Under the pieces are notes generated by a model. It made no database searches. It had not been told where the DNA came from and worked only from the letters and a program-made list of their open reading frames with translations. 64,000 nt of DNA, taken from NCBI GenBank assembly GCA_002716625.1, contig PBAS01000032.1, positions 1 through 64,000 on the forward strand, given 5' to 3'. This DNA comes from Phycisphaeraceae bacterium. GTDB taxonomy: Bacteria; Planctomycetota; Phycisphaerae; Phycisphaerales; Phycisphaeraceae. Positions 1 through 64,000 of this stretch are shown here, piece after piece. The position numbers and the translations under genes are program-made. Each line of letters begins with the position of its first letter. Positions within the stretch are counted from its first letter, which is position 1.

Positions 1-375
1 AATCATGTTTACCAATTCAGGGCAGGCTGATGCAGTTTCGGCCATCTGCTTGGCCTCTGCCAAGTTCATGCACATTCGGGCTTGACAAAAGCAGTGTTTG
101 CCTGCCTGCAGGCAGGCGATTGACATCTCTGCGTGCATATAAGGCCAGGTTCCTATAAATACAGCATCCAAGTCAGGTCGGTGTATAAGTGATTTCCAAT
201 CTTCGACGATTTCGGGAATATCAAAATCTGCAGCAATTCTTTCGGCACTGCTACGGCTACGGTTGCAAACGGCCACGACTTCAACATTGTTGAGTGCCGC
301 TAGGCCTGGTAGGTGTCGGACTCGGCAAATGTCTCCAGCGCCAATAAAACCAATTCGAATGGTCTGCTCATTCAC
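1..375 (-). CDS. Gfo/Idh/MocA family oxidoreductase, N-terminal part (runs off the window)
   Basis: The reverse strand from a GTG at 375 reads into the window edge and encodes a Rossmann NAD(P)-binding start: VNEQTIRIGFIGAGDICRVR, followed by an NRSRSSAER segment, the LDAVFIGTWPYMHAEM strand and GKHCFCQARM, the place where most family members have a GKHVxxEKP motif. The Gln-Ala-Arg variant there is, as I recall, also found in sugar-related members. A Shine-Dalgarno (AGGAG) lies about nine bases upstream of the GTG, supporting the start. These enzymes oxidise or reduce sugars and cyclitols with NAD(P); the substrate cannot be told from 125 residues. The gene is transcribed away from the mla-type group, and the remainder lies outside the window. 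Confidence 0.88.
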   Translation of the reverse strand, partial: MNEQTIRIGFIGAGDICRVRHLPGLAALNNVEVVAVCNRSRSSAERIAADFDIPEIVEDWKSLIHRPDLDAVFIGTWPYMHAEMSIACLQAGKHCFCQARMCMNLAEAKQMAETASACPELVNMI

Positions 376-614
376 GTTTAATTACTCCTTCTCATACCGA
401 TGATCCTAACGGGGGTACCTGTTCTGCCTTATGATGGGTGCGTAGTGCAGTTATGGAATTCTCATGTGAACCCACGGCCGTATTTTGGACGGATTTTCAC
501 AATGGTTCATGACTGTAGTTAAGTATCCAGTACCATGGTGTCAAATTAGGTAAATTTCGCTGTATATGCTCTCCCAGCGAACTTTTACCAATCATTCGCA
601 GGTGCCATCTAAGG

Positions 615-766
615 ATGAGGGAATATTTCACCTCCAATCTACTCGCCTCTTGCAATCATTTTGAGCCGGCGATATTATCTTCGCCGTTCTTTGGAAGGAG
701 AAATATTATTCCATTTGCCCCCGGAAGGGCTCGGCTTGGCTTCGGCCTTGCCGGGCCTTTTTTTTG
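615..766 (+). ncRNA. Candidate structured RNA: leader or small RNA ending in an intrinsic terminator
   Basis: The 524 bases between the divergent oxidoreductase start (375) and the next lipoprotein (900) hold no convincing gene. Within them 619-635 can pair with 692-712 (core AATATTTC with GAAATATT), enclosing a perfect hairpin CGGCGA (667-672) with TCGCCG (681-686). A strong rho-independent terminator follows at 728-765. The terminator works on the forward strand, yet no forward protein gene precedes it, so it should end either a small RNA or a regulated leader of the 900-4140 group. No known RNA family was recognised. The 5' end is a guess. Confidence 0.4.
728..765 (+). terminator. Strong intrinsic terminator
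   Basis: GGCTCGGCTTGGC (728-740) pairs with GCCTTGCCGGGCC (745-757) around a TTCG tetraloop, with one G-T pair and two T-T mismatches, and is followed directly by eight T (758-765). The reverse strand has no T-run after the stem, so the terminator acts on forward transcripts. It lies 134 bases before the lipoprotein start at 900 and has no protein gene upstream on its strand. Confidence 0.85.
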
Positions 767-899
767 TTACTTGTCTATAGGGAGGATAAGAAAATTAGGT
801 AGGCGGATAGAGATGCTGATCGATCGAACATTGAAATAATGAGGCTCGCATGCAAAAACACCATGCAAGCAGTAGATTACAAGGTCCAGGTTGTTTTTA

Positions 900-1634
900 A
901 TGCGTACATTCCATCTATTTGGTTTCGGCGTTTCAGTCGCCTGTATGGCTGTTGGGTGTATGCCAATTGGCAAGCATATAAAAGAGTCAATTCCAGCGCC
1001 GGTTCTGGTGGGATCTACCGATCTACTGCAACTTCCGCATGTTACGGTTGATCGCAAGAATCAATTGGTTGATATAGAGGCGATGGTGGTGATGCAATCA
1101 ACATTAGACGGTCAATGGCTTGAGTTGCTGGCCTGTACTGAAAATGGCCGGACGCATGAGTCAATCCTGGCCGTTAAGGCCCGTCCAAGTCATATCCATT
1201 ACGCGTTGTTATTGGTGGGCTCGGACCCTGGCACGCCGATGGTATGGGGTATCCATCATGACCATGTGAAGATTGAGAAGCATCCTTCCGGTACATCCAT
1301 CGCGATTTCTGCTATTTATCAAGACGAAAATGGAAAGGTTGTTCATGTGCCAGTGAACCAGTGGGTTGTTAACCGGTACACGAATAAACCGCTGGCGGAT
1401 AACATTTGGCTCTTTACCGGTTCCCGTTTTATCGAATCTTCAGGTCGGAGAATTTATCAAGCAGATCGTGACGGCACAATTGTGTCATTGGTTCATTTTG
1501 GAGACGATCTCCTAGCACGGCCGACAGAGTTGACCAATCGCAATGATGGTGAAGCGTGGGGTGCTGCAGATGGCGTTATTCCGCCAGTCGGTACATTGGT
1601 CACGCTGCGTTTACGTCCGGCTGATTTGCCATGA
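900..1634 (+). CDS. YdjY-like exported lipoprotein
   Basis: This 244-residue protein starts with a lipoprotein signal: a short basic n-region, a hydrophobic stretch and a lipobox ending AVGC at about residue 20. The mature part (LVDIEAMVVMQ, WLELLACTENGRTHESIL, IHYALLLVG) resembles the YdjY-type domain common in planctomycetes, whose biochemical role I do not know. The frame is open upstream with a TTG at 891, but the ATG at 900 gives a normal signal peptide and has an AGG about nine bases upstream. It sits 35 bases before mlaF and is probably cotranscribed with it, so it may work at the cell envelope. The family assignment rests on recall of the pattern and is moderate. Confidence 0.72.
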   Translation: MRTFHLFGFGVSVACMAVGCMPIGKHIKESIPAPVLVGSTDLLQLPHVTVDRKNQLVDIEAMVVMQSTLDGQWLELLACTENGRTHESILAVKARPSHIHYALLLVGSDPGTPMVWGIHHDHVKIEKHPSGTSIAISAIYQDENGKVVHVPVNQWVVNRYTNKPLADNIWLFTGSRFIESSGRRIYQADRDGTIVSLVHFGDDLLARPTELTNRNDGEAWGAADGVIPPVGTLVTLRLRPADLP

Positions 1635-1669
1635 CCCGATTTTATTTTACGTATTGATATACTTATCCC

Positions 1670-2563
1670 ATGCTCACTTCAGCGATAGATTCAGGATCCA
1701 CATCTGCAATCTGTGTCCGAAAACTTGTCAAGCGGTTTGACGGCAACACCGTGCTCGATGGGATCGATCTGGAAGTCTTTGAAGGTGAGACCATGGTTGT
1801 CATGGGTGGGTCGGGGTCTGGCAAGAGCACCTTGTTGAGGCACATGATAGGCTCACTGCGACCCGATGAGGGGACGATCGAATTATTGGGTACCCAGATC
1901 ACCGGTATCAATGAGAAGCAGCTCAACGACTTGCGTAAGAAAATTGGGATTCTTTTCCAGTCTGGTGCACTATTCAACTCGATGACCTTGCGTGAAAATG
2001 TGGCGTTGCCCCTGACCGAGCATACGCAACTCGACCCAACGACCATTGATATCATGGTGAAGATTAAGCTTGAACTCGTCGGATTGCGCGAACATGCGGA
2101 GAAATATCCCGCACAAATTAGTGGTGGCATGAAGAAAAGGGCGGGGTTGGCTCGTGCTCTTGCACTGGATCCCCGAATTCTGTTCTACGATGAGCCCTCT
2201 GCAGGTCTTGACCCAGTGACCAGTGCGGAGATCGATCAATTGATTATTTCGTTGTCAAAACAGCTCGGTGTCACAAGCGTCGTGGTGACACATGAAATGG
2301 ATTCAGCCTTTGCCATTGCGGACCGGATGTGTATGCTCGACAAAGGGAAGATGCTCCTTGTCGAGCAGCGGCAATATTTTGAACAATTGCGCGACAGCAC
2401 TGGCCCCCAGGATGAAACTGGTTTGTTAGTGCGGCAGTTTCTTCGTGGTGAACCTCAGGGACCTTTGACACAGCGTAGGCAAGCAACGAATTATGTGGAG
2501 GACCTACTTGGAGAAGCATCGCTTCTTATGGCCCCCCGTCCATCTGTGCAGACAACCCGATGA
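1670..2563 (+). CDS. mlaF: MlaF-type ABC transporter ATP-binding protein
   Basis: ATPase of 297 residues for an MCE/Mla-type lipid transporter. Walker A GGSGSGKST lies at about residues 46-54, the Q-loop in GILFQSGALF, the signature ISGGMKKRAGLARAL at about 147-161 and Walker B ILFYDEPSAGLDP after it. The GALF Q-loop region and GGMKKR signature are typical of MlaF/MkL ATPases. The stop overlaps the start of the MCE protein by four bases (ATGA), which implies coupled translation. In Mla systems the permease MlaE normally lies between these genes or close by; none is present here. The C-terminal 35 residues extend beyond the usual fold and are not conserved to my eye. Confidence 0.9.
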   Translation: MLTSAIDSGSTSAICVRKLVKRFDGNTVLDGIDLEVFEGETMVVMGGSGSGKSTLLRHMIGSLRPDEGTIELLGTQITGINEKQLNDLRKKIGILFQSGALFNSMTLRENVALPLTEHTQLDPTTIDIMVKIKLELVGLREHAEKYPAQISGGMKKRAGLARALALDPRILFYDEPSAGLDPVTSAEIDQLIISLSKQLGVTSVVVTHEMDSAFAIADRMCMLDKGKMLLVEQRQYFEQLRDSTGPQDETGLLVRQFLRGEPQGPLTQRRQATNYVEDLLGEASLLMAPRPSVQTTR

Positions 2564-3801
2564 CCCCACAACGTGACAATATGAAGGCGGGCCTCTTCGT
2601 CCTGATGGGGATTCTGATTTTTTTGTTTGTGGTATATACCCTGTTTGATTTTGAACGGTTGTTTGAACAAACACAACAGGTCAAAGTTTCATATACCCTT
2701 GATGATGGACTCAAGGGTCTCAAGGTGGGGGCTGCTGTCACACTTGGTCATGCGACAATAGGTGAGGTGGTTAATATTCAAAACCAGTGGCAGGAGGAGA
2801 CGAACCGTGTTGTTGGCAAGGTGGTGACCGCATCATTTCCCAAACAGTACGCGATCTGTCAAAACGCTATTTTTGAACTTAATGTGCCAACGTTTGGGAC
2901 AAGCACAACCTTGAATATTCGGGACATTGGCGCTGGAGAAATGTATGAGATTGGTACGATTATCCCTGGCACGATCGGTACGATGTTGATTGTTGACGAG
3001 ATCATCGTCAATGCCGGAATTGGTGAAACCCAGCGACGCCAGTTTAGGCAGATTGTCGAAAATATTGAATCGATCACCACGCGAATCCGGGAGGACTACG
3101 CAATATTGATGCCGGAGCTCAAACTTACAATTACCGAAGCCAAGGCCATCATGGCAAAGTTCCATGACGCTGTGGCGGACGTTAAATCCGTGACCACGGA
3201 CCTGGCGAATCGCAAGGATATGTGGTTTGAACGTGTTGACGGCATGACCGGGTCAGCCAAGGACAGTTTTGATAGGGTTCGAGATCTAATTCGGGATAAG
3301 GAACCAGCTTTACGCGAAACAGTGGACCAAGTTCATGACGTCACCAAGAGCTTGCGTGACAGGACAATCCATCAGATTGATGAGGTGATGCTCAAAGCCA
3401 ATGCAGCCTTGGGTAATTTCAAGATGACATCATCCAGGATCAAATCCTTTGTTACCGGCCAACGCCCGGTATTGGAGCGGGCATTGGCCAATGCCCAACT
3501 CACCACGGATCAGCTTAAGTTGGCTGCCATTGAGGTGCGACGATCGCCTTGGCGATTGTTGTATAAGCCCGGCGATGATGAATTGGAAACGGATAATCTC
3601 TATGACGCGGCCCGTTCTTTTGCTCAAGCAGCTGGAGCCCTTGACGCAACGGTGATGAGTCTTCAGGCGATTCTTGCAGATCCATCGGGGGACAACGAGC
3701 AGATTCAGGAGATGCTCGATCATCTGGAGGCGTTGTTCACCAAGTTTGAGCAGACTGAACGTGTCTTTTGGGATTCGTTAAAGTCCCAGAAAGGGTTATG
3801 A
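2560..3801 (+). CDS. mlaD: MlaD-family (MCE domain) lipid transport protein
   Basis: A 413-residue protein with an N-terminal membrane anchor (AGLFVLMGILIFLFVVYTLF, about residues 10-29), then an MCE domain (VKVSYTLDDGLKGLKVGAAV, GEVVNI, GTIIPGT) up to about residue 130. The remaining 280 residues are mostly helical and charged, probably a long coiled coil, with no other recognised domain. MCE proteins bind lipids in the periplasm and pass them to or from an inner-membrane ABC complex. The four-base overlap with mlaF supports a shared complex. E. coli MlaD is much shorter; the long C-terminal helix region resembles that of larger MCE proteins. Confidence 0.88.
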   Translation: MTPQRDNMKAGLFVLMGILIFLFVVYTLFDFERLFEQTQQVKVSYTLDDGLKGLKVGAAVTLGHATIGEVVNIQNQWQEETNRVVGKVVTASFPKQYAICQNAIFELNVPTFGTSTTLNIRDIGAGEMYEIGTIIPGTIGTMLIVDEIIVNAGIGETQRRQFRQIVENIESITTRIREDYAILMPELKLTITEAKAIMAKFHDAVADVKSVTTDLANRKDMWFERVDGMTGSAKDSFDRVRDLIRDKEPALRETVDQVHDVTKSLRDRTIHQIDEVMLKANAALGNFKMTSSRIKSFVTGQRPVLERALANAQLTTDQLKLAAIEVRRSPWRLLYKPGDDELETDNLYDAARSFAQAAGALDATVMSLQAILADPSGDNEQIQEMLDHLEALFTKFEQTERVFWDSLKSQKGL

Positions 3802-3879
3802 TTCAGCCGTTGACATAGGCTCCAGTACACGTGACAATATGCGTGTGTAGAGACATCCGACCTTAGAGGTGTGTGATCA

Positions 3880-4140
3880 ATGAAAAATAGGGTTTACTCG
3901 GTGATTCTGGTGATTGCCTTGGGTTCAATGGTGGGTGGATGTGCTGCGCCGCTCCAGCCGGTGCAAGAAGTCCGCAGGTCCCTTAGCCCCAATCGGGACG
4001 GCATCCCGCTATCATTGGGAGAGCGACTCAACCGTCGGGCTCAAACCCGGGATCTAAATACCCGCCAAATTCCTGATGATTGGGATTCAATTTGGCTCAA
4101 TGATCGTCCATTACGCATGAGTCTTTATCCAATTCCCTAA
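3880..4140 (+). CDS. Small lipoprotein following the mla-type genes
   Basis: An 86-residue protein starting MKNRVYSVILVIALGSMVGG followed by the lipobox cysteine, so it should be exported and lipid-anchored. The mature 65 residues are polar with many arginines and prolines and match no family I recognise. It lies 78 bases after mlaD on the same strand and could be an outer-membrane or accessory component of the same transport system; that is inference from position only. The 195 bases that follow, up to the convergent carB stop, contain no feature I can support. Confidence 0.72.
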   Translation: MKNRVYSVILVIALGSMVGGCAAPLQPVQEVRRSLSPNRDGIPLSLGERLNRRAQTRDLNTRQIPDDWDSIWLNDRPLRMSLYPIP

Positions 4141-4335
4141 GTCATTTGGTTCGTTCTCCGCTCCCCTATCATTTTTATTGGCGTCCTTGCTTGGCATGGG
4201 CAGCGGGTTGTAAGGCAGTGATGCAGTTGAATTGTTTTTTCGATGGCTGGAGAAGGTGTGTCCGCAGTACGTTTTGCTACGGAGAATACGGCTTGGTCCT
4301 GTTTGCCAAATGAAGTGGAGGATTATTAAATCTTA

Positions 4336-7300
4336 CTAGGCATGTTCAGGAACCAACTTGCTGTTCGTGCTGAACTCCTGATGGTAATCCTGCAAGGCAC
4401 TGACTGACCATTGTCCACTGCGCAGGGCAGTAATTGCACGAACTGCTGCTGCAGCACCCGTTACCGTTGTGATCATGGGAACATGGAACCGGACTGCCAG
4501 GGCACGTAACTGGCCCTCATCACTGTTGATTCCCTTGTGGGTGGGCGTATTGATCAGAAGGGCAAGTTCTCGATTCTTGATCAAGTCCTCGCAATTGGGT
4601 CGACCTTCGCTAATCTTCTGGACACGTTTGGTTGTGACATCCTGCTCTGCAAGGTAAGCATGGGTGCCTGATGTGGTGAATAGTTCAAACCCCATCTCGA
4701 TCAAGGTGCGAGCAATGTCGATGATTTGTGGCTTGTTGCTGTCACGAACTGACAAAAACACCTTTCCTTTAGATGGCAGGATGGTGTCAGCTGCCATTTG
4801 GGCTTTGGCGAAAGCAATTGGAAACCCGGGGTCAATACCCATGACCTCGCCGGTCGATCGCATCTCTGGGCCCAGGATTACATCAACACCAGGGAACTTA
4901 CTGAACGGGAACACGGATTCCTTGACCGAAGTATGAGTTGGAATCACCGTCTGGGTCACGCCTAGGTCTGACAGCTGTGGTTGGATCATGACTTTTGCCG
5001 CGATTCGTGCCCAGGAAACCCCTGTTGCTTTACTGACAAACGGAACGGTGCGCGAGGCTCGCGGATTTACTTCAAGTACGAACACCTCGTACTCGTCATT
5101 GGCATCACCAGGTCGGCGGATCGCGTATTGAACGTTCATCAAACCCCGAACCCGTAACGATGCAGCCAGTCGGGTGGTTTGGCTTACCAGTTCATCAATG
5201 ACACGCTGGGGTAAAGAATGTGGTGGGATTGCACATGCACTGTCTCCTGAATGTATGCCAGCCTCTTCAATGTGTTCCATCACACCGCAGACGACCGCAG
5301 ATTCGTCCGGTTTTTCATCGGTTGTTGATTTGATGCCGTTATGGCGAAAATCAGCCACAACGTCGACATCCACCTCAATTGCCTCAGCAAGAAACTTGTC
5401 AATCAATACGGGTGCCCGGGTTAAGTCACTGACATTAACAGCTGAGTTCATGTAGTAAACCAATTGTTGCTCAGCGTAACAGGTCTCCATGCCACGGCCG
5501 CCCAGGACATAGCTGGGGCGTACCAGGACTGGATAGCCGATTCGGGTGGCGATGTTAACCGCTTCATCAAGGGAGTATGCAATCCCATTGTCCGGCTGGC
5601 GCAACTTGAGCGAATTTAAAAGTTGCGCGAAGCGTTTGCGATCTTCGGCAAGATCAATGGAATCAACACTCGTGCCGATGACCGGAACGCCCGCTAGTTC
5701 CAGTCCATGCGCTAAGTTCAGCGGTGTCTGGCCGCCAAACTGGACAATTACCCCGTGTAGTTTGCCATCAGGGACACCCCCGGAATCATTCAGCAAAGGT
5801 CCACCATTTAACTTTTCACAAACGTTTAGCACATCTTCAAGCGTCAAGGGCTCAAAGAAAAGAAGATCAGAGGTGTCGTAATCTGTAGAGACGGTTTCTG
5901 GGTTCGAATTAACCATGACTGACTCATAGCCCAATTCCACGGCCGCAAAGGCGGCTTGAACGCAGCAGTAATCAAATTCAATCCCCTGGCCAATTCGATT
6001 GGGTCCACCGCCTAATACGACCACCTTCTTTTTGTCGCCAAGGCGGATCTCATTGTCATAAAACGTCGTCGTTTTACCGGGGCCCCAATTTGTGATCGGT
6101 GATTCGTAGGTGGAGTAGTAGTAGGGCGTGGCTGCTTCAAACTCGGCGGAACAGGTATCAACAAGCTTGAAAACCGGCTCGATACCCAACGACTGGCGAT
6201 ACCGGCGCACCTCCAGGATGGTTTCCGAACTGATGTGCCCAAGATAGATGCATGCTAATTGTGCATCGCAGTAGCCCAACTGCTTGGCCTTGAATAACAC
6301 ATCACGCGGTAGATCCTGTAATTTGTTGTGGCTGATGAGGACCTGCTCAAATTCAATTAATTGGTGTATCTGGTCAAGAAACCATGGGTCAATATGCGTC
6401 GCGTCATGAACTTGTTCAAGTGACCAGCCGAGCTTGAATGCGTACCGGATATAGTACAGCCGACCTTGCGATGGGACATGTAATTTTCGACGCAGCTTCT
6501 GAGCCGGGATGGGCCACTCTGTTTCATCCAACTGAAGCGAGCCGGTTTTGGCCTTTTCAGCCACGGCTCCATGGCTGATGCCAAGGTCCTGTGCAAGACT
6601 TGTAATCTGGTTTTTCTCCTTGGCATTTAATTCTGCCAAGCAGCGAACGTCCTGGTGAAGCAATGCGGCGGCTTTTAGTGGTGAAATATCTCCTGCAACC
6701 CGCTGGATCCTGCCAAGTGAAGTGGGGTGCTCGATGTTTAACCATTGCAAGGTGGTGCGTAGGGAACTTAGCCACTTATCCTGTTCGTCGAGGCCAAGGC
6801 CAAACCGCTTGACCTCCATGGATCGGATGCCCTTTTGCAGACTTTCCTTGAAAGTACGACCGATGCTCATTGCCTCGCCAACACTTTTCATCTGTGTGGT
6901 CAGGGTTTCATCTGCTTCAGGGAACTTCTCGAATGTCCATCGAGGGATTTTGGTCACCACGTAATCGATGGTTGGTTCAAAACAAGCAACTGTCTTGCCA
7001 GTGATGTCGTTGGGTAGTTCCCACAGCGTGTAGCCCACAGCAAGCTTGGCAGCAAGTTTGGCGATGGGGAATCCAGTTGCTTTGGAAGCCAGTGCCGATG
7101 AACGGGATACGCGTGGGTTCATCTCGATGACGAACATTTCCCCAGTGTCCGGATCAATGGAGAACTGGATATTTGAGCCACCGGTTTCAACACCAATCGC
7201 GCGGATGATAGCAATCGCCGCGTCTCGCATCCGCTGGTATTCTTTGTCCGTAAGTGTTTGAGCGGGTGCGACGGTAATTGAATCGCCTGTGTGAACCCCC

Positions 7301-8034
7301 ATTGGATCCAAGTTTTCAATTGAACAGATGATTACAACGTTGTCATCGCGGTCTCGCATGAGCTCAAGCTCATATTCCTTGTGCCCAATTAAAGACTGGT
7401 CGATCAGAATTTGCTGGGTCATGGATGCATCAAGTCCACGGCGAACGATGTCTTCGAATTCTTCCAAGTTATATGCAATACCGCCCCCTGTACCACCAAG
7501 CGTAAAGGCGGGGCGGATAATGGCAGGCAAATTGACGTGTTCAAGCACTTCCCGGGCTTCAGCCATGCTATTGGCGATTCCGCAGCGAGGGCATTGCAGG
7601 CCGATGGATTCAATTGTCTGGAGAAACTGGTCACGATCTTCAGCTCGATGGATAACATCCCGTGTTGCGCCAATCATCTCCACGCCAAACCGATCCAAAA
7701 CGCCATCATCAAACAGTTGACAGGCGCAGTTCAAAGCTGTTTGGCCGCCGAGCGTCGGCAAGAGGGCATCGATCTGGTAGCCCCCACCATGTTCTTTTTC
7801 AATGATCTTGGTGACAGTGTCTGCAGTGATCGGCTCGACATAGGTCCGGTCAGCCATCTGCGGATCGGTCATGATCGTCGCCGGATTAGAGTTGATCAGG
7901 ACGACCTGAAAACCTTCCTGCCGCAACGCTTTACATGCCTGAGTGCCTGAATAGTCAAATTCGCAACCTTGACCAATGACAATCGGGCCGGAGCCGATGA
8001 TAAGGATTGTTTGAATGTCAGTGCGTTTGGGCAT
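4336..8034 (-). CDS. carB: Carbamoyl-phosphate synthase large subunit
   Basis: Makes carbamoyl phosphate from bicarbonate, ATP and ammonia for pyrimidine and arginine synthesis. Two ATP-grasp halves are clear: the first begins [20 protein letters not shown], the second has [19 protein letters not shown], and a C-terminal MGS-like regulatory domain follows. At 1232 residues it is well above the roughly 1070 of the E. coli enzyme. Most of the excess is an insertion of about 80 residues at about 425-510, in the oligomerisation domain between the MEVKRFGLG segment and the LYYIRYAF segment. A smaller insertion (about 20 residues) sits in the second ATP-grasp domain before [15 protein letters not shown]. 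No carA lies nearby. Confidence 0.97.
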
Positions 8035-8120
8035 ATTTCATTGCTCGAAAATTCAGCTGCGCAAACTTGCGAAATCGTACAGCGTAGGCGGGTGATGAAC
8101 AAGACTACGGTGCGGTGGAT

Positions 8121-8606
8121 CTAGTCATGGATCTCGATGATCTGTGCCTCAACTTGTTCTAAATCAACCACGGCCACGGTGCAGCGATTGGTGACCCAAC
8201 CGCAACATTCACCGGGATTAACAAACAATTTTCCGTCCTTGGCTTCATTGACCACGTGGTGGCTGTGACCAGTGACCACAATGTCAGCATCAGCATAATC
8301 TATTGGTTTGAGCCAATCGATAAAATGGTGCATGACGATTTTCTTGCCATTTAGTTGGATATATAGGGGCCCATCAACCAAGTTAGGTAAAACCTGTTTT
8401 AAGCCCTTGCGTTCGCCGTCATTATTGCCGTAAATGCAGTAGACAGGGGCTGTCAATGTCCCCGGTGCAATCAGTTTGGCTGCAAAGGGAGCAATGTAAT
8501 CGCCCGCATGGAGCACTGCCTCGACCTTTAATCGCATGAAAAGGGCCACGGCCCGACGAAATGTGGGTAAACGGTCGTGCGTGTCGCTGATGACGCCTAT
8601 TTTCAT
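8121..8606 (-). CDS. YfcE/MJ0936-type metallophosphoesterase
   Basis: A 161-residue calcineurin-like phosphodiesterase. Metal ligands are visible in order: SDTHD near the N-terminus, HAGDYIAP, the GNND motif, and VTGHSH. A later NPGECC segment corresponds to the usual NPGS motif. The length fits the small YfcE group. The frame is open for 51 codons upstream to 8759, but the family start MKIGVISDTHD is at 8606, with an AGGA about eight bases upstream. The substrate of such proteins in vivo is generally not known. The gene follows carB in direction, with about 90 bases between them. Confidence 0.88.
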   Translation of the reverse strand: MKIGVISDTHDRLPTFRRAVALFMRLKVEAVLHAGDYIAPFAAKLIAPGTLTAPVYCIYGNNDGERKGLKQVLPNLVDGPLYIQLNGKKIVMHHFIDWLKPIDYADADIVVTGHSHHVVNEAKDGKLFVNPGECCGWVTNRCTVAVVDLEQVEAQIIEIHD

Positions 8607-8740
8607 GCGGATCCTGGTATTGCACCGGAGACGAGGATGGTAGACCGGAAATCGACGGTTTCTTCTGAAGAGGTCCCTCGGGATGTTAAATCCTGCCCAG
8701 TTTGTGTTGCATCTTACCGTTCCCTTGAAAGGATGGACAG

Positions 8741-8860
8741 GTGAACATTTCAGGCTCATCGGGGCTCATGTTTTCTAAAGACCATTGTCGGTGGTTTGAT
8801 AAAGACGACGAGATTCCCCTCGAAAACATTCAGATCGACCTGGCAACCAGTTACCAGTAG
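8741..8860 (+). CDS. Possible small protein of 39 residues
   Basis: A GTG at 8741, preceded by AAAGGA at 8728-8733, opens a frame that ends with TAG at 8860. An internal ATG at 8768 would give 30 residues (MFSKDHCRWFDKDDEIPLEN and ten more). The peptide is acidic and polar, unlike the translation of random sequence here, but no family was recognised. It lies in the gap between the phosphodiesterase start and the zinc-ribbon gene, on the strand of the latter, and may share its transcript. Weak support. Confidence 0.35.
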   Translation: MNISGSSGLMFSKDHCRWFDKDDEIPLENIQIDLATSYQ

Positions 8861-8907
8861 GGGGGCTACTGTGGCTACAATGAAGCCAAAATAATCCGGA
8901 GATACAA

Positions 8908-9240
8908 ATGGGCCTCTACAACTTCCATCGTGTTCTGATTATTGTCGCCATACTATTTGATGTGGGTTTTTCGATCTACTGTTACCGGAAATATCAAGTG
9001 TCAAGCGAGTCTTTGCATGTTGTAATGTTGCTTGGTTCCAGCGTGGTGACATTGGTGCTGGTGACCTACCTGATCTATTTCAACCGGAGTCTGGCAATTT
9101 TGCGATCGATGGCTTCTGATCGGATCAGGCGATGCCACAGTTGCTATTATGACCTGCGTGGAATCTCAGAGATTGATCACGACCGCTGTCCCCAATGTGG
9201 GGCAGAATTGGCCGCAATACCCTCAGCGGAAGTCATGTAG
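8908..9240 (+). CDS. Two-helix membrane protein with C-terminal zinc ribbon
   Basis: A 110-residue protein with two hydrophobic helices (about 8-25 and 37-58) and a cytoplasmic-looking C-terminal zinc ribbon: CHSCYYDLRG followed 14 residues later by CPQCG. Proteins with this CxxCxYDLRG...CPxCG arrangement after membrane helices are frequent in Phycisphaerae and are one reason for the taxonomic guess. Their function is not known to me. An SD-like CGGAG lies about nine bases before the ATG. The stop lies 16 bases before the end of the convergent pdxJ. Confidence 0.8.
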   Translation: MGLYNFHRVLIIVAILFDVGFSIYCYRKYQVSSESLHVVMLLGSSVVTLVLVTYLIYFNRSLAILRSMASDRIRRCHSCYYDLRGISEIDHDRCPQCGAELAAIPSAEVM

Positions 9241-9256
9241 GCCAAATGACTTTGTG

Positions 9257-9979
9257 TTAAGCCATACGAAGCACGTTTAGATAAGCCTTGACTGTCTGTG
9301 CAAGTCCCTGCCAGATTGCCTCTGCGATCAGTTCATGACCGATCGATACTTCTAGGATGCTAGGTACATGTTGGCAGAAGAACTGAAGATTGTGCACATT
9401 CAGGTCATGTCCGGCGTTGAGGCCGAGTTCTAGATCTTCAGCAACAGTCGCAGTCTGGATATAACGTTCAATTATTGATTCCGGGTGGCCAGCACGAAAG
9501 GCCGTGGCGTATCTTTCCGTATACAACTCGATGCGATCAGCTCCGGTCTCCGGTACATGCTTGACTTGTTCTACATCCGGATCCATAAACAAACTGACGC
9601 GGATATCCTGAGCCTTGAGGGCACTGGTAATCGGCTTAAGTCGGTGTCTGTCAGCGATCATCTTCCAGCCATGATCGGAAGTTGCTTGAGCCGGACTGTC
9701 GGGAACCAGGGTTGCTTGTGTGGGTTTGGCATGGCTGACAAGGTCCATAAACCGACCTTCAAAAGGGTTACCTTCAATGTTGAATTCAATTTCCGGATAC
9801 TCTTGTAGTATGCGGGCCAGTTCGTAAACATCTGCGGAGGTAATATGTCTTTCGTCAGGCCTTGGGTGCACGGTGATACCCTGCGCACCAGCGTCGATAC
9901 ACGTATGTGCAGCAGTAATTACATCTGGTATGCCATAGCCTCGACTATTCCGAAGCAATGCGATTTTATTAAGATTCAC
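9257..9979 (-). CDS. pdxJ: Pyridoxine 5'-phosphate synthase
   Basis: A 240-residue TIM-barrel enzyme that condenses 1-deoxyxylulose 5-phosphate with aminoacetone phosphate derivatives in vitamin B6 synthesis. Family landmarks are NLNKIALLRNSRG at the N-terminus, GITVHPRPDERHI, EFNIEGNP, TLVPDSPAQATSDHGW and GLNAGHDLN. The start is GTG (9979), inside the expected first strand, and no good SD is visible. The E. coli protein has a few more residues before the NIDH motif, so the start is consistent but not proven. DXP-dependent PLP synthesis is implied for this organism. pdxA is not in the window. Confidence 0.95.
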   Translation of the reverse strand: MNLNKIALLRNSRGYGIPDVITAAHTCIDAGAQGITVHPRPDERHITSADVYELARILQEYPEIEFNIEGNPFEGRFMDLVSHAKPTQATLVPDSPAQATSDHGWKMIADRHRLKPITSALKAQDIRVSLFMDPDVEQVKHVPETGADRIELYTERYATAFRAGHPESIIERYIQTATVAEDLELGLNAGHDLNVHNLQFFCQHVPSILEVSIGHELIAEAIWQGLAQTVKAYLNVLRMA

Positions 9980-10114
9980 ACTGAGTTTGGTCGTCGTCGT
10001 CGCCTTCTAAAAGCATCTGGCATGTCCCCAGGGGACCGGATGGGTTTCTGCAAAGTTGACAGGTTGATTTTTTATGTCACCACAATTGGTAGTTCGGGTG
10101 CAGTCCGGCGGTGA

Positions 10115-12085
10115 TTATGTGCCAGCCCGGTTCTTCACTAGATCATCGACTACACTCGGGTCGGCAAGTGTGCTTGTGTCACCAATTTGGTCTGTTTCAT
10201 TCTCGGCAATTTTCCGGAGGATGCGTCGCATGATCTTTCCTGAACGGGTTTTTGGTAGACCAGGGGCCCATTGGATCACATCCGGTGATGCGATAGGTCC
10301 GATCTCCTGGCGAACGTGTTGAATGAGTTCTTTCTTAAGGTCATCTGAGTATGATTGCCCCACCTTGAGCGTAACATATGCATAGATGCCTTGTCCCTTG
10401 ATATCATGCGGAAAGCCGACTACTGCCGATTCAGCAACAGATGGATGTGAGACAAGTGCACTTTCCACTTCAGCGGTACCTAATCGGTGTCCGGAGATGT
10501 TCATAACGTCATCGACTCGACCTAGTAGCCAGTAATCGCCATCAGTATCGCGCCGGCAACCGTCGCCAGTGAAGTACATTCCCTTGAATGTGCTGAAATA
10601 GGTGTCAACGAATCGCTGATGGTCTCCCCAAGTGGTTCGCATGATGCCAGGCCAAGGCTTCTTGATGCAAAGCTTGCCGCTTTCCCCATCCGGTAACTCC
10701 TTGCCGTGGTCATCCACGATCACGGGCTCGACACCAAAAAACGGTCGTGATGCACTTCCTGGTTTGAGCGAGTGCGCGCCGGGAAGGGGTGTGATTAATA
10801 TGCCGCCTGTTTCCGTCTGCCACCAAGTGTCGATAACCGGGCATCGGCTTTTGCCTACCGTCCGGTGATACCAGAGCCACACCTCCGGGTTAATTGGTTC
10901 TCCAACCGTACCCAGCAGTTTCAGGCTTGATAAATTACGTGATGTGATGGGTTCCTCGCCTTCTCTCATAAGCGCGCGGATTGCAGTCGGAGCGGTATAG
11001 AATTGTGTGACTTTGTACTTGTCACAGATGTCCCAGAATCGTCCGGCATCCGGGTAGGTAGGGATCCCTTCGAACATGGTCGTTACGGCCCCATTGGCCA
11101 TCGGTCCATAGATGATGTAGCTGTGGCCAGTGATCCAGCCGATATCAGCGGTGCACCACCAGATGTCACCATCCTGATAATCAAAAATATTCTTGAACGT
11201 GGTCGCTGCATAGACCATATAGCCACCGGTTGTGTGGAGTACCCCCTTGGGTTTGCCGGTTGATCCTGAGGTGTAGAGGATGAACAGCGGGTCCTCTGAG
11301 TCAAGCCATTCCGGCTCGCAATTTTCGCTGGCCTCAGCCATGTGGTCGTGCCACCACAGATCACGGTCGGGTGTCATCGGCACGTCATTTCCAGTTCGCT
11401 TGACCACCACGACATGTTCAATACTTGGGCATTCTGCGACTGCCTTATCCGCCTTGGTTTTCATCTCGATATCGTTCTTGGGCCCGCGTAGCGCAGTGTC
11501 CTGTGTGACCAATACCTTGCACGATGAATCGTTGATGCGGTCACGAAGTGAATCTTCACTGAATGCACCGAAAACAACAGAATGAATGGCCCCAATTCGT
11601 GCACAAGCCAGCATTGCAATCGGTAACTGGGGGATCATTTGCAGGTAGAGGCAGACACGGTCTCCCTTGGTCACGCCAATTGATTTAAGAACATTGGCAA
11701 ACTTGCAGACTTCGCGGTGAATCTGTCGGTAAGTAAACTTGGCCTCGTCACCCGGTTCATTCCCCTCCCAGATAATTGCAGTTTGATCGCCCCGGTTTTC
11801 AAGATGTGGATCAAGGCAGTTGACGGTGATATTGGTTTTTCCGCCCAGAAACCACTGGATCTCAACCTTGTCTGTGAAGTCATAACTGGAAACACGATCC
11901 CACTTTTTATGCCACACGAATTGGGAGGCGATTTCGCCCCAGAACTTGTCTGGGTTTTGGATCGAATCTTTATACATTTGGTCGTATTGATCAAATGACT
12001 TGACATGGGCTGTATCTGTGAAGGTTGATGGTGGTGCAAAAGTTTGGGCTGATTGACTTCGGCTTTGAGTTTTTGTCTGGTTCAT
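10115..12085 (-). CDS. acs: Acetyl-coenzyme A synthetase
   Basis: A 656-residue AMP-forming enzyme that activates acetate to acetyl-CoA. Visible motifs include [19 protein letters not shown] (adenylation P-loop), [10 protein letters not shown], the YFTGDG(C)RRD segment and the C-terminal [17 protein letters not shown], whose lysine is the usual acetylation control site. The length matches the family. The start ATG has a strong AAGGAG eight bases upstream. It appears to be a single gene, with pdxJ 135 bases downstream on the same strand. Control by lysine acetylation is family knowledge, not shown here. Confidence 0.97.
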
Positions 12086-12784
12086 TAGATTGACTCCTTG
12101 CGAGCTCCCAGATCATTGAGGGTCTAATTTTAACAGGAATGAGTCGTGTTCAGCGTAGTAGAATCACCGATTTCGTTCGCTTGAGTCAACTGCGAGATCT
12201 TGATCACTCCACGAACTCGCCAGCTTAGAGCTATCCGGCAGTTCGGGCAAGAACCCGGCATGCTAAATCCGGTTGAGATCGAGGCTGAGGTAGAACAGGG
12301 ACTGCGGTCAAAATTGAGTACTTTCTGCGGGGAATGGTATTTTCACCAGCTCAAGATAAAAACATGCCAAGGCATCTATTTTCCTGCAGACCATATGGTG
12401 TCTTATCAATTCCAGGATTGAGTGGTGTTACGGCACCTTGTGAATCACCAGAGTGCCACTAATAGGCCATGTGTGACTGGCATGGTTACCTGGTATTACC
12501 GTCGTGGCCACCAATGGGCAACTGGCAGGTGTTGTGTATTTGATTAATGGACGGCTGACCCCTAGTTCCTCTGCAGGGCTACCAAGGTGCTGAACGAGAT
12601 TTGTGATATTTTATGGGGGGCGTTTCTGTGTCGATATGTTATCTAGGAAACAATTAGCAAGGTCGGCTTGGCGATTTGTAGATCTGATCCGCCGAATTAT
12701 CAAATGGCTAGGAAAAGTGCAGAATGTCTTTCTCCACAAACATCCTGATCTGCCCCAAACTTCTGAATCACCACGGACTGGACC
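12086..12784. other. Stretch of about 700 bases without a supported gene
   Basis: This gap between the acs start and the NYN-domain gene has only short open frames. One from TTG 12200 to 12421 (73 codons) and one short forward stretch near 12480-12590 give protein-like residues (GITVVATNGQLAGVVYLING) but lack credible starts and are cut by stops. It may hold the remains of a decayed gene plus the acs promoter. No hairpin, repeat or RNA family was recognised. Confidence 0.4.
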
Positions 12785-13321
12785 ATGCCGCTCGCTATTG
12801 ATTGCTATAACCTCTTGCATATACCGATGCCACCATCACTGGCTGGACTGGACGAATCCCGCCTTTGCCAGTTGTTGGCACGCAGCAGGTGGTCTGGGAC
12901 CGGGATTTGGGTGGTTTGTGATGGTGTGATCAAGCCGGGGGGAATTGGGCAATCACCGGTCCATCAGGTGGAACTGGTCTATTCAGGGCCTTCTCGATGT
13001 GCTGATTCTGTGATCATGGAAATGGTTGCTGCCAATTCAGCTCCATGTCGACTTACCATTGTAAGCACGGATCGTCAGATTCGTGCTGCGGCACGTCGTC
13101 GCCGATGTCACGTGGTGACGAGTAAACAATTCATTTCTGAGTTGTTGCAACTGCTTTCTGGTCCGTCAATGGGGGGGCATGGAGACCCGGAAAGCCATAG
13201 GCATACGGCCCTGTCAGGCCAAGAGGTAGACCAGTGGTTGAAGACATTTGGCGTCAATGACCAATCACTAGACCATGACCCCCTCAAGCCGTTCTACGAT
13301 CGTCCAACCAAAGACCATTGA
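12785..13321 (+). CDS. NYN-domain (YacP-like) putative ribonuclease
   Basis: A 178-residue protein with a PIN/NYN nuclease fold pattern: MPLAIDCYNLLHI at the N-terminus with the first catalytic Asp, IWVVCDGV in the second strand, ELVYSGPSRCADSVIMEMV carrying an acidic residue, and LTIVSTDRQI followed by ARRRRCHVVTSKQF, the usual last strand and helix. In Bacillus, YacP (Rae1) cuts mRNA on the ribosome, but whether this protein does the same is unknown. The start has only a weak SD. It lies 117 bases upstream of pyrH on the same strand. Confidence 0.78.
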   Translation: MPLAIDCYNLLHIPMPPSLAGLDESRLCQLLARSRWSGTGIWVVCDGVIKPGGIGQSPVHQVELVYSGPSRCADSVIMEMVAANSAPCRLTIVSTDRQIRAAARRRRCHVVTSKQFISELLQLLSGPSMGGHGDPESHRHTALSGQEVDQWLKTFGVNDQSLDHDPLKPFYDRPTKDH

Positions 13322-13438
13322 GTTTTGGACGCTAGAGTATGTGGGTAGAACTTGACCGAATGCAATTGGCCTAGTCCAATTGAGTCTTAGGGCGGCATCT
13401 GGACCGTCCAATTGTCGAACCGACATTGGTGAATTCAT

Positions 13439-14203
13439 ATGACCTCAACCCCCGCCAGCGACATGACTACCGTTGTGAACCGCCAGCCCCATTATAAGCG
13501 GGTGCTTCTTAAGATCAGTGGCGAGGCATTCTGCGGTAAAGGCGGATATGGGATTAGCGGCGATGAACTGGAATTGATCACCGAGCAGATTGCAGATGCT
13601 CATGATCTGGGTATTCAACTGGCAGTAGTCGTTGGCGGCGGCAATATCATTCGTGGCAGGTCCTTGGCTGAACAAGGCCAGATTGCCCAGGCTACGGCAG
13701 ACTATATGGGTATGCTTGGGACCGCGATCAACGGATTAGCGCTCAAGGAACGCCTTGATCAGACGGGGCATCCCGCACGTGTACTTAGTGCGATCAACCT
13801 GACTTCCGTTGCCGAGAACTTCATCCGTGGACGCGCAGTGCGTCATCTGGAAAAAGGGCGAATTGTGATTTTTGTATCGGGGACCGGAAACCCATTTTTC
13901 ACGACGGATACAGCTGCTGCACTTCGAGCGACCGAAATCGGGGCCGACGTATTACTCAAAGCAACCAAAGTTGATGGTATTTACGATAAAGATCCAGCCG
14001 TGCATCAAGATGCCAAGCGGTTTGACACATTGAGTTATCAGCAGGCAATGGATCAGCGTCTGGCGGTCATGGATCTGACGGCATTTAGCATGTGCATGGA
14101 GCATGATATTCCCATTGTTGTTTTTGATATGAAGACACCGGGGCGCATCGCTGATGTTGTGGCAGGCAAACCATGTGGAACCCAAGTGACCGCCACTAAC
14201 TAG
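13439..14203 (+). CDS. pyrH: UMP kinase
   Basis: A 254-residue amino-acid-kinase-family enzyme that phosphorylates UMP to UDP. Landmarks: RVLLKISGEAF, AVVVGGGNIIRG, MGMLGTAINGLAL, GTGNPFFTTDTAAALRA and VDGIYDKDP. About 15 residues precede the conserved KRVLLK strand; an internal ATG (13463) would give a shorter start, and no strong SD favours either. It is followed by frr, the order usual in bacteria, but rpsB and tsf are not upstream. Confidence 0.96.
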   Translation: MTSTPASDMTTVVNRQPHYKRVLLKISGEAFCGKGGYGISGDELELITEQIADAHDLGIQLAVVVGGGNIIRGRSLAEQGQIAQATADYMGMLGTAINGLALKERLDQTGHPARVLSAINLTSVAENFIRGRAVRHLEKGRIVIFVSGTGNPFFTTDTAAALRATEIGADVLLKATKVDGIYDKDPAVHQDAKRFDTLSYQQAMDQRLAVMDLTAFSMCMEHDIPIVVFDMKTPGRIADVVAGKPCGTQVTATN

Positions 14204-14314
14204 TTAATGTTTCCAATGAGAACTAAAACCCTGAGCAGCATAGACTGAACTGGGAATTACGGCGATGAAATGTGGCCAGTGTTGTCTAAGCGTAATATCT
14301 TGCGAGGATAAGTG

Positions 14315-14881
14315 ATGGACCTTGACGAAGCGCAACTGACTGCTGAAGAAATGATGGAGAAATCGACTGATTACCTCAAGAATGAGCTTGCTGGTGTACG
14401 TACCGGCCGGGCATCGACAGGTCTGGTTGAATTTCTCAAAGTAGATTATTACGACTCACCAACGGATCTACGACAACTCGCCTTGATCAGTGTACCGGAA
14501 CCAACACAGTTACTAATCAAACCATTTGATCCTTCAACAAACACACTTATTATCAAGTCCATTCAGAATGCGGGTTTGGGCCTTAATCCCATCGCAGAAG
14601 GAAAACAGATTCGCCTCAATCTGCCGGCACTAACCGGTGAGCGGCGTGCACAACTGGGCGGGTCAGTCAAACAGATGGGTGAACAGGCGAAAATCGCAAT
14701 TCGGAATGCTCGTCGTGATGGCAATAAGCACATTGATGCCGCGGTCAAGGACAAAACCCTGCATCTTAGCGAAGACGACGCTGAACAGGCCAAGAATGAA
14801 ATCCAGGAGCTTGTTAAGAAATATGAAAAACAGGTTGATCAGATGGTTGAAGAAAAGCTGCAGGAAATCAATGAAATGTAG
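14315..14881 (+). CDS. frr: Ribosome recycling factor
   Basis: A 188-residue protein that splits post-termination ribosomes together with EF-G. The sequence shows LKNELAGVRTGRAST, VPEPTQLLIKPFD, NLPALTGERRAQL and the C-terminal helix KKYEKQVDQMVEEK, and the length is normal. A GTG directly before the ATG is also in frame. The ATG at 14315 is about six bases after a GAGGA and is preferred. The gene follows pyrH by 111 bases and precedes an exported protein. Confidence 0.96.
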   Translation: MDLDEAQLTAEEMMEKSTDYLKNELAGVRTGRASTGLVEFLKVDYYDSPTDLRQLALISVPEPTQLLIKPFDPSTNTLIIKSIQNAGLGLNPIAEGKQIRLNLPALTGERRAQLGGSVKQMGEQAKIAIRNARRDGNKHIDAAVKDKTLHLSEDDAEQAKNEIQELVKKYEKQVDQMVEEKLQEINEM

Positions 14882-14919
14882 GCTGGTTGTCTTGGCCGTT
14901 TCCTGATCGGAGTGTTCTT

Positions 14920-15996
14920 ATGACAAGCTTTGCTGGGCAGATTGCAATGGCGGGCTTGCTTTACGCTATGGTCTTTGTGGTGCAAGATCCAGCATCAGCT
15001 CAACCAGGTGATCCAAGGGATGGAACCACGCAGCGTAATGGTGTTCTTGCCCGGGCCGTTGAACTGCTGATTGCTGATGCCAAGCTTCTTGATAAATATA
15101 ACCTGATCACGCTTAACGAGGAAGATAAGTCAGCCTATCAGTCTCATTTGAGTCGCCCCCATCCTGCCCTGAGTGGTTGGGGTGGTGATGAAGTGCCAAT
15201 GGTCCTCAAGCGGATGATCCAGCCATTCACTTCCAATGCCTATCGTGATACCTACATCCGGTGGCATTTGATGTGGGTTGTTAAACAAGCCGAACCTAAG
15301 CAGCTACGCAAGGCAAGCAGTGGTCTGCTTGAATTGGTCGAGCATATGCCCCCTCCGATCAACCTTTCGGAGCGTCCTGAATGGCGACTGGAACCTGAAG
15401 AGATTGGTAGCAAGTACTATAGCCTGATAGATTCCATTTCCGTCATTGTGGGTATTCCACCTTTTGATAAGCGATATGAGCCCCCAGGATCCTTCGACTA
15501 TATGACCTCGGCACGCAAGGCGGAAGCCGAGACCATCTTTGTCGAGGCTAGGGCGTTAAGGGACCAATTTAAAGTCGTCACGGATGAGGAGGCAAAGTCG
15601 TACAACCAACGGGTAAGATTTGTGAACTGGGCCATTCGGCAATACCGGGGTGAATTGATCTACGCGCTTGTGTGGACAGGCGATCCGAAGGTTGCCCAAA
15701 GAATCGTCAGTGCAATTGATCGTCATTCCTCACGGGGTAGTGGGCTGGCTGTGGACCTTTTGAACTTTCTTTACCAAGGTGCGTTCGAAGGGGCTTTGGA
15801 TCTCTACGAACCGCACATTTTGGATAAGATGCGCCAGCAATTGCTCACGGTTGCAAAGAGGGAAGAAGGATGGGGGACATACGGTGGTCAGCAGCGTAAT
15901 TTTGCTGACTATGCCTTTCACATGATCCAATTGCTGGAAGAACCTAGTTTGGCGGGGGTTGGCGGATATCGTCCTCCGCCCTACAGTTTACCTTGA
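14920..15996 (+). CDS. Exported protein of unknown function
   Basis: A 358-residue protein with a signal peptide (hydrophobic run IAMAGLLYAMVFVV, likely cut after DPASA). The mature region is soluble, rich in charged residues and helix-like; I recognise no domain. An in-frame TTG exists at 14887, but the ATG at 14920 has CGGAG seven bases upstream and gives a proper signal peptide. It lies 38 bases after frr and precedes another exported protein by 56 bases, so the two exported proteins may be made together. Confidence 0.75.
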   Translation: MTSFAGQIAMAGLLYAMVFVVQDPASAQPGDPRDGTTQRNGVLARAVELLIADAKLLDKYNLITLNEEDKSAYQSHLSRPHPALSGWGGDEVPMVLKRMIQPFTSNAYRDTYIRWHLMWVVKQAEPKQLRKASSGLLELVEHMPPPINLSERPEWRLEPEEIGSKYYSLIDSISVIVGIPPFDKRYEPPGSFDYMTSARKAEAETIFVEARALRDQFKVVTDEEAKSYNQRVRFVNWAIRQYRGELIYALVWTGDPKVAQRIVSAIDRHSSRGSGLAVDLLNFLYQGAFEGALDLYEPHILDKMRQQLLTVAKREEGWGTYGGQQRNFADYAFHMIQLLEEPSLAGVGGYRPPPYSLP

Positions 15997-16052
15997 TGCT
16001 CTAGAGTCAAAACGAGGTTAGTGCCCCGTCTTAATATGAGGGCTTCACCCTT

Positions 16053-18476
16053 ATGTGCAGCAATGGATTGGCTATAAAAGAAGATCAATATCCCAAGTCA
16101 ATGCGGTTGATCCTGACGGTCGTGCTTTGCCTGGTAGGTCTATCGCCGTGTCTGGGGGCCACAAGTTCACTGCCCGATGGTGCAGATCTTAAACTGGAAA
16201 GAATTCAACAAGCTATCAAGCGGGGGATTGAGGCGATCTACCGGATCCCACCTCCGGAAACCTTTAGGCCTGCCTGGAAATACTCCCATTGGAAATATCG
16301 CTGGGACCAGGAACTGCACCACGAAATTGGCAACCATGCATTGGCCGCCTGGGCCCTTTTGGCTTGTGGTGAGAGCTATCAAAATCCCAGATTATTTCGA
16401 CGGCTTAATATCGTGCTAGCCGCCGATCCGTCCTATGTATTTGACCGCGGAATGCGGGCTCTGATGCTTGCACACCTGCCCCGGGACCGTTGGGCCCGCT
16501 GGGTCAATCGCGACGGCTTGTTCCTGGCCAGTGCCCTAACGGAATTGGGGAACTTTAACCGCGCCTATACCGGTGGGTCAGCAACTGGAGCTGGTGACAA
16601 TGCTCACGGCCAATACGGGGTATTGGGGCTCGCAGGGCTGGATCGTGCCGGGTGGCGTAAGCTGGCCAAACATCATTGGATGCGGATTGATGCTTACTGG
16701 CGGGCTGCCCAGCAGACCACGGGCAAAGAAAAACCCGCTGGCTGGGCGATCTATTCACTCGATCCGAGTCATGGGACACCAATCAACAGTGGAATCCATG
16801 CCAACTCGCGGATTAGCGGCCCCATGACCGCCGGCGCGGTTGCGGTGCTTTACCTGACCGAACGGGCTATGCGTGGCCCCAGAATGGATGTTGGCCAGCA
16901 AAATATCTCACCTGAACTGCGCAAAGGTCTGGCATGGTTGGACCAGAATTTCATGATCGAAGATGAGGCTGAACATACCGATCGCAACTTCTATTACTTT
17001 ACAATTCAAAGTGTCGGTCGGTACACAGGCTATCGTACGTTCAACGGAATAGATTGGTTTCGGCGGGTAACCGCCAAGTTATTGGCTGAGCAGCAACCTG
17101 ATGGGTCATGGACCGGTCCCAAGGGGCGTTTGTTATCCACAAGCTTTGCTCTGCTCTACCTATCACGAGCGAACGATCCATTGGCCATCACCAAGATCCG
17201 CTGGTCAAACCCCAAGACACAAATCTCATCTTCCGCTGATACGCAGAGTCAAACGGTATTGCCAATAGAAACACGGGCAAGTAAATCATGGAATAATCGA
17301 CCGCACGATATATGGAACTTCGTTGACTACGCCAGTGACCTGTATGAAGCATCCGTTACATGGCAGATTGCCGAGTTGAATCAACCAGTTTACGAGTTGA
17401 TCGAGAGTCCGGTCCTTTATTTGGCAACCGATGACCGCTTTGATCTGACTGATGAGGAAATCGACGGATTACGAAGGTACATCGATGCTGGCGGGCTTTT
17501 GATTACAAACCCTGAAGGTGGCGCTGGTGCAGTGCAGGCTGCCATGCGTAAATTGGCGGGCCAACTTTTTGCCAGCCGGGGCCATGAACTGGTAAAGGTT
17601 CCTAGTGATAGTTCGATCTTTCATTTGCATGCGAGAAATGTCACTATGCCCATGCAAATGGTTCATAACGGTGTGCGGCCGCTGATGATTCATTTCATGC
17701 GAGATATTGGAGAGGATCTGCAGCGTTACCGAACCACAAACCCTAGTTTCTCGGCGTTGTCGAATATTTATCTTTTTGCAACAGGGATGAAACCTCAACG
17801 TCCGCGCCTAGCTAATCATCATGTGGTTCAACTGAACAACGTGCCGCAACGAAAATTATCAGCTGCTCGCCTGCAATACAGTGGTAACCATGACCCAGAG
17901 CCATCAGCATTAACGCAATTGCAGGCACTGCTTGCCAACGATCATGATATTGATCTTTCCTTATCTAAGGTTCTTCCGGAAGATCTGGCCGATCAACAGA
18001 TTGCTTTTCTCACCACAACGGGTCGGTTTTCTTTAGATGAGGAACAAACTAAATCAATTGGCGATTGGATTCGTGCTGGTGGGACATTATGGATTGATAT
18101 CGCCGGTGGTAATGAAGACGCGATCCCGAGTGTGCATGGATTGATCAAGCAGGTCTTCCCGGATCAGTTTGCCAGGCTATTGCATCGTGATGACCCAATC
18201 ATCGATGGTCGTCGGCTTGGGGGTTACGATTGTTCTCGCGTGTCATACCGGATCTATACCTTGCGATTAATGCATCGTCTCAATGAACCGCGTCTTGAAG
18301 CAATCCATGTAAAAGGACGACCAGCCATTATCTTTTCAACCATGGATTTGACAAGTGGGTTGGCCGGCTTAAACCATTGGCGTATCTTTGGATATACTCC
18401 ACAATCGGCACGGCAATTGGTTGTCAACGGATGCTTGTCGGTTTTGTCTTCCTTTGTGGAAAAGGTTGAACCTTAG
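16053..18476 (+). CDS. Large exported protein with DUF4159-type domains
   Basis: An 807-residue exported protein. After a signal segment (MRLILTVVLCLVGLSPCLGA) comes an N-terminal half of helical repeats (ELHHEIGNHALAAWALL, GQYGVLGLAGLDRAGW, MTAGAVAVLYLTERAM, FYYFTIQSVGRY), which look like the alpha/alpha toroid repeats of terpene-cyclase-like proteins. The C-terminal half has two similar segments, FDLTDEEIDGLRRYIDAGGLL and FSLDEEQTKSIGDWIRAGGTLW, each fitting a DUF4159 pattern. ATG 16053 has a GAGGG about ten bases upstream; ATG 16101 would start exactly at the signal peptide. The function is unknown. Confidence 0.8.
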   Translation: MCSNGLAIKEDQYPKSMRLILTVVLCLVGLSPCLGATSSLPDGADLKLERIQQAIKRGIEAIYRIPPPETFRPAWKYSHWKYRWDQELHHEIGNHALAAWALLACGESYQNPRLFRRLNIVLAADPSYVFDRGMRALMLAHLPRDRWARWVNRDGLFLASALTELGNFNRAYTGGSATGAGDNAHGQYGVLGLAGLDRAGWRKLAKHHWMRIDAYWRAAQQTTGKEKPAGWAIYSLDPSHGTPINSGIHANSRISGPMTAGAVAVLYLTERAMRGPRMDVGQQNISPELRKGLAWLDQNFMIEDEAEHTDRNFYYFTIQSVGRYTGYRTFNGIDWFRRVTAKLLAEQQPDGSWTGPKGRLLSTSFALLYLSRANDPLAITKIRWSNPKTQISSSADTQSQTVLPIETRASKSWNNRPHDIWNFVDYASDLYEASVTWQIAELNQPVYELIESPVLYLATDDRFDLTDEEIDGLRRYIDAGGLLITNPEGGAGAVQAAMRKLAGQLFASRGHELVKVPSDSSIFHLHARNVTMPMQMVHNGVRPLMIHFMRDIGEDLQRYRTTNPSFSALSNIYLFATGMKPQRPRLANHHVVQLNNVPQRKLSAARLQYSGNHDPEPSALTQLQALLANDHDIDLSLSKVLPEDLADQQIAFLTTTGRFSLDEEQTKSIGDWIRAGGTLWIDIAGGNEDAIPSVHGLIKQVFPDQFARLLHRDDPIIDGRRLGGYDCSRVSYRIYTLRLMHRLNEPRLEAIHVKGRPAIIFSTMDLTSGLAGLNHWRIFGYTPQSARQLVVNGCLSVLSSFVEKVEP

Positions 18477-18558
18477 AGAGATGATTGGTGCAACGTTTGA
18501 TTTCAACCAGGCGGCTACCAACTACCTATACATCTGATTATGCTAAAAGTACAACGCA

Positions 18559-19932
18559 ATGTCCCACTCAAGCCTGCCCCATGATATAGATATTGATGCT
18601 GTAATCACCGGTGATATACGGTTAGATGCAGCGTCATCACTGCGGCTCTATCACGAGGCACCTCTCCATGAACTGGGCAAGTGGGCAGCGCAGCGATGCC
18701 AGTTCATTCATGGCGAACAATATCGCACCTATGTCATTGATCGTAATATCAACTACACCAATGTCTGCTCGGCACACTGTACGTTTTGCGCCTTTAAACG
18801 CGATCTGGGTGATACTGACGCGTATCTATTAAATACCAAAGCGTTGCACGAGAAGGTGCGTCAACTTGTTAATATCGGTGGTACACAGATCCTGCTGCAG
18901 GGTGGCATGCATCCGGAGTTGCCGATTGAGTTCTATGAGCAGATGTTGCGTGATCTGAAATGTGAGTTCCCTTCTATTCATATTCATGGTTTTTCCCCAC
19001 CGGAGATCGTTGAGTTTGTCGCCGTATTCAAACTAGAGGGTTTCCCCTGTACGCTTCCGAACCGCAGCCATGAGCTATCCAATGATGTGTGGCAGGCGAA
19101 ATTAGAAGCGATTTTGACACGCCTTTGCGATGCGGGTCTTGATTCAATTCCAGGCGGCGGCGGCGAGATTTTTGCCGATCGTGTCCGTCGCCGGATCGGA
19201 ATTGGCAAGGCAACGGCGGATCAGTGGCTCAAAGTGATGAGTTGTGCGCACCAAATCGGGATGTTTACCAGTGCCACGATGATGTTTGGTCATATTGAAA
19301 GCGTGGCTGATCGGATCGATCATATGCTAAGAGTTCGGGCTGCACAGGATCGGGTAATTGAAGCCCAGTACCCGGGTCGTTATTTGTCTTTTATTAGTTG
19401 GCCGTTTCAGCCGGACCATACGCCTTTGGGGAAACTTGATTCTTGGGATCCGGAATCTGGCGAGCCATTTGCAGGAGATGATCCCCAGCACCCTCTGGCA
19501 GGCAAGCAGTTACGCCTTGCGGGGGCGACCGATTATCTTCGGACACAGGCCCTTTCACGGCTTGTTCTAGATAACATCCAATCGATTACCAGTTCCTGGG
19601 TTACGGTGGGTCCTAAGATCGGACAATTAGGATTGTTTTACGGGGCCAATGATATGGGTTCGGTCATGATGGAGGAAAATGTGGTTAGCGCAGCTGGTAC
19701 AACCCACTGCCTCAATGAACCGGTTTTATGCCACCTGATCCGAGAAGCGGGGTTTGTCCCAGCACAGCGAGATAATAAGTATCGGCGCCTGCATGTGCAT
19801 GAAGGCCAACAATCCCCCGACCACCAAGTCAAAGATTGGTCTAGGCACCGCCGTACCAATCTCCACCGTCAGGGGTCAGGTGATGAGGGGGGGCAAGTTC
19901 CATTACCCGTTGTAGGCGATCGTGCCAGTTAG
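18559..19932 (+). CDS. mqnC: Cyclic dehypoxanthine futalosine synthase (radical SAM)
   Basis: A radical SAM enzyme of the futalosine route to menaquinone, which cyclises dehypoxanthinyl futalosine. The iron-sulfur motif is CSAHCTFC, preceded by VIDRNINYTNV as in MqnC rather than MqnE. LLQGGMHPELPIEFYEQ, GFSPPEI and LDSIPGGGGEI are further family segments. The usual end is near IREAGFVPAQRDNKYRRL; here the frame continues for about 50 more residues of low-complexity, His/Arg/Gln-rich sequence. This could be a real extension or a lost stop. No other mqn genes are nearby. Confidence 0.93.
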   Translation: MSHSSLPHDIDIDAVITGDIRLDAASSLRLYHEAPLHELGKWAAQRCQFIHGEQYRTYVIDRNINYTNVCSAHCTFCAFKRDLGDTDAYLLNTKALHEKVRQLVNIGGTQILLQGGMHPELPIEFYEQMLRDLKCEFPSIHIHGFSPPEIVEFVAVFKLEGFPCTLPNRSHELSNDVWQAKLEAILTRLCDAGLDSIPGGGGEIFADRVRRRIGIGKATADQWLKVMSCAHQIGMFTSATMMFGHIESVADRIDHMLRVRAAQDRVIEAQYPGRYLSFISWPFQPDHTPLGKLDSWDPESGEPFAGDDPQHPLAGKQLRLAGATDYLRTQALSRLVLDNIQSITSSWVTVGPKIGQLGLFYGANDMGSVMMEENVVSAAGTTHCLNEPVLCHLIREAGFVPAQRDNKYRRLHVHEGQQSPDHQVKDWSRHRRTNLHRQGSGDEGGQVPLPVVGDRAS

Positions 19933-20044
19933 AAGGACAAGGTGAATTGATTGCCGAACATAGAGGTAGAATCTCCGTTCATTGATTTAAATTGCAATTC
20001 CTTGTAGTGATTATTCCCGTATCTGCTCTCAAGGAGAATCGGAT

Positions 20045-20857
20045 TTGGTTGGTGATAAACAGAAGACATTTATCCAGAAGCACGGTTATTTGGTTGTGCC
20101 AGATCTACTCTCATCGCAGTTAGTTGAAGAATGCGAAATGGAGATCGACCGTCTTCATGACCTGGCGGTTGAATTCAAGTCAAAGAACGATCCCCGGGCC
20201 GAAAAATTTCAACATGAGCCATTTGCCGAGGTTGAAAGGGTTAATGGTAGACCTGTGCTTCGGAAAATTGAACCTGTGGAAGAATTTTCACAGGTCTTTG
20301 ATGATCTGGCGATTCACCAGCCCCTGGTTGATTTAATACGGCGCTTGCTAGGTCCTGATCTGCTGCTCTTTCGCAGTACCTTGATGCTCAAACCTGCATT
20401 TCATGGTTCGATCCATACATTACATCAGGACGTAAGCTACTGGCCGGTCAAATCATCAGAGCTTATTACAGTCAGTATTGCACTTACGGACTCAACTCCT
20501 GATAACGGGTGCTTCAAGGTGATTCCCGGAAGTCATCACTGGCCAAGCCGCAAGTGGGGTGAGATCATTCGTCGCCAGGATGAAGGCCTGACTGATTTGG
20601 ACAACATTGATACAACTGCTCAGATCGATGTGCCACTGAAAGCCGGCAGCGCATTGTTGTTTGATAGTGCGCTAGTTCATGGATCAGGACCAAATTGTTC
20701 CCCCAACCCACGGCACACTGCACTATTTGCTTACTTCACGCCCGGAGGAACCTATCATCCGCATAAAGATGCCACTCAGTATCAGACCTTCCGTGTCATC
20801 TGTGGTCTTGAAGGTCACCCATCCGTCACATTGCACGCGGAAACTCCGAATCACTGA
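20045..20857 (+). CDS. Phytanoyl-CoA dioxygenase family protein
   Basis: A 270-residue Fe(II)/2-oxoglutarate oxygenase. The iron site is visible as HQD (in TLHQDVSYW) and a distal His (ALVHGSGPN), followed by an Arg a few residues on for 2-oxoglutarate (PRHTALF). DSTPDNGCFKVIPGSH is the family's signature strand. The start is a TTG at 20045 with a strong AAGGAG eight bases upstream (20031-20036), and no ATG is nearby. The substrate is unknown; relatives hydroxylate lipids and small molecules. It is one of three such genes in the window, distinct from the pair at 40-42 kb. Confidence 0.9.
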   Translation: MVGDKQKTFIQKHGYLVVPDLLSSQLVEECEMEIDRLHDLAVEFKSKNDPRAEKFQHEPFAEVERVNGRPVLRKIEPVEEFSQVFDDLAIHQPLVDLIRRLLGPDLLLFRSTLMLKPAFHGSIHTLHQDVSYWPVKSSELITVSIALTDSTPDNGCFKVIPGSHHWPSRKWGEIIRRQDEGLTDLDNIDTTAQIDVPLKAGSALLFDSALVHGSGPNCSPNPRHTALFAYFTPGGTYHPHKDATQYQTFRVICGLEGHPSVTLHAETPNH

Positions 20858-20932
20858 CAAGTGGTTCTGTGAAAATCAGGGTCATCGGTCAGCGAATAAC
20901 AGGTGTCAGGGGATATGGCTTTCCAACGGGCC

Positions 20933-20950
20933 TCTTCATCTAGATGAAGA
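20933..20950. other. Perfect 18-base palindrome before tRNA-Leu
   Basis: TCTTCATCTAGATGAAGA reads the same on both strands. It lies 75 bases after the phytanoyl-CoA dioxygenase stop and 77 bases before tRNA-Leu. A CTTCTTTTT run follows about 14 bases later, so it might be a weak terminator for the dioxygenase. A binding site for a dimeric protein is an alternative. Confidence 0.5.
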
Positions 20951-21026
20951 TCACCTGTTCTTCTTTTTGCAATCGGTGCCGGTTTTTAATACTGGATTCC
21001 AACACTGTTATGATACGTCTTGTCCC

Positions 21027-21110
21027 GCGGGCGTGGCGGAATTGGCAGACGCGCTAGATTTAGGTTCTAGTGGGGTAACACCCGTGGAGGTTCGAGTCCT
21101 CTCGCCCGCA
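21027..21110 (+). tRNA. tRNA-Leu, anticodon TAG
   Basis: A complete cloverleaf of 84 bases: acceptor GCGGGCG pairs with CGCCCGC, with discriminator A at 21110. The anticodon stem CTAGA/TCTAG encloses TTTAGGT, giving anticodon TAG. A long variable arm (GGGGTAACACCC), as expected for class II tRNA-Leu, and a GGTTCGAGTCC T-arm follow. CCA is not encoded. Its 3' half is copied at 24225-24281, which makes this gene the likely insertion site of the adjacent island. Confidence 0.97.
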
Positions 21111-21112
21111 TT
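21056..21112 (+). repeat. attL-like direct repeat (3' half of tRNA-Leu)
   Basis: This 57-base segment, from the anticodon stem to two bases past the tRNA end, matches 24225-24281 at 56 of 57 positions; the only difference is C at 21079 against T at 24248 in the variable arm. The flanking bases differ on both sides. This is the layout left by site-specific integration into a tRNA gene. Confidence 0.93.
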
Positions 21113-21195
21113 CGGTTGTAAGCATTGCACTTGCAACATTTGCCATTGATTGGCTTCAGGTCTTATTTTCGGTCTGTATCCCCAGGCGAGTCAAA

Positions 21196-21441
21196 TTAGT
21201 CTGTATTAGATAGGTGTTCGAGGGCGCGTTGCGCGGCATTCTTGTATTCATCCTGGGCCACGTCTTCGATCACAGCGTCCTCGAACTTGGCCATGTATTC
21301 TCGCCGGCTTACATCTGGACTATGCCCAATTGCTCGCGTGTACTGGTACTCGCTCAGGCCAAACTTGAGGAAGTCCCGCTCACAACAGCAACGAAGTACC
21401 TGGAAACCAGGGCGCCACAAAGACCGCCCGTTTGCTGTTCT
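21196..21441 (-). pseudogene. Tyrosine recombinase (integrase), C-terminal remnant
   Basis: About 80 codons on the reverse strand, closed upstream by a stop at 21442-21444, end 86 bases from the tRNA. The segment carries the C-terminal signature of tyrosine recombinases: FQVLR with the second catalytic Arg, AIGHSPDV with the GH box, and SRREYM with the nucleophile Tyr. It resembles planctomycete integrases with FQNLR...GNS...HY. The N-terminal DNA-binding part and first catalytic Arg are missing, so it cannot be active. Its position and direction beside the attachment site fit an integrase of this island. Confidence 0.68.
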
Positions 21442-21458
21442 TCATATCTATAGGTCAA

Positions 21459-22733
21459 ATGGTCACCGTCGTGAACAGATCTCATGCAATAACAGTACTT
21501 GTCACGATCCTGACAACCTTCTCGGCAGGATCGGTAGCGCGACCTGATCCGGCGGCCAAGACATTGACAATGCTCAATCCTTACGATGGCGTCGACTGGA
21601 AGTCCGTGATCAAGGTCCCGTCGGCAACGCACCTGCATATGAAAGAACAAAGTGCTCTGGACCATGGCTACCGCAGTGGTTTAAGGCACTTCCCGATTTC
21701 AAACTACTATCCTTCAGCACCCTACAGCGCCACCACTCGGCTCAGTGACTTCAAGCTGCACCAGACCTGGCCCGTCAAGCGCAACGGCGTCACGATTGAG
21801 CCGCCCATCAACTGGAACAAGCTCATCACCTGGCGGGACGAGCTCAAAGAACCGTTTCGATCAAGTCTTCCCTTCACCGAAACCGAACTGGTCTTTCCTC
21901 ATATTCCAGACGACGTGATTTTGAGCAACAATGCCGAGCACCACGGCTTTACCAACGGCAATCCAAGATGCCACATCTGCGCGCCTGGCTCCTCGTTTTC
22001 CTCGGGCACCTTCGATGTGAAGGGTCGCAATTATCGTCTGCCCGAACACGGGATCCCGATCGGTTTTGGCGGTACATGGCAGCAGGCTTTTACTGAGATG
22101 CTCAAGTTGCTCGACTATCCAGACGGCGGGGGAATCATCATCGCTCATCCTGCATGGCTCTCAGGTCTGTCGGACCAGCAGATCTTCGAGATGCTTGATT
22201 TCGACCAGCGGGTGTTGGGGATTGAGATCTACAATCACGGTGAGCAAATTAGGGATTGGACGAAGAAGCCGGCCGACGAGCTACCGCCAGAACCTGAACC
22301 CGGCTTCGCCCTCAAGCTGTGGGACCGCATCTTGTCGACGGGCCGCCGGTGCTGGGGATTCTGCGTGCCAGATCACGGCGTTGAAAAAGGTGGCGATTGG
22401 CAGGGCCGTAGCGTCTTGCTCGTTTCCCGTTTTTCGGAAAGGCATTGCCTGCGGGCCTATCGCAACGGTAACTTCTACGGGTGCCTGAAGGATAACGGTC
22501 TGACGGTCACAGATTTCCAAGCCACCAAAACTGAGGTCAAGCTACAGACCAATCAGACCGCCAAGATCACGTTCATCACGAACAAGGGGATTGCGAAAAG
22601 CGTCACGGGCACAAGTGCAACTTATGCCATCCCGACGAACGACGGTAAACCTGACGTGGTCTATGTCCGGGTGGAGATATCAGACGAATCTGGCGAACGC
22701 CTGTTCCTGCAGCCGGTCATGTATCACCATTAA
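21459..22733 (+). CDS. Exported PHP-type (CehA/McbA-like) metallohydrolase
   Basis: A 424-residue protein with a signal peptide (HAITVLVTILTTFSAGSVA). Metal-binding segments typical of PHP phosphoesterases follow in order: THLHM, HGIPIGFGG, IIIAHPAW, LGIEIYNHG and WGFCVPDHG. The last 90 residues look like a beta-rich add-on domain. PHP proteins hydrolyse phosphoesters and related bonds; the substrate is not known. The start at 21459 gives a clean signal peptide; an earlier in-frame codon at 21432 would add nine residues. It is island cargo and ends eight bases from the convergent PEP-CTERM gene. Confidence 0.7.
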   Translation: MVTVVNRSHAITVLVTILTTFSAGSVARPDPAAKTLTMLNPYDGVDWKSVIKVPSATHLHMKEQSALDHGYRSGLRHFPISNYYPSAPYSATTRLSDFKLHQTWPVKRNGVTIEPPINWNKLITWRDELKEPFRSSLPFTETELVFPHIPDDVILSNNAEHHGFTNGNPRCHICAPGSSFSSGTFDVKGRNYRLPEHGIPIGFGGTWQQAFTEMLKLLDYPDGGGIIIAHPAWLSGLSDQQIFEMLDFDQRVLGIEIYNHGEQIRDWTKKPADELPPEPEPGFALKLWDRILSTGRRCWGFCVPDHGVEKGGDWQGRSVLLVSRFSERHCLRAYRNGNFYGCLKDNGLTVTDFQATKTEVKLQTNQTAKITFITNKGIAKSVTGTSATYAIPTNDGKPDVVYVRVEISDESGERLFLQPVMYHH

Positions 22734-22740
22734 TCTCACC

Positions 22741-23904
22741 TCAACGGCGGCGGACAAGACACACCAGCCCAACGGCCAAGACCGCCACGGTCGCTGGCTC
22801 AGGAATCAGTGGACTGAAGCCGGCCGAGCGCAACGCCTGAGACAAGGACAACCCTTCCGCCGCGGACCAGTTGGCACCCAGGATGCCCAGGTCCGCGACG
22901 TCGACGACGTTGTCACCGTTGAAATCGCCGTCGTCGAACACCACGTCAGTCATGCCGAAGTTTGCGCCCAGAATGCCGAGGTCTGCCACATCCACCACAC
23001 CGTCGCCGTTGGCGTCACCGGGTATGGGTAAAACATTTTCCGCCCGCACGCCCACGAGAACGTTGTCGAAGAGCACGTTCTCGAATGTGGTCCCGCCGCC
23101 GGCCAGTTGGATGAAATCAAGGTCGTAATGGCCGTTGTACGATTCGAAGTCTGCAATCAGTTTTGTGTCATCGAGCCATAGGTCCAGACGCTGGTTCGAC
23201 GCCTTATAGTGAAGCGTAATCGAACCCTGGCTGAGCTGTCCGGGGATGATAAACTCCTGGCTAGGGCCATTCGAGCCTTCCGGTGCCGGTCCGTAGCGGA
23301 CTTTGTAACGATTGGGCTCGCCATTAAAGAATGAACCCGTCGTGCGGGGCGAATTCGATGCTCGCTTGTCGCTGGCACCAGTAATCGTCAGCATATCGCC
23401 GCCGGTTTGGCTTATGGGTTCAATAAGCTTATCACCGCCAAACGTGTCGCCGGGAGCGGTGTCGACCGTGAAGTCGACCGAAAACACCCAATCAATGTCC
23501 GTCCTCATCGGGTGCCCCTGGTTCGCAATAGCGTCTGGCGCGGGTGTGTCCTTAAACGTCGTCGTGTAGCGCATCGCCCCACAAAGATCCTTACCTTCTC
23601 CCAAGCAGGCGGCGCCGGCCTGGGAAAAGGGTGATGCGGTCAAGAAGTAGCCGTCATCACTCCAACCATTATCTCCGTAATCAACGGGCAAGAAATCCCA
23701 ATTCTCACACTCATTCAAGTAGCCCAGCGTGGGGTGCCGCGGACCATCCTGAACGCAGCCGTCCTCGATGGTGTCGGGGTCTCCAGTATAGGGCACATGG
23801 AGCCCCGGCTCATTGGGGTCGAGAGCCGGCACCGGCGGAGCGGCAAACACGATAATCTCACTGCTAAATACCAGAACTGACAGGAGAATGATCTGACGGT
23901 GCAC
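22741..23904 (-). CDS. PEP-CTERM protein with two dockerin-like repeats (island cargo)
   Basis: A 387-residue exported protein: an N-terminal signal (IILLSVLVFSSEIIVFA), a large middle region rich in beta-strand patterns that may be a lectin-like sandwich, then GDANGDGVVDVADLGILGAN and GDFNGDNVVDVADLGILGAN, two calcium-binding dockerin-like loops. It ends in a PEP-CTERM sorting tail (LIPEPATVAVLAVGL then RRR), normally cut by an exosortase. It starts with GTG and has an AGGGA about nine bases upstream. It is markedly G+C-rich compared with genes outside the island. No exosortase gene is in the window. Confidence 0.85.
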   Translation of the reverse strand: MHRQIILLSVLVFSSEIIVFAAPPVPALDPNEPGLHVPYTGDPDTIEDGCVQDGPRHPTLGYLNECENWDFLPVDYGDNGWSDDGYFLTASPFSQAGAACLGEGKDLCGAMRYTTTFKDTPAPDAIANQGHPMRTDIDWVFSVDFTVDTAPGDTFGGDKLIEPISQTGGDMLTITGASDKRASNSPRTTGSFFNGEPNRYKVRYGPAPEGSNGPSQEFIIPGQLSQGSITLHYKASNQRLDLWLDDTKLIADFESYNGHYDLDFIQLAGGGTTFENVLFDNVLVGVRAENVLPIPGDANGDGVVDVADLGILGANFGMTDVVFDDGDFNGDNVVDVADLGILGANWSAAEGLSLSQALRSAGFSPLIPEPATVAVLAVGLVCLVRRR

Positions 23905-24224
23905 GCGGGTTTATCCCTGAGAAGATCTGCTCCATCTCCATCGATCTGTTTAGGCAAAGGACAAAGCACATTATACAGGATACAGGCCTCATCTCTATAC
24001 GACCCTGCCGAAATACAGTCAAAGATTAATAGGTGGGATGGTGGGCTTGGATCTCGGGCGTCGAAAGGGGTGCGGGGTGGGGGCTGTTGCGGGACAAAGT
24101 TGTATCCCCAGCGTATCCCCAGAAAGTCCGATCGTCGCCAGAACGTCACCCGAGCCTCACCCTACTCACACCGCTTCGCTGCATTGGAACCGCGTTTGGG
24201 CGCAACGAGGCGACACATGAGACA
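23905..24224. other. Gene-free end of the island
   Basis: About 320 bases between the PEP-CTERM gene start and the second tRNA-Leu repeat. Open frames here are short and lack coding features, and no hairpin or repeat was recognised. The segment probably carries the promoter of the reverse-strand PEP-CTERM gene and island debris. Confidence 0.45.
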
Positions 24225-24281
24225 AGATTTAGGTTCTAGTGGGGTAATACCCGTGGAGGTTCGAGTCCTCTCGCCCGCATT
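24225..24281 (+). repeat. attR-like copy of the tRNA-Leu 3' half
   Basis: A 57-base match to 21056-21112 with one difference. It lacks the 5' half of a tRNA and cannot make a functional tRNA. It marks the far boundary of the island and ends seven bases before the stop of the frameshifted PEP-CTERM gene. Confidence 0.93.
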
Positions 24282-24287
24282 GAAATT

Positions 24288-25450
24288 TCAGGGTTGCATG
24301 TTCGTGCAGGCCCTTTGAGGGCGAAAGCCCAGGCAAGTCACCATGAGTGTTAAGACCGCAGACGTTGCTGGTTCAGGAACCAGTACCACAGCTTGGCTAC
24401 GTGTTTGCGCCGCAGTCCAGTTGGCGCCCACGATACCAAGGTCAGCAACATCAACATTTCCGTCGCCATTGAAATCGCCACGCGAAACTATGGCATTGGT
24501 TTGGCCAAAATTGGCGCCGACAATTCCCAAATCTCCCACATCGATTAGGCCACCGCCATTGGCATCACCCGGTAATGAGGAACCGCCGATATTGAGGGTT
24601 AGTTTGGGGCGATGGTCAATATTTGCATGTTCACTGGAGCGGTAGGCCGCTCCATGATTGGGGCCGTCCGGACCGGGAAGAATCGGATTGATCGGGTCAT
24701 GTATGACATTCAACAGTACGCCATAACCAGTCAGGGCGTCTAGAATTGATGTCACATCAATATTAATCAAGCCCTCTTCGACCGGTTGGGTATAGGTGAT
24801 CGAGGCGCTTTCATCATGGTCCACACCATCAGCCGGTCCACAGATATCAATCAGCGCATACATGTTGCCAGTTGCTGGGCAGCCTTGAGCCCAATCCTTT
24901 TTGCCTCGTCGACGTTCCTTGCGGTCACTTCGCCAATGGATGCCAATCCATCTGATGTGCCAAAGTTGATAGACCGAAGCAGTGGAGAAATTCGGATCTG
25001 TCCGCCACTAACTATCGGATCCTTAGTCGTCGCTCTGTTATCTGGATTTCCTGTCGATGCAACGATCGACCCGAGGTCCTCCTGGTTATAAAGAGTAAGC
25101 GTCGCTTGTGTAACCGGTGTATCTGGAGCGATCTGGCCTGCTGCTGTGCCATACACGCGGGCAAAACGTAAAAGCATTTTCCCATACCGAAATATAGGCC
25201 CTGGTTTATCATTGAAGCCAACTTGATTTTGGTAGAAGTGGCCTACCTCCAAGACCGCTGAGGATCCGCCATTGGTTGACCAGTGTTCATACGAACCGCG
25301 ATCGGCAATGGGTTGTTCCAAGGCGACGCGGATCACCGAATCCCGTCCACGCTCGTAACCATTGGCACCATGTTGGAATATGGCGATTTCACCGATGGCC
25401 GGTGCGCCGAGCATAATGCTCACCATCATTATGAACTTGATCTTGGGCAT
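24288..25450 (-). pseudogene. PEP-CTERM protein gene broken by a frameshift
   Basis: Two reverse-strand frames form one protein. The first (25450 to about 24920) has a signal peptide, IAIFQHGANGYERGRDS, and the AAGQIAPDTPVTQATLTLYN segment. The second continues KERRRGKKDWAQG, then AAYRSSEHANIDHRPKLTL, two dockerin-like repeats and the PEP-CTERM tail VPEPATSAVL. The intact paralogue at 26346-27650 aligns across the join (VTAEQKRRGKGNWSQ against VTA + KERRRGKKDW), placing a one-base loss at 24918-24922. Without it the protein would have about 390 residues. A sequencing error cannot be excluded. The family function is unknown. Confidence 0.85.
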
Positions 25451-25615
25451 GATTTAGTCCGCTACTAGTGGTTCAACGGCAATATGATCAGTGAGTGAAA
25501 AACAACTCAAATCCAAATGGGAAATATACTTGGGGAAGTTTTTACAGGTGACATAACTTTACTTTCTTTTCTCCTTGGCGTTTGCTGCCTGTTGATATGA
25601 TAAGCCAAATCGAAC

Positions 25616-25774
25616 ATGAAACACAAGGAAAATCATCTTGTTTCACTGGATGAAGCAACGGTTTGCACCTTAGATGAAATTGTCATGGTTACGAGTTTGG
25701 TCGGGGATCGGGAAAGGGAGCATGGGTATCGTCAACGGATGGTTAACTCAATTAAGAAGAATGTACTAGGATAA
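25616..25774 (+). CDS. Possible 52-residue protein before the VOC gene
   Basis: An ATG at 25616 opens 52 codons ending two bases before the GTG of the VOC frame. The residues (VSLDEATVCTLDEIVMVTSL, then GDRERE) faintly recall the N-terminal strand of FeoA-like SH3 domains, but the match is too weak to name. No clear ribosome binding site is visible. The tight spacing to the next frame is the main reason to list it. Confidence 0.35.
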   Translation: MKHKENHLVSLDEATVCTLDEIVMVTSLVGDREREHGYRQRMVNSIKKNVLG

Positions 25775-25776
25775 GG

Positions 25777-26355
25777 GTGGTGGGCTGGCCGAAGGCTTTT
25801 GGCTTTCAGGTTTATTCTTGGGTCTTAGGAATGAATGATTTGACAAATAATAACCCCTTGGATGTGACGGACTTCCTGCACGCAAGCCTTACGGCCAGTT
25901 GCCTCGAGCAGTCCCTGGCGTTCTATCGCGACATTCTCAACATGGAAGTTGTTTCCGTTAGATCACAAGGTGATGTTTGTACTATTCGTGAAGAGCGTGG
26001 AACGTACGTGGCAGGTGTTACTGGTTATAAGGACGCGCATTTGAAGATTGCGATATTGCGTTATGGAGCATTCCATCTCGAACTGATCGAGTATGTATCT
26101 CCCCGGGGCGAGCCGCTCGGTTCCGGAACGAACCGTCCAGGTTGTCCACATTTGGCATTCGTGGTATCAGATCTGGATCATGCGTGGCGGGTTCTACAGC
26201 AAGGCCGTTACCGTTGGAACTTGAGTTTTGCCAGTAGTGGGCCGGTTAACGTTGACAGCGGACCGAATGCCGGTGGGCGTGTAATTTATTTTCGCGGTCC
26301 TGACGAGGTTACCATCGAACTGGTCGAGTTAAATAATCAAGGTACTCATAGGTAA
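25777..26355 (+). CDS. VOC (glyoxalase/dioxygenase superfamily) protein
   Basis: A protein of up to 192 residues with a vicinal-oxygen-chelate fold: FLHASLTASCLEQSLAFYRD (first beta-alpha unit), FHLELIEYVSP (metal-ligand Glu region), CPHLAFVVSDLDHAW, and VIYFRGPDEVTIELVEL with the final Glu. The start is uncertain: GTG at 25777 has AGGA about five bases upstream, while ATG at 25831 begins nearer the domain but with AGGA touching it. Its reaction cannot be predicted. It sits between two paralogous PEP-CTERM genes and overlaps the end of the second by ten bases. Confidence 0.82.
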   Translation: MVGWPKAFGFQVYSWVLGMNDLTNNNPLDVTDFLHASLTASCLEQSLAFYRDILNMEVVSVRSQGDVCTIREERGTYVAGVTGYKDAHLKIAILRYGAFHLELIEYVSPRGEPLGSGTNRPGCPHLAFVVSDLDHAWRVLQQGRYRWNLSFASSGPVNVDSGPNAGGRVIYFRGPDEVTIELVELNNQGTHR

Positions 26356-27650
26356 AACTCGAAAGTTGATTCGCTACAAGTTCGACGTCGACGTCCAAAC
26401 CACATTAATCCAAGGGTCAGGACTGTAGTCGTGGCCGGTTCGGGAATCAGTGAGGCTGCGGCGGCCCCTGCCTGCGCGGTCGTCCAATTGGCGCCAACAA
26501 CGCCAAGGTCTGCCACGTCGACATTTCCATCTCCGGTGAAGTCGCCATCTACAGGTGTTGCGTTGGTGCTACCAAAGTTGGCGCCGACAATGCCTAAATC
26601 CCCCACATCCACCACGCCATCACCATTAGCATCGCCTGGCGTCGATGCGTCTCCAGTATCGATTACCAGCATGGGCCGAGTAGTGAAATCTTCTGCAGTA
26701 CTACCCAATTCGCCGGACCGATAAGCCTGCCCATAGTTGATATCAAGCGTGGGAAGTTCATCGCCTGGACTTAATCCCGTCACAAAGACCCCGTTGCCTG
26801 TCAGGGAATCGAGTAGTCCTGTTACATCAAAGACCTTGAACCCTTCGGTTGCACCCTGTGCAACTTCAATTGCACCAGGATGTGACGAATCATATTCCTC
26901 GGTACCTGGGGTAGCGTGCGGATCACCCACATCGGACGGTCCACAATTGAATGCTGCTGCTATGGGGTCATTGGGGGCATGGGCTGCCGAGCAGTCCTGG
27001 GACCAGTTTCCCTTTCCCCGTCGCTTTTGTTCAGCGGTCACAACCCCCTTGTTGGCAAGTCCGTCGTTCGTTCCCCAGCGTGGGGACACCAGCATTGGAT
27101 AAAGGCCAATCGTGCCCGCATTAAGTTTGGGCGTTGTCTCTATTTCTGGAGTGAATTCGCCGTCCGGTGTACTCTTGGCGCGTTCGGGACCAAGATCATT
27201 ATCGTTATACAGGTGCAATTTGGCTGAGGTAACCGGGACATCGGGTGGCACCTGTCCTACGGCAGTTCCAAAGACATCCCGAAAGCGAATGAAAAAGCGT
27301 GCATAACGGATTACGGGTCCTGCTTCGATACTGGATGGGCCCATTTTTACTGCTCCCGTGAGTTTCTGGAAAAACTGGCCGGCTTCCAATATGTCTGTGC
27401 CCCCACCATTGGTTGACTGCATTTCGTAGGCACTCATGTCGCCCTGGTGTGGGTTGTCGACGTCCGCCGTGTCGCCGAAGTTGACGGTATAGGCCCATCG
27501 AATTGAGGTGTCCTGGGCACGCTCATAACCATCGACACCCTGCTGAAAAATAAAAAGGTCAGCAATGGCTGGCCCGGTTAACGATAGTACTACTATGCAT
27601 GGCACGGTGAGAGAAAACACTTTTGAACCACAGTGAAATATCATCGCCAA
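26346..27650 (-). CDS. PEP-CTERM protein with two dockerin-like repeats
   Basis: A 434-residue exported protein with signal peptide (FSLTVPCIVVLSLTGPAIA), an N-terminal domain beginning DLFIFQQGVDGYERAQDTSI, a middle segment PPDVPVTSAKLHLYN resembling DNRLRE-type cell-surface modules, then GDANGDGVVDVGDLGIVGAN and GDFTGDGNVDVADLGVVGAN. It ends with PEP-CTERM IPEPATTTVLTLGL and an arginine cluster. It is the intact paralogue of the frameshifted gene at 24288-25450. About 13 residues follow the arginine cluster, longer than usual. The family function is unknown; surface attachment is likely. Confidence 0.85.
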   Translation of the reverse strand: MAMIFHCGSKVFSLTVPCIVVLSLTGPAIADLFIFQQGVDGYERAQDTSIRWAYTVNFGDTADVDNPHQGDMSAYEMQSTNGGGTDILEAGQFFQKLTGAVKMGPSSIEAGPVIRYARFFIRFRDVFGTAVGQVPPDVPVTSAKLHLYNDNDLGPERAKSTPDGEFTPEIETTPKLNAGTIGLYPMLVSPRWGTNDGLANKGVVTAEQKRRGKGNWSQDCSAAHAPNDPIAAAFNCGPSDVGDPHATPGTEEYDSSHPGAIEVAQGATEGFKVFDVTGLLDSLTGNGVFVTGLSPGDELPTLDINYGQAYRSGELGSTAEDFTTRPMLVIDTGDASTPGDANGDGVVDVGDLGIVGANFGSTNATPVDGDFTGDGNVDVADLGVVGANWTTAQAGAAAASLIPEPATTTVLTLGLMWFGRRRRTCSESTFEFYL

Positions 27651-27745
27651 CTCCCTGTGATATGGTCTGTGCGAACGAATGAATCGGAAACTGCGTTGTC
27701 CAAGATGTAGTCTCTCCCATCCTAAATAACGATTGAATTATAAGA

Positions 27746-27754
27746 GGGGGGGGG
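27746..27754. repeat. Run of nine G upstream of a PEP-CTERM gene
   Basis: A homopolymer of nine G lies about 95-105 bases before the start of the 27650 PEP-CTERM gene, in its probable promoter region. Such tracts can slip and change expression between cells; no evidence for that is seen here beyond the tract itself. Confidence 0.4.
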
Positions 27755-27797
27755 TAGAAGATTTATTCTGAGTTGTTTTTGCCATGTGATAAATTCA

Positions 27798-28341
27798 TCA
27801 GTCGATCCGGACAGGATGGTTCCTGGGTCTCGGTGGGCTTGGTAAACAAATTTCATATAGATACTTACCGGGCTGCTGGCTTCGGCGATCAGGTGGTATG
27901 TGATCTATAAGTGAGGCGTGCTTTAACACTGCAAACTGCTGCAGGGCGAGACAGTGAAGGCTGCCTAGGCCAATGATCTTCTCTGCTGGTTCATTAGGCG
28001 CGACAGTACCATTGATGAGGATCGAGGTGTTGTGGGAAATCCCCGGTGTGCGTTGTTCAAAAAGGCTGGCAATGATGACAACTTGAAGTTTTCTGGCAGA
28101 TTGCATGGCACGGTACGAGTTGGTCCTGTGATACGTTCGGCGTATTGGAAATTTCTCGTGTTTTTATTTTCTGGAAAGCAGGGGAGTGGAAAAGTTCTTG
28201 TGTTTCAATGATCGTAGCGCCACGGTGTGCTGCTTCACGAATCTTTTCGATTGATGGTTTTAAGTTCTGTTCCAGGTCATCATCGCACGAGTGCTGGATG
28301 ATGCCCAGGTAGAGAATGTCGCTGCGTATTTGGTTATCCAT
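27798..28341 (-). pseudogene. Decayed carbon-nitrogen hydrolase (nitrilase superfamily)
   Basis: The N-terminal part (LYLGIIQHSCDDDLEQNL, IREAAHRGATIIETQELFHS with the catalytic Glu) resembles N-carbamoylputrescine amidase and related hydrolases. The next conserved segment, ITGPT, appears in a second frame, and LQVVIIASLFEQRTPGISHN in a third, so at least two frameshifts are present between about 28080 and 28150. Beyond that the homology fades, and the catalytic Lys and Cys are missing. The gene is not functional as read. It sits between accessory genes near the island, which fits local gene decay. Confidence 0.72.
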
Positions 28342-28549
28342 TAGATCGACCCGTGTTTTGAACCCGTCACACTTGTTGTCGAGTTGACCACAGAAAAATA
28401 TGGACGGGATGACTATGATCGTTTTTGGTTGCTCAGTTTCATGGTGGAAAGAGAATTTGTTGAATTAGTCGTCTGGGAAATTGTAAGTTTTTAAGAAACC
28501 GGGCTGTGGTTGGACGCTTGGTACCGTGTTTTTAGCTTCGAGGAAAACA

Positions 28550-29926
28550 GTGTCAAACAAAATGACTGGTTACTTGTCCGGATTAAGCCTTCCCCGGCAG
28601 GTATTGGCACTTGCGATCTGGCCTTTTATTGAGCAAATGATGGCCGTTTTCGTTGGGACTGTCGATATGGTGGTCGCCGGTCATCTGTCCCCCGAGTCCC
28701 TTGCGGTTGCCGCGGTCGATGCGCTGGGTGTAACCAGCTATATCACGTGGCTGATGGCCTTGGTCTTTTCTGCTGTGGGTGTAGGCGCCGCCGCGTTGAT
28801 CGCCAGGGCTGTAGGTGGTGGTCATAAAGGATTGGCCCATGCCTCGCTTGGTCAGGCCATGTTGATGGCAGTGGTATGTGGCTTGTTGGTCGGGGTGGGC
28901 ACATACATCCTGGCCCAACCCATTGGTCAGGTTTCAGGGCTTGGCGGCGCGGGCCTACATTGGTCAACTGTCTATTTACGTATCGTCAGCTTTGCGTTCC
29001 TTCCGAGTGCTTTGCTGATTATTGGGAACGCTGCACTCCGTGCAGCAGGAGATACCCGTACGCCTTGTGCGGTGATGGCTACTGTTAATATTGCCAATGT
29101 GATCTTCAGTTTGCTCTTTGTGTATGGGCCCAGGCCTATTGGCGGTCATGGTGTAGCGGGTATCGCGGCTGGGACCCTATGCGCATGGGTCATCGGCTCC
29201 GTGGTTACCATCACGGTTCTCATTTGCGGATGGGGGGGCTTGCGGCTTTATATTCACCGGCTTCGTCTTCACCTACACACCGCACGGCGTATTGTGCGTG
29301 TGGCAGTTCCCAATATGTATGAGTCTATATGCGGTATGTGGCTAGGGAATTTCCTGATTCTCATGATAGTTGGTCGGTTGGTGGGCGATGCCACATTGGG
29401 CGCTCACATGATTGCTCTGCGAATCGAGTCGGTTTCGTTTCTCGGTGGATTGGCGTTGGGAATGGCCGCCGCAACTCTCACAGGACAGTATCTGGGGATG
29501 GGTGAGGTTAAAGGTGCCCGATCGGCGGCGGTGATATCAACATGGTTTGCCGCCGCGTACATGGGGATTTGGGGGATAGCCTATTTGGCTGTGCCCACGC
29601 AAATGGTTCGATTAGTAACCAACGCCGAACCACTGATTCGTCAAGCACCTGAAATTCTTCGAATTTATGGTCCCATACAGATCTTTTTGGCCATCATGAT
29701 CGTGTTATCCCACTCGCTGAGAGGTGCTGGGGATACGCGGGCTTCTATGTGGATTACCATTCTGTCCATCTTCTCGATCCGTGTGCCCGGTTGTTATCTC
29801 CTAGGGGTGACATTGGATTTGGGACTCCCCGGTATCTGGCTTGCCATGTGTGGTGAAATGACGTTGCGATCACTGGTGTTCATTTGGCGATTTCGTCAAG
29901 GCCGCTGGGAGAAGGTTGTGGTATAG
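28550..29926 (+). CDS. MATE family efflux transporter
   Basis: About 458 residues with twelve hydrophobic helices in two similar halves: IWPFIEQMMAVFVGTVDMVV opens the first, VAVPNMYESICGMWLGNFLI the second. Repeated ARAVGGG and LRAAGDTRTP / LRGAGDTRAS motifs are typical of MATE proteins, which export organic cations and drugs in exchange for Na+ or H+. The frame is open to GTG 28526, but GTG 28550 has AGGA five bases upstream and is preferred. The substrate is unknown. The transporter has no linked regulator. Confidence 0.92.
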   Translation: MSNKMTGYLSGLSLPRQVLALAIWPFIEQMMAVFVGTVDMVVAGHLSPESLAVAAVDALGVTSYITWLMALVFSAVGVGAAALIARAVGGGHKGLAHASLGQAMLMAVVCGLLVGVGTYILAQPIGQVSGLGGAGLHWSTVYLRIVSFAFLPSALLIIGNAALRAAGDTRTPCAVMATVNIANVIFSLLFVYGPRPIGGHGVAGIAAGTLCAWVIGSVVTITVLICGWGGLRLYIHRLRLHLHTARRIVRVAVPNMYESICGMWLGNFLILMIVGRLVGDATLGAHMIALRIESVSFLGGLALGMAAATLTGQYLGMGEVKGARSAAVISTWFAAAYMGIWGIAYLAVPTQMVRLVTNAEPLIRQAPEILRIYGPIQIFLAIMIVLSHSLRGAGDTRASMWITILSIFSIRVPGCYLLGVTLDLGLPGIWLAMCGEMTLRSLVFIWRFRQGRWEKVVV

Positions 29927-30069
29927 AGTACTCAACATCCCTTCATCATGGATTGCCGGGAGTATGACATGCTTCTTGAGCAAGCAAAAACGAATCGGCG
30001 GCGATGTGCCGATCAAAACGAAGCCTTTGAGAGGAAAGTTCTGCCAGTGAAAGAGCGGAGATGTTCTGC

Positions 30070-32142
30070 CTAATCCTCTTCTTGTTTCGGCTTGTACTGG
30101 GTAACGATTTGCTGCTGGACATTGCTTGGGACTGGGTCGAAATGGCTCAGTTCCATGGCAAATGATCCCTGTCCGCCGGTGACGCTCTTTAACTGGCTTT
30201 GGTAATTGCTGACCTCTGCCAAAGGAACAATTGCTTTAACTACGGCCATGTCATCTCCCAGCATGTCGGTGCCCTGGATTCGTCCCCGTTTACCGGAGAG
30301 ATCGCCGGTGATATCTCCCAATTGTGCATTTGGGACGGTAACTTCCATATTGACGCACGGTTCGAGAAGTACAGGTTTGGCTTTATTTACCGCATCAATA
30401 AAAGCACGTTTGCCTGCAGTGACGAAAGCAACTTCCTTGGAATCTACCGGATGATGTTTGCCATCATAAACTGACACTTTGACGTCCTGGATCGGATACC
30501 CGGCGATTGCCCCTTCCTCCATGGCCTGGCGGACGCCTTTCTCGACAGCGGGCACAAACTGATTGGGAATCGAGCCACCAAAAATGTCATTGGAAAATTC
30601 AAAGCCGCTGCCACGGTCAAGTGGTTCAACCCGTAGATACACCTCGCCAAACTGACCGGCGCCACCCGATTGCTTTTTGTGTCTGTGATGGCCTTCGGCC
30701 TTGGCCATAATCGTTTCTCGATAGGCGATCTTGGGCGGCTTGGTATCAACTTCGACGTTGTAACGATTCTTGAGTTTTTCAAGGATAATGCGCAAATGCA
30801 ACTCGCCCATTCCATGTATGACGGTTTCATGGGTCACGGAGTCACGCGTAACATGAAATGTGGGGTCTTCCTCTTGGATTTTGTGCAGGGCGTCACCAAT
30901 CTTCCCTTCGTCGCCGCGGCTCTTGGCGGTAATTGCCAATCCACACATTGGTTCAGGAATCGTGGTTGATTTGAGATTAATTTCCTTGCCATCCGAGGTT
31001 TCAAGAAGAACGGATCCGCGATGTATCTGCTCGACTTTGGCAACGGCGACGATATCACCTGCTACCGCGGCATCAGTTTCGATGTGTTCTTTACCTTGCA
31101 ACTTGAATAGGTGTGAGATCTTGAAAGGTTTGGTACCTTCGCCTGTATGGGGGTTGGCAACACTCAGCGATGATGTGGAGGTAACCGTTCCCGTGTGTAC
31201 GCGAAAAGTACTGAGTTTGCCCACAAATGGATCACTGGCCACGGTGAATACATGAGCAACCGCCGGTTTGTCCACTTCGGGGTCACAGGTGACGGGCTCT
31301 TGGCCATCCGTGCCTACCAATGTGGCACGCTTGCCTTCAGTCGGACTTGGAGCCAAGTTGGCAAAATAACCCAGTAGTTCTTTCACGCCGACGCTGGTCT
31401 CGATGTTGTCATGTGGACGCGCGGCGGTGAATGCGATGGGGACCAGATGCCCATTTAACAGCGCTTTTTTGAAGGGTTCATGTAACTGGTCTGGATTGAC
31501 CTCACCTTGCTCAAGATAGGTTTCCATTAATTCGTCATCTACTTCAACAACTTGTTCGACAATCTTGGTATGGGCATCAGCGATGGGGCCAAGGTCGCTA
31601 TCGCCTTCAGCGTTAGCAAAACAGTCAATGACCTTGGTGGCATCTTTGGCGGGCAGGTTAATCGGCAGACATTCGCGGCCGAAGGATTGCGTAATCTGTT
31701 CAAGTAGAGCGGGCAGATTAAGGTTCTCGCCATCAATTTTGTTGATCACGATCAGGCGGCAGTGTTCTTCTTGTTTGGCCACTTCCATCATGCGACGGGT
31801 CACATGTTCAATGCCAGTTGCGGCATTAATTACAACTGCCACCGTCTCCACGGCGGCGAGGGCGGTAAGGGCATGTCCGATGAATTCAGGATATCCCGGG
31901 GTGTCAATTAGGTTGATATGCTTGCCGTCATGGTCAAGATGAACCATGCTACAGCCCATGCTGTGGCCGTGCTCTTTTTCTTCATCTGTAAAATCACTAA
32001 CCGTGGTCCCTTTTTCAACCAGGCCAGTCTGATGAATTGCACTGGCTTCGCGAAGCAATGCTTCGATCAGGCTGGTTTTTCCAGAACCTCCATGGCCAAC
32101 TAGAGCCACGTTACGTAAGTCCCCCGTCGCATGAGTGGGCAT
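30070..32142 (-). CDS. EF-G-like translational GTPase (paralogue)
   Basis: A 690-residue GTPase with all five EF-G domains. The G1 loop is GHGGSGKTSL rather than the canonical HIDAGKTT, G3 is DTPGYPEF and G4 is NKID; domain IV carries the SGGAGQFGEVYLRVEPL segment and the protein ends with PVPSNVQQQIV. The altered G1 loop and loose switch region indicate an EF-G paralogue (EF-G2-type), not the main elongation factor. Such paralogues may act in ribosome recycling or under stress. ATG 32142 has AGGAG seven bases upstream; the frame is open 22 codons further. It stands alone. Confidence 0.9.
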   Translation of the reverse strand: MPTHATGDLRNVALVGHGGSGKTSLIEALLREASAIHQTGLVEKGTTVSDFTDEEKEHGHSMGCSMVHLDHDGKHINLIDTPGYPEFIGHALTALAAVETVAVVINAATGIEHVTRRMMEVAKQEEHCRLIVINKIDGENLNLPALLEQITQSFGRECLPINLPAKDATKVIDCFANAEGDSDLGPIADAHTKIVEQVVEVDDELMETYLEQGEVNPDQLHEPFKKALLNGHLVPIAFTAARPHDNIETSVGVKELLGYFANLAPSPTEGKRATLVGTDGQEPVTCDPEVDKPAVAHVFTVASDPFVGKLSTFRVHTGTVTSTSSLSVANPHTGEGTKPFKISHLFKLQGKEHIETDAAVAGDIVAVAKVEQIHRGSVLLETSDGKEINLKSTTIPEPMCGLAITAKSRGDEGKIGDALHKIQEEDPTFHVTRDSVTHETVIHGMGELHLRIILEKLKNRYNVEVDTKPPKIAYRETIMAKAEGHHRHKKQSGGAGQFGEVYLRVEPLDRGSGFEFSNDIFGGSIPNQFVPAVEKGVRQAMEEGAIAGYPIQDVKVSVYDGKHHPVDSKEVAFVTAGKRAFIDAVNKAKPVLLEPCVNMEVTVPNAQLGDITGDLSGKRGRIQGTDMLGDDMAVVKAIVPLAEVSNYQSQLKSVTGGQGSFAMELSHFDPVPSNVQQQIVTQYKPKQEED

Positions 32143-32393
32143 TATTTTCTCCTGCAAAACGGCTTGGTTGCCTTGTGGGTTGTGCCAACGATACTTGTTA
32201 TGGCTCAATCAAATGGTATGAGCCAATGGTTTATTCAGTCCTCTTGTCTGCTCTGACAGGTGCCCCGTGAGTGGTTTTTAAGCCATTTAAGAGGGCCGTT
32301 CCAGTATACGAGATGGACTGGTGGTGGCAACGGAGTCAAGGTTTTCCCAGATGGGGTTCCAAGGTGTGGTGCCGGCGTGATTTACAGTGTTGG

Positions 32394-33080
32394 TTAGTGG
32401 CGGAGATTATATTTGAGGATGCAACAAATGGCATGAAAGCCATCTTTCCATGTGATCTTCTTGCCCTCGTCGTAAGTACGGCCAGAGTAAGAGATGCCAA
32501 CTTCGTAGATGCGATATCCGCCGCGGGCAAGTTTGGCGGTGATCTCAGGTTCAAAGCCAAAACGATTTTCCTCGATCGGAATCGATTGGATAACATCCCG
32601 CCGGAAAGCCTTGTAGCAGGTCTCCATGTCCGTCAAATTGAGATTTGTCATCATGTTGGACAGAAGGGTCAGAAACTTGTTGCCAGCAGAATGCCAGAAG
32701 TAAAGTACGCGATGGGTCTGGCCACCAGCAAACCGTGATCCGTAAACGGCATCCGCTTTATTGAGTTCAATAGGTTCGATGACGCGTGCATACTCCTGGG
32801 GATCGTATTCCAGGTCAGCGTCTTGGATAATGATGATTTCGCCTTCAGCTGCTGTGATGCCGGTGCGGACTGCGGCGCCTTTCCCTTGGTTCTTGTGGTG
32901 GCGCAGGACCTTGATGCGGTCATCATGGGCATATTGGGCGAGCTTGTCACGCGTGCCATCGGTTGAGAAGTCATCCACGATGATAAGCTGCTTGTCGATT
33001 TCTACGGCCCTTACCATTTCAATGAGATGTTCAATGGTAGAAGATTCATTAAAAACAGGGATGACGACGGAAAGCTTCAT
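32394..33080 (-). CDS. Family 2 glycosyltransferase, dolichol-phosphate mannosyltransferase type
   Basis: A 228-residue GT-A enzyme without membrane helices. [39 protein letters not shown] and [12 protein letters not shown] (DxD motif) are the nucleotide-sugar site; [11 protein letters not shown] and [14 protein letters not shown] are typical of the polyprenyl-phosphate mannose or glucose synthase group. It probably moves a hexose from a nucleotide sugar to a polyprenyl phosphate for cell-envelope glycosylation. It lies alone between the EF-G paralogue and bioA, with about 185 gene-free bases on the first side. Confidence 0.9.
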
Positions 33081-33234
33081 TGTGTCTTATTGGCTGTTGT
33101 AGTAGGGCGGATGGTGCCACAGTTAATTGTAACGCCGCTTGTCAATGGATACGATACCGCTGAGGTCAGTCGGCATGCTCGTATCTTTATCTTAGATCGG
33201 CCTTTCTGGCTACAGTCTTGATCATCATCTAGCC

Positions 33235-34668
33235 ATGCTTACCGATACCAAACGACTCATAGATCTTGATCATGCACATGTGTGGCATCCATTTACACCC
33301 ATGGCGCAATGGAGGCAGGGCGATCCGCTTATCATCGAGTATGGTGAGGGTCCTTGTCTGTTTGATACAGAAGGTAAGCGATACATCGACGGCGTGTCCA
33401 GCCTCTGGTGTAATGTGCACGGCCATAATATCGTGCAGCTTAACCAGGCGATTCAGGAGCAACTTGATCGTGTGGCCCACACGACTTTGCTAGGACTCGC
33501 CTCGCCGCCAAGTATTGAGTTGGCGGCGAGATTATGTCAACTGGTGCCTGGGGCATTGTCTAAAGTCTTCTATTCCGATGCTGGTGCTACGGCCGTTGAA
33601 GTGGCACTCAAGATGGCGGTTGCCTATTGGTTTCATGTCGGTCAACCGCAGAAGAATCAATTCATTGGTTTTCGGGGGGGGTACCATGGTGATACCACGG
33701 GGGCCATGTCGGTTGGATTCTGTGAGCAGTTTCATCAGCCATTTGGATCGATGGTGTTTCCCGTGACCCAAGTATCGGCACCTGATGCCTGTCGACCACC
33801 ACAGGGTATGCGTATCGTGGCGGATGTTGGTAGTTCAGTTGACAGGTGTTGGCCTAGTGAAGATCAGCAACTTGCAGTAGATCTAAGCATCGCCTGTATT
33901 GCTGAACTGAAGCAAGTGCTTGACACCCAAGCCCACAGTACGGCTGCGATCATTATCGAGCCGGTGATGCAAGGTGCAGCTGGCATGATCTGTCAACCGC
34001 GAGGTTTTGTTCAAGAGGTTGCTCGATTAGCACGAAAGTACGATGTGTTACTTATTGCTGATGAAGTGGCAACTGGTTTTGGGAGGACGGGAAAAATGTT
34101 TGCCTGTGAACACGAGACGGATGATTCATTTGCAGGTCCGGACATCATGTGTCTTGGTAAAGGTTTGACGGGCGGATACCTGCCTTTGGCTGCAACGATG
34201 GCAACCGACCAAATTGAACAGGCGTTTCGTGGAACCATCGAAGAAGGGAAAACGCTTTTCCATGGTCATACCTATACGGGTAACGCCTTGGGGTGTGCTG
34301 TGGCCATGGCCTCACTGGAGTTATTTGATCAGACCAATTTGCTGGGCCATATTGATCAGTGTGGTCAGCTGATGCGAGATCGGCTGGGGGAACTGGGCGA
34401 GTGTCCTGGGGTTAGGGATATCCGCCAGCGAGGTCTGATGGTGGGCATTGAGCTGTCCATACCCAATGAGAGCCATAAGCAGTTGAACCAGACCGGACAT
34501 CTCGGCGGTGAGGTCTGTATGGCCATGCGGTCACGTGGATTAATCGTGCGGCCACTTGGCGATGTGGTCGTCCTCATGCCCATTCCCGCCACGCCCCAAG
34601 AGGTGTTGCACGAGATGATGGACGTCGTTGTGGACACGATTAGCCAGCGGTTTGCGGGTTATGGATAG
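33235..34668 (+). CDS. bioA: Adenosylmethionine-8-amino-7-oxononanoate aminotransferase
   Basis: A PLP-dependent class III aminotransferase of 477 residues in biotin synthesis: it uses S-adenosylmethionine to aminate 7-keto-8-aminopelargonate. VWHPFTPMAQW near the N-terminus is the BioA-specific opening; FYSDAGATAVEVALKMA, RGGYHGDTTGAMS, LLIADEVATGFGRTG and the PLP lysine in CLGKGLTGGYLPL follow. It is longer than most BioA by about 40 residues, mainly in the middle (about 185-220). No other bio genes are in the window. Confidence 0.94.
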   Translation: MLTDTKRLIDLDHAHVWHPFTPMAQWRQGDPLIIEYGEGPCLFDTEGKRYIDGVSSLWCNVHGHNIVQLNQAIQEQLDRVAHTTLLGLASPPSIELAARLCQLVPGALSKVFYSDAGATAVEVALKMAVAYWFHVGQPQKNQFIGFRGGYHGDTTGAMSVGFCEQFHQPFGSMVFPVTQVSAPDACRPPQGMRIVADVGSSVDRCWPSEDQQLAVDLSIACIAELKQVLDTQAHSTAAIIIEPVMQGAAGMICQPRGFVQEVARLARKYDVLLIADEVATGFGRTGKMFACEHETDDSFAGPDIMCLGKGLTGGYLPLAATMATDQIEQAFRGTIEEGKTLFHGHTYTGNALGCAVAMASLELFDQTNLLGHIDQCGQLMRDRLGELGECPGVRDIRQRGLMVGIELSIPNESHKQLNQTGHLGGEVCMAMRSRGLIVRPLGDVVVLMPIPATPQEVLHEMMDVVVDTISQRFAGYG

Positions 34669-34876
34669 TGGCACACCCATCTGCCAAATCGACACCCGTA
34701 GCGGGGGCATGCGTGGTTTGATGGCAGCTAGATTCGATTCTTGGATGTATTCCACCATCGCATGATTGATGCTATGTCTTTGTTTATATGGGGTTTATCA
34801 ACGTTTGGTTGAATCCGGTGGCTAATCCAGACTGGTACGTACTTTGCCATTGTTTGTTGGTGAGAAGGTTTACGTA

Positions 34877-35392
34877 ATGGTGAATGTGCATCCACCAATC
34901 GACCTCCACGGTAATCCCGGGTTCCGGAAAGGGGCCCGGTTCAATGTACTGCTGACAGAAGATCGACCACACAGTGACCAACATTGGACCAGCCAGTTGC
35001 CACGTCTACTTGAGCCTCAAGGGGTGGTTTCGCATGTGGTGCAGACTGGTCAGCAGGCAATTGACATGGCTGAACGTATGGAGATTCATGCCGCAGTGAT
35101 TGATTTAGCAACTCCCATTTATGCTGAATTGGGCAAACGTCCCCAAAGCCATGTCTGTCCGGGTGGAATCTGGCTTATGGAACTGATGCGGCGATTGCCC
35201 AACCAGCCGCCGATTGTCATGCTGCGAAAGCCGGCTTTCAGTCAACGCCAGGCAGTGCGGACATTGACAGATGCGTTGCGGCTTGGTGCCTTCAGTGTGA
35301 TGAACAAGCCCGTGGATGTTGAGCAGCTACTTGGTGTTTTTCGTAGACTTTTGGATAAGAAATATCGGGGAGCGTGGCCAGGTGGGAATTAG
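34877..35392 (+). CDS. Receiver-like protein upstream of groES
   Basis: A 171-residue protein with a response-regulator receiver pattern: acidic residues in NVLLTEDRP, a phosphorylatable Asp candidate in AAVIDLATPIY, and the conserved Lys in FSVMNKPVDVEQL. The Thr/Ser strand reads PIVMLRK, and about 20 extra residues (including CPGGIW) sit after the Asp, so phosphotransfer function is uncertain. No output domain follows. ATG 34877 has AGAAGG eight bases upstream; the frame is open to 34844. It precedes groES by 94 bases on the same strand, but no terminator separates them. Confidence 0.7.
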   Translation: MVNVHPPIDLHGNPGFRKGARFNVLLTEDRPHSDQHWTSQLPRLLEPQGVVSHVVQTGQQAIDMAERMEIHAAVIDLATPIYAELGKRPQSHVCPGGIWLMELMRRLPNQPPIVMLRKPAFSQRQAVRTLTDALRLGAFSVMNKPVDVEQLLGVFRRLLDKKYRGAWPGGN

Positions 35393-35447
35393 AGTCACAA
35401 TTACAAATATACAGATTGTTTACAAGTAGGAAATCAGTTCAGCAACA

Positions 35448-35463
35448 TGCCGCCTTGGCGGCA
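35448..35463 (+). promoter_or_regulatory. Inverted repeat in the groES leader
   Basis: TGCCGCC-TT-GGCGGCA is a perfect inverted repeat 23 bases before the groES ATG, just before the SD (AAGGAGAG). No CIRCE element (TTAGCACTC-N9-GAGTGCTAA) is present. It could be an operator for another heat-shock repressor or a hairpin that restrains translation. Confidence 0.5.
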
Positions 35464-35486
35464 AGCTCATCAGAAGGAGAGCCCTC

Positions 35487-35774
35487 ATGAAATTACGTCC
35501 ATTAGGTGACAAGGTGTTGGTCAAGCGGGTTGAAGTTGAAACTCAAACCAAGTCCGGAATTTATCTTCCTGAATCGGCCAAGGAAAAGCCACAGGAAGCA
35601 AGCATTGTTGCAATTGGCGATGGCAAGGTACTTGACAATGGTGACCGCGCTGATTTTCAGGTAAAGGTTGGCGATAAGATCCTTCTTGGCAAGTGGGGGG
35701 GCACAGAGGTCAAACTTGGTGATGAAGAAATGTTGATTCTTGAAGAGAGCGACATTCTTGCGGTTATGGACTGA
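35487..35774 (+). CDS. groES: Co-chaperonin GroES
   Basis: A 95-residue heptameric lid for the GroEL chamber. It begins KLRPLGDKVLVKRVE, has the mobile loop TQTKSGIYLPESAKEKPQ, and shows GDKILLGKWGGTEV and the terminal EESDILAVM. The length is normal. A strong AAGGAGAG lies nine bases upstream. It is followed by groEL 108 bases downstream, the usual order. Confidence 0.98.
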   Translation: MKLRPLGDKVLVKRVEVETQTKSGIYLPESAKEKPQEASIVAIGDGKVLDNGDRADFQVKVGDKILLGKWGGTEVKLGDEEMLILEESDILAVMD

Positions 35775-35882
35775 CTGCATGGCCTGCGCTGGTTCGCGGG
35801 CGTTGGCGGTTCGTGCCGTCAGCATTAAACGAAGGTAAAAGATCGTTCTAGAAGGAAAGATAAATAAACGGAGCAACGAATT

Positions 35883-37514
35883 ATGGCAGCTAAATCAATT
35901 AAGTTTGACTCAGAAGCACGCGAGGCCATTCGTCGTGGTGTGGCAAAGTTGGCCAAGGCGGTTAAAGGTACCTTGGGGCCATCGGGACGCGTGGTGATCC
36001 TTGAAAAGTCATTTGGGTCGCCCACGGTGACCAAAGATGGCGTTACTGTCGCCAAAGAAATTGAGATTGAAGACCAGTTGGAGAATATCGGTGCCCAGAT
36101 GGTTAAGGAAGTTGCGTCAAAATCCTCCAAGGACGCGGGGGATGGCACAACTACAGCTACCATCTACGCGGAAGCAATTTTCACCGAAGGTCTGAGAAAC
36201 ATTACGGCGGGTGGCAATCCCAACCAGATTAAGAGCGGTGTTGACAAGGCGGTTGCAGCGTTGATCGCAGATCTCGGCAAGGCATCAAAGAAGATTTCAT
36301 CGTCGACCGAGATCGCGCAGGTTGGTACATGCGCAGCAAATCAGGATAAGCAAATCGGCAAGATCATTGCCGAGGCAATGGACAAGGTTGGTAAAGACGG
36401 TGTTATTACAGTTGAAGAGGGCAAGAGTCTTGAGACCAGCGTGGAACTTGTCGAGGGTATGCAATTTGATAAGGGTTACCTGTCACCCCATTTCGTTACG
36501 GATACCACGCGGATGGAGTCGGTGCTCGAAGATGCCTATGTGCTTATCCACGAGAAGAAAATAAGCTCCGCAAAGGATTTGGTTCCGCTACTTGGCAAGA
36601 TCGCAGAGGCAGGTCGCAGCCTGCTGATCATTGCCGAGGATATTGAGGGCGAGGCTCTGGCTACCTTGGTGGTTAACCGGTTGCGTGGGGTTCTCAAAGT
36701 CTGTGCTGTCAAGGCGCCGGGTTTTGGTGATCGGCGTAAGGCGATGCTTGAAGACATTGCGACACTGACGGGCGGTCGGGCAATTATGGAGGAATTAGGC
36801 ATCGATCTTGAGAAGATTGAACTGTCTGACCTTGGTCGGTCCAAGAAGATCATGGTAGACAAGGAGAACACGACGGTCATTGAAGGTGCCGGCAAGATTT
36901 CGGCGATCAAGGGCCGCATCGAGGCGATTAAAAATGAAATCGATCGTACGACGAGCGATTATGACCGTGAAAAGCTTGAAGAGCGTTTGGCGAAGCTTGC
37001 AGGTGGCGTAGCTCAGATCAATGTTGGGGCTGCCACTGAAGCAGAAATGAAAGAGAAAAAGGCCCGCGTCGAAGATGCAATGCATGCTTGCCGTGCTGCA
37101 GTTGAAGAGGGTGTGTTGCCCGGTGGTGGCGTGGCCGTACTACGTGCCCGTAAGGCACTGAATCGGATCGAAGCGTCTGATGATGAGAAGGTGGGCGTTG
37201 ATATTGTCCGTCGTGCCGTCAGTGCTCCGGTTCGGCAGTTGGCAGCCAATGCCGGTTTAGATGGTTCGGTTGTTGCAGCCAACATCGAAAATAAGAATGA
37301 AACAAATTATGGGTTTAATGCACTAACCCAAAAGTATGGAGACTTGGTTAAGATGGGCGTGATCGTTCCAACCAAAGTAGAACGCATCGCCCTTCAGAAT
37401 GCCTCCTCTATTGCTGGTTTGCTGCTGACAACCGATGCGGTTGTAACGGAGATCAAGGAAAAGAAGGCCGAAGCAGCTGGCGGTGCTCCTGGCATGGATG
37501 ATATGGACTATTGA
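35883..37514 (+). CDS. groEL: Chaperonin GroEL
   Basis: A 543-residue chaperonin that folds proteins in an ATP-driven chamber. Landmarks: [34 protein letters not shown] (ATP site with catalytic Asp), [13 protein letters not shown] and the flexible C-terminal tail [11 protein letters not shown]. The tail is short and lacks the long GGM repeat of E. coli. AACGGAG precedes the ATG. A strong terminator follows at 37598, so groES-groEL form one operon. Confidence 0.98.
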
Positions 37515-37597
37515 TGATATGTGATGTCGCAGGGATTGCCTGCTGCGATCACGATGGTGTCGGCGTCCTTTTTGTACGGCGTCCCATTAGCAGATTG

Positions 37598-37643
37598 AAA
37601 AAAAAAGAAGCCCAAGGGGTAAAACCCTCGGGCTTCTTTTTTT
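37598..37643 (+). terminator. Intrinsic terminator after groEL
   Basis: GAAGCCC (607-613 of the 37-kb block) pairs with GGGCTTC (630-636), extended by AGGG/CCCT after one mismatch, and is flanked by an A-run before and seven T after (37637-37643). Because both sides carry matching runs, it could also end reverse-strand transcripts, though none is expected here. It begins about 84 bases after the groEL stop. Confidence 0.92.
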
Positions 37644-37680
37644 CGTGCTCGTAGGTTGGATGCTACATCGTGAAGAGCAT

Positions 37681-38148
37681 ATGCTGGAACATATCGATCA
37701 TGTAAATCTGGTGGTTCAAGATCTGGCCGTCATGGTGGAGTTCTACTGCCAGGTGCTTGACATGCAGGAGACCAAGCGTGTTGTGATCAAGGGCCAATGG
37801 CTTGACCATGTTGCTGGACTTGAGAGTGTTGAGGCCAACGTGGTTTATCTTTCACTGCCGGCTGGACCTCGCATTGAGTTAATTGAATATGTTTGGCCCA
37901 GCGGAGTGCGACCAGAAGGGCTTGATAAGACCAATACGATGGGCCTGCGGCACATTGCGTTTCGAGTTTCAGATATTGATGCAACTGTCGAGGTGTTAGA
38001 AACAAAGGGAGTCCGGTTGCTCAGCAAGATTACTGCCGTTCCAAGCACGCAGGTTGCTTTCAAGATGGGGCAGCGCAAGCGGCTTGTATATTTCCTTGAT
38101 CCGGAACAAAATTTGCTAGAACTATGTGAATACCGGCCTGATAGATGA
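37681..38148 (+). CDS. VOC (glyoxalase/dioxygenase superfamily) protein
   Basis: A 155-residue single-domain protein with two beta-alpha-beta-beta-beta units: MLEHIDHVNLVVQDLAVM (His metal ligand), PRIELIEYVWPSG, GLRHIAFRVSDIDATVEVL (His) and VYFLDPEQNLLELCEYRP (Glu). The metal pattern H...E...H...E suits glyoxalase or methylmalonyl-CoA epimerase relatives. The reaction is unknown. ATG 37681 matches the usual N-terminus; in-frame starts at 37645 and 37660 would add a few residues. It shares the general layout, but little detail, with the VOC gene at 25.8 kb. Confidence 0.85.
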   Translation: MLEHIDHVNLVVQDLAVMVEFYCQVLDMQETKRVVIKGQWLDHVAGLESVEANVVYLSLPAGPRIELIEYVWPSGVRPEGLDKTNTMGLRHIAFRVSDIDATVEVLETKGVRLLSKITAVPSTQVAFKMGQRKRLVYFLDPEQNLLELCEYRPDR

Positions 38149-38197
38149 ATACCAAGCCTCCACGCCCGTGGTGGATGCCAATAGATTAAAGGGATAC

Positions 38198-38446
38198 ATG
38201 ATGGAATCAACCATCCAGCTAATTGTCGAAATACTGCTTCGCTTCCATCGCAAAAATCCAACGCGAGTTGCTTTCGGCACCCCTCCGTTAGTTGCTGGAT
38301 ATGGGCCTGATAAAGTTGCAGCAGCTTATGAGTCTCTGCTGGCTGACGAGATGGTGGAGCCGATTCATCATACCGTTGTCAAAAATGACAAGCCTCGAAC
38401 GTGTTTTCGGATTACGAAGCAAGGTTTACAGGCGGATTCACATTAA
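38198..38446 (+). CDS. Small protein with winged-helix-like end
   Basis: An 82-residue protein (MESTIQLIVEILLRFHRKNP onwards). The region VAAAYESLLADEMVEPI followed by RTCFRITKQGLQ looks like the recognition helix and wing of a small winged-helix domain, so DNA binding is possible. ATG 38198 (or 38201) has AAAGGG four to seven bases upstream; the frame is open to 38126 inside the previous gene. It probably shares a transcript with the VOC gene. No close family is recognised. Confidence 0.55.
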   Translation: MMESTIQLIVEILLRFHRKNPTRVAFGTPPLVAGYGPDKVAAAYESLLADEMVEPIHHTVVKNDKPRTCFRITKQGLQADSH

Positions 38447-38641
38447 GAGGTCAGTTTCTGGATGTCGAGCATGCGATTCTATCCAGTGGTTGGGGGGATT
38501 GCGGGGACAATCGGATGGTGTGGTGGCGTGGAGGTTGGTGATACGATCATATTGACACGCCAGACTGCAGTGTGATAATGCCGTTGGGGTTGTTGGGGAT
38601 GTACAGGCGTTTAGAAAGGCTGTACAGCTCTTACTGGAGAA

Positions 38642-38715
38642 GGGCTCGTAGCTCAGTTGGTCAGAGCGCGCCCCTGATAAGGGCGAGGTCGGAAGTTCGA
38701 ATCTTCCCGGGCCCA
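38642..38715 (+). tRNA. tRNA-Ile, anticodon GAT
   Basis: A 74-base cloverleaf: acceptor GGGCTCG with CGGGCCC, D-arm AGCTCAGTTGGTCAGAGC, anticodon stem CGCCC/GGGCG around CTGATAA giving GAT, T-arm GGAAGTTCGAATCTTCC and discriminator A. CCA is not encoded. A run of five T follows. It is not part of an rRNA operon in this window, though GAT tRNA-Ile often is. Confidence 0.97.
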
Positions 38716-38757
38716 TTTTTCTCAAGTTGGGTTTAATCATTTTCCTGATGATGACCG

Positions 38758-39666
38758 TTAACGACCAAGGATTGTCTCGATCTCAGTCATCTGGCCAGGC
38801 TGGAGGGGGCCAAATTGCATTGCGTTCGCATTTTCTTTTACCTGTCGGATTGTTTTGAAGCCGGGTATTGGGATCGTCTTGTCGCAACGTGCCCAGATCC
38901 AGGCAAGTGCCCCTTGTCCTGGTGTGCGTCCTTCGCTGCTAAGAATTTCCCTTATCGTCTCCAGTTGTTTGAGTTGGATAGCCTGTTTCCCATCTTGAAA
39001 ATTCCAGTTCTGTCTGAAGTCATCTGTCGGCAAGCATGAGTCATGGCTGAATTTTCCGGTTAGGATCCCTTTGCCCAGGGGGTTCTTGTTAATGCTGGCC
39101 AAGTTGTGTTCTTCGCAAACTAGTAGAGCTTCAGGATTCCGTGAAAGGACATTGAGAAGGTGTTGTATGGCCGTGCAATACTGACCTGCTGCAAACACGC
39201 AGGCATGTTTCGCCTTATCCGTACTCCAGCCATACCAACGGATTTTTCCCTCGGCGACCAATTCTTCAAGAACATCGCGGGCGGTCAATGCATCATCTGG
39301 GCCATAACTTCCGACATGGAACTGATATAAATCAATATGGTCCCGCTCTAATCGATTGAGACTTCTTTCGCAGCAATTTCGGATGTAAACGGGGTCGGCG
39401 CAGATCCCTGATGCTTGACGGGAGGGTTCGTTATGCTTGTAGCCGAACTTGGTTGTAATGACGACATCACCATGTTTGCCGTCCAGGGTTTTGGCCAGTA
39501 CACGTTCACTGCGACCGCACCCATAAAGGTCAGCCGTGTCAAAGAAATTGACTCCCGTATCTATTGCTCTGTGGATTGCATGCACCGATTCGTCATCATC
39601 AACGATGCCCCAGCCATTGGGATTTCCTTCAAAACAGTAGGGGCCACCAATCGCCCAACATCCCAT
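38758..39666 (-). CDS. Aldo/keto reductase, possibly lacking its normal start
   Basis: An NADPH-dependent oxidoreductase of at least 302 residues. The catalytic tetrad is visible: Asp and Tyr in FFDTADLYGCG, Lys in VITTKFGY and His in LYQFHVGSYG; C-terminal PIPGFKTIRQVKENA binds cofactor. The first ATG in frame is 39666, but the same frame upstream encodes the conserved start RTLGRSGPEVSALG with no start codon. An ATG at 39719 lies in another frame, as though one base near 39713 were missing. The protein may start at 39666 without its N-terminal hairpin, or the sequence may hold an error. The substrate is unknown. Confidence 0.85.
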   Translation of the reverse strand: MGCWAIGGPYCFEGNPNGWGIVDDDESVHAIHRAIDTGVNFFDTADLYGCGRSERVLAKTLDGKHGDVVITTKFGYKHNEPSRQASGICADPVYIRNCCERSLNRLERDHIDLYQFHVGSYGPDDALTARDVLEELVAEGKIRWYGWSTDKAKHACVFAAGQYCTAIQHLLNVLSRNPEALLVCEEHNLASINKNPLGKGILTGKFSHDSCLPTDDFRQNWNFQDGKQAIQLKQLETIREILSSEGRTPGQGALAWIWARCDKTIPIPGFKTIRQVKENANAMQFGPLQPGQMTEIETILGR

Positions 39667-39792
39667 CCCCAGTGCACTAACTTCAGGGCCGCTTCGACCT
39701 AATGTCCTGTTTATTTCATCCGGTTTTCATCATGTGGTTATTTGATGGCAGTGATTGTCGTCATGGTCCGTGATTGTCTACGGTGCTTGAAT

Positions 39793-40101
39793 TTACCGCT
39801 CCTCAAGGATCAATAAATCTGTTTCTGCAATGATCGCGCCTACGTGCTCTCGAAAATTCTGCATGTGCGGTGCCACGAGGTGGGCCTTGAGATAGTCGAG
39901 GCTGTCCCATTTTTCAATGATCGTAATGGTGTCCGAGTTCACCGGTTCCTGTCGGTCGATGTCGGTTGCCAAGTCAATGGTAGGGACATAGCTGATACAG
40001 CCTTTCTCGGCATGTACGGCGGGCAACAATTCCTTGAATGCGGTGAGAAGTTCAGGGGCATGTCCGTGTTTGGCAGAGATTCTTGCGATTACGTGAATCA
40101 T
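39793..40101 (-). CDS. ABM-domain protein (putative quinol monooxygenase)
   Basis: A 102-residue dimeric alpha-beta barrel protein of the antibiotic biosynthesis monooxygenase fold: MIHVIARISAKHGHAPELL, EKGCISYVPTID, TITIIEKWDSLDYLKAHL and a final short strand. The pattern matches YgiN-like proteins, which oxidise quinols without cofactor, but many ABM proteins have other roles. It sits between the aldo/keto reductase and two phytanoyl-CoA dioxygenases on the same strand, so a shared catabolic role is possible. Confidence 0.82.
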   Translation of the reverse strand: MIHVIARISAKHGHAPELLTAFKELLPAVHAEKGCISYVPTIDLATDIDRQEPVNSDTITIIEKWDSLDYLKAHLVAPHMQNFREHVGAIIAETDLLILEER

Positions 40102-40189
40102 AATGTGATATCTCCAAGCGTGGATGGTGACCGTGGGGCGGAAACTATCGGCATGATCAACGGATCGTTGCCATTCCAGTGAAGGAATT

Positions 40190-40972
40190 TTAGATGATGT
40201 CTTTTCGGTGTGGAAAGGAAAAGGGTGGTTTGGCTAATTCAAAGTTGCCATGTGGATCTTTGCCGTGGATCAGGATGGGTCGCCACTTGTTTTTCGTGCC
40301 AATAGGTCCGGGTGCAGTGGGTGTTACTGAGGTGGGAATATAGCGGATGGTCATACCGCAACGGCGACGGTTTGAGCGGTTTGGGAGACTTCCGTGAATC
40401 ACCATGCCATCGTGAAGCGACATCTGCCCGGCTTTGAGGATGCAGTCAATTGCTTGGGTTTCCTGCTGCTTGGTGACGATCAATTCCTGGTTGATACTTA
40501 GTAGGTTGCCCGGTTCTTCTGATTTGCCATGATCCAGCAGCCCGCCAATGTGCGTACTTGGAATGATCTGCATGCAACCATTTTCGCGGTCGCTGTCGTC
40601 CACGGCATACCAGGCCGTCACTTCGACCGGTGGTTCGAGGCCCCAGTACCGTAGATCTTGATGCCAGGCCACGAATTTATCGTCGGGACCATACTTGCAG
40701 AAAAAATGGGTTGATAGCAGCAAGACATCATCTCCAATGATTTCTGTCACGCGATCAACGATTTTGGGGTGTGTGGCCATCTCCCAAATGAATGGTTGTT
40801 TGAAATGGTGGTCGAATAGTCCGGCCTGGCATCTGGCATGCCCTATTTCGCTCTCCAGTTCGTCAAAACACCCCTGTATACGTTGCACGTCGGTGCCTAC
40901 CAGGACGTCGATGCCCGATAGGCAACCATCTTTCTTATAGGATTCGATTTGCTCAGCACGCAATGGAGGCAT
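40190..40972 (-). CDS. Phytanoyl-CoA dioxygenase family protein
   Basis: A 260-residue Fe(II)/2-oxoglutarate oxygenase. The iron ligands are HQD in WHQDLRYWG and the His in MVIHGSLPNRS; a nearby Arg in the RRRC segment would bind 2-oxoglutarate. DDSDRENGCMQIIPSTHIGG is the family core strand. It belongs to the bacterial group found widely in marine planctomycetes; its substrate is unknown. It lies about 100 bases downstream of another family member on the same strand, and the two are clearly diverged from each other. Confidence 0.9.
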   Translation of the reverse strand: MPPLRAEQIESYKKDGCLSGIDVLVGTDVQRIQGCFDELESEIGHARCQAGLFDHHFKQPFIWEMATHPKIVDRVTEIIGDDVLLLSTHFFCKYGPDDKFVAWHQDLRYWGLEPPVEVTAWYAVDDSDRENGCMQIIPSTHIGGLLDHGKSEEPGNLLSINQELIVTKQQETQAIDCILKAGQMSLHDGMVIHGSLPNRSNRRRCGMTIRYIPTSVTPTAPGPIGTKNKWRPILIHGKDPHGNFELAKPPFSFPHRKDII

Positions 40973-41074
40973 GTTTGTCGGGTGATGATCGGCAGGGGTT
41001 ATTAAGGGACACCACTCTCACAATAATAGCACAATCAATAGATGACAACGTGGTTTGCAAAAGAGCTTTTGTTG

Positions 41075-41971
41075 TTACCGAGCGAGATCAATTCCGCTGT
41101 CGGTAAAAAGCCTAATCCATTCTTCGTGGGACTGGGTAATACGCTGTGGATCTTGGTCGCTTCTGGCAACAAACCCCGGGACCTCATTGCGACCAGTTGG
41201 AAGTCCGAGGCCGCAGTAACGGCTGTCTATACTCCAGCGGACACCATCGGTTTTATTCGTTAACGACCGGTGGACAACACGCTCCATGGTTAATAGGACA
41301 TCACCAACGTCAACTTCGCACGTAATCACTTCCCCCGCGGGAAGGTTCTCATCTCTAATGCCCACTGGTGCTTGGGTGTCAGGATCATCGGTGAGTTTTT
41401 CGTGGGGGATATTACCGCAATGATTTGAACCGCGCAGCACTTGGAGACAGCCATTCTGTGCTGTGGCTGGGACCAGTGGTATCCAGCAATTGACAATTAA
41501 TGTATTGCTGGCATCGTCATCTGCGAGATATCCCATGTCCTGATGCCATGGAACTTCCGTGTGCATGTGGTCTGGTAACTTTGCCCTGACAGCGTACTGT
41601 GGATGGGCCAGAATCTCAGGTCCAATGAGCGACTCGATGATATCTAATAGATCAGGATGCCGTCGCAGATGAAAGACTCCGGGAGTTTTAAGCTTACCGA
41701 TTTTTCGGTATTCCTTCCAGATCCAATTGGGTTCGCTGCAAGCAGATCCAAGTTGGGCCAGTCGTTGCGCAAATGGTGAATTGGTATATGTATGGTCTTG
41801 ATCGAGGATTCCCTGGTCGAGGGCGGCGGAGGTCAGGTTCTCGACTAATTCTTCGAGGTCATGAATCAATGGTTTAGCAGCTTCATCACTAATCACATCA
41901 CGGACAATCAGAAAACCATCGTTCTGAAACTGTTGTACTTGTTCGGCGGTTAGGGTACTAGTGTTTGCCAT
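41075..41971 (-). CDS. Phytanoyl-CoA dioxygenase family protein
   Basis: A 298-residue Fe(II)/2-oxoglutarate oxygenase. Iron ligands: WHQDMGYL (HxD) and the His in RVVHRSLTNKT, with Arg in GVRWSIDSRY for 2-oxoglutarate. ATAQNGCLQVLRGSNHCGN is the core strand. The N-terminal VQQFQNDGFLIVRDVISD is typical of the family. It is the first gene of a reverse-strand group with the second dioxygenase and the ABM protein, divergent from the sialidase-like gene at 42121, with a shared promoter region of about 150 bases. Confidence 0.9.
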   Translation of the reverse strand: MANTSTLTAEQVQQFQNDGFLIVRDVISDEAAKPLIHDLEELVENLTSAALDQGILDQDHTYTNSPFAQRLAQLGSACSEPNWIWKEYRKIGKLKTPGVFHLRRHPDLLDIIESLIGPEILAHPQYAVRAKLPDHMHTEVPWHQDMGYLADDDASNTLIVNCWIPLVPATAQNGCLQVLRGSNHCGNIPHEKLTDDPDTQAPVGIRDENLPAGEVITCEVDVGDVLLTMERVVHRSLTNKTDGVRWSIDSRYCGLGLPTGRNEVPGFVARSDQDPQRITQSHEEWIRLFTDSGIDLAR

Positions 41972-42120
41972 CTTCCATACAGCCCTTGGTGTTTTCGAGA
42001 GTTCTTCGTTGTTATTGGTTAAGCTGTGAATCTATATGACTATTGTAACATCATTAAAATACCCATGTGCAAGATGGATGTGTTCATCGGCTTTGTGGTT
42101 GATTGTGAGTATTAAACAGA

Positions 42121-43761
42121 ATGGATGATACGACGCAGTTTGATAAGTCAGATAAAACATGGCAGATCATTACGCCGTTGCAGTGGGAACAGGCAACGGC
42201 AAGTCATGACAACACCTGCCAATCTAAGGGCATCCTAACGCTTGGTGACGGTGAACAGGGAAGATGGACCAGTCAATGGCATTCGATGCGACAGCCGGTC
42301 AGCAGTTTTCAGGTGAATGTTGAAGCGCGGATTGATTTGTTCACACATAAGACAATTGAAACCATCGTCAAGGGGTCTCAAAGACCTTTTGCCGATTCAG
42401 ATGGGTTGAAGCATACTTGGTATGGCAGGTGTATGATTGCCATTGTGGATTCCAGTCGCTGGATCATGGCTTTGAGATCAGGAATCGGTCATGTCAATTG
42501 GGGAATGCGAGATGCGATCCACCTGATTACATCGAACAATGAAGGAAGGTCCTGGAGTCCGTTGAACCGGTGGTTTGATGGTTCCGTGATTGATGGCACG
42601 CCGTACGAAGACGGTTGTACACATAGTGAGCCAGGACTTTACCGAATGCCGAACGGTGATCTGATTTTACAGTTCTGGCGCACATCATTTGAGACGGGAA
42701 CCAAGCAGCTGCGGTCGAGGGACAATGGGAAGACCTGGTTGGCGGACCATGATCGTATTCGTATTGTGGGTGTACCGGGCGCAGCCGATGACCGTGCTTT
42801 GGGATGTCAAGATTATTTCATTGATCCAGACAACTCATCGCATGTATACATGGCATTCGAATACTTTCATTACAACGGCAGGGCAGGGTGCGTTTTGGCA
42901 AGATCAGTTGATAATTGTCGGAGTTATCAGTTTGTCAGTTGGCTGGGTCCGCTGGCCGATGAGGGACCGGGCCCTCACAACAAGGCCACGTTTGAGCCAG
43001 CCATCGAGTATGTGGGAAACCGATCCATTATCGCCATCCTGAGAGATGCAACGGCCAACCGTTTTACATGGCAGACGGTCAGTATGGATATGGGCCTGAC
43101 ATTTGGGCAACTCAAGGATATTTCCAGTCAGGTTGACGGTGGTGTGACCAATGGACTTTGGCAGCGGGCCAGATTGTTTAAAGAAAGCAATCCCTGTTTT
43201 CAGAGGAATAATTGTTTGGATTACTCAAAAGGGGAAGGCCGTTTGTGGGGTTTTGGTATTCACAGTAATGGCGGCGGCTATACCCGAAAGCCAGTGGTCT
43301 ATTGGTCCGACGACAATGGGCGGTCATGGCAGGGACCACAACTGCTTCACGGCACCATGCAGCCGGGTACGGATACAGGATATGGCGATCTTAAATGCCG
43401 GGCGGATCACACGTTTGTAGGTGCCACGTACTACGTCAATCCAGACCATGTGAAAAGAGGAAATCGGCAGATACAGCGCAGTATTCAAGCCGCGGCAGTG
43501 GATCCGACGCAAATGGGGATTACGACCAAGGATTCAGACGTTGAGCAATATACTTTTGGCGGTCAGCGGGCGAGCATCAAAATTGAATTTGATCGCGGTA
43601 ATACGCCTAGTACAGAGTCGAAAGTTTATGAGATTCATGACGGGTCTAATACGTTCTCTGTATCGGCGATGTCGGGTAACCGTTGGCGATTCATCATCCA
43701 ACTTGAAGCGACTTCTTCAGCCTCCAGTCCAGGCATTGCTGGTATTCATGTCGAGCAGTAA
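42121..43761 (+). CDS. Sialidase-like BNR-repeat protein
   Basis: A 546-residue beta-propeller protein. Three Asp-box motifs are visible: SNNEGRSW, SRDNGKTW and SDDNGRSW, each at the turn of a propeller blade. An RCMIAIVDSSRW segment and TRKPVVYWSDD surround them. The protein resembles exo-alpha-sialidases and related glycan hydrolases, but the arginine triad and nucleophile could not be located with confidence. No signal peptide is seen, which is unusual for an extracellular sialidase. The ending beyond the third Asp box may be an extra beta domain. Confidence 0.8.
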   Translation: MDDTTQFDKSDKTWQIITPLQWEQATASHDNTCQSKGILTLGDGEQGRWTSQWHSMRQPVSSFQVNVEARIDLFTHKTIETIVKGSQRPFADSDGLKHTWYGRCMIAIVDSSRWIMALRSGIGHVNWGMRDAIHLITSNNEGRSWSPLNRWFDGSVIDGTPYEDGCTHSEPGLYRMPNGDLILQFWRTSFETGTKQLRSRDNGKTWLADHDRIRIVGVPGAADDRALGCQDYFIDPDNSSHVYMAFEYFHYNGRAGCVLARSVDNCRSYQFVSWLGPLADEGPGPHNKATFEPAIEYVGNRSIIAILRDATANRFTWQTVSMDMGLTFGQLKDISSQVDGGVTNGLWQRARLFKESNPCFQRNNCLDYSKGEGRLWGFGIHSNGGGYTRKPVVYWSDDNGRSWQGPQLLHGTMQPGTDTGYGDLKCRADHTFVGATYYVNPDHVKRGNRQIQRSIQAAAVDPTQMGITTKDSDVEQYTFGGQRASIKIEFDRGNTPSTESKVYEIHDGSNTFSVSAMSGNRWRFIIQLEATSSASSPGIAGIHVEQ

Positions 43762-43932
43762 TGATTGGAACTGGTGATGCTGGGTTTAGGCCTGCCGGGA
43801 ATGCTTAAGAGCAAGCTGGCGGTTGAATATCAATCCGGAAAATAAGTGAAAGGCTGTGACGCACTGCACGGTTTCCTCTTGGGGCTAGGATACATCACTG
43901 GTCATCTTCAATTGTCAATCAGGTCTGCGGTC

Positions 43933-45846
43933 CTATAGGTCTAGATCCCGGGCCTCCTGGGCCCGCTCCATGATGAACTGGAATCGCGGGCTGGGGTCTT
44001 TACCCATCAATTCGCCGACAACACGGTCTGCCGCAAGTGGATCGGATATTTCGACACGCATCATTTGGCGGGTTTTGGGGTTTAGAGTTGTCTGCCACAA
44101 TACCTTTGGCATCATTTCGCCCAATCCCTTGAAGCGGGTGATGTCTGCCTTGCCATTCTTGCTGTGTTTTTTGATGATCTGATCACAGGCTTCATCATCT
44201 TGTGCCCAGTGGGTGACCTTGCCAATATCAACACGATATAGCGGTGGGCACGCAAGATAGATGCGGTGAGCTTCAATCAGTTTGCGCATGTGTCGGAAGA
44301 TGAAAGTTAACAGAAGTGTGGTGATGTGATGGCCATCTGAATCGGCATCCATGAGTAATATGATTCGGTTATATCGCAATTTGGAAATATCAAATTGTTT
44401 GCCCAGGCCGCACCCCAGGGCTGTGACAATATCGGAAAGTTCTTTGTTTTCCAGGACTTTTGCCAAGGAGGCTTGCTCGACGTTGAGGACCTTGCCGCGT
44501 AGTGGCAAAATGGCTTGTGTTTGGCGATCGCGTCCCTGCTTGGCACTGCCACCAGCTGAATCACCTTCTACGATAAACAGTTCACTGTTGGTGGATGCGG
44601 GGTTGGTGCAGTCGCTCAACTTGCCTGGAAGGTTCAGCCGATTGTTGGTCGCACTTTTGCGTGTAATGTGTGCCGATGCGGCACGTGATGCCTCACGTGC
44701 TCGTGCAGCCAGAATAATTCTTGCAATCACGGCCTCAGCCGCAGTTCGGTTGTGATTGAGCCAGTGTTCCAGGCTGGGGCGTACGGCACCATCGAGTGCA
44801 GCGAGCATGTCCTGATTGTTCAACCGCTCCTTGGTCTGTCCCTGGAATTGTGGATTGGTCAGGAAAATGCTGAGCACGCCTGTCAGGCCTTCACGGATAT
44901 CCTCTGCCGCGATGGTGATCCCCTTCGGCGTCAACTTGTGTGTGACAATGTAATTTCTGATCGCCTTTGTGACACCGCTACGCAAGCCATTCTCATGTGT
45001 CCCACCTGCCGTGGTGGGGATGCCATTTACAAAACTTCGAATGGTTTCGTCGGTTGATTCAGTCCATTGCAAAATAAGTGCGATCCGAAGTTTGGTCCTG
45101 GCATCTTCCTTGTCAAACATAAACATTGCATCATGGGAGGGCTTTGCCTGTCGATCAGAGAGGATCTTGCGTTGGAAATCGGCTAGGCCATCCTTGTGCT
45201 CAAACACGTCCTTCTGTTTATTAACCTGATCATCAAAGGTCACCTTGACCGCCTTGTGTAGAAAGCTGATGACCTCAAGTCGTTCGCGGATGAGTTGGGG
45301 ATCGAACTCCGTTTTGGGGAAAATTTTCGGGTCTGGGCAAAAGAAGATGTCCGTGCCGGTGCCCCGTGCAGTTGGGCCACGGCCTAGGCGAGTAATCGCT
45401 TTCCCATACTTGAACTTCTGTTGCCAGCGACGCCCGTTCTTGCGAATGGTGGCGACAAACTGTTTGCACAGTGCATTGACCACGCTGGCACCCACTCCGT
45501 GCAAACCTCCGGAAGTGGCATAGTTTTTTCCCTCAAATTTTCCGCCGGCATGCAGCGTGGTCAAGATGATTTCCAGGGCCGGTTTCTTAAACTTCGGATG
45601 TTTATCGACCGGAATTCCACGGCCATTATCGGTGACGGTGATCGAAGCGCCATCTTTGTGAAGCGTGACGCCAATCTCGGTGGCATGCCCGTTCATGGCT
45701 TCGTCGACGGCATTGTCCACGATCTCCCATACCAGATGATGCAAACCGCTGCTCCCTACACCACCGATGTACATGCCCGGACGTTTGCGAACCGGGTCAA
45801 GTCCTTCAAGCACGGTGATGTCTTTGGCGGTGTATGTCGCGGTCAT
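43933..45846 (-). CDS. Type II DNA topoisomerase subunit B (GyrB/ParE family)
   Basis: A 637-residue ATPase subunit. The GHKL ATPase site is visible in EIVDNAVDEAMNGHA, VTDNGRGIPVD and GGLHGVGASVVNAL; the TOPRIM metal site is FIVEGDSAGGSAKQGRDR and LMDADSDGHH; the end FKGLGEMMP...RFQFIMERAQEARDLDL is GyrB-like. It relieves or adds supercoils, or decatenates, together with subunit A, two bases upstream in the same operon. Gyrase or topoisomerase IV cannot be told apart by reading. The short length lacks the E. coli GyrB insertion. Confidence 0.94.
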   Translation of the reverse strand: MTATYTAKDITVLEGLDPVRKRPGMYIGGVGSSGLHHLVWEIVDNAVDEAMNGHATEIGVTLHKDGASITVTDNGRGIPVDKHPKFKKPALEIILTTLHAGGKFEGKNYATSGGLHGVGASVVNALCKQFVATIRKNGRRWQQKFKYGKAITRLGRGPTARGTGTDIFFCPDPKIFPKTEFDPQLIRERLEVISFLHKAVKVTFDDQVNKQKDVFEHKDGLADFQRKILSDRQAKPSHDAMFMFDKEDARTKLRIALILQWTESTDETIRSFVNGIPTTAGGTHENGLRSGVTKAIRNYIVTHKLTPKGITIAAEDIREGLTGVLSIFLTNPQFQGQTKERLNNQDMLAALDGAVRPSLEHWLNHNRTAAEAVIARIILAARAREASRAASAHITRKSATNNRLNLPGKLSDCTNPASTNSELFIVEGDSAGGSAKQGRDRQTQAILPLRGKVLNVEQASLAKVLENKELSDIVTALGCGLGKQFDISKLRYNRIILLMDADSDGHHITTLLLTFIFRHMRKLIEAHRIYLACPPLYRVDIGKVTHWAQDDEACDQIIKKHSKNGKADITRFKGLGEMMPKVLWQTTLNPKTRQMMRVEISDPLAADRVVGELMGKDPSPRFQFIMERAQEARDLDL

Positions 45847-45848
45847 GA

Positions 45849-48287
45849 TTAATCTTCAATGGATTGCGGTGTGGCGATTCCATCGGGAATAACATGTTTA
45901 ATCGATCCCCGTTTCATGATCTGTCTGCCTTTGCCACCGCGGCTGGTGACTTCATACTTGGCGGTGCTAATCGTGCGCTTGCTTCCCTGGCTGGTTATAA
46001 CTTCCAACAGGTCGCGATCACCCTGTGATACTTTGAAGCCAATGACATGGTCATCCTTGGTTACCTTGATGAGGATCACGCCGCGGCCCGGGCCGGCGAG
46101 GTAATTCACTTCCTCGGCACAGCAAAGGATTGCCCGTGCCTTATGGGTGATTGAAATTATAGTTTCATCGCCAAACAGGCGTGACACACCCACGACTTCA
46201 GCCCCAGGGGTCATCCGGGCGTATCGTCGTCCGTTTCGTGTACTTGGCTCGACAAACGATTCGAACCCGAATCGTAAACTGTAACCGTTGGTGGTCACTG
46301 CAAGTGCATGGGATGGTGGAGCATGGTCTTCATCGGGCGGCTTGATATCACCAATACTACGCAAGTCCAGGCTGAAAGCCGCGATGATACGTTCACCATC
46401 TTTTAGCTTGAAAAGCTTTTGTATGGGTTGGCCGTGGCCAGTGGTTGCAGGGATGTCTGCAATACGACAGGTATAAGCCGTGCCGAGGCTTGAAAAGAAC
46501 ACGCAGCTAGCACTGGTCGATCCGGCGAATACAGTTAGAACACGGTCGCCTTCACGCAAGCGAGTGGCGGCTGGATCCTTGATTTCCTTTTGACGCTTTA
46601 CCCAACCATCGGCTGTAATCAATACATGGTTGTCTTCCTTGATAATGAAATCCTTTGCTGTGAACTGTGGTTCATCGCTAACAGTAGCAATAATCGTACG
46701 GCGCGAGTCGCCTTTGGCATAAGAGGCCTTAACCTGCTTGATCTCATCGCGCACGATTCCCCAGCGACCCTCTTCATCGGCAAGTAACCTGTTGATCTGG
46801 CGGGCCCGTTTCCGTTTGTCCTTGAGTTCGTCCCGAATGACCTGTATCTCGAGTCGGGCCAGCCGATACAATTTCAACTCAAGGATCGCATCGGTTTGTT
46901 CAGTATCGAGTTTGAAACGTCGCATGATCTTGACGGCGGCATCGGCCTTGCCGTCTGAGCCTCGGATGATCTTGATGATCTGATCCAGGCAATCAAAGAC
47001 GGTCGAAAATCCCTCAAGAATATGAATGCGTCTTTTGAGTGCGGCTAGTTCATGTTCGAGCCGGCGTGTGATAACCTCCAAGCGGAAGGTTAGAAAATGT
47101 CCCAGAATTTCCCGTAGATCGCTACGCTGGGGACGTCCAACCTCGGGGTTTTCAGTCGGAATCAGGCATGTCAGGTTGACGTTGTAATTTAGTTGCAAAG
47201 GCGTATGCTTAAATAAGTAAGCCATGACCTTCTGGTCATCGGCGTCTTTCTTTATTTCAAGTTCGACCCGAACGTCGTCGGTAGAGATGTCGCGGACATC
47301 GAGTAGTTGGGGCAGTTTTCGGGTTACAGCAACGTCCGCAATACGTTCAACGAGAACGCTTTTGTTGACCGTGTATGGAACGGACTTGATGTAGATCGTC
47401 TTGGTACTACGCTTTGCGGGCCCCTTTTCCCATGTGGCTCGCAAGCGTATTGGTCCACTTCCCGTTTGATAAATGGATTTCAACTCCGCGGGGGAGTTGA
47501 GAATCTGGCCGCCGGTAGGAAAGTCGGGGCCTTTGATGATCTTACATAACTGAGGGGTTTTTAGTTCGGGTTTGTCCAGTAAGCGTAGTAAAGCTGTACA
47601 AACCTCTCCAAGGTTGTGAGGAGGAATATTGGTGGCCATCCCCACGGCAATCCCGGTTGAGCCGTTGACCAGGAGGTTGGGTATCCGCGCGGGTAGTACA
47701 ACCGGCTCATTGCGGGTTCCATCATAGTTCGGTCGCATGGCGACCGTGTCCTGACCGATTTCGATGAGCATCTCGTTGGCAATTTGACCCAACCGGCACT
47801 CGGTATACCGCATCGCGGCCGCAGCGTCACCGTCTAGGGAGCCAAAGTTGCCGCTGCCATCAACCAGGGGCACGCGCAGGGAAAACGGTTGTGCCATACG
47901 GACCAACGCATCGTAGATCGCGGTATCCCCATGTGGGTGATAACCGCCCATTACATCACCCACGATCTTAGCGCATTTGCGATGTTTGGCATCGGCAGTT
48001 ACCCGCTGTTGCCACATCGTGTAGAGAATACGGCGTTGCACGGGCTTAAGGCCGTCCCGTACATCGGGTAACGCGCGACTTGTGATCACGGAAAGGGCAT
48101 AATTTAGATAGCGGCTTCGGGCCACCTCATGTAGTGCAACCCGGTGGCCATTGCCTCCGGGAGAGGCATCGCCTGAAGCAGCGTCAATGTTCGGGTCATC
48201 AAACAGGGTACGCTGTGATTTTCTTTTGGTGCGGCGTTTGGCCAACGAAGTGGCCCTCCCTGGCGTATTTCGAACGGAGTTCGGCAT
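45849..48287 (-). CDS. Type II DNA topoisomerase subunit A (GyrA/ParC family)
   Basis: An 812-residue DNA breakage and reunion subunit. [29 protein letters not shown] and [20 protein letters not shown] are the winged-helix region; the catalytic Tyr is at about residue 161 in [10 protein letters not shown]. The C-terminal beta-pinwheel has repeated segments. A sequence like the GyrA box (SRGGKG) occurs only near the extreme C-terminus, in the last blade, rather than in the first blade as in gyrase. The first 45 residues are basic and poorly conserved. Cotranscription with subunit B is likely. Confidence 0.93.
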
Positions 48288-48377
48288 CCAATGCCGGGTT
48301 CGCGCCTAAATTAGGCATTTGGTGGTGAAAGTACAAGTTTTGCGCAGCTATGCCCCAAGCCGATAAAATGTGTGGTT

Positions 48378-48878
48378 ATGCAACGTATACTGGCGATAGA
48401 CCCGGGCTTGCGGACCATTGGTTACGCAGTGGTGGACTTAGCTGACAATGCTTTAGAGCCCAAGTGCATCGATGCGGGGAAGATCGCGCTGGATACAGGG
48501 CTACGGATTGAAGGGCGGTTGGGGCAACTATATGACGATTTGGTAAGTCTGATCGAAGAACATCATCCGCATTATTTGGCAGTCGAAAAGCTTTTTGCCC
48601 ATTACCGCCATCCGCGAACGGCGATTCTTATGGCTCATGCACGCGGAGTGGTCCTGCTTTGTGCACAGCAGGCAAATATCCCGGTCCAAGATTTGTCGGC
48701 GACCGAGGTGAAGAAAGCAATTACCGGTTACGGCCATGCATCGAAGCAGCAGATACAACGGGCTGTTCAGCGCCAGTGCCGACTGCCCGAAATACCCAGC
48801 CCTCCTGATGTGGCGGATGCCATTGCCATTGCTATTACATTTGCACGGCGAATTGCGTTGGCGCAGATCCAACGCTAG
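48378..48878 (+). CDS. ruvC: Holliday junction resolvase RuvC
   Basis: A 166-residue endonuclease that resolves Holliday junctions with RuvAB. The acidic catalytic residues appear as ILAIDPGLRTIGY, LAVEKLFAHYRHP and PPDVADAIAIAI; VKKAITGYGHASKQQIQ is the conserved DNA-contact segment. The length is normal. ATG 48378 matches the family start; GTG 48372 would add two residues. It is divergent from the topoisomerase operon, and ruvA/ruvB are not in the window. Confidence 0.95.
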   Translation: MQRILAIDPGLRTIGYAVVDLADNALEPKCIDAGKIALDTGLRIEGRLGQLYDDLVSLIEEHHPHYLAVEKLFAHYRHPRTAILMAHARGVVLLCAQQANIPVQDLSATEVKKAITGYGHASKQQIQRAVQRQCRLPEIPSPPDVADAIAIAITFARRIALAQIQR

Positions 48879-49100
48879 CTGGGCGCAAGTTTATTTGTTT
48901 CTATGGTCTGTACATGTCTTTTTGCATAGCCATGCTCTTGGTTGGATCATTTCTAAAGTGGTGCAGTATGGGTTCGTAGCTATGCAACGGTCTGGGCAGG
49001 ATTTGCTTCTTCTCAGGAAAAATTCATCTCTATCTCCTCCGATTTGTTCTGCGTATTCAATGCCTATTTGACTGATTGTGATGTCCTGACGTGAAATCGA

Positions 49101-49643
49101 TTAGGCAATCGTTGCTTCAAGGACCTGGAATATTCCCTTGCAAAACGCCGGCAGGTCCTCTGGCTTACGACTGGAGATGAAATGGCGGTCGACAACCACG
49201 GGTTCATCCACCCAAGTGGCGCCTGCGTTGATGAGATCGTCCTTAATTCCCAATGATCCCGTCACTTTTACACCGTGGTAAACGCCAGCCGAAATGGCTA
49301 TCCAACCACCATGACAGATCGCAGCGATCATTTTGGCGGATTCATTGAATTCCCGAACGAGTTCGAGTGCCTTCGGTTCGCGTCGAAGTTTATCCGGCAT
49401 CCAGCCTCCAGGAAGAATCAGGCCTTGGTAATCCTGGCTGTCTATGTCATGAATGCAAGCGTCACTGATACATGGATAGCCATTCTTTCCATGATAGGTG
49501 GCACCAGCTTCGGGTGCCGCCACCGTTACGGTTCGGCCTGCTTCCAAAAGGCGGAGTTTGGGATACCACAGTTCAAGATCCTCGTAGTCGGGGCCGGTGA
49601 GGACTAAAATATGTTGTGTGTTCATGGCAATATCCATTTCCAT
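49101..49643 (-). CDS. DJ-1/PfpI family protein
   Basis: A protein of about 180 residues with the PfpI fold: ILVLTGPDYEDLELWYP, QGLILPGGWMPDKLR and the nucleophile elbow AAICHGGWIAISAG containing the catalytic Cys, followed by RHFISSRKPEDLPAFC. Similar proteins act as deglycases, proteases or chaperones. The exact start is unclear: ATG at 49643, 49637 and 49625 are all in frame, and none has a good SD. It is divergent from the sugar isomerase, sharing an about 60-base gap between starts. Confidence 0.9.
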   Translation of the reverse strand: MEMDIAMNTQHILVLTGPDYEDLELWYPKLRLLEAGRTVTVAAPEAGATYHGKNGYPCISDACIHDIDSQDYQGLILPGGWMPDKLRREPKALELVREFNESAKMIAAICHGGWIAISAGVYHGVKVTGSLGIKDDLINAGATWVDEPVVVDRHFISSRKPEDLPAFCKGIFQVLEATIA

Positions 49644-49705
49644 CTATGGTGTGGGTCCATTATAAGATGGCTGTATTGTATGCTAACGCAAGGGGTGCCC
49701 TAGTT

Positions 49706-50920
49706 ATGAAAAGCCAAAGGATGAGCCGGATCTTCGAAGCGCTGGACAGTTTCGAGATTGAATTGCCCAGTTGGGGTTTTGCTGACACGGGGACACGGTT
49801 CGGTAAGTTTTTTCAGGAGGCGTCTGCCTCTACGACAGAAGAAAAGTTTCATGACGCTGGGTTGGTCCATCAGCTTACCGGCGCCTGTCCAACCGTGGCG
49901 GTACATGTGCGTTGGGATTTTAAGACCGGGCAACATCCGCGCGAGGTGGTACGGTTGGCTGAAAAATATGGGGTTGGCATCGGATCTATTAATCCGAACC
50001 TTTTCCAGGATCAGTGTTACAAGTTGGGTTCATTTTGTTCGCCCGATGCGGCTGCTCGTCGTGCTGCGATGACCCATACCCTCGATTGTGTGGAGATCGG
50101 CCGACTTGTTAAAAGCAAATACTTGACCTTTTGGTTAGGTGACGGGACAAACTATCCAGGTCAGGACAATATCGTTCGTCGCAAGAGGGATCTGCAGAGA
50201 GCATTTCGCCGAGTTGCGGAGACGATGCCATCGCGGATGACAATGTTGATTGAGTACAAGCCGTTTGAACCAGCCTTTTACCACACGGATATTGCGGACT
50301 GGGGGATGGCCTACGTATTCTGCAAATATGCTTCTTCTGGAATGAGAGGAAGGCGAGTGAAGGTTTTAGTGGACACCGGTCACCATTATCAGTCAGTTAA
50401 TATCGAACATATCGTTGCCTTTCTATTGGATGAAGGCATGATTGGTGGTTTCCACTTTAATGACCGCAAGTATGCTGATGATGATTTGACACTTGGCTCA
50501 ATTGACCCCTACGCCACCTTTCGCATATTCAATCAGATCGTCCAACATGCGTTTGACACGGGGAAAGACCCAAAGCTTGCTTATATGATTGACCAGTCAC
50601 ACAATCTCAAGCCGAAAATAGAAGCGATGGTGCAGTCGGTTGATCTTGCACAACGCCTGTTTGTGAAGGCCCACCTTGTTGATCGCAAGGCCTTGGCCCG
50701 TGCGCAGCAAAAGGGAGATGTTGTTGCTGCTGAGCGGTTGTTGCAGGATGCATACGAGACAGATGTTCGCCATGTCGTTAGAGATTGGCGTGCCAGCCGA
50801 AAACTTCCTCTCGACCCCTTGGGTGAGTTGCGGTCTTCTGGTGTCATTAATCACCTGGGTCGTCAGCGTAGTGCTGCACGTAAAGCACGCGGTGAGGTTC
50901 AGGTTGCATCATATGCTTGA
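49706..50920 (+). CDS. Sugar isomerase of the L-rhamnose isomerase (RhaI) type
   Basis: A 404-residue TIM-barrel isomerase. IELPSWGFADTGTRFGKF, VAVHVRWDF, TFWLGDGTNYPGQDN, IEYKPFEPAFYHTD, LVDTGHHYQSVNIEHI and GGFHFNDRKYADDDLT supply the expected His/Glu/Asp metal ligands. The pattern matches the Pseudomonas-type L-rhamnose isomerase with broad aldose/ketose activity. The ATG at 49706 lies about ten bases after AAGGGG; the frame is open to 49616. It precedes an iron alcohol dehydrogenase by 43 bases, consistent with a rhamnose or related deoxysugar pathway, though kinase and aldolase genes are absent. Confidence 0.85.
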   Translation: MKSQRMSRIFEALDSFEIELPSWGFADTGTRFGKFFQEASASTTEEKFHDAGLVHQLTGACPTVAVHVRWDFKTGQHPREVVRLAEKYGVGIGSINPNLFQDQCYKLGSFCSPDAAARRAAMTHTLDCVEIGRLVKSKYLTFWLGDGTNYPGQDNIVRRKRDLQRAFRRVAETMPSRMTMLIEYKPFEPAFYHTDIADWGMAYVFCKYASSGMRGRRVKVLVDTGHHYQSVNIEHIVAFLLDEGMIGGFHFNDRKYADDDLTLGSIDPYATFRIFNQIVQHAFDTGKDPKLAYMIDQSHNLKPKIEAMVQSVDLAQRLFVKAHLVDRKALARAQQKGDVVAAERLLQDAYETDVRHVVRDWRASRKLPLDPLGELRSSGVINHLGRQRSAARKARGEVQVASYA

Positions 50921-50963
50921 TTTGGTCATATTCAGATCATGTATTTAATTTGGGGATGTCGTA

Positions 50964-52088
50964 TTGATTACGCCAACATTGAACTATGTGACAAGCGTAT
51001 TTTTTGATGTTCGTGTCAAAGATGTCTTGCCGGAAGTCATGTCGGGTTTGGGTATCAGCAGGCCCATGCTAATAACCGATCCGGGTCTGAAGGACTTGGG
51101 CATCCTTGATCGGCTTGGAGTTGATGTTGAGGCGGTCTATGACCAAGTGCAGACCAATCCAACGGAAGCTAGTGCGATGGCGGCTCTGGCTGTCTATGTG
51201 GATAATGGATGTGACGGATGTGTGGGCATCGGTGGTGGCTCGTCAATGGATTTAGCCAAGGTGGTGGCCTTGCTGGTTGGCCATAATCCTCCCTTGTGTC
51301 AATATGCATTCATTCACGGCGGGGTAAAAAAAATCAACCCAAGCCTGATGCCGCCGGTCGTGGCAGTTCCAACAACAGCAGGTAGTGGTAGCGAGGTGGG
51401 GCGAGCGGCGTTGGTAAGTCTTGATACCGGAGACAAGTTGGCGCTCATCAGTTCGGCGCTGGTGCCCAAAGCGGCAGTTTGCGATCCAGATCTAACATTA
51501 TCCATGCCAGTAGGACTTACAGCAGCCACCGGGATGGATGCAATTTCGCACTGCATCGAAACATATTGTAGTCCAAGATTCAATCCGATCGCCGAGTCCA
51601 TTGCAATTGATGGTCTTGTGCGTGGGTGGAAAAATATTCGCAAGGCAACTGCGGATGGGACTGATCGAAATGCACGCCGGGAAATGTTGATGGCTGCTTT
51701 GGCCGGTGGTCTTACATTTCAAAAGGGGCTTGGTGCGGTTCATAGCCTCAGCCATGCATTGGGCGCGTTTGTAAAAAAGCCGTTGCATCATGGGGCGCTC
51801 AACGCGATATTTCTTCCCCATGTGGTACGGTTTAATCTTAAAGATTGTCGTCAGAAGCTGCAGATTATTGCAGGCCGACTGCACCTGGACTCTGCGGATG
51901 AATTGCCGGATGTATTGGCGGAACTTGTCTTAGAACTGGGATTGCCAACATGCCTTAAGGAGTTGGGTGTAACTGCCGAAGATCTGCAGCCGTTTGCGGC
52001 CAAGGCCTTGGCGGATCATTGCAGTGCAACGAATCCTAGAGCCATGAGCATCGATGATTGCATGATGCTTTATGATGCGGCATTATGA
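50964..52088 (+). CDS. Iron-containing alcohol dehydrogenase
   Basis: A 374-residue group III metal-dependent dehydrogenase. CVGIGGGSSMDLAKVVAL binds NAD(P), VPTTAGSGSEVGRAALV is conserved, and metal ligands lie in AISHCIETY, AVHSLSHALGAF and LHHGALNAI. It interconverts alcohols and aldehydes. The start is TTG (50964) with GGGG ten bases upstream; no ATG suits the fold. Placed after a rhamnose-type isomerase, it may reduce lactaldehyde to propanediol, the product of deoxysugar cleavage. That role is inferred from context. Confidence 0.9.
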   Translation: MITPTLNYVTSVFFDVRVKDVLPEVMSGLGISRPMLITDPGLKDLGILDRLGVDVEAVYDQVQTNPTEASAMAALAVYVDNGCDGCVGIGGGSSMDLAKVVALLVGHNPPLCQYAFIHGGVKKINPSLMPPVVAVPTTAGSGSEVGRAALVSLDTGDKLALISSALVPKAAVCDPDLTLSMPVGLTAATGMDAISHCIETYCSPRFNPIAESIAIDGLVRGWKNIRKATADGTDRNARREMLMAALAGGLTFQKGLGAVHSLSHALGAFVKKPLHHGALNAIFLPHVVRFNLKDCRQKLQIIAGRLHLDSADELPDVLAELVLELGLPTCLKELGVTAEDLQPFAAKALADHCSATNPRAMSIDDCMMLYDAAL

Positions 52089-52356
52089 TATTATTAAAAA
52101 ATACAAGTGTCTGATTGTGTGCCCCAACACCCCGCAGTTTAGGATTTTAAACTTTTCGAATGCTGGTAGTCGCTTGGTGTTTTTAACTGAGAAAATAAAC
52201 CTCCTGCTATTTGTCTTGTAGGCTTCTACAGCAAGAAAAGGTGGGTGGGGTATCTTGTTATATTGCGGGTTGCAATAAGGAGTGTACGGTTCCTATCATG
52301 TTCTTAGGGTACAGCGCGATTCGGATATGAAGATTTTGCCGATCCAAAGAGGCGTG

Positions 52357-52737
52357 TTAGTCCAATGGGGGCCGATACCCCGCTCTGCAGCCCGGCGCTT
52401 CTCCCACCTCTACTTGATGCACATGTACAGATTGGGGTAGTTGCTTGGCGACTTGTTGACCGATCCATTGGGCGACTCGTTCGGCCGTTGGGTTGACTCG
52501 ACCATTACTGAATGGTTCTACGTCATTGAGATTGCTTGTGTCCAGTTGGGCAATCAGGGCATCAACAATTCGTTCTAACTCATGAAAATCCATGACAATT
52601 TCAATCTTGTCAAGGTGTTGTGAGCCGACTGTGAGGTCAACAGTCCAGTTATGTCCGTGCAGTGGTTCAATACTGCCGTCATAAAGACGGAGCGCATGGG
52701 CTGCAGAAAAAACGCGGTGGATGGTGATTTCGAACAT
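52357..52737 (-). CDS. 6-pyruvoyl-tetrahydropterin synthase family protein, PTPS-III-like
   Basis: A 126-residue pterin enzyme. Zinc ligands are the His in FSAAHALRLYD and the two in LHGHNW. The Cys that normally precedes HGH in QueD and PTPS is absent; instead the segment reads EPLHGH, the ExxHGH pattern that I recall for PTPS-III enzymes, which replace FolB in folate synthesis. VEVGEAPGCRAGYRP carries the catalytic Glu. The frame is open upstream to 52860, but the family start MFEITIHRVFSAAH is at 52737. Confidence 0.85.
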   Translation of the reverse strand: MFEITIHRVFSAAHALRLYDGSIEPLHGHNWTVDLTVGSQHLDKIEIVMDFHELERIVDALIAQLDTSNLNDVEPFSNGRVNPTAERVAQWIGQQVAKQLPQSVHVHQVEVGEAPGCRAGYRPPLD

Positions 52738-52984
52738 GCGACATACTGTCCCCGCTGGACTCGAATCTGGCAACCTTCCGGGTGCTCGAGCCCTCTTGGG
52801 GGGTGCTGCGATGGTCGGGGCTTTGGGGGCCACCACCGGTATTTTGGCCTTTGGGGACAAGGGCTTGGTGTGATATTTGTCGCCTTTTTTTCATCATTGT
52901 GGCAAGGTGCCACGACAACGGCATGCGAAACTGATGAATCTGATTACTTTTCAGTATCTGCCAGATTTAGATATGCTCATGGGC

Positions 52985-54067
52985 ATGGTTTCAATCACGC
53001 TGGCTGGTCTTCGCAAATGTTTTGGCGCAACGGTGGCGGTTGACGGGGTCGATCTAAGCGTTGATAGGGGCAATTTGTTTTTCCTGCTCGGCCCTAGTGG
53101 ATGTGGTAAGACAACACTCTTACGGATGATTGCCGGATTTACTGAGCCCACGGCCGGATCGATTCAGTTTGATGGTAAAGACGTGACCTGTCTAGCCGCC
53201 AATCGTCGCAGTTGTGGAATGGTCTTTCAGAACTACGCCCTGTGGCCGCACATGTCAGTTCGGCAGAATGTCGGGTTCGGCCTCGAAGTACGTAAAGTGC
53301 GTGGTCAGTCCAAGATGGCACGAATTGATCAGGCTTTGGATCGTGTCAAGATGGGAAAGTATGCTCACCGCAAACCCAATGAGCTTTCCGGTGGGCAGCA
53401 GCAGCGTGTGGCACTGGCCAGGGCATTGGTCATCGAGCCAAGCGTATTGCTGCTTGATGAGCCGTTGAGCAATCTGGATGCAAGGTTACGGCTTGAACTG
53501 CGTGGGCAAATCAAGCAAATTTGCAAAGAGGCCAACATCACGACCGTTTATGTCACTCATGATCAGGACGAAGCGCTCTCCATGGCCGACACTATTGCCG
53601 TATTCAATGCCGGTAAGGTAATCCAAATGGGAACACCGCATGACTTGTATCGGCATCCCCAATATCAATTCGTGGCTGATTTTCTGGGTGACAGTAATTT
53701 CCTGCCGGCTCAGATCGCAGGTCGTGACGGTGATACGGTAATCCTCAATTGCAAGGTCGGCCGGTTAAGATCGTCAACATTTCCAAAGAATGTGCCGACA
53801 ACCGGAAGTGTGACGTGTTCCATCCGGCCTGGCGCGATTCGTATTACCTGTGATCGCGGAACTGAAGTGTCTGATCAGGTAAACCACATTGCCAACGTGC
53901 AGTGCCATCAGATGACCTATCTGGGTGAAACGGGCCAGTATGAGGTTACTGTGGATGACTCGCTGCCGTTAAGGATTTGTGAACTGAACCCAGCCCTGGT
54001 TGGCCGTGTCAATAAGACACTTGACATTGAGTTTGATTCCCAAGACGTGGTGATTCTTAATGATTGA
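52985..54067 (+). CDS. ABC transporter ATP-binding protein, PotA/FbpC/UgpC type
   Basis: An ATPase of about 360 residues. Walker A is GPSGCGKTTLLRM, the Q-loop GMVFQNYALWPHMSV, the signature LSGGQQQRVALARAL, Walker B VLLLDEPLSNLD and the switch His in VYVTHDQDEALSM. A C-terminal TOBE-like domain follows, typical of importers for polyamines, iron or sugars. No permease or binding protein lies nearby, so it may serve a distant system. The start is unclear: ATG at 52973, 52979 and 52985 cluster without a good SD. It ends two bases from the convergent mraY. Confidence 0.9.
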   Translation: MVSITLAGLRKCFGATVAVDGVDLSVDRGNLFFLLGPSGCGKTTLLRMIAGFTEPTAGSIQFDGKDVTCLAANRRSCGMVFQNYALWPHMSVRQNVGFGLEVRKVRGQSKMARIDQALDRVKMGKYAHRKPNELSGGQQQRVALARALVIEPSVLLLDEPLSNLDARLRLELRGQIKQICKEANITTVYVTHDQDEALSMADTIAVFNAGKVIQMGTPHDLYRHPQYQFVADFLGDSNFLPAQIAGRDGDTVILNCKVGRLRSSTFPKNVPTTGSVTCSIRPGAIRITCDRGTEVSDQVNHIANVQCHQMTYLGETGQYEVTVDDSLPLRICELNPALVGRVNKTLDIEFDSQDVVILND

Positions 54068-54069
54068 CT

Positions 54070-55257
54070 TTATCGCAGTTTGAGTGATCCGAGAGCCACC
54101 ACGGCAAAAATAGCACTGAGCAGCCAGAATCGAACCACAACCTGCTGTTCGGTCCAGCCTACCAAGTGAAAATGGTGGTGAATTGGTGCGCACTTGAAGA
54201 GACGTCCACCTCCCGTCAAGCGAAAATATCCAATCTGTAACATGACGGACAATGTTTCGGCAACAAAAATACCACCAATAATAAAAAGCAGAAATTCCTG
54301 TCGGATCACGACGGCGATGTAGCCAAGTAGTCCACCGAGTGTCAGTGAACCAATGTCGCCCATAAAAACTTGCGCTGGATTGCAGTTGAACCACAAGAAT
54401 CCAAGACAGCTCCCAACCATCGCCCCAGCTACAACAGCCAGTTCCCCACTAAGTGGGATAAAAGGTACTAGTAGGGGTTTGGCAATAACTCCATCGCCGG
54501 CGATAAATGCCAGGGCGAGAAAGGCCGCAGCACAAATTGCAGAAATCCCGGTTGCCAGACCATCCATTCCATCAGTTAGGTTGACTGCGTTGGAAGATCC
54601 TGCAATTACAATGACAGCCAATAATAAAAATTGCCACGTGCCCAGGACAATAACATTAGAGATATATCGTTCGCCGTCGAAAGTCCAGCTTTTGCTGAAG
54701 GGCAGGGTCAAACTATGGCTCATGTCGCGAATTTCTTGTGCCTGTGGTTCGATCTTGTGAATTCCATGATGGTGAATAAAGATACCCAGTACAACTGCCA
54801 GGGCGACTTGGCAAACGAATTTTTCCCAGAATTTAAGTCCTTCACGTGAACCAATGCTGCGGCGGGCACTGGTAAGCTTAAGCCAGTCATCAATCATTCC
54901 CAGAATGCTAAGCCAGGCAATGCATAGCAATGCCATGATTACGTAGAAACTTCCCAGGTCAGCTAGTAGCAATGTGCTTATGAGAATCGATAGGCTGATC
55001 ATGATCCCGCCCATCGTGGGTGTGTTCGCTTTTTGCTTCATGATCTGGTTTAAATCCTCGTGATAGAATTGAGGATTGTCGCCAATCTTCTGTTTTATCA
55101 ACCAACGGATAGTTGGCCGGGCGATGACGATGACAATCAGGAAACTGAGAATGATCGCAGCAATCGCGCGGAACGAGACATAGCCAAGAACGCGGAAGAA
55201 CCCCAGCCCGTGGTTGTCAAGCCAATTCTGAAATAGTTCGTATAGATTAAATATCAT
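54070..55257 (-). CDS. mraY: Phospho-N-acetylmuramoyl-pentapeptide transferase
   Basis: A 395-residue polytopic membrane enzyme that makes lipid I. Catalytic motifs are visible: GMIDDWLKLT (Asp pair), NLTDGMDGLATG, FMGDIGSLTLGG and HHHFHLVGWTEQQVVVRFW. The length is normal for MraY with extra loops. It lies 19 bases after murF. Its presence shows that this planctomycete has peptidoglycan precursor synthesis. Confidence 0.96.
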   Translation of the reverse strand: MIFNLYELFQNWLDNHGLGFFRVLGYVSFRAIAAIILSFLIVIVIARPTIRWLIKQKIGDNPQFYHEDLNQIMKQKANTPTMGGIMISLSILISTLLLADLGSFYVIMALLCIAWLSILGMIDDWLKLTSARRSIGSREGLKFWEKFVCQVALAVVLGIFIHHHGIHKIEPQAQEIRDMSHSLTLPFSKSWTFDGERYISNVIVLGTWQFLLLAVIVIAGSSNAVNLTDGMDGLATGISAICAAAFLALAFIAGDGVIAKPLLVPFIPLSGELAVVAGAMVGSCLGFLWFNCNPAQVFMGDIGSLTLGGLLGYIAVVIRQEFLLFIIGGIFVAETLSVMLQIGYFRLTGGGRLFKCAPIHHHFHLVGWTEQQVVVRFWLLSAIFAVVALGSLKLR

Positions 55258-55276
55258 GATCCCTGGTGCTGTAATT

Positions 55277-56683
55277 CTACATGGCTTTCAGCCAGTTTTC
55301 GATAGCTGGAATCAACCGCTCTAGTTTCATTGCACGGGAAGCCTTAATTAGTACGACATCACCGGGAGATAGTAACCCGGTAATTTGTGTTGGTAAGTTG
55401 TCTTGCCACTGGGTAAACGTGTGGATATCACCATCTGGCCATCGCCGGGATAAGGGTTCCGAGGCGAATCTGGCCAGTTCGCCGATCAGGATTGCGACCG
55501 TGGCACCTGGTGGTTCAAGGCGACCCACTGCAGCCACCAATCTTCCTAATCGCTGGTGTTCTCTGACCGCCCTTTCACCCAGTTCGAGCATATCACCAAG
55601 AATCATGATACGGCGGCTTTGGGTATCACCATGACGGCGTGCAAGAGTGACAATTGCCTGCTGCATGGAGGCTGGGTTGGCATTGTAGGCATCGTTGATG
55701 ATCGTGATCTGGTTTGGAGCCGAGCCGACGACCATTGCTTCAAGCCGCATCGGGATCGGGCGAATCACAGCCAGGGCATCTGCGATCTTGCTGTCTGGCA
55801 AGCCCATCCACCGGCCTATGGCTACTGCCGCGAGGGCATTGGTGGCATTGTGTTCGCCGGGCATCGGTAAGTTGATACACAAGCCATCATTTGTGGTAAA
55901 TCTAATTTGGTCAACATGCTGTTGGACCTGGGTGATTTGGACTTGGTTATGTGGGCGTTTGCCGAACCAGATCACCTTGCAATGATGCTCAAACTGATCG
56001 GTGCATTCATGAAAGGCTGTTGGTTTTAAGGTGTCACCATGCAACAGCATGACACCGCCTGTATTGATATGCTGAAATAATGAAAGTTTTTCGCGAGCAA
56101 TGGCATTTAAATTTTCAAAATTTCCGATATGCGCACAGCTGATATTTGTCAGGACAGCAGCATCCGGACGAACGATCTGTCCCAACGTCGAAATTTCGCC
56201 TGGGTGATTGGTCCCAATTTCCACCACGACATAATTGTCATCAGTTGATGCCCCAAGTAGTGTCAATGGGACACCGAGGTGATTATTGAAACTCCGTGGA
56301 CTTTGGGTGCCTTGGTATGTGGAAGCTAAGACCGTATGGATCATATGCCGTGTGGTGGTCTTTCCATTAGAACCAGTGATGGCAATCACCTTTGTGCCTG
56401 CTTGGCGCAATATTTCACGATATGCGGATGCAAGCTGTCCAAGTGCTTCAATCGTATCATTGACCTGCAATACTGGTATTGACTGGCAAGTAGATACCGG
56501 TCGGTCTACCAGAAGCATTTGGGCGCCGGCACGGCTGGCTTGCGTTAGAAAATCATGTCCATCGAAACATTCACCCTGTATAGCCACAAAGACCTGCCCT
56601 CGCTCCAGTGTCCGACTGTCGATACTGATGCCCGTCAGGCAGTTGTGGTGCGAGGTGGGATCTAAACGCCATGAACCACCCAC
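55277..56683 (-). CDS. murF: UDP-N-acetylmuramoyl-tripeptide--D-alanyl-D-alanine ligase
   Basis: A 468-residue Mur ligase that adds D-Ala-D-Ala. [13 protein letters not shown] is the ATP site; [29 protein letters not shown] and [15 protein letters not shown] are MurF-specific. The only accepted start codon is GTG at 56683, without a clear SD; the frame is open upstream towards the murE stop ([10 protein letters not shown]), so a few residues may be missing if a rare start is used. murE ends about 40 bases upstream. Confidence 0.95.
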
Positions 56684-56723
56684 AATCTTTTGCAGGTGGC
56701 GGGGCGTCCAAAAGTCAGATTTG

Positions 56724-58238
56724 TTAAGTTGATTTTTGATTCAGAGCCTCGACTGCATGAAGTCGGTCATCGAAAGGATATCGGATGCCGTGGATTTCCT
56801 GGTAGGTTTCATGTCCCTTGCCTGCAAGCAGAACTGTGTCAGCATCAGTTGCCTGGGCAATGACCAATTCAATGGCCTTCCCCCGGTCTGGTTCGATGTG
56901 GACTTTCATTTCCGCGGGCACGCCCTTGAGGATACCATTGATAATGGCCTGTGGTGGTTCAGTCCGGGGATTGTCCGACGTGATAACCACATGATCAGCT
57001 AATTTGCAGGCCACGGCGGCCATTTCAGCACGCTTGGTGGTGTCGCGGTTGCCTCCGGCTCCGAATAGTGCGAGCAGGCGCCCTTTTGTCAAAGGCCGCA
57101 GGCTATTAAGAGCATGCTGGAGTGCATCAGGCGTGTGGGCATAGTCCACGACGACACACGGTCCGTGGTGAGTGGGCGTTCCGACAGGCTCAAGGCGACC
57201 AGGAACAGGTGGGCAGGTTTCCATCTTTTGTACGAGTTGTGTTGTTGGAAAGCTCAAGACCGAGGCTGCGGCCAATGCCTGCAGGGCGTTATAGGCGTTA
57301 TGCCTGCCAATAAAAGGTAACTTCAAATCAGTATGGCCCCATGGTCCATGAAAGGCGATATGACTGTGGTTTGATCCCAGTTGCAGCACTTTTGCGAAGC
57401 AGGTGTTATCAGAAGGCGGGCAAGTTTGCGGTGTTTGCAGCGTACAGGGAATCACTTGTGCCTGACAATCGCGCAACATGGTGGGTGCCTGTGGATCATC
57501 CGTGTTGATCACTGCAGTAGCCTGTTTGGAGAGTTGGCTGAATAACCGTGCTTTGGCAGCTGCATACTGATCAACTGTTTTGTGGTAGTCCAAGTGGTCG
57601 CTAGCGAGGTTGGTAAAGATGGCAACGTCAAAGCAGCAGGCATCTGTACGCCCTTGGCTAAGTGCATGACTTGAGACCTCCATAACTGCAGCCTTGCAGC
57701 CATTGGCGACCATTCGACTCTGTATGGCTGCGAGTTCTAGCGCGCCTGGAGTGGTAAGATTGGCAGTTTCAGTACTTCTGCCGTCATTGACCCACATCGT
57801 GCCAATGACACCACACCGGATACCGGTTTGGTTCAGTAGATGAGCCAGCATGAGGCTGGTGGTGGTTTTGCCATTGGTTCCGGTAATACCGATGATTTTG
57901 AGCTGTTTACTCGGATGGTCATAGAATCGTTCAGCAAGCTGGCCAACCAGAACTTGATTGATGCAGGAGCCTGTGAGCCAGGTAACCGAGCTGTCGATAT
58001 TGGGCCGAAGCGTCTGCATGTAGTTTTTATGGCAGAGGATCACATCTGCGCCCTGCTCAATGGCTTCCAGGACATGCTGCTTGATGGTGGTCTCATGGTT
58101 GCCACGAGCAATGAATAATGAACCACGCTTCTGACTCGATATCTGGCGTGTATCGTCGCTCAGATTGTGTATAGGGATATCTGCCGAGCCACTAACGAGG
58201 CTTAGATCCATTCCTTCCATCAGGTCGTGCAAGAGCAT
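56724..58238 (-). CDS. murE: UDP-N-acetylmuramoyl-tripeptide synthetase (MurE)
   Basis: A Mur ligase of 504 residues from ATG 58238. [16 protein letters not shown] is the ATP site, [14 protein letters not shown] and [14 protein letters not shown] are typical, and [12 protein letters not shown] contains the DNPR motif that marks meso-diaminopimelate specificity. An in-frame GTG at 58262 would add eight residues. It is the first gene of murE-murF-mraY; ftsI, ftsL and mraW, usually before it, are not present. Confidence 0.95.
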
Positions 58239-58458
58239 CTTGGTCGGCAATCCTGACCCCACATGCGCACGTAGATTCCGCCGTATTTGGGCGGACCAGT
58301 TAATATTCAGTTTGTATTATCGGAAATACCTTGGCCAGATCACAAGAGAATTACCAAGCGGTAAATCCGGACCACAAATGGACTGCTTTACTTTCAGCTT
58401 TGTGGTAAATGGATGAGTTACGGAGACCTAGAGGTCCGTTACGTGGTTTGGGATCGAG

Positions 58459-58653
58459 TTATAGCCTAGCTGCTGCAGCATGCGATCCACCGGTTCGGCG
58501 AACCCAGACGCTGTCTCGACCTCGCTGGCCATTAAGGCATGTGAGCCGGTCAAGATACGTCTGCAGAGAATGAACTTGAAATGAATGGAGGAATTCCTTG
58601 CCTGCCGATGGGTTCTGCTCTTGAATAGACCTGATGATTTCCTCTTTCTTCAT
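58459..58653 (-). CDS. Small conserved-looking protein of 64 residues
   Basis: A 64-residue protein starting MKKEEIIRSIQEQNPSAGKE, followed by FLHSF...LQTYLDRL. The pattern NPSAxxxFLxxF...LxxYLxRL resembles short proteins I associate with planctomycetes and no known function. The C-terminal third is Arg/Ala-rich and less regular. It lies 195 bases before murE on the same strand and is divergent from the 58908 gene. Confidence 0.65.
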   Translation of the reverse strand: MKKEEIIRSIQEQNPSAGKEFLHSFQVHSLQTYLDRLTCLNGQRGRDSVWVRRTGGSHAAAARL

Positions 58654-58907
58654 TCGAAGATACTCCGATTATTACGTACTAGATTAATGCCGCTGGCAAG
58701 TCATCGGCCGGTCGATGTCTGTACCTTGAGCCAATATAACCCGCTCGGACTCGCCAAAAGCATCTGCCGGCTATTTCCCTCGAGGTTAAATACGCTAGGT
58801 GTGGCGTTTTGATTCTGACCCATGACGGGGCAATTCAGTATCCTTTTCCGGATTTCATATTAGAATGGAAGTGGTTTTTTCAACGAGTTGATATAGGAAG
58901 ACTGTTG

Positions 58908-59324
58908 GTGTCCATCACCGTGCAAAGTCCCTACAGTGGCCGGCCGGTTAAGGTTCGTGACGAAGATGTCGGCCGGGCGGTCCGTGATGAAGCGGGCCGG
59001 ATTTTTTACGTTTTGTCCGATCCAGAAGGTGGAGGATACTGTGGGTCCCGGACTCGCAGCGGGAAACAGAGGACCCATGCGGCGACTTTAGATCGTGATG
59101 TGTCGCCTTCCCCGTCTTCTGCGGCGTCTGAAGGAGGCTTGGGCCAGTGCCATGATGCAACTGGTGAGCGACGTTCCGGTATTCGTGGGAAGTTGGTTAT
59201 CATCGTTCTGATCATGATTATGGCGGTTTTGGTCTACCTCTTTTCACCACTGGGTCCTTACAACTGGGAAAAAATGCGGTTCGGAGCAAGTTCCGGTGCC
59301 CATTTGCCGGTTGAATCTGATTGA
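58908..59324 (+). CDS. Membrane protein with GRPVKVRDxDVGRAVRD motif
   Basis: A 138-residue protein: VQSPYSGRPVKVRDEDVGRA followed by a short FYVL strand, a polar Ser/Gly/Arg-rich linker and one C-terminal transmembrane helix (KLVIIVLIMIMAVLVYLF). The N-terminal motif recurs in proteins of Phycisphaerae-type genomes as I recall them and may be a small recognition module. GTG 58908 has AGGAAG seven bases upstream and gives this start; the frame is open to 58809. It precedes an oligopeptide-type binding protein directly and is likely in its operon. Confidence 0.7.
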   Translation: MSITVQSPYSGRPVKVRDEDVGRAVRDEAGRIFYVLSDPEGGGYCGSRTRSGKQRTHAATLDRDVSPSPSSAASEGGLGQCHDATGERRSGIRGKLVIIVLIMIMAVLVYLFSPLGPYNWEKMRFGASSGAHLPVESD

Positions 59325-59372
59325 TTGCGCTCATTTGGTTTTTCCCGCGGAGCGAAAATTGGAAACCTGAGC

Positions 59373-61124
59373 ATGCGTTGGCTGCTGTTGGCGATATTCG
59401 TGATTGACTTGGTCATTGTGGCATGGTTATTCACCGGTAAACAGTCTCAACAGGAAGCCGATTTCGTATTTGTTTGTGGTACCGCCCATCGCAGGCTGGA
59501 TCCACAGCGGATGAGTTGGGGTATTGACCTACGAATTGCAGAATGCCTGTTCGACCCACTGACTAGGATCAAGCTTCCGGAGATGGTTGTTGAACCTGCC
59601 GCGGCTGAACGGTGGCAGGTTAGTGAAGATGGGAGGACTTATACCTTTCATATTCGCAGTGATGCCCGGTGGAGTAATGGTGATCCGGTTAAAGCTTCGG
59701 ACTTTGTTTATGCCTGGCGGCGTGCGCTGATGCCGGACTTGGTGGCAGATTACTCGCAGTTGCTTTGGGTTATTGATGGTGCCGAGAGATTCTACACATG
59801 GCGTCAGCAGCAGTTGATGGAGTATGCGGCGGGTGAACCGGATTCCGAGATTGCTAAGCAGTATTACCATGATGCATTAGATAAATTCGAGAAGTGGGTC
59901 GCTGTGCGGGTGCAAGGTGACAAAACACTGGTTGTCAAACTGGTTAGGCCCGTTCACTATTTTTTGCAATTATGCGCCTTTGGTACCTATATGCCTGTGC
60001 ATCAGCCAACGGTTGAAAGCCAGACGACCATTGACCGGCATTCGGGTCGATTGGTGCAGGACCCTTCGTGGACGAATCCCCGAAAGTTGGTGTGCAATGG
60101 TCCCTACGTGCTGTCTCGGCGCCGGTTTAAACGTGATCTTTTGATGGTGGCCAATCCACACTATTGGAATCGTGCGGCAATGGGCAACCAAAGCATTTTA
60201 GAATTAATCATTCAGAATCCTGCCAACGCTCTCATGTTATATGAAATGGGACAGGTGCATTGGCTACCGGATATACCTTCCAGCGGAGCAATTGCTGCCG
60301 ACCTGCTTGAGCAGAAGCGTGATGATGTTCACATCGCCGCGGCAGCGGGGACATATTTTTATAACTTCAATTGTAAATCCACACTATTGGACGGCTCAGA
60401 TAATCCTTTGGCAGATCCGCGTGTCCGTCGTGCCCTGGCGATGGGTATTGATCGCTCCAGTATTGTCAAAAATATTACCCGTTTGCAACAACGCCCAGCC
60501 ATGAGTTTTACACCATTCGGTGCGATTCCTGGATTCGATCCACCCCGTGAGGCCGGGGCAAGTTTTAACCCGCAGCAGGCTCGCTCTCTGCTTGCTGAAG
60601 CGGGATACGACTCGATCCGTGGCAGCAAACAACTCAAGGGCCTATCGATCCTATATAACACTGGTTCTGGTCACGAGCAGATTGCACAGGCTATCAAGCG
60701 TACGTGGGAGCATGAACTCGGGGTTGTCGTTAAATTGGAAGGTCAAGAGGTTGCCTCATTTGGTGAACGGCTGAAGAATCACGACTTCACCATCGCTCGG
60801 GCAGGTTGGTTTGGGGACTACCGTGATCCCACAACCTTTCTGGATAAGTTTAGAACTGATAATGGGAATAATGACGCGGCGTATAGCAACTTGGCGTTCG
60901 ATCGGCTTATGCAAGACGCATCATCTGAACTGCATCCTATTAAACGAATGGCTATTTTACGCCAAGCGGAATCACTGATGCTTTTGGAACAACCAATTGC
61001 GCCGATTTACCAGTATGTAAACTTCCAAATGTTCAAGCAAGATCATGTTAAGAATATGTTTCCTAATCCATGGAATTATAGGCGCCTTGAACTCGTGGAA
61101 GTCAATTCGGTGGTAGGTGATTAG
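59373..61124 (+). CDS. oppA: OppA-type peptide-binding protein, membrane-anchored
   Basis: A 583-residue family 5 solute-binding protein. An N-terminal hydrophobic helix (WLLLAIFVIDLVIVAWLFTG) anchors or exports it; no lipobox is visible. Family features: FDPLTRI, AERWQVSEDGRTYTFHIR, WSNGDPVKASDFVYAWRR and RRALAMGIDRSSIVKNI. It should bind oligopeptides or similar. The frame is open to a TTG at 59325, next to the previous stop; ATG 59373 gives the usual start. oppB follows in 11 bases. Confidence 0.92.
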   Translation: MRWLLLAIFVIDLVIVAWLFTGKQSQQEADFVFVCGTAHRRLDPQRMSWGIDLRIAECLFDPLTRIKLPEMVVEPAAAERWQVSEDGRTYTFHIRSDARWSNGDPVKASDFVYAWRRALMPDLVADYSQLLWVIDGAERFYTWRQQQLMEYAAGEPDSEIAKQYYHDALDKFEKWVAVRVQGDKTLVVKLVRPVHYFLQLCAFGTYMPVHQPTVESQTTIDRHSGRLVQDPSWTNPRKLVCNGPYVLSRRRFKRDLLMVANPHYWNRAAMGNQSILELIIQNPANALMLYEMGQVHWLPDIPSSGAIAADLLEQKRDDVHIAAAAGTYFYNFNCKSTLLDGSDNPLADPRVRRALAMGIDRSSIVKNITRLQQRPAMSFTPFGAIPGFDPPREAGASFNPQQARSLLAEAGYDSIRGSKQLKGLSILYNTGSGHEQIAQAIKRTWEHELGVVVKLEGQEVASFGERLKNHDFTIARAGWFGDYRDPTTFLDKFRTDNGNNDAAYSNLAFDRLMQDASSELHPIKRMAILRQAESLMLLEQPIAPIYQYVNFQMFKQDHVKNMFPNPWNYRRLELVEVNSVVGD

Positions 61125-61135
61125 GGTGGCGGGTA

Positions 61136-62059
61136 ATGGTTCATTTGATTTCAATGCGGCTGGTACAAACGCCATTGATTCTCATGGCGATCTTTCTAAT
61201 TACGTTTGTATGTGCATGGCTGATACCTGGTGATCCCTTGGAGCGTCCCGAAGGGCAACGGCCACCCATCGAAATCCGGGTTGCCATGGCTAAGCAGTAC
61301 AACCTTGACTCACCTGGATCGTTCTTGGCAGGTTATATACATAATTTGCTGACCAAGTTCGATTTGGGACCGAGTTTGCAGTACCGCGATCAACGCGTCA
61401 ACGAAATTGTTGCATCGGGTTTGCCTGTCAGCGCGTTGTTGGGTGTTGCGGCACTCCTTGTTGCGCTGCATATCGGTCTTGTGGCCGGTGTGTTGGGGGC
61501 ACTGCGGCCGGGCACTGTTCTGGATCTATCAAGTCTTGGGGTTGCTGTTGTGGGCGTGAGCCTGCCGACATTTGTGACGGGCTCGATTCTCCTGGTTGTA
61601 TTTGCAAATCTATTACAACTGGCACCGGTGGGTGGCTGGGGGACTGCAAGACACCTGATGTTACCTGCGCTGGCCCTGGGGTTGTTGCCAGGTGCTTATA
61701 TCGCTCGTTTAGTTCGCCTTGGCTTGGCCGATGTGATGGCAAGCGATTACATTCGTACCGCATTGGCCAAGGGGCTGTCTTCACACCGTGTTCTATTTAA
61801 GCATGCACTTAAAGTTGCATTCCTGCCGGTGTTAAGCTATTTGGGGCCAGCAGCTGCATTTGCTGTTACAGGTTCATTTGTGGTCGAAATGGTTTTTGCG
61901 ATTCCCGGTATGGGGGAACATTTTGTCAATGCGGTGCTCAATAAGGACCAGTTCTTGATTCTTGGCGTGGTGCTGGTCTACTCAGTTATTCTTGTCCTGT
62001 TTAATCTTGTGGTGGATGTGGCTTATGCCTGGTTGGATCCCCGTATCGAGTTGACATGA
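61136..62059 (+). CDS. oppB: OppB-type ABC transporter permease
   Basis: A 307-residue permease with six hydrophobic helices. LIPGDPLERPEGQRPP follows helix 1 as in DppB/OppB; the EAA-type loop is ALAKGLSSHRVLFKHALKVA and FVVEMVFAIPGMGEHFVNAV lies before the last helix. It should pair with an OppC permease and OppD/F ATPases, none of which are in the window. Its stop overlaps an ATG in an ATGA arrangement, as if oppC once followed. Confidence 0.93.
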   Translation: MVHLISMRLVQTPLILMAIFLITFVCAWLIPGDPLERPEGQRPPIEIRVAMAKQYNLDSPGSFLAGYIHNLLTKFDLGPSLQYRDQRVNEIVASGLPVSALLGVAALLVALHIGLVAGVLGALRPGTVLDLSSLGVAVVGVSLPTFVTGSILLVVFANLLQLAPVGGWGTARHLMLPALALGLLPGAYIARLVRLGLADVMASDYIRTALAKGLSSHRVLFKHALKVAFLPVLSYLGPAAAFAVTGSFVVEMVFAIPGMGEHFVNAVLNKDQFLILGVVLVYSVILVLFNLVVDVAYAWLDPRIELT

Positions 62060-62224
62060 GTGATGTGGTTATTAGTGAACTTGCAAGTTGTAACGGGACT
62101 TGGTGTCCCGGGAACGCCGGAATTTTGATGAACCAGCGTCAAGGCATTGTATTATCGATCGATGGTGGTAAAATAGGGCTTTATTCTATCCCAATGACCC
62201 ATCTGGTGAACTTCGGCATTGTCA

Positions 62225-63760
62225 ATGTCGCTGCATGAGACCACACAATCCTTGGACGACAGTACGTTGTTGGCCCTTGTGGAGGCCAGCCGCGCCATCA
62301 TTCGTGAATCCCAATTAGATCGCGTATTGAGCCATGTGGCTGAGCAGGGGGCAATTGTGCTCAACGCGGAGGCGGCCAGTGTGTTGCTGCTGGATCCAGA
62401 TCGTGATGAACTCGTCTTTGCAGCGGCCACCGGCCCTAAAGGGATTGAACTGGTGGGTGAACGATTTGATGCCAAACTTGGTGTTGTCGGCGAAGCGCTG
62501 CGCACCGGGGGGCCTCTGCGTGTCGACGACGTGTCCGGTCACAATAAATTTTTTTCCGGTATTGATGCTAAGACCCAAATGCACACCCGCAGCCTCATTG
62601 CGGCACCATTGATCCATTTAGATGAGCCGGTTGGGGTGCTGGAGGTCATGAATCCCAAACGCCATCGCAATTTCACGGATTCGGATCTTGATCTGGTTCA
62701 CGTGCTGGCAAATCTTGCTGATGCAGCAGTTTTGCGAGGAAAAGATTACGATCGCGTTAGTCGTGATAATCGTGCTCTGCGTGAATCCATCGGTTACCCG
62801 CAAATCATCGGTCAATCAGCTGCCATCCAGCAGGTCTTGGAGCTTTGTCGCAAGGTCGCCGCTTCCAATGTGACGGTCATGGTTTCCGGGGAAACCGGAA
62901 CGGGTAAGGAACTGATTTCGCGAGCTATTCATGATTTTTCGCCACGTCATGACAAGCCATTTGTGGCCGTAAATTGCGCGGCGCTCACTGAAACACTTCT
63001 TGAAAGCGAGTTGTTTGGTCATGAGAAAGGCGCCTTTACTGGTGCCACCGAGCGGAAGCTTGGTCGTTTTGAACTGGCTGAAGGCGGAACACTTTTGCTT
63101 GATGAACTTGGAGAGATGACTCATGCTACACAGGTCAAGTTGCTGCGTGTCTTGCAGGAACGTGAATTTGTACGTGTAGGCGGAACACAGACCATTGTGT
63201 GCGATGTCCGCATCGTTGCGGCAACTAATCGGGACCTGAAGACGGATATTGACGAGGGGAGATTCCGGGAAGATCTTTACTATCGGCTTAATGTGTTTCC
63301 CATTGAGGTGCCGCCACTACGTAATCGTTTGGAGGATTTGCCTGTTTTGGTGGACTATTTCACCAAACAGCTTGCTCCTGATCTTGGTATTACAGAACTG
63401 CATATTTCAGATGATGCTGTAACTGCCCTTAATGCCTACAATTGGCCAGGAAATGTTCGCGAGTTACGGAACGTTATTGAGCGGGGGATTCTCCTTTCTG
63501 ACCACGGCAATATGACACAGGCGAACTTGCCGCCTGAGATTGCAAATCATGATTTTGGCGCTACTATTGAGCCAGCTTCCAGCAGTGCTATGAGTCAGCC
63601 ATCAGGTGATGGATCAAAGTTGGCGGTGCAAGAAAGGGCCATCATTCTGAATGCACTAACACAATCTGGATGGAATCAATCGGCAGCAGCACGGGCATTG
63701 GGGATCACGCGCGATCACCTACGATATCGAATTAAAAAATACGATCTTAAGCGGCCCTAG
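62225..63760 (+). CDS. Sigma-54-dependent activator with GAF and Fis-type HTH
   Basis: A 511-residue bacterial enhancer-binding protein. Residues about 25-175 form a GAF domain (AASVLLLDPDRDELVF, LGVVGEALRTGGPLRV, TRSLIAAPL); then the AAA+ domain: GETGTGKE, the sigma-54 loop GAFTGA, Walker B GGTLLLDELGEM and VRIVAATNRDL; the C-terminus is a Fis helix-turn-helix (NQSAAARALGITRDHLRYRI). It should activate sigma-54 promoters on sensing a small ligand or signal. ATG 62225 is preferred; TTG 62219 is also in frame. The targets are unknown; position suggests the opp genes. Confidence 0.95.
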   Translation: MSLHETTQSLDDSTLLALVEASRAIIRESQLDRVLSHVAEQGAIVLNAEAASVLLLDPDRDELVFAAATGPKGIELVGERFDAKLGVVGEALRTGGPLRVDDVSGHNKFFSGIDAKTQMHTRSLIAAPLIHLDEPVGVLEVMNPKRHRNFTDSDLDLVHVLANLADAAVLRGKDYDRVSRDNRALRESIGYPQIIGQSAAIQQVLELCRKVAASNVTVMVSGETGTGKELISRAIHDFSPRHDKPFVAVNCAALTETLLESELFGHEKGAFTGATERKLGRFELAEGGTLLLDELGEMTHATQVKLLRVLQEREFVRVGGTQTIVCDVRIVAATNRDLKTDIDEGRFREDLYYRLNVFPIEVPPLRNRLEDLPVLVDYFTKQLAPDLGITELHISDDAVTALNAYNWPGNVRELRNVIERGILLSDHGNMTQANLPPEIANHDFGATIEPASSSAMSQPSGDGSKLAVQERAIILNALTQSGWNQSAAARALGITRDHLRYRIKKYDLKRP

Positions 63761-63835
63761 TATCCCACCTGATCCCGATTCAGTTTATACAATGGTGAAA
63801 GTAAACGCTGCGCCAGATACATTGAAGCGGTCCAC

Positions 63836-64000
63836 ATGATTCCTACACCACCACCACGTCCACCTCAATCAGGGTTTTTGTATCTGCCACCGTATCGCAT
63901 TCAAGGGTATTCCATTGGTGGCGAGGAGACCGTTGTGCAGGTCCCGGAGTTGCACATCAGCTTTGATATTGGGCGGTGTCCACGTTTTGCGCTGAATAGT
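63836..64000 (+). CDS. Metallo-beta-lactamase-fold protein, N-terminal part (RNase Z-like)
   Basis: Fifty-five codons run off the window end. After a proline-rich start (PTPPPRPP), the residues LPPYRIQGYSIGGEETVV and LHISFDIGRCPR match the first strands of ribonuclease Z-like metallo-beta-lactamase proteins, which process tRNA or hydrolyse other bonds. The metal-binding HxHxDH motif would lie beyond the window. The gene follows the regulator by 75 bases. Confidence 0.7.
   Translation, partial: MIPTPPPRPPQSGFLYLPPYRIQGYSIGGEETVVQVPELHISFDIGRCPRFALNS

Follow-up and report, generated by a model that had tools for sequence, protein, structure and literature searches.

The locus and its predicted transcript

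The window analysed here is a stretch of 64,000 nucleotides from a Phycisphaeraceae bacterium (contig PBAS01000032.1). Positions 900–4140 of the window form a compact co-directional run, in which a YdjY lipoprotein gene is followed downstream by an MlaF-like gene, an MCE/MlaD-like gene and a small ORF (Table 1). The small ORF (3880–4140) has a lipoprotein-like start by eye. Upstream of ydjY lie a promoter-like site and an intrinsic terminator, which together delimit a predicted small RNA. A 74-aa frame at 615–839 gave no Pfam match.

Table 1. Features of the locus, in window positions.
Feature	Position	Strand	Basis and remarks
Sigma70-like promoter (predicted)	650–678	+	Consensus scan; TTGCAA 650–655, 17-nt spacer, TATTAT 673–678
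Predicted small RNA, about 80 nt	686–765	+	Promoter plus terminator; inferred start at 683–686
5′ hairpin UGGAA...UUCCA (predicted)	692–713	+	Weak in the window copy, z −0.64
Shared motif UUUGCCCCCGGAAG	714–727	+	GCCCCC predicted open, GGAA mostly paired
Intrinsic terminator	728–765	+	8-bp lower stem, UUCG loop, 8 U
YdjY-domain lipoprotein gene	900–1634	+	NCBIfam NF040466, 140.2 bits (cut-off 50); start codon 891 or 900 uncertain
MlaF-like ATPase and MCE/MlaD-like genes	1670–3801	+	PF00005; best NCBIfam match MlaF, plus MlaD, both below cut-offs

The terminator is real, as a sequence-only reading of this DNA had proposed from its TTCG loop and eight T. The pairs 728–735/750–757 and 738–740/745–747 enclose the loop at 741–744, and the T run occupies 758–765. 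For the segment 609–766 (z −3.5), all 200 shuffles folded less well. When the terminator was removed, folding of 609–713 was marginal (z −1.77, with 10 of 200 shuffles equally good). In the predicted fold of the window copy, GGAA pairs with the U tail.

The promoter-like site at 650–678 scored 8.3. The consensus scan found four promoter-like sites in window positions 1–3000, against 4.1 expected, which is chance level; the weight given to the site comes from the recurrence of such sites in relatives. The best site in 1–649, at about 509–536, scored 7.4, slightly below the 7.5 taken as threshold; in 765–891 the top score was 6.7. A longer transcript from about 509–536, which would span both arms of a proposed long-range stem, is unlikely.

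That long-range stem (619–635 with 692–712) had been read as part of a structured leader. Its arms exist as written; the promoter-like pair sits between them and the 5′ arm lies upstream of the predicted start, which argues against the stem as an RNA structure. With a start near 686, both the 5′ arm and the word GAGCC at 663–667 would be untranscribed. GAGCC and its suggested antiterminator partner GGCTC (728–732) are both present, and the former falls in the promoter spacer, which speaks against the antiterminator role. The "perfect hairpin" enclosed by the stem (667–686) straddles the −10 box. By eye, nothing corresponding to the long-range stem was seen in the relatives inspected; what recurred was window 714–765 plus a promoter-like site at variable distance. 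The long-range "leader" would thus mostly not be RNA.

Family members in related genomes

The segment 600–780 was compared by BLASTN with 51 genomes of the same taxonomic family. The stronger matches defined a core of about 714–765 with 86–100% identity, other genera included, and no strong match in these 51 genomes reached further upstream. A pattern scan of a named genome collection gave 106 stretches. Among the 80 listed, 76 ran on into a terminator or were truncated at the record end, and four (L085, L120, L131, and L141) were chance. The titles of the 76 comprised 51 Phycisphaer- names, 22 other planctomycete names, and three with only 'bacterium'; as recorded, the 22 include one 'Rhodopirellula sp.', one 'Candidatus Kuenenia', and three 'Planctomycetaceae'. 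Most named records were titled Phycisphaerales, Phycisphaerae, or Planctomycetota. A 58-position covariance model matched 47 of the 51 family genomes at E ≤ 1e-3, with 1–12 copies per genome within the taxonomic family and one in the window's own genome. In a sample of the phylum, matches at E ≤ 1e-5 came from 20 of 392 genomes; all 20 belong to the window's order, which has 31 genomes among those listed. This search scored 14 candidates per genome; it missed, for instance, the G043 copy matched in the family genomes, and weak copies elsewhere may have escaped it too.

A total of 164 collected copies gave 143 non-identical copies after duplicate removal, with close relatives and same-genome paralogues retained. 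The set leaves out seven of the 80 listed loci, namely the four chance stretches and three cut by the locus end (L084, L092, and L138). Four of 67 model hits were not carried (the window, counted separately, and three weak ones), and two of the 63 carried hits were dropped since the motif was missing (L206 and L221); L206 is without the GGAAG part. Alignment A1 takes in 65 of 87 sequences.

Against Rfam release 15 (4227 models), the window gave only two tRNAs above the gathering cut-off, and nine matches near the site were all far below it. A search with 20 of the family loci gave one tRNA only. No such RNA was described among the planctomycete-RNA papers listed from the open-licence literature, judged by title and start of abstract. 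On these two grounds, the family, absent from Rfam, is regarded as a new family of small regulatory RNA, itself a known kind.

The members consist of a promoter, usually a 5′ hairpin, an open (U)UUGCCCCC, GGAAG, and the terminator. The constant part of the 143 copies is (U)UUGCCCCCGGAAG immediately before the terminator, partly by selection. CCCCGGA was present in all 143 kept copies, for which selection had partly required it, and in the many copies collected by an exact pattern the invariance of the motif and of GGCTCGG is likewise partly due to selection. A promoter score of at least 7.5 within 110 nt upstream was obtained for 88 of 141 copies, whereas control windows reached it in 6 of 135 cases and shuffles in 11 of 141; the scorer and its threshold were our own and set after the sequences were seen, and the shuffles preserve base composition only. 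Predicted RNA lengths for the 87 copies that have both a promoter-like site and a U run spanned 55–109 nt (5th–95th percentile), with a median of 76 nt. The 5′ segment was at least 22 nt in 50 of these copies (mean z −2.42, with 44 below −1) and shorter in the other 37. The mean unpaired probability predicted for GCCCCC in 86 copies was 0.82–0.97, and that for GGAA was 0.40, 0.12, 0.12, and 0.11, meaning that GGAA is predicted to be mostly paired.

Covariance modelling on relatives had been suggested as a check of the stems, and the terminator stems did covary. Among 66 distinct model hits, 95.7% of the terminator stem cells could pair (71.4% in shuffles), 143 cells were changed on both sides (36.2 in shuffles), and the covariation score was 0.650 (0.191 in shuffles); none of 500 shuffles reached the observed pairing share, both-sided cell count, or covariation score. 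The alignment of these hits was fitted to the model's structure and leans towards it. With the partner shifted by 1–3 columns, the covariation score fell to at most 0.16. Pairs changed on both sides were unexceptional in number (10 against 8.1, with 40 of 500 shuffles reaching 10).

The copies overlapped long ORFs in 61 of 143 cases, compared with 611 of 715 random positions; with crude ORF calling, 28 of 143 still overlapped ORFs of at least 180 aa. The family thus fits a stand-alone small RNA, for which a promoter of its own and an intrinsic terminator outside genes are expected. This comparison with relatives lends good support to the suggestion of a small RNA at the site, and transcription of the predicted small RNA is inferred from its promoter-like site and terminator.

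Two hairpins, CCC-GGAA-GGG and GCCC-CCGGAA-GGGC, were considered as the working fold and rejected: in copies whose stem differs, the motif is retained and the pairing is lost. One copy (L227, about 2501–2556, minus strand) carries CCCCCGGAA in tandem, with about three full copies of it in one small RNA. Tandem repeats resembling CCCCCGGAAGT were seen in L112 (about 6267–6310) and L220, with more CCCCGGAAG words outside the small RNA.

Neighbouring genes and possible read-through

The ydjY gene was found downstream within 3 kb of 44 of the 143 copies, on the same strand in 39 and inverted in five (L066, L080, L083, L117, and L133). Three copies adjoined mlaF without ydjY (cf. L003, L008, and L009). 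These neighbour counts are lower limits, as many loci span only about 1.5 kb per side. The other 96 copies lay by neither ydjY nor mlaF, and 83 of them were followed downstream by an ORF of 180 aa or more, with 42 on the plus and 41 on the minus strand. With a 120-aa limit the strands were 48 and 43, again showing no bias. ORF calling was crude: for the ydjY group it gave 26 plus and 11 minus, where the real numbers are 39 and 5.

A second, unnamed gene family adjoined 33 of the 143 copies, 23 of which also have ydjY. Its assignment by eye to the pterin-synthase/QueD type was dropped after the 150 residues tested gave no Pfam match. At four loci (L075, L107, L110, and L225), the copy lies between a histidine-kinase-like gene, so named by eye, and a CheX gene, the latter identified by PF13690 for one member.

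The position upstream of ydjY was examined as a sign of a cis-acting leader, in which attenuation of the ydjY-mla operon would give rise to the terminated RNA, whose real function would lie in regulated read-through. In 38 of the 39 co-directional loci, the first in-frame ydjY start codon after the terminator was 57–170 nt from the motif; these gaps are lower limits, and real starts may lie further on. Of the 17 gaps before co-directional ydjY that measured 40 nt or more, only one contained a promoter-like site, with a mean score of 6.2 against 5.8 for shuffled sequence. These results hint that ydjY transcription may start at the small RNA promoter where the two are co-directional; in that case, the small RNA would at the same time form the attenuated front part of the ydjY mRNA.

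Such a role as the real function is improbable. An attenuator would always precede the gene it regulates, on the same strand, whereas ydjY is inverted in 5 of 44 cases and the copies by neither ydjY nor mlaF are evenly distributed over both strands. The conserved antiterminator pairing that an attenuator would have is likewise not conserved: among 127 scored stems, 25 start with something other than GGC, of which three could still pair through G-U, and GCCC/GGGC is thus lost in about 22 of the 127 with the motif retained; the remaining 16 of the 143 stems were unscored, as the rule demands an uninterrupted register. The inverted loci and the lack of strand bias elsewhere argue that a cis role cannot be general, though ydjY adjacency recurs across distant loci. 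The riboswitch-like attenuator suggested by the sequence-only reading is disfavoured by the same observations and by the location of GAGCC in the promoter spacer.

Some small RNAs are derived from 5′ UTRs by premature termination. The present family resembles them in having a promoter, a terminator, and, at most ydjY loci, a co-directional downstream gene. It differs from them in its copies away from ydjY and mlaF, which have no co-directional bias. The site thus reads mainly as a stand-alone small RNA and may in addition feed ydjY-mla by read-through.

Probable mode of action and mobile copies

The explanation we favour, and hold to be somewhat better than even, is that the site is a small-RNA gene of about 80 nt, belonging to a multi-copy, order-wide family whose C-rich linker pairs in trans, with some read-through. 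RNA polymerase would start near 686 from the promoter at 650–678 and stop at the terminator at 765. The resulting RNA would consist of a 5′ hairpin, the exposed linker UUUGCCCCC, GGAAG, and a terminator hairpin with a U tail. Members would vary in their 5′ halves and have the linker in common. The linker would act as a seed that pairs with G-rich sites of mRNAs without Hfq, and at the window locus some polymerase would read through into ydjY-mla.

Hfq (PF17209) was detected in none of 41 genomes, where the control was positive in 5 of 14 known genomes and the window's own genome is 88% complete. The family is therefore not placed among Hfq-dependent small RNAs, whose hosts encode Hfq. A study of the mycobacterial B11 small RNA reports repression by way of a 5′ UTR whose six-G tract could be bound by either of two C-rich loops, in bacteria with no identified Hfq or ProQ (PMC10470900). 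The present family is similar to B11 / 6C, as described there, in its unpaired C-rich stretch, which in the mycobacterial RNAs is proposed to base-pair with G tracts in the 5′ regions of mRNAs; the hosts are alike in undetected Hfq, a likeness that concerns Hfq alone. Unlike B11 / 6C with their hairpins and two C-rich loops, the family has a single C run, predicted to lie in an open linker between hairpin and terminator. It is thus not a 6C RNA by predicted structure, and 6C was not among the Rfam matches of the window or of the 20 family loci. Because the exposed C run, the common linker, and undetected Hfq resemble the mycobacterial C-rich small RNAs, trans pairing with G-rich mRNA is considered the most likely mode of action by analogy.

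C-rich seeds also occur in the UCCC small RNAs of Staphylococcus and the CUCCUCCC small RNAs of alphaproteobacteria, where several paralogues have one seed. By description, the paralogues of the present family likewise have one C-rich seed; unlike in those RNAs, the motif here runs straight into the terminator.

Complements of the linker were counted in the window's own genome (G000). The word GGGGGCAAA, the complement of the open linker, occurred 20 times, compared with six for the reversed word. One of the 20 sites is the small RNA itself, the other 19 include no clear case of a ribosome-binding site, and no pattern was seen in the positions within this genome. Other G-rich complements were likewise commoner than their reverse, away from start codons; GCCCCCGGAA occurred four times, as did its reversed word. 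In the family loci, linker complements were not among the 14 top-ranked 8-mers, and the idea that the complementary word is in excess throughout the genome was rejected. An apparent excess of a complementary word before ATG (68 against 1) was discarded as mostly antisense of the small RNA itself, with 7 against 1 left after masking; away from ATG, the same word occurred 41 times and its reverse five times.

A protein-binding RNA, as a CsrA sponge or a ligand of another RNA-binding protein with GGA as the contact, was also considered. CsrA was found in 41 of 41 genomes, GGA is present in all 143 kept copies (partly by selection), and the tandem CCCCCGGAA of L227 would suit such a role. The GGA is predicted to be mostly paired, with unpaired probabilities of 0.40, 0.12, and 0.12, and a CsrA sponge is less likely for this reason; a GGA contact also leaves the run of five C unexplained. 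Overall, protein binding has only a small chance of being the function.

Copies were also found in mobile elements. Six of the ten copies in G050 (CP087563; L199–L204) end related integrase-bearing elements. Five of these elements have an open frame of about 468 aa that stops 62–70 nt before the motif, and the two of its protein products tested were phage integrases (PF00589). The sixth element keeps its integrase end, apart from the rest. The common stretches range from about 0.36 and 1.6 kb up to one pair aligned over 17 kb. One element encodes a phage minor-tail protein, and another Dam and a primase-like protein. Homology between the elements stops just after the U run, which may coincide with the attachment site or lie close to it. 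At L199–L204 and L283–L288 in G050 and at L226 in G047, the small RNA lies at one end of such partly prophage-like elements, between the integrase gene and the homology end.

The six terminal copies could be taken to mean that prophages have spread a conserved sequence that serves as terminator or for attachment and has no function as an RNA. This would leave unexplained the promoter-like sites, the 5′ hairpins, and the recurrent ydjY adjacency elsewhere, and it is the least probable of the explanations considered. The G050 element copies have promoter-like sequence of their own by eye.

The small RNA with a trans-pairing linker, as favoured above, can be extended to a tentative and rather doubtful picture of the order. 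Phycisphaerales would have an order-wide Hfq-free system of paralogous small RNAs with variable 5′ hairpins and one C-rich pairing site; one old member would be linked to the locus of the envelope lipoprotein YdjY, and with a copy of their own prophages would tap the same network. In the table of one review, eight small RNAs are counted for the PVC group and 345 for Proteobacteria (PMC9029176), and going by that table, few seem catalogued for the phylum Planctomycetes. A recurring multi-copy family in bacteria with undetected Hfq offers a handle on their RNA regulation, and its place beside envelope lipoprotein and lipid-transport genes and in prophage-like copies leads to testable predictions.

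A phage collection searched with the integrase-to-small-RNA stretch (L200:2480–4020) and a plasmid collection searched with window 640–770 gave no match. In viral contigs, three patterns gave 0, 2, and 16 stretches, and among these 18 only L291 looks real. It is a plausible copy at 541–599 (minus strand) of a 193-kb IMG/VR contig, with a different terminator stem and 31 bits.

Follow-up and report, generated by a model that had tools for sequence, protein, structure and literature searches.

Our analysis of the tRNA-Leu(TAG) locus in the window (the whole 64,000-nucleotide stretch of this Phycisphaeraceae contig) indicated that the short segment behind the tRNA gene is, with a probability of roughly 85%, an ordinary tRNA-integrated genomic island that has been reduced by internal deletion. 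The island is of a known kind, and what is special about it is its reduced state together with its well-preserved ends.

The tRNA-Leu gene identified by ARAGORN (21027–21110, + strand, anticodon TAG) is intact and its 3' half forms part of attL. The attL core is a 57-bp repeat (21056–21112, +) that extends from the anticodon loop to just beyond the tRNA 3' end, and the attR core (24225–24281, +) is taken to be the original tRNA-Leu 3' fragment in a displaced position. The two copies lie in the same orientation and are identical at 56 of 57 positions (one mismatch), and their flanks diverge immediately on either side. A search of the complete 3.35-Mb assembly with the 3' part of the tRNA recovered the copy at 24225–24281 with E = 4e-22; the repeat is no chance match. 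No second displaced tRNA-Leu(TAG) fragment was found in the assembly, and as the remaining matches were other leucine tRNAs or one contig-end piece, the copy at 24225–24281 is the only displaced fragment.

Directly inside attL, an 81-codon frame (21199–21441, −) matched the C-termini of tyrosine recombinases of 390–535 aa from the order and the class. This remnant of a tRNA-targeting integrase (approximately 80 aa) keeps the catalytic Arg/His/Tyr region, as the LR-motif arginine, the histidine of GHS and the tyrosine nucleophile are all retained in its alignment, and it adjoins the tRNA with its C-terminus facing the tRNA, as in intact islands. No further convincing integrase homology was detected by tblastn between the repeats (20900–24400), and the stub was the sole match in its own genome, where no intact integrase of its family was found. 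The Pfam Phage_integrase domain was present in two of the full-length relatives of the stub that were tested, and the 535-aa relative fell below threshold. Full-length relatives often lie beside a tRNA or tmRNA gene (tRNA-Arg and tRNA-Glu twice each, tRNA-Ala, tRNA-Val and tmRNA), while the closest relative overall is another short remnant, 60% identical, located away from tRNAs in the family member G023. These results bear out the first-pass annotation on several points: the one-mismatch 57-bp direct repeat of the tRNA 3' half with differing flanks was recovered by alignment and genome search, the integrase remnant was located next to the tRNA, and the proposed tyrosine-recombinase integration into tRNA-Leu is supported by both.

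The arrangement of an intact tRNA gene followed downstream by a displaced 3' fragment in the same orientation is the signature of the thousands of tRNA islands in Islander (PMC4383910), in which the anticodon-type site is one of two common kinds. The tRNA-Leu island shares with them this layout, the anticodon-loop (A) type site, a tyrosine integrase sequence inside and a length above 2 kb, its repeat-to-repeat length of 3169 bp (an island of about 3.1 kb) falling within the Islander range of 2–200 kb. The islands counted by Islander are putatively active ones, for which an integrase open reading frame is required (PMC4383910), whereas only the 81-codon C-terminal stub is kept here. As the integrase is reduced to a stub, the island is filed as a degenerate derivative and not as an active island.

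Neither the gene order around tRNA-Leu(TAG) nor the synteny of the genes flanking the island is conserved in the relatives examined. In the 15 relatives searched for an empty site, these genes were near no tRNA-Leu(TAG) locus, and the PhyH gene of the left flank has orthologues in two relatives, neither of them beside a tRNA. Integrases near tRNA-Leu(TAG) at two loci (L023 and L028) were considered as occupants of the site and rejected, as they adjoin a neighbouring tRNA on the opposite strand that was identified by eye as tRNA-Lys. In another genus (L222; G007:C14), an intact integrase of 439 aa lies directly behind tRNA-Leu(TAG). It was discarded as a relative of the stub since it belongs to a different, unrelated family, from which it follows that unrelated integrases use the tRNA-Leu(TAG) site.

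Short repeats were also found at the inner ends of the island. The motif GTATCCCCAG occurs four times in the window, where 0.07 copies are expected, and three of these copies, all in the same orientation, lie at the island ends: one on the left (21176–21185, +; 64 bp inside attL) and two in tandem on the right, 11 bp apart (24102–24122, +; 103–123 bp inside attR). The fourth copy lies in an unrelated gene at 29727, and the motif was absent from the other loci of the same genome that were examined. As the motif was already known when its significance was assessed, a control independent of the motif was added, in which only 3 of 40,000 random segment pairs from the same genome shared any exact 10-mer three times. 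Similar repeats were found at L058, L125, L183, L195, L198 and L212. Islands of this type follow a common layout but differ in motif, and most often carry two copies 11–12 bp apart; the scored test did not detect the pattern in the islands at L184, L185, L191 and L203. Repeats were positioned at +127/+139 and −77/−65 in the tRNA-Gly island described below and at +123/+135 and −80/−68 in the L183 island, and the island of genome G063, which encodes the closest full-length relative of the stub, carries TTCCAACAAG-type repeats at +37/+48 and −121/−109, close on the right to the −123/−112 position in the window. As tandem repeats of this kind also flank other islands, the one with the closest full-length integrase among them, the GTATCCCCAG copies are probably left and right arm-type sites bound by the integrase, an assignment based on sequence and position.

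The window's own genome was sampled by tRNA-centred regions, in which 37 tRNA genes were checked and displaced 3' fragments were identified at three: Leu(TAG), Gly(GCC) and Arg(TCG). All three fragments begin at tRNA position 25–30. The tRNA-Arg(TCG) island (13.4 kb, L145:19912 to L144:13436; G000:C63) is apparently intact and encodes an integrase and a primase/helicase (phrog_239, E = 3e-30), followed by cargo, some of it exported, that consists of a multicopper oxidase, a Kelch/PQQ protein, a pseudopilin-like protein and a PEP-CTERM protein. The tRNA-Gly(GCC) island (4.2 kb, 46-bp repeat, L125:10776–15124; G000:C22; G+C 0.632) holds a 5'-truncated integrase, of which a 224-aa C-terminal fragment is left, and a 1066-aa open reading frame with a signal-peptide-like start. 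To the right of its attR (L125:15124–18459), an Hsp20 gene and an open reading frame with weak phage-family matches are possibly a second element in tandem. At tRNA-Glu, an intact integrase lies beside the tRNA and the contig ends there.

Examination of 60 integrase neighbourhoods from 12 relatives revealed ten distinct islands marked by a displaced tRNA 3' fragment; their inserts measure 3.65–16.4 kb (six between 8.5 and 9.4 kb) and their cargo varies. The 535-aa integrase of G063, the closest full-length relative of the stub, lies behind tRNA-Arg(TCG) in a 9.0-kb island that is bounded by a perfect 47-bp copy of the tRNA-Arg 3' end and holds a few other open reading frames, one of them primase/helicase-like as judged by eye. 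A tRNA-Val island of G034 (L184:8884–18202) contains small membrane-type open reading frames, an ATPase-like one and a PEP-CTERM protein, and may be a filamentous-phage-like provirus. In the chromosome of another relative (G031:C1, 2.55–3.17 Mb), ten similar integrase genes, mostly of about 470 aa, are spaced over 0.6 Mb on one strand.

The history that we favour would begin with a circular element whose attP contained a copy of the tRNA-Leu(TAG) 3' half and which recombined into the chromosomal tRNA by means of its own tyrosine integrase. The copy brought by the element would have rebuilt the tRNA (attL, 21056–21112) and the original 3' half would have been pushed to attR (24225–24281). The ancestor probably had a layout like that of the genome's tRNA-Arg island, in which tRNA, integrase, primase/helicase, cargo and attR follow one another, and probably also resembled the 9.0-kb island of G063. 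A deletion would later have taken out the N-terminal part of the integrase together with the replication module and left the C-terminal stub, the cargo and both ends; if the tRNA-Arg island lost everything from within its integrase as far as its first cargo gene, the layout of both small islands would result. Internal deletion is the best reading of the small size, and it is this step that we infer, as an originally small element that had captured a broken integrase would look identical. With both cores and probable arm sites present, the excision substrate looks complete from the sequence; as no usable integrase is encoded in the island, it would be fixed unless an integrase acts in trans, and it is likely immobile.

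Alternatively, the island may be a mini-island that has lost its autonomy but not its mobility, like MITEs or integrase-less islands, and that depends for excision and integration on the integrase of another element acting in trans; we regard this as unlikely. The intact att cores and arm repeats next to a broken integrase, the open cargo reading frames and the occurrence of two stripped islands in one genome are consistent with it. The lack of an intact integrase of the stub's family in the genome argues against it, as do the failure to find the element again elsewhere and the different cargo of the tRNA-Leu and tRNA-Gly mini-islands, while the retained stub is the expected leftover of a simple deletion. 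The first-pass annotation had proposed a little-described class of mini-island; with an intact island in the same genome and many ordinary ones in relatives, a distinct class is not supported in that form, although the tRNA-Gly island leaves room for a recurrent mini-form. It seems to us doubtful that stripped islands, which retain att cores, arm sites and no more than one or two cargo genes, recur in these bacteria as a non-autonomous form moved in trans by the integrases of co-resident full-length islands.

The first cargo gene encodes a putative PHP-like metallohydrolase of 387 aa as delimited by homology (21570–22733, +), within a listed open reading frame of 21432–22733. The open frame reaches up to 21432, and translation from the ATG at 21459 would give the protein an additional hydrophobic N-terminus; as the homologues begin at an NPY motif and have no signal peptide, the gene probably starts at 21570, and the stretch upstream of it may encode a signal peptide or go untranslated. 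The best relatives, 50–58% identical, come from MAGs labelled Lentisphaerae, Gemmatimonadetes, Latescibacterota and Phycisphaerae (55–58% for the first three), and viral contigs yielded one relative with 32% identity and one 16-residue match. The GC3 of the gene is 0.668 in comparison to a mean of 0.534 (sd 0.058), and this cargo is foreign. Residues H21, H23, H124/H125, H193 and D268/H269 are invariant between the protein and six relatives, and these HxH, H, H and DH motifs point to a possible PHP-type metallohydrolase. The protein had no sequence match in Pfam or PDB; its predicted structure, built with six sequences, was poor (pLDDT 51), and the Foldseek matches of this model covered the C-terminal beta domain only, none of them significant.

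The second cargo gene (22741–23904, −) encodes an exported PEP-CTERM/dockerin-repeat protein of 387 aa, assigned by profile and paralogue searches, with scores just above the cut-offs for PF07589 (20.9 bits, cut-off 20.7) and TIGR02595 (16.4, cut-off 16) and an N-terminal signal peptide recognised by eye. It belongs to a family with about ten paralogues in its own genome and almost none elsewhere in the order, and no relatives were found in viral contigs. Neither cargo reading frame matched phage structural families in Pfam or NCBIfam. The two cargo genes of the first-pass annotation were thus both recovered between the repeats and their distribution in relatives agrees with its reading, as the PHP-like gene had no relative at E 1e-10 in any of 300 other genomes of the order and the PEP-CTERM family is nearly confined to its own genome, with no close relative beyond it. 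The description of the cargo as surface or exported held for one gene; since the PHP-like homologues lack a signal peptide, only the PEP-CTERM protein is clearly exported. PEP-CTERM genes were found in 5 of 13 islands, but an enrichment in islands was rejected, as five genes in 125 kb are no denser than elsewhere (background 0.027–0.043 per kb). Immediately to the right of attR, a further gene of the PEP-CTERM family, which has about 20 matches in this genome, is split over two frames (24288–25450, −; 24288–24863 and 24851–25450) and is either a frameshifted pseudogene or a sequence error.

The near confinement of this family to its own genome would also fit a composite or nested remnant, in which the stub and att repeats are old and a PEP-CTERM gene of the host lineage was recombined or inserted later. 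This seems improbable, as the cargo gene has a GC3 of 0.664 in the shared region, outside the 0.457–0.564 of its paralogues (8 distinct ones, as two pairs of loci each picked one gene) and near that of the PHP-like gene, and as the intact tRNA-Arg island likewise carries a PEP-CTERM gene. The gene therefore belongs to a paralogue family of the host lineage and has a donor-like composition, which indicates that it probably came from a related donor of higher G+C and not from its own genome, and from their similar GC3 the two cargo genes look co-acquired from such a donor. Overall, the patch of raised G+C reported earlier between the repeats was reproduced (0.558 in comparison to 0.515 ± 0.025 in equal-sized windows of the same genome, top 4%), and the raw tetranucleotide distance was in about the top 2%. 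As a sign of foreign origin, the G+C stood, but the tetranucleotide bias after removal of G+C was unremarkable, with 12.6% of the genome's own segments equally far out. Although duplication can produce short repeats of tRNA genes, it is highly improbable that the tRNA 3' half was merely duplicated on the spot with no mobile element involved, given the integrase stub, foreign cargo and arm repeats and the two other islands of the genome, whose breakpoints follow the same logic. The structure also differs from the tandem tRNA duplication without insertion that the earlier reading had named as a refutation.

Among other known systems, phage satellites and tycheposons (PMC11389934; PMC10872708) resemble these islands in their tRNA-targeted tyrosine recombinase and host-useful cargo, and the tRNA-Arg island is also like them in combining an integrase and a primase/helicase with no recognised phage structural gene, whereas the tRNA-Leu island has neither a replication gene nor an intact recombinase. 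MITEs and CALINs (PMC11389934) similarly keep their recombination ends after loss of the recombinase; the tRNA-Leu island differs from them in being single copy, in its recombination system and in showing no sign of movement in trans.

In summary, the tRNA-Leu element, read as an island cut down by deletion, is in itself the ordinary outcome of a known process. The geometry common to the arm repeats allows the attachment sites used by these integrases to be described in concrete, testable terms. A single genome contains tRNA islands at the intact, half-deleted and nearly bare stages, which illustrates how cargo becomes a fixed part of the chromosome in a little-studied lineage.
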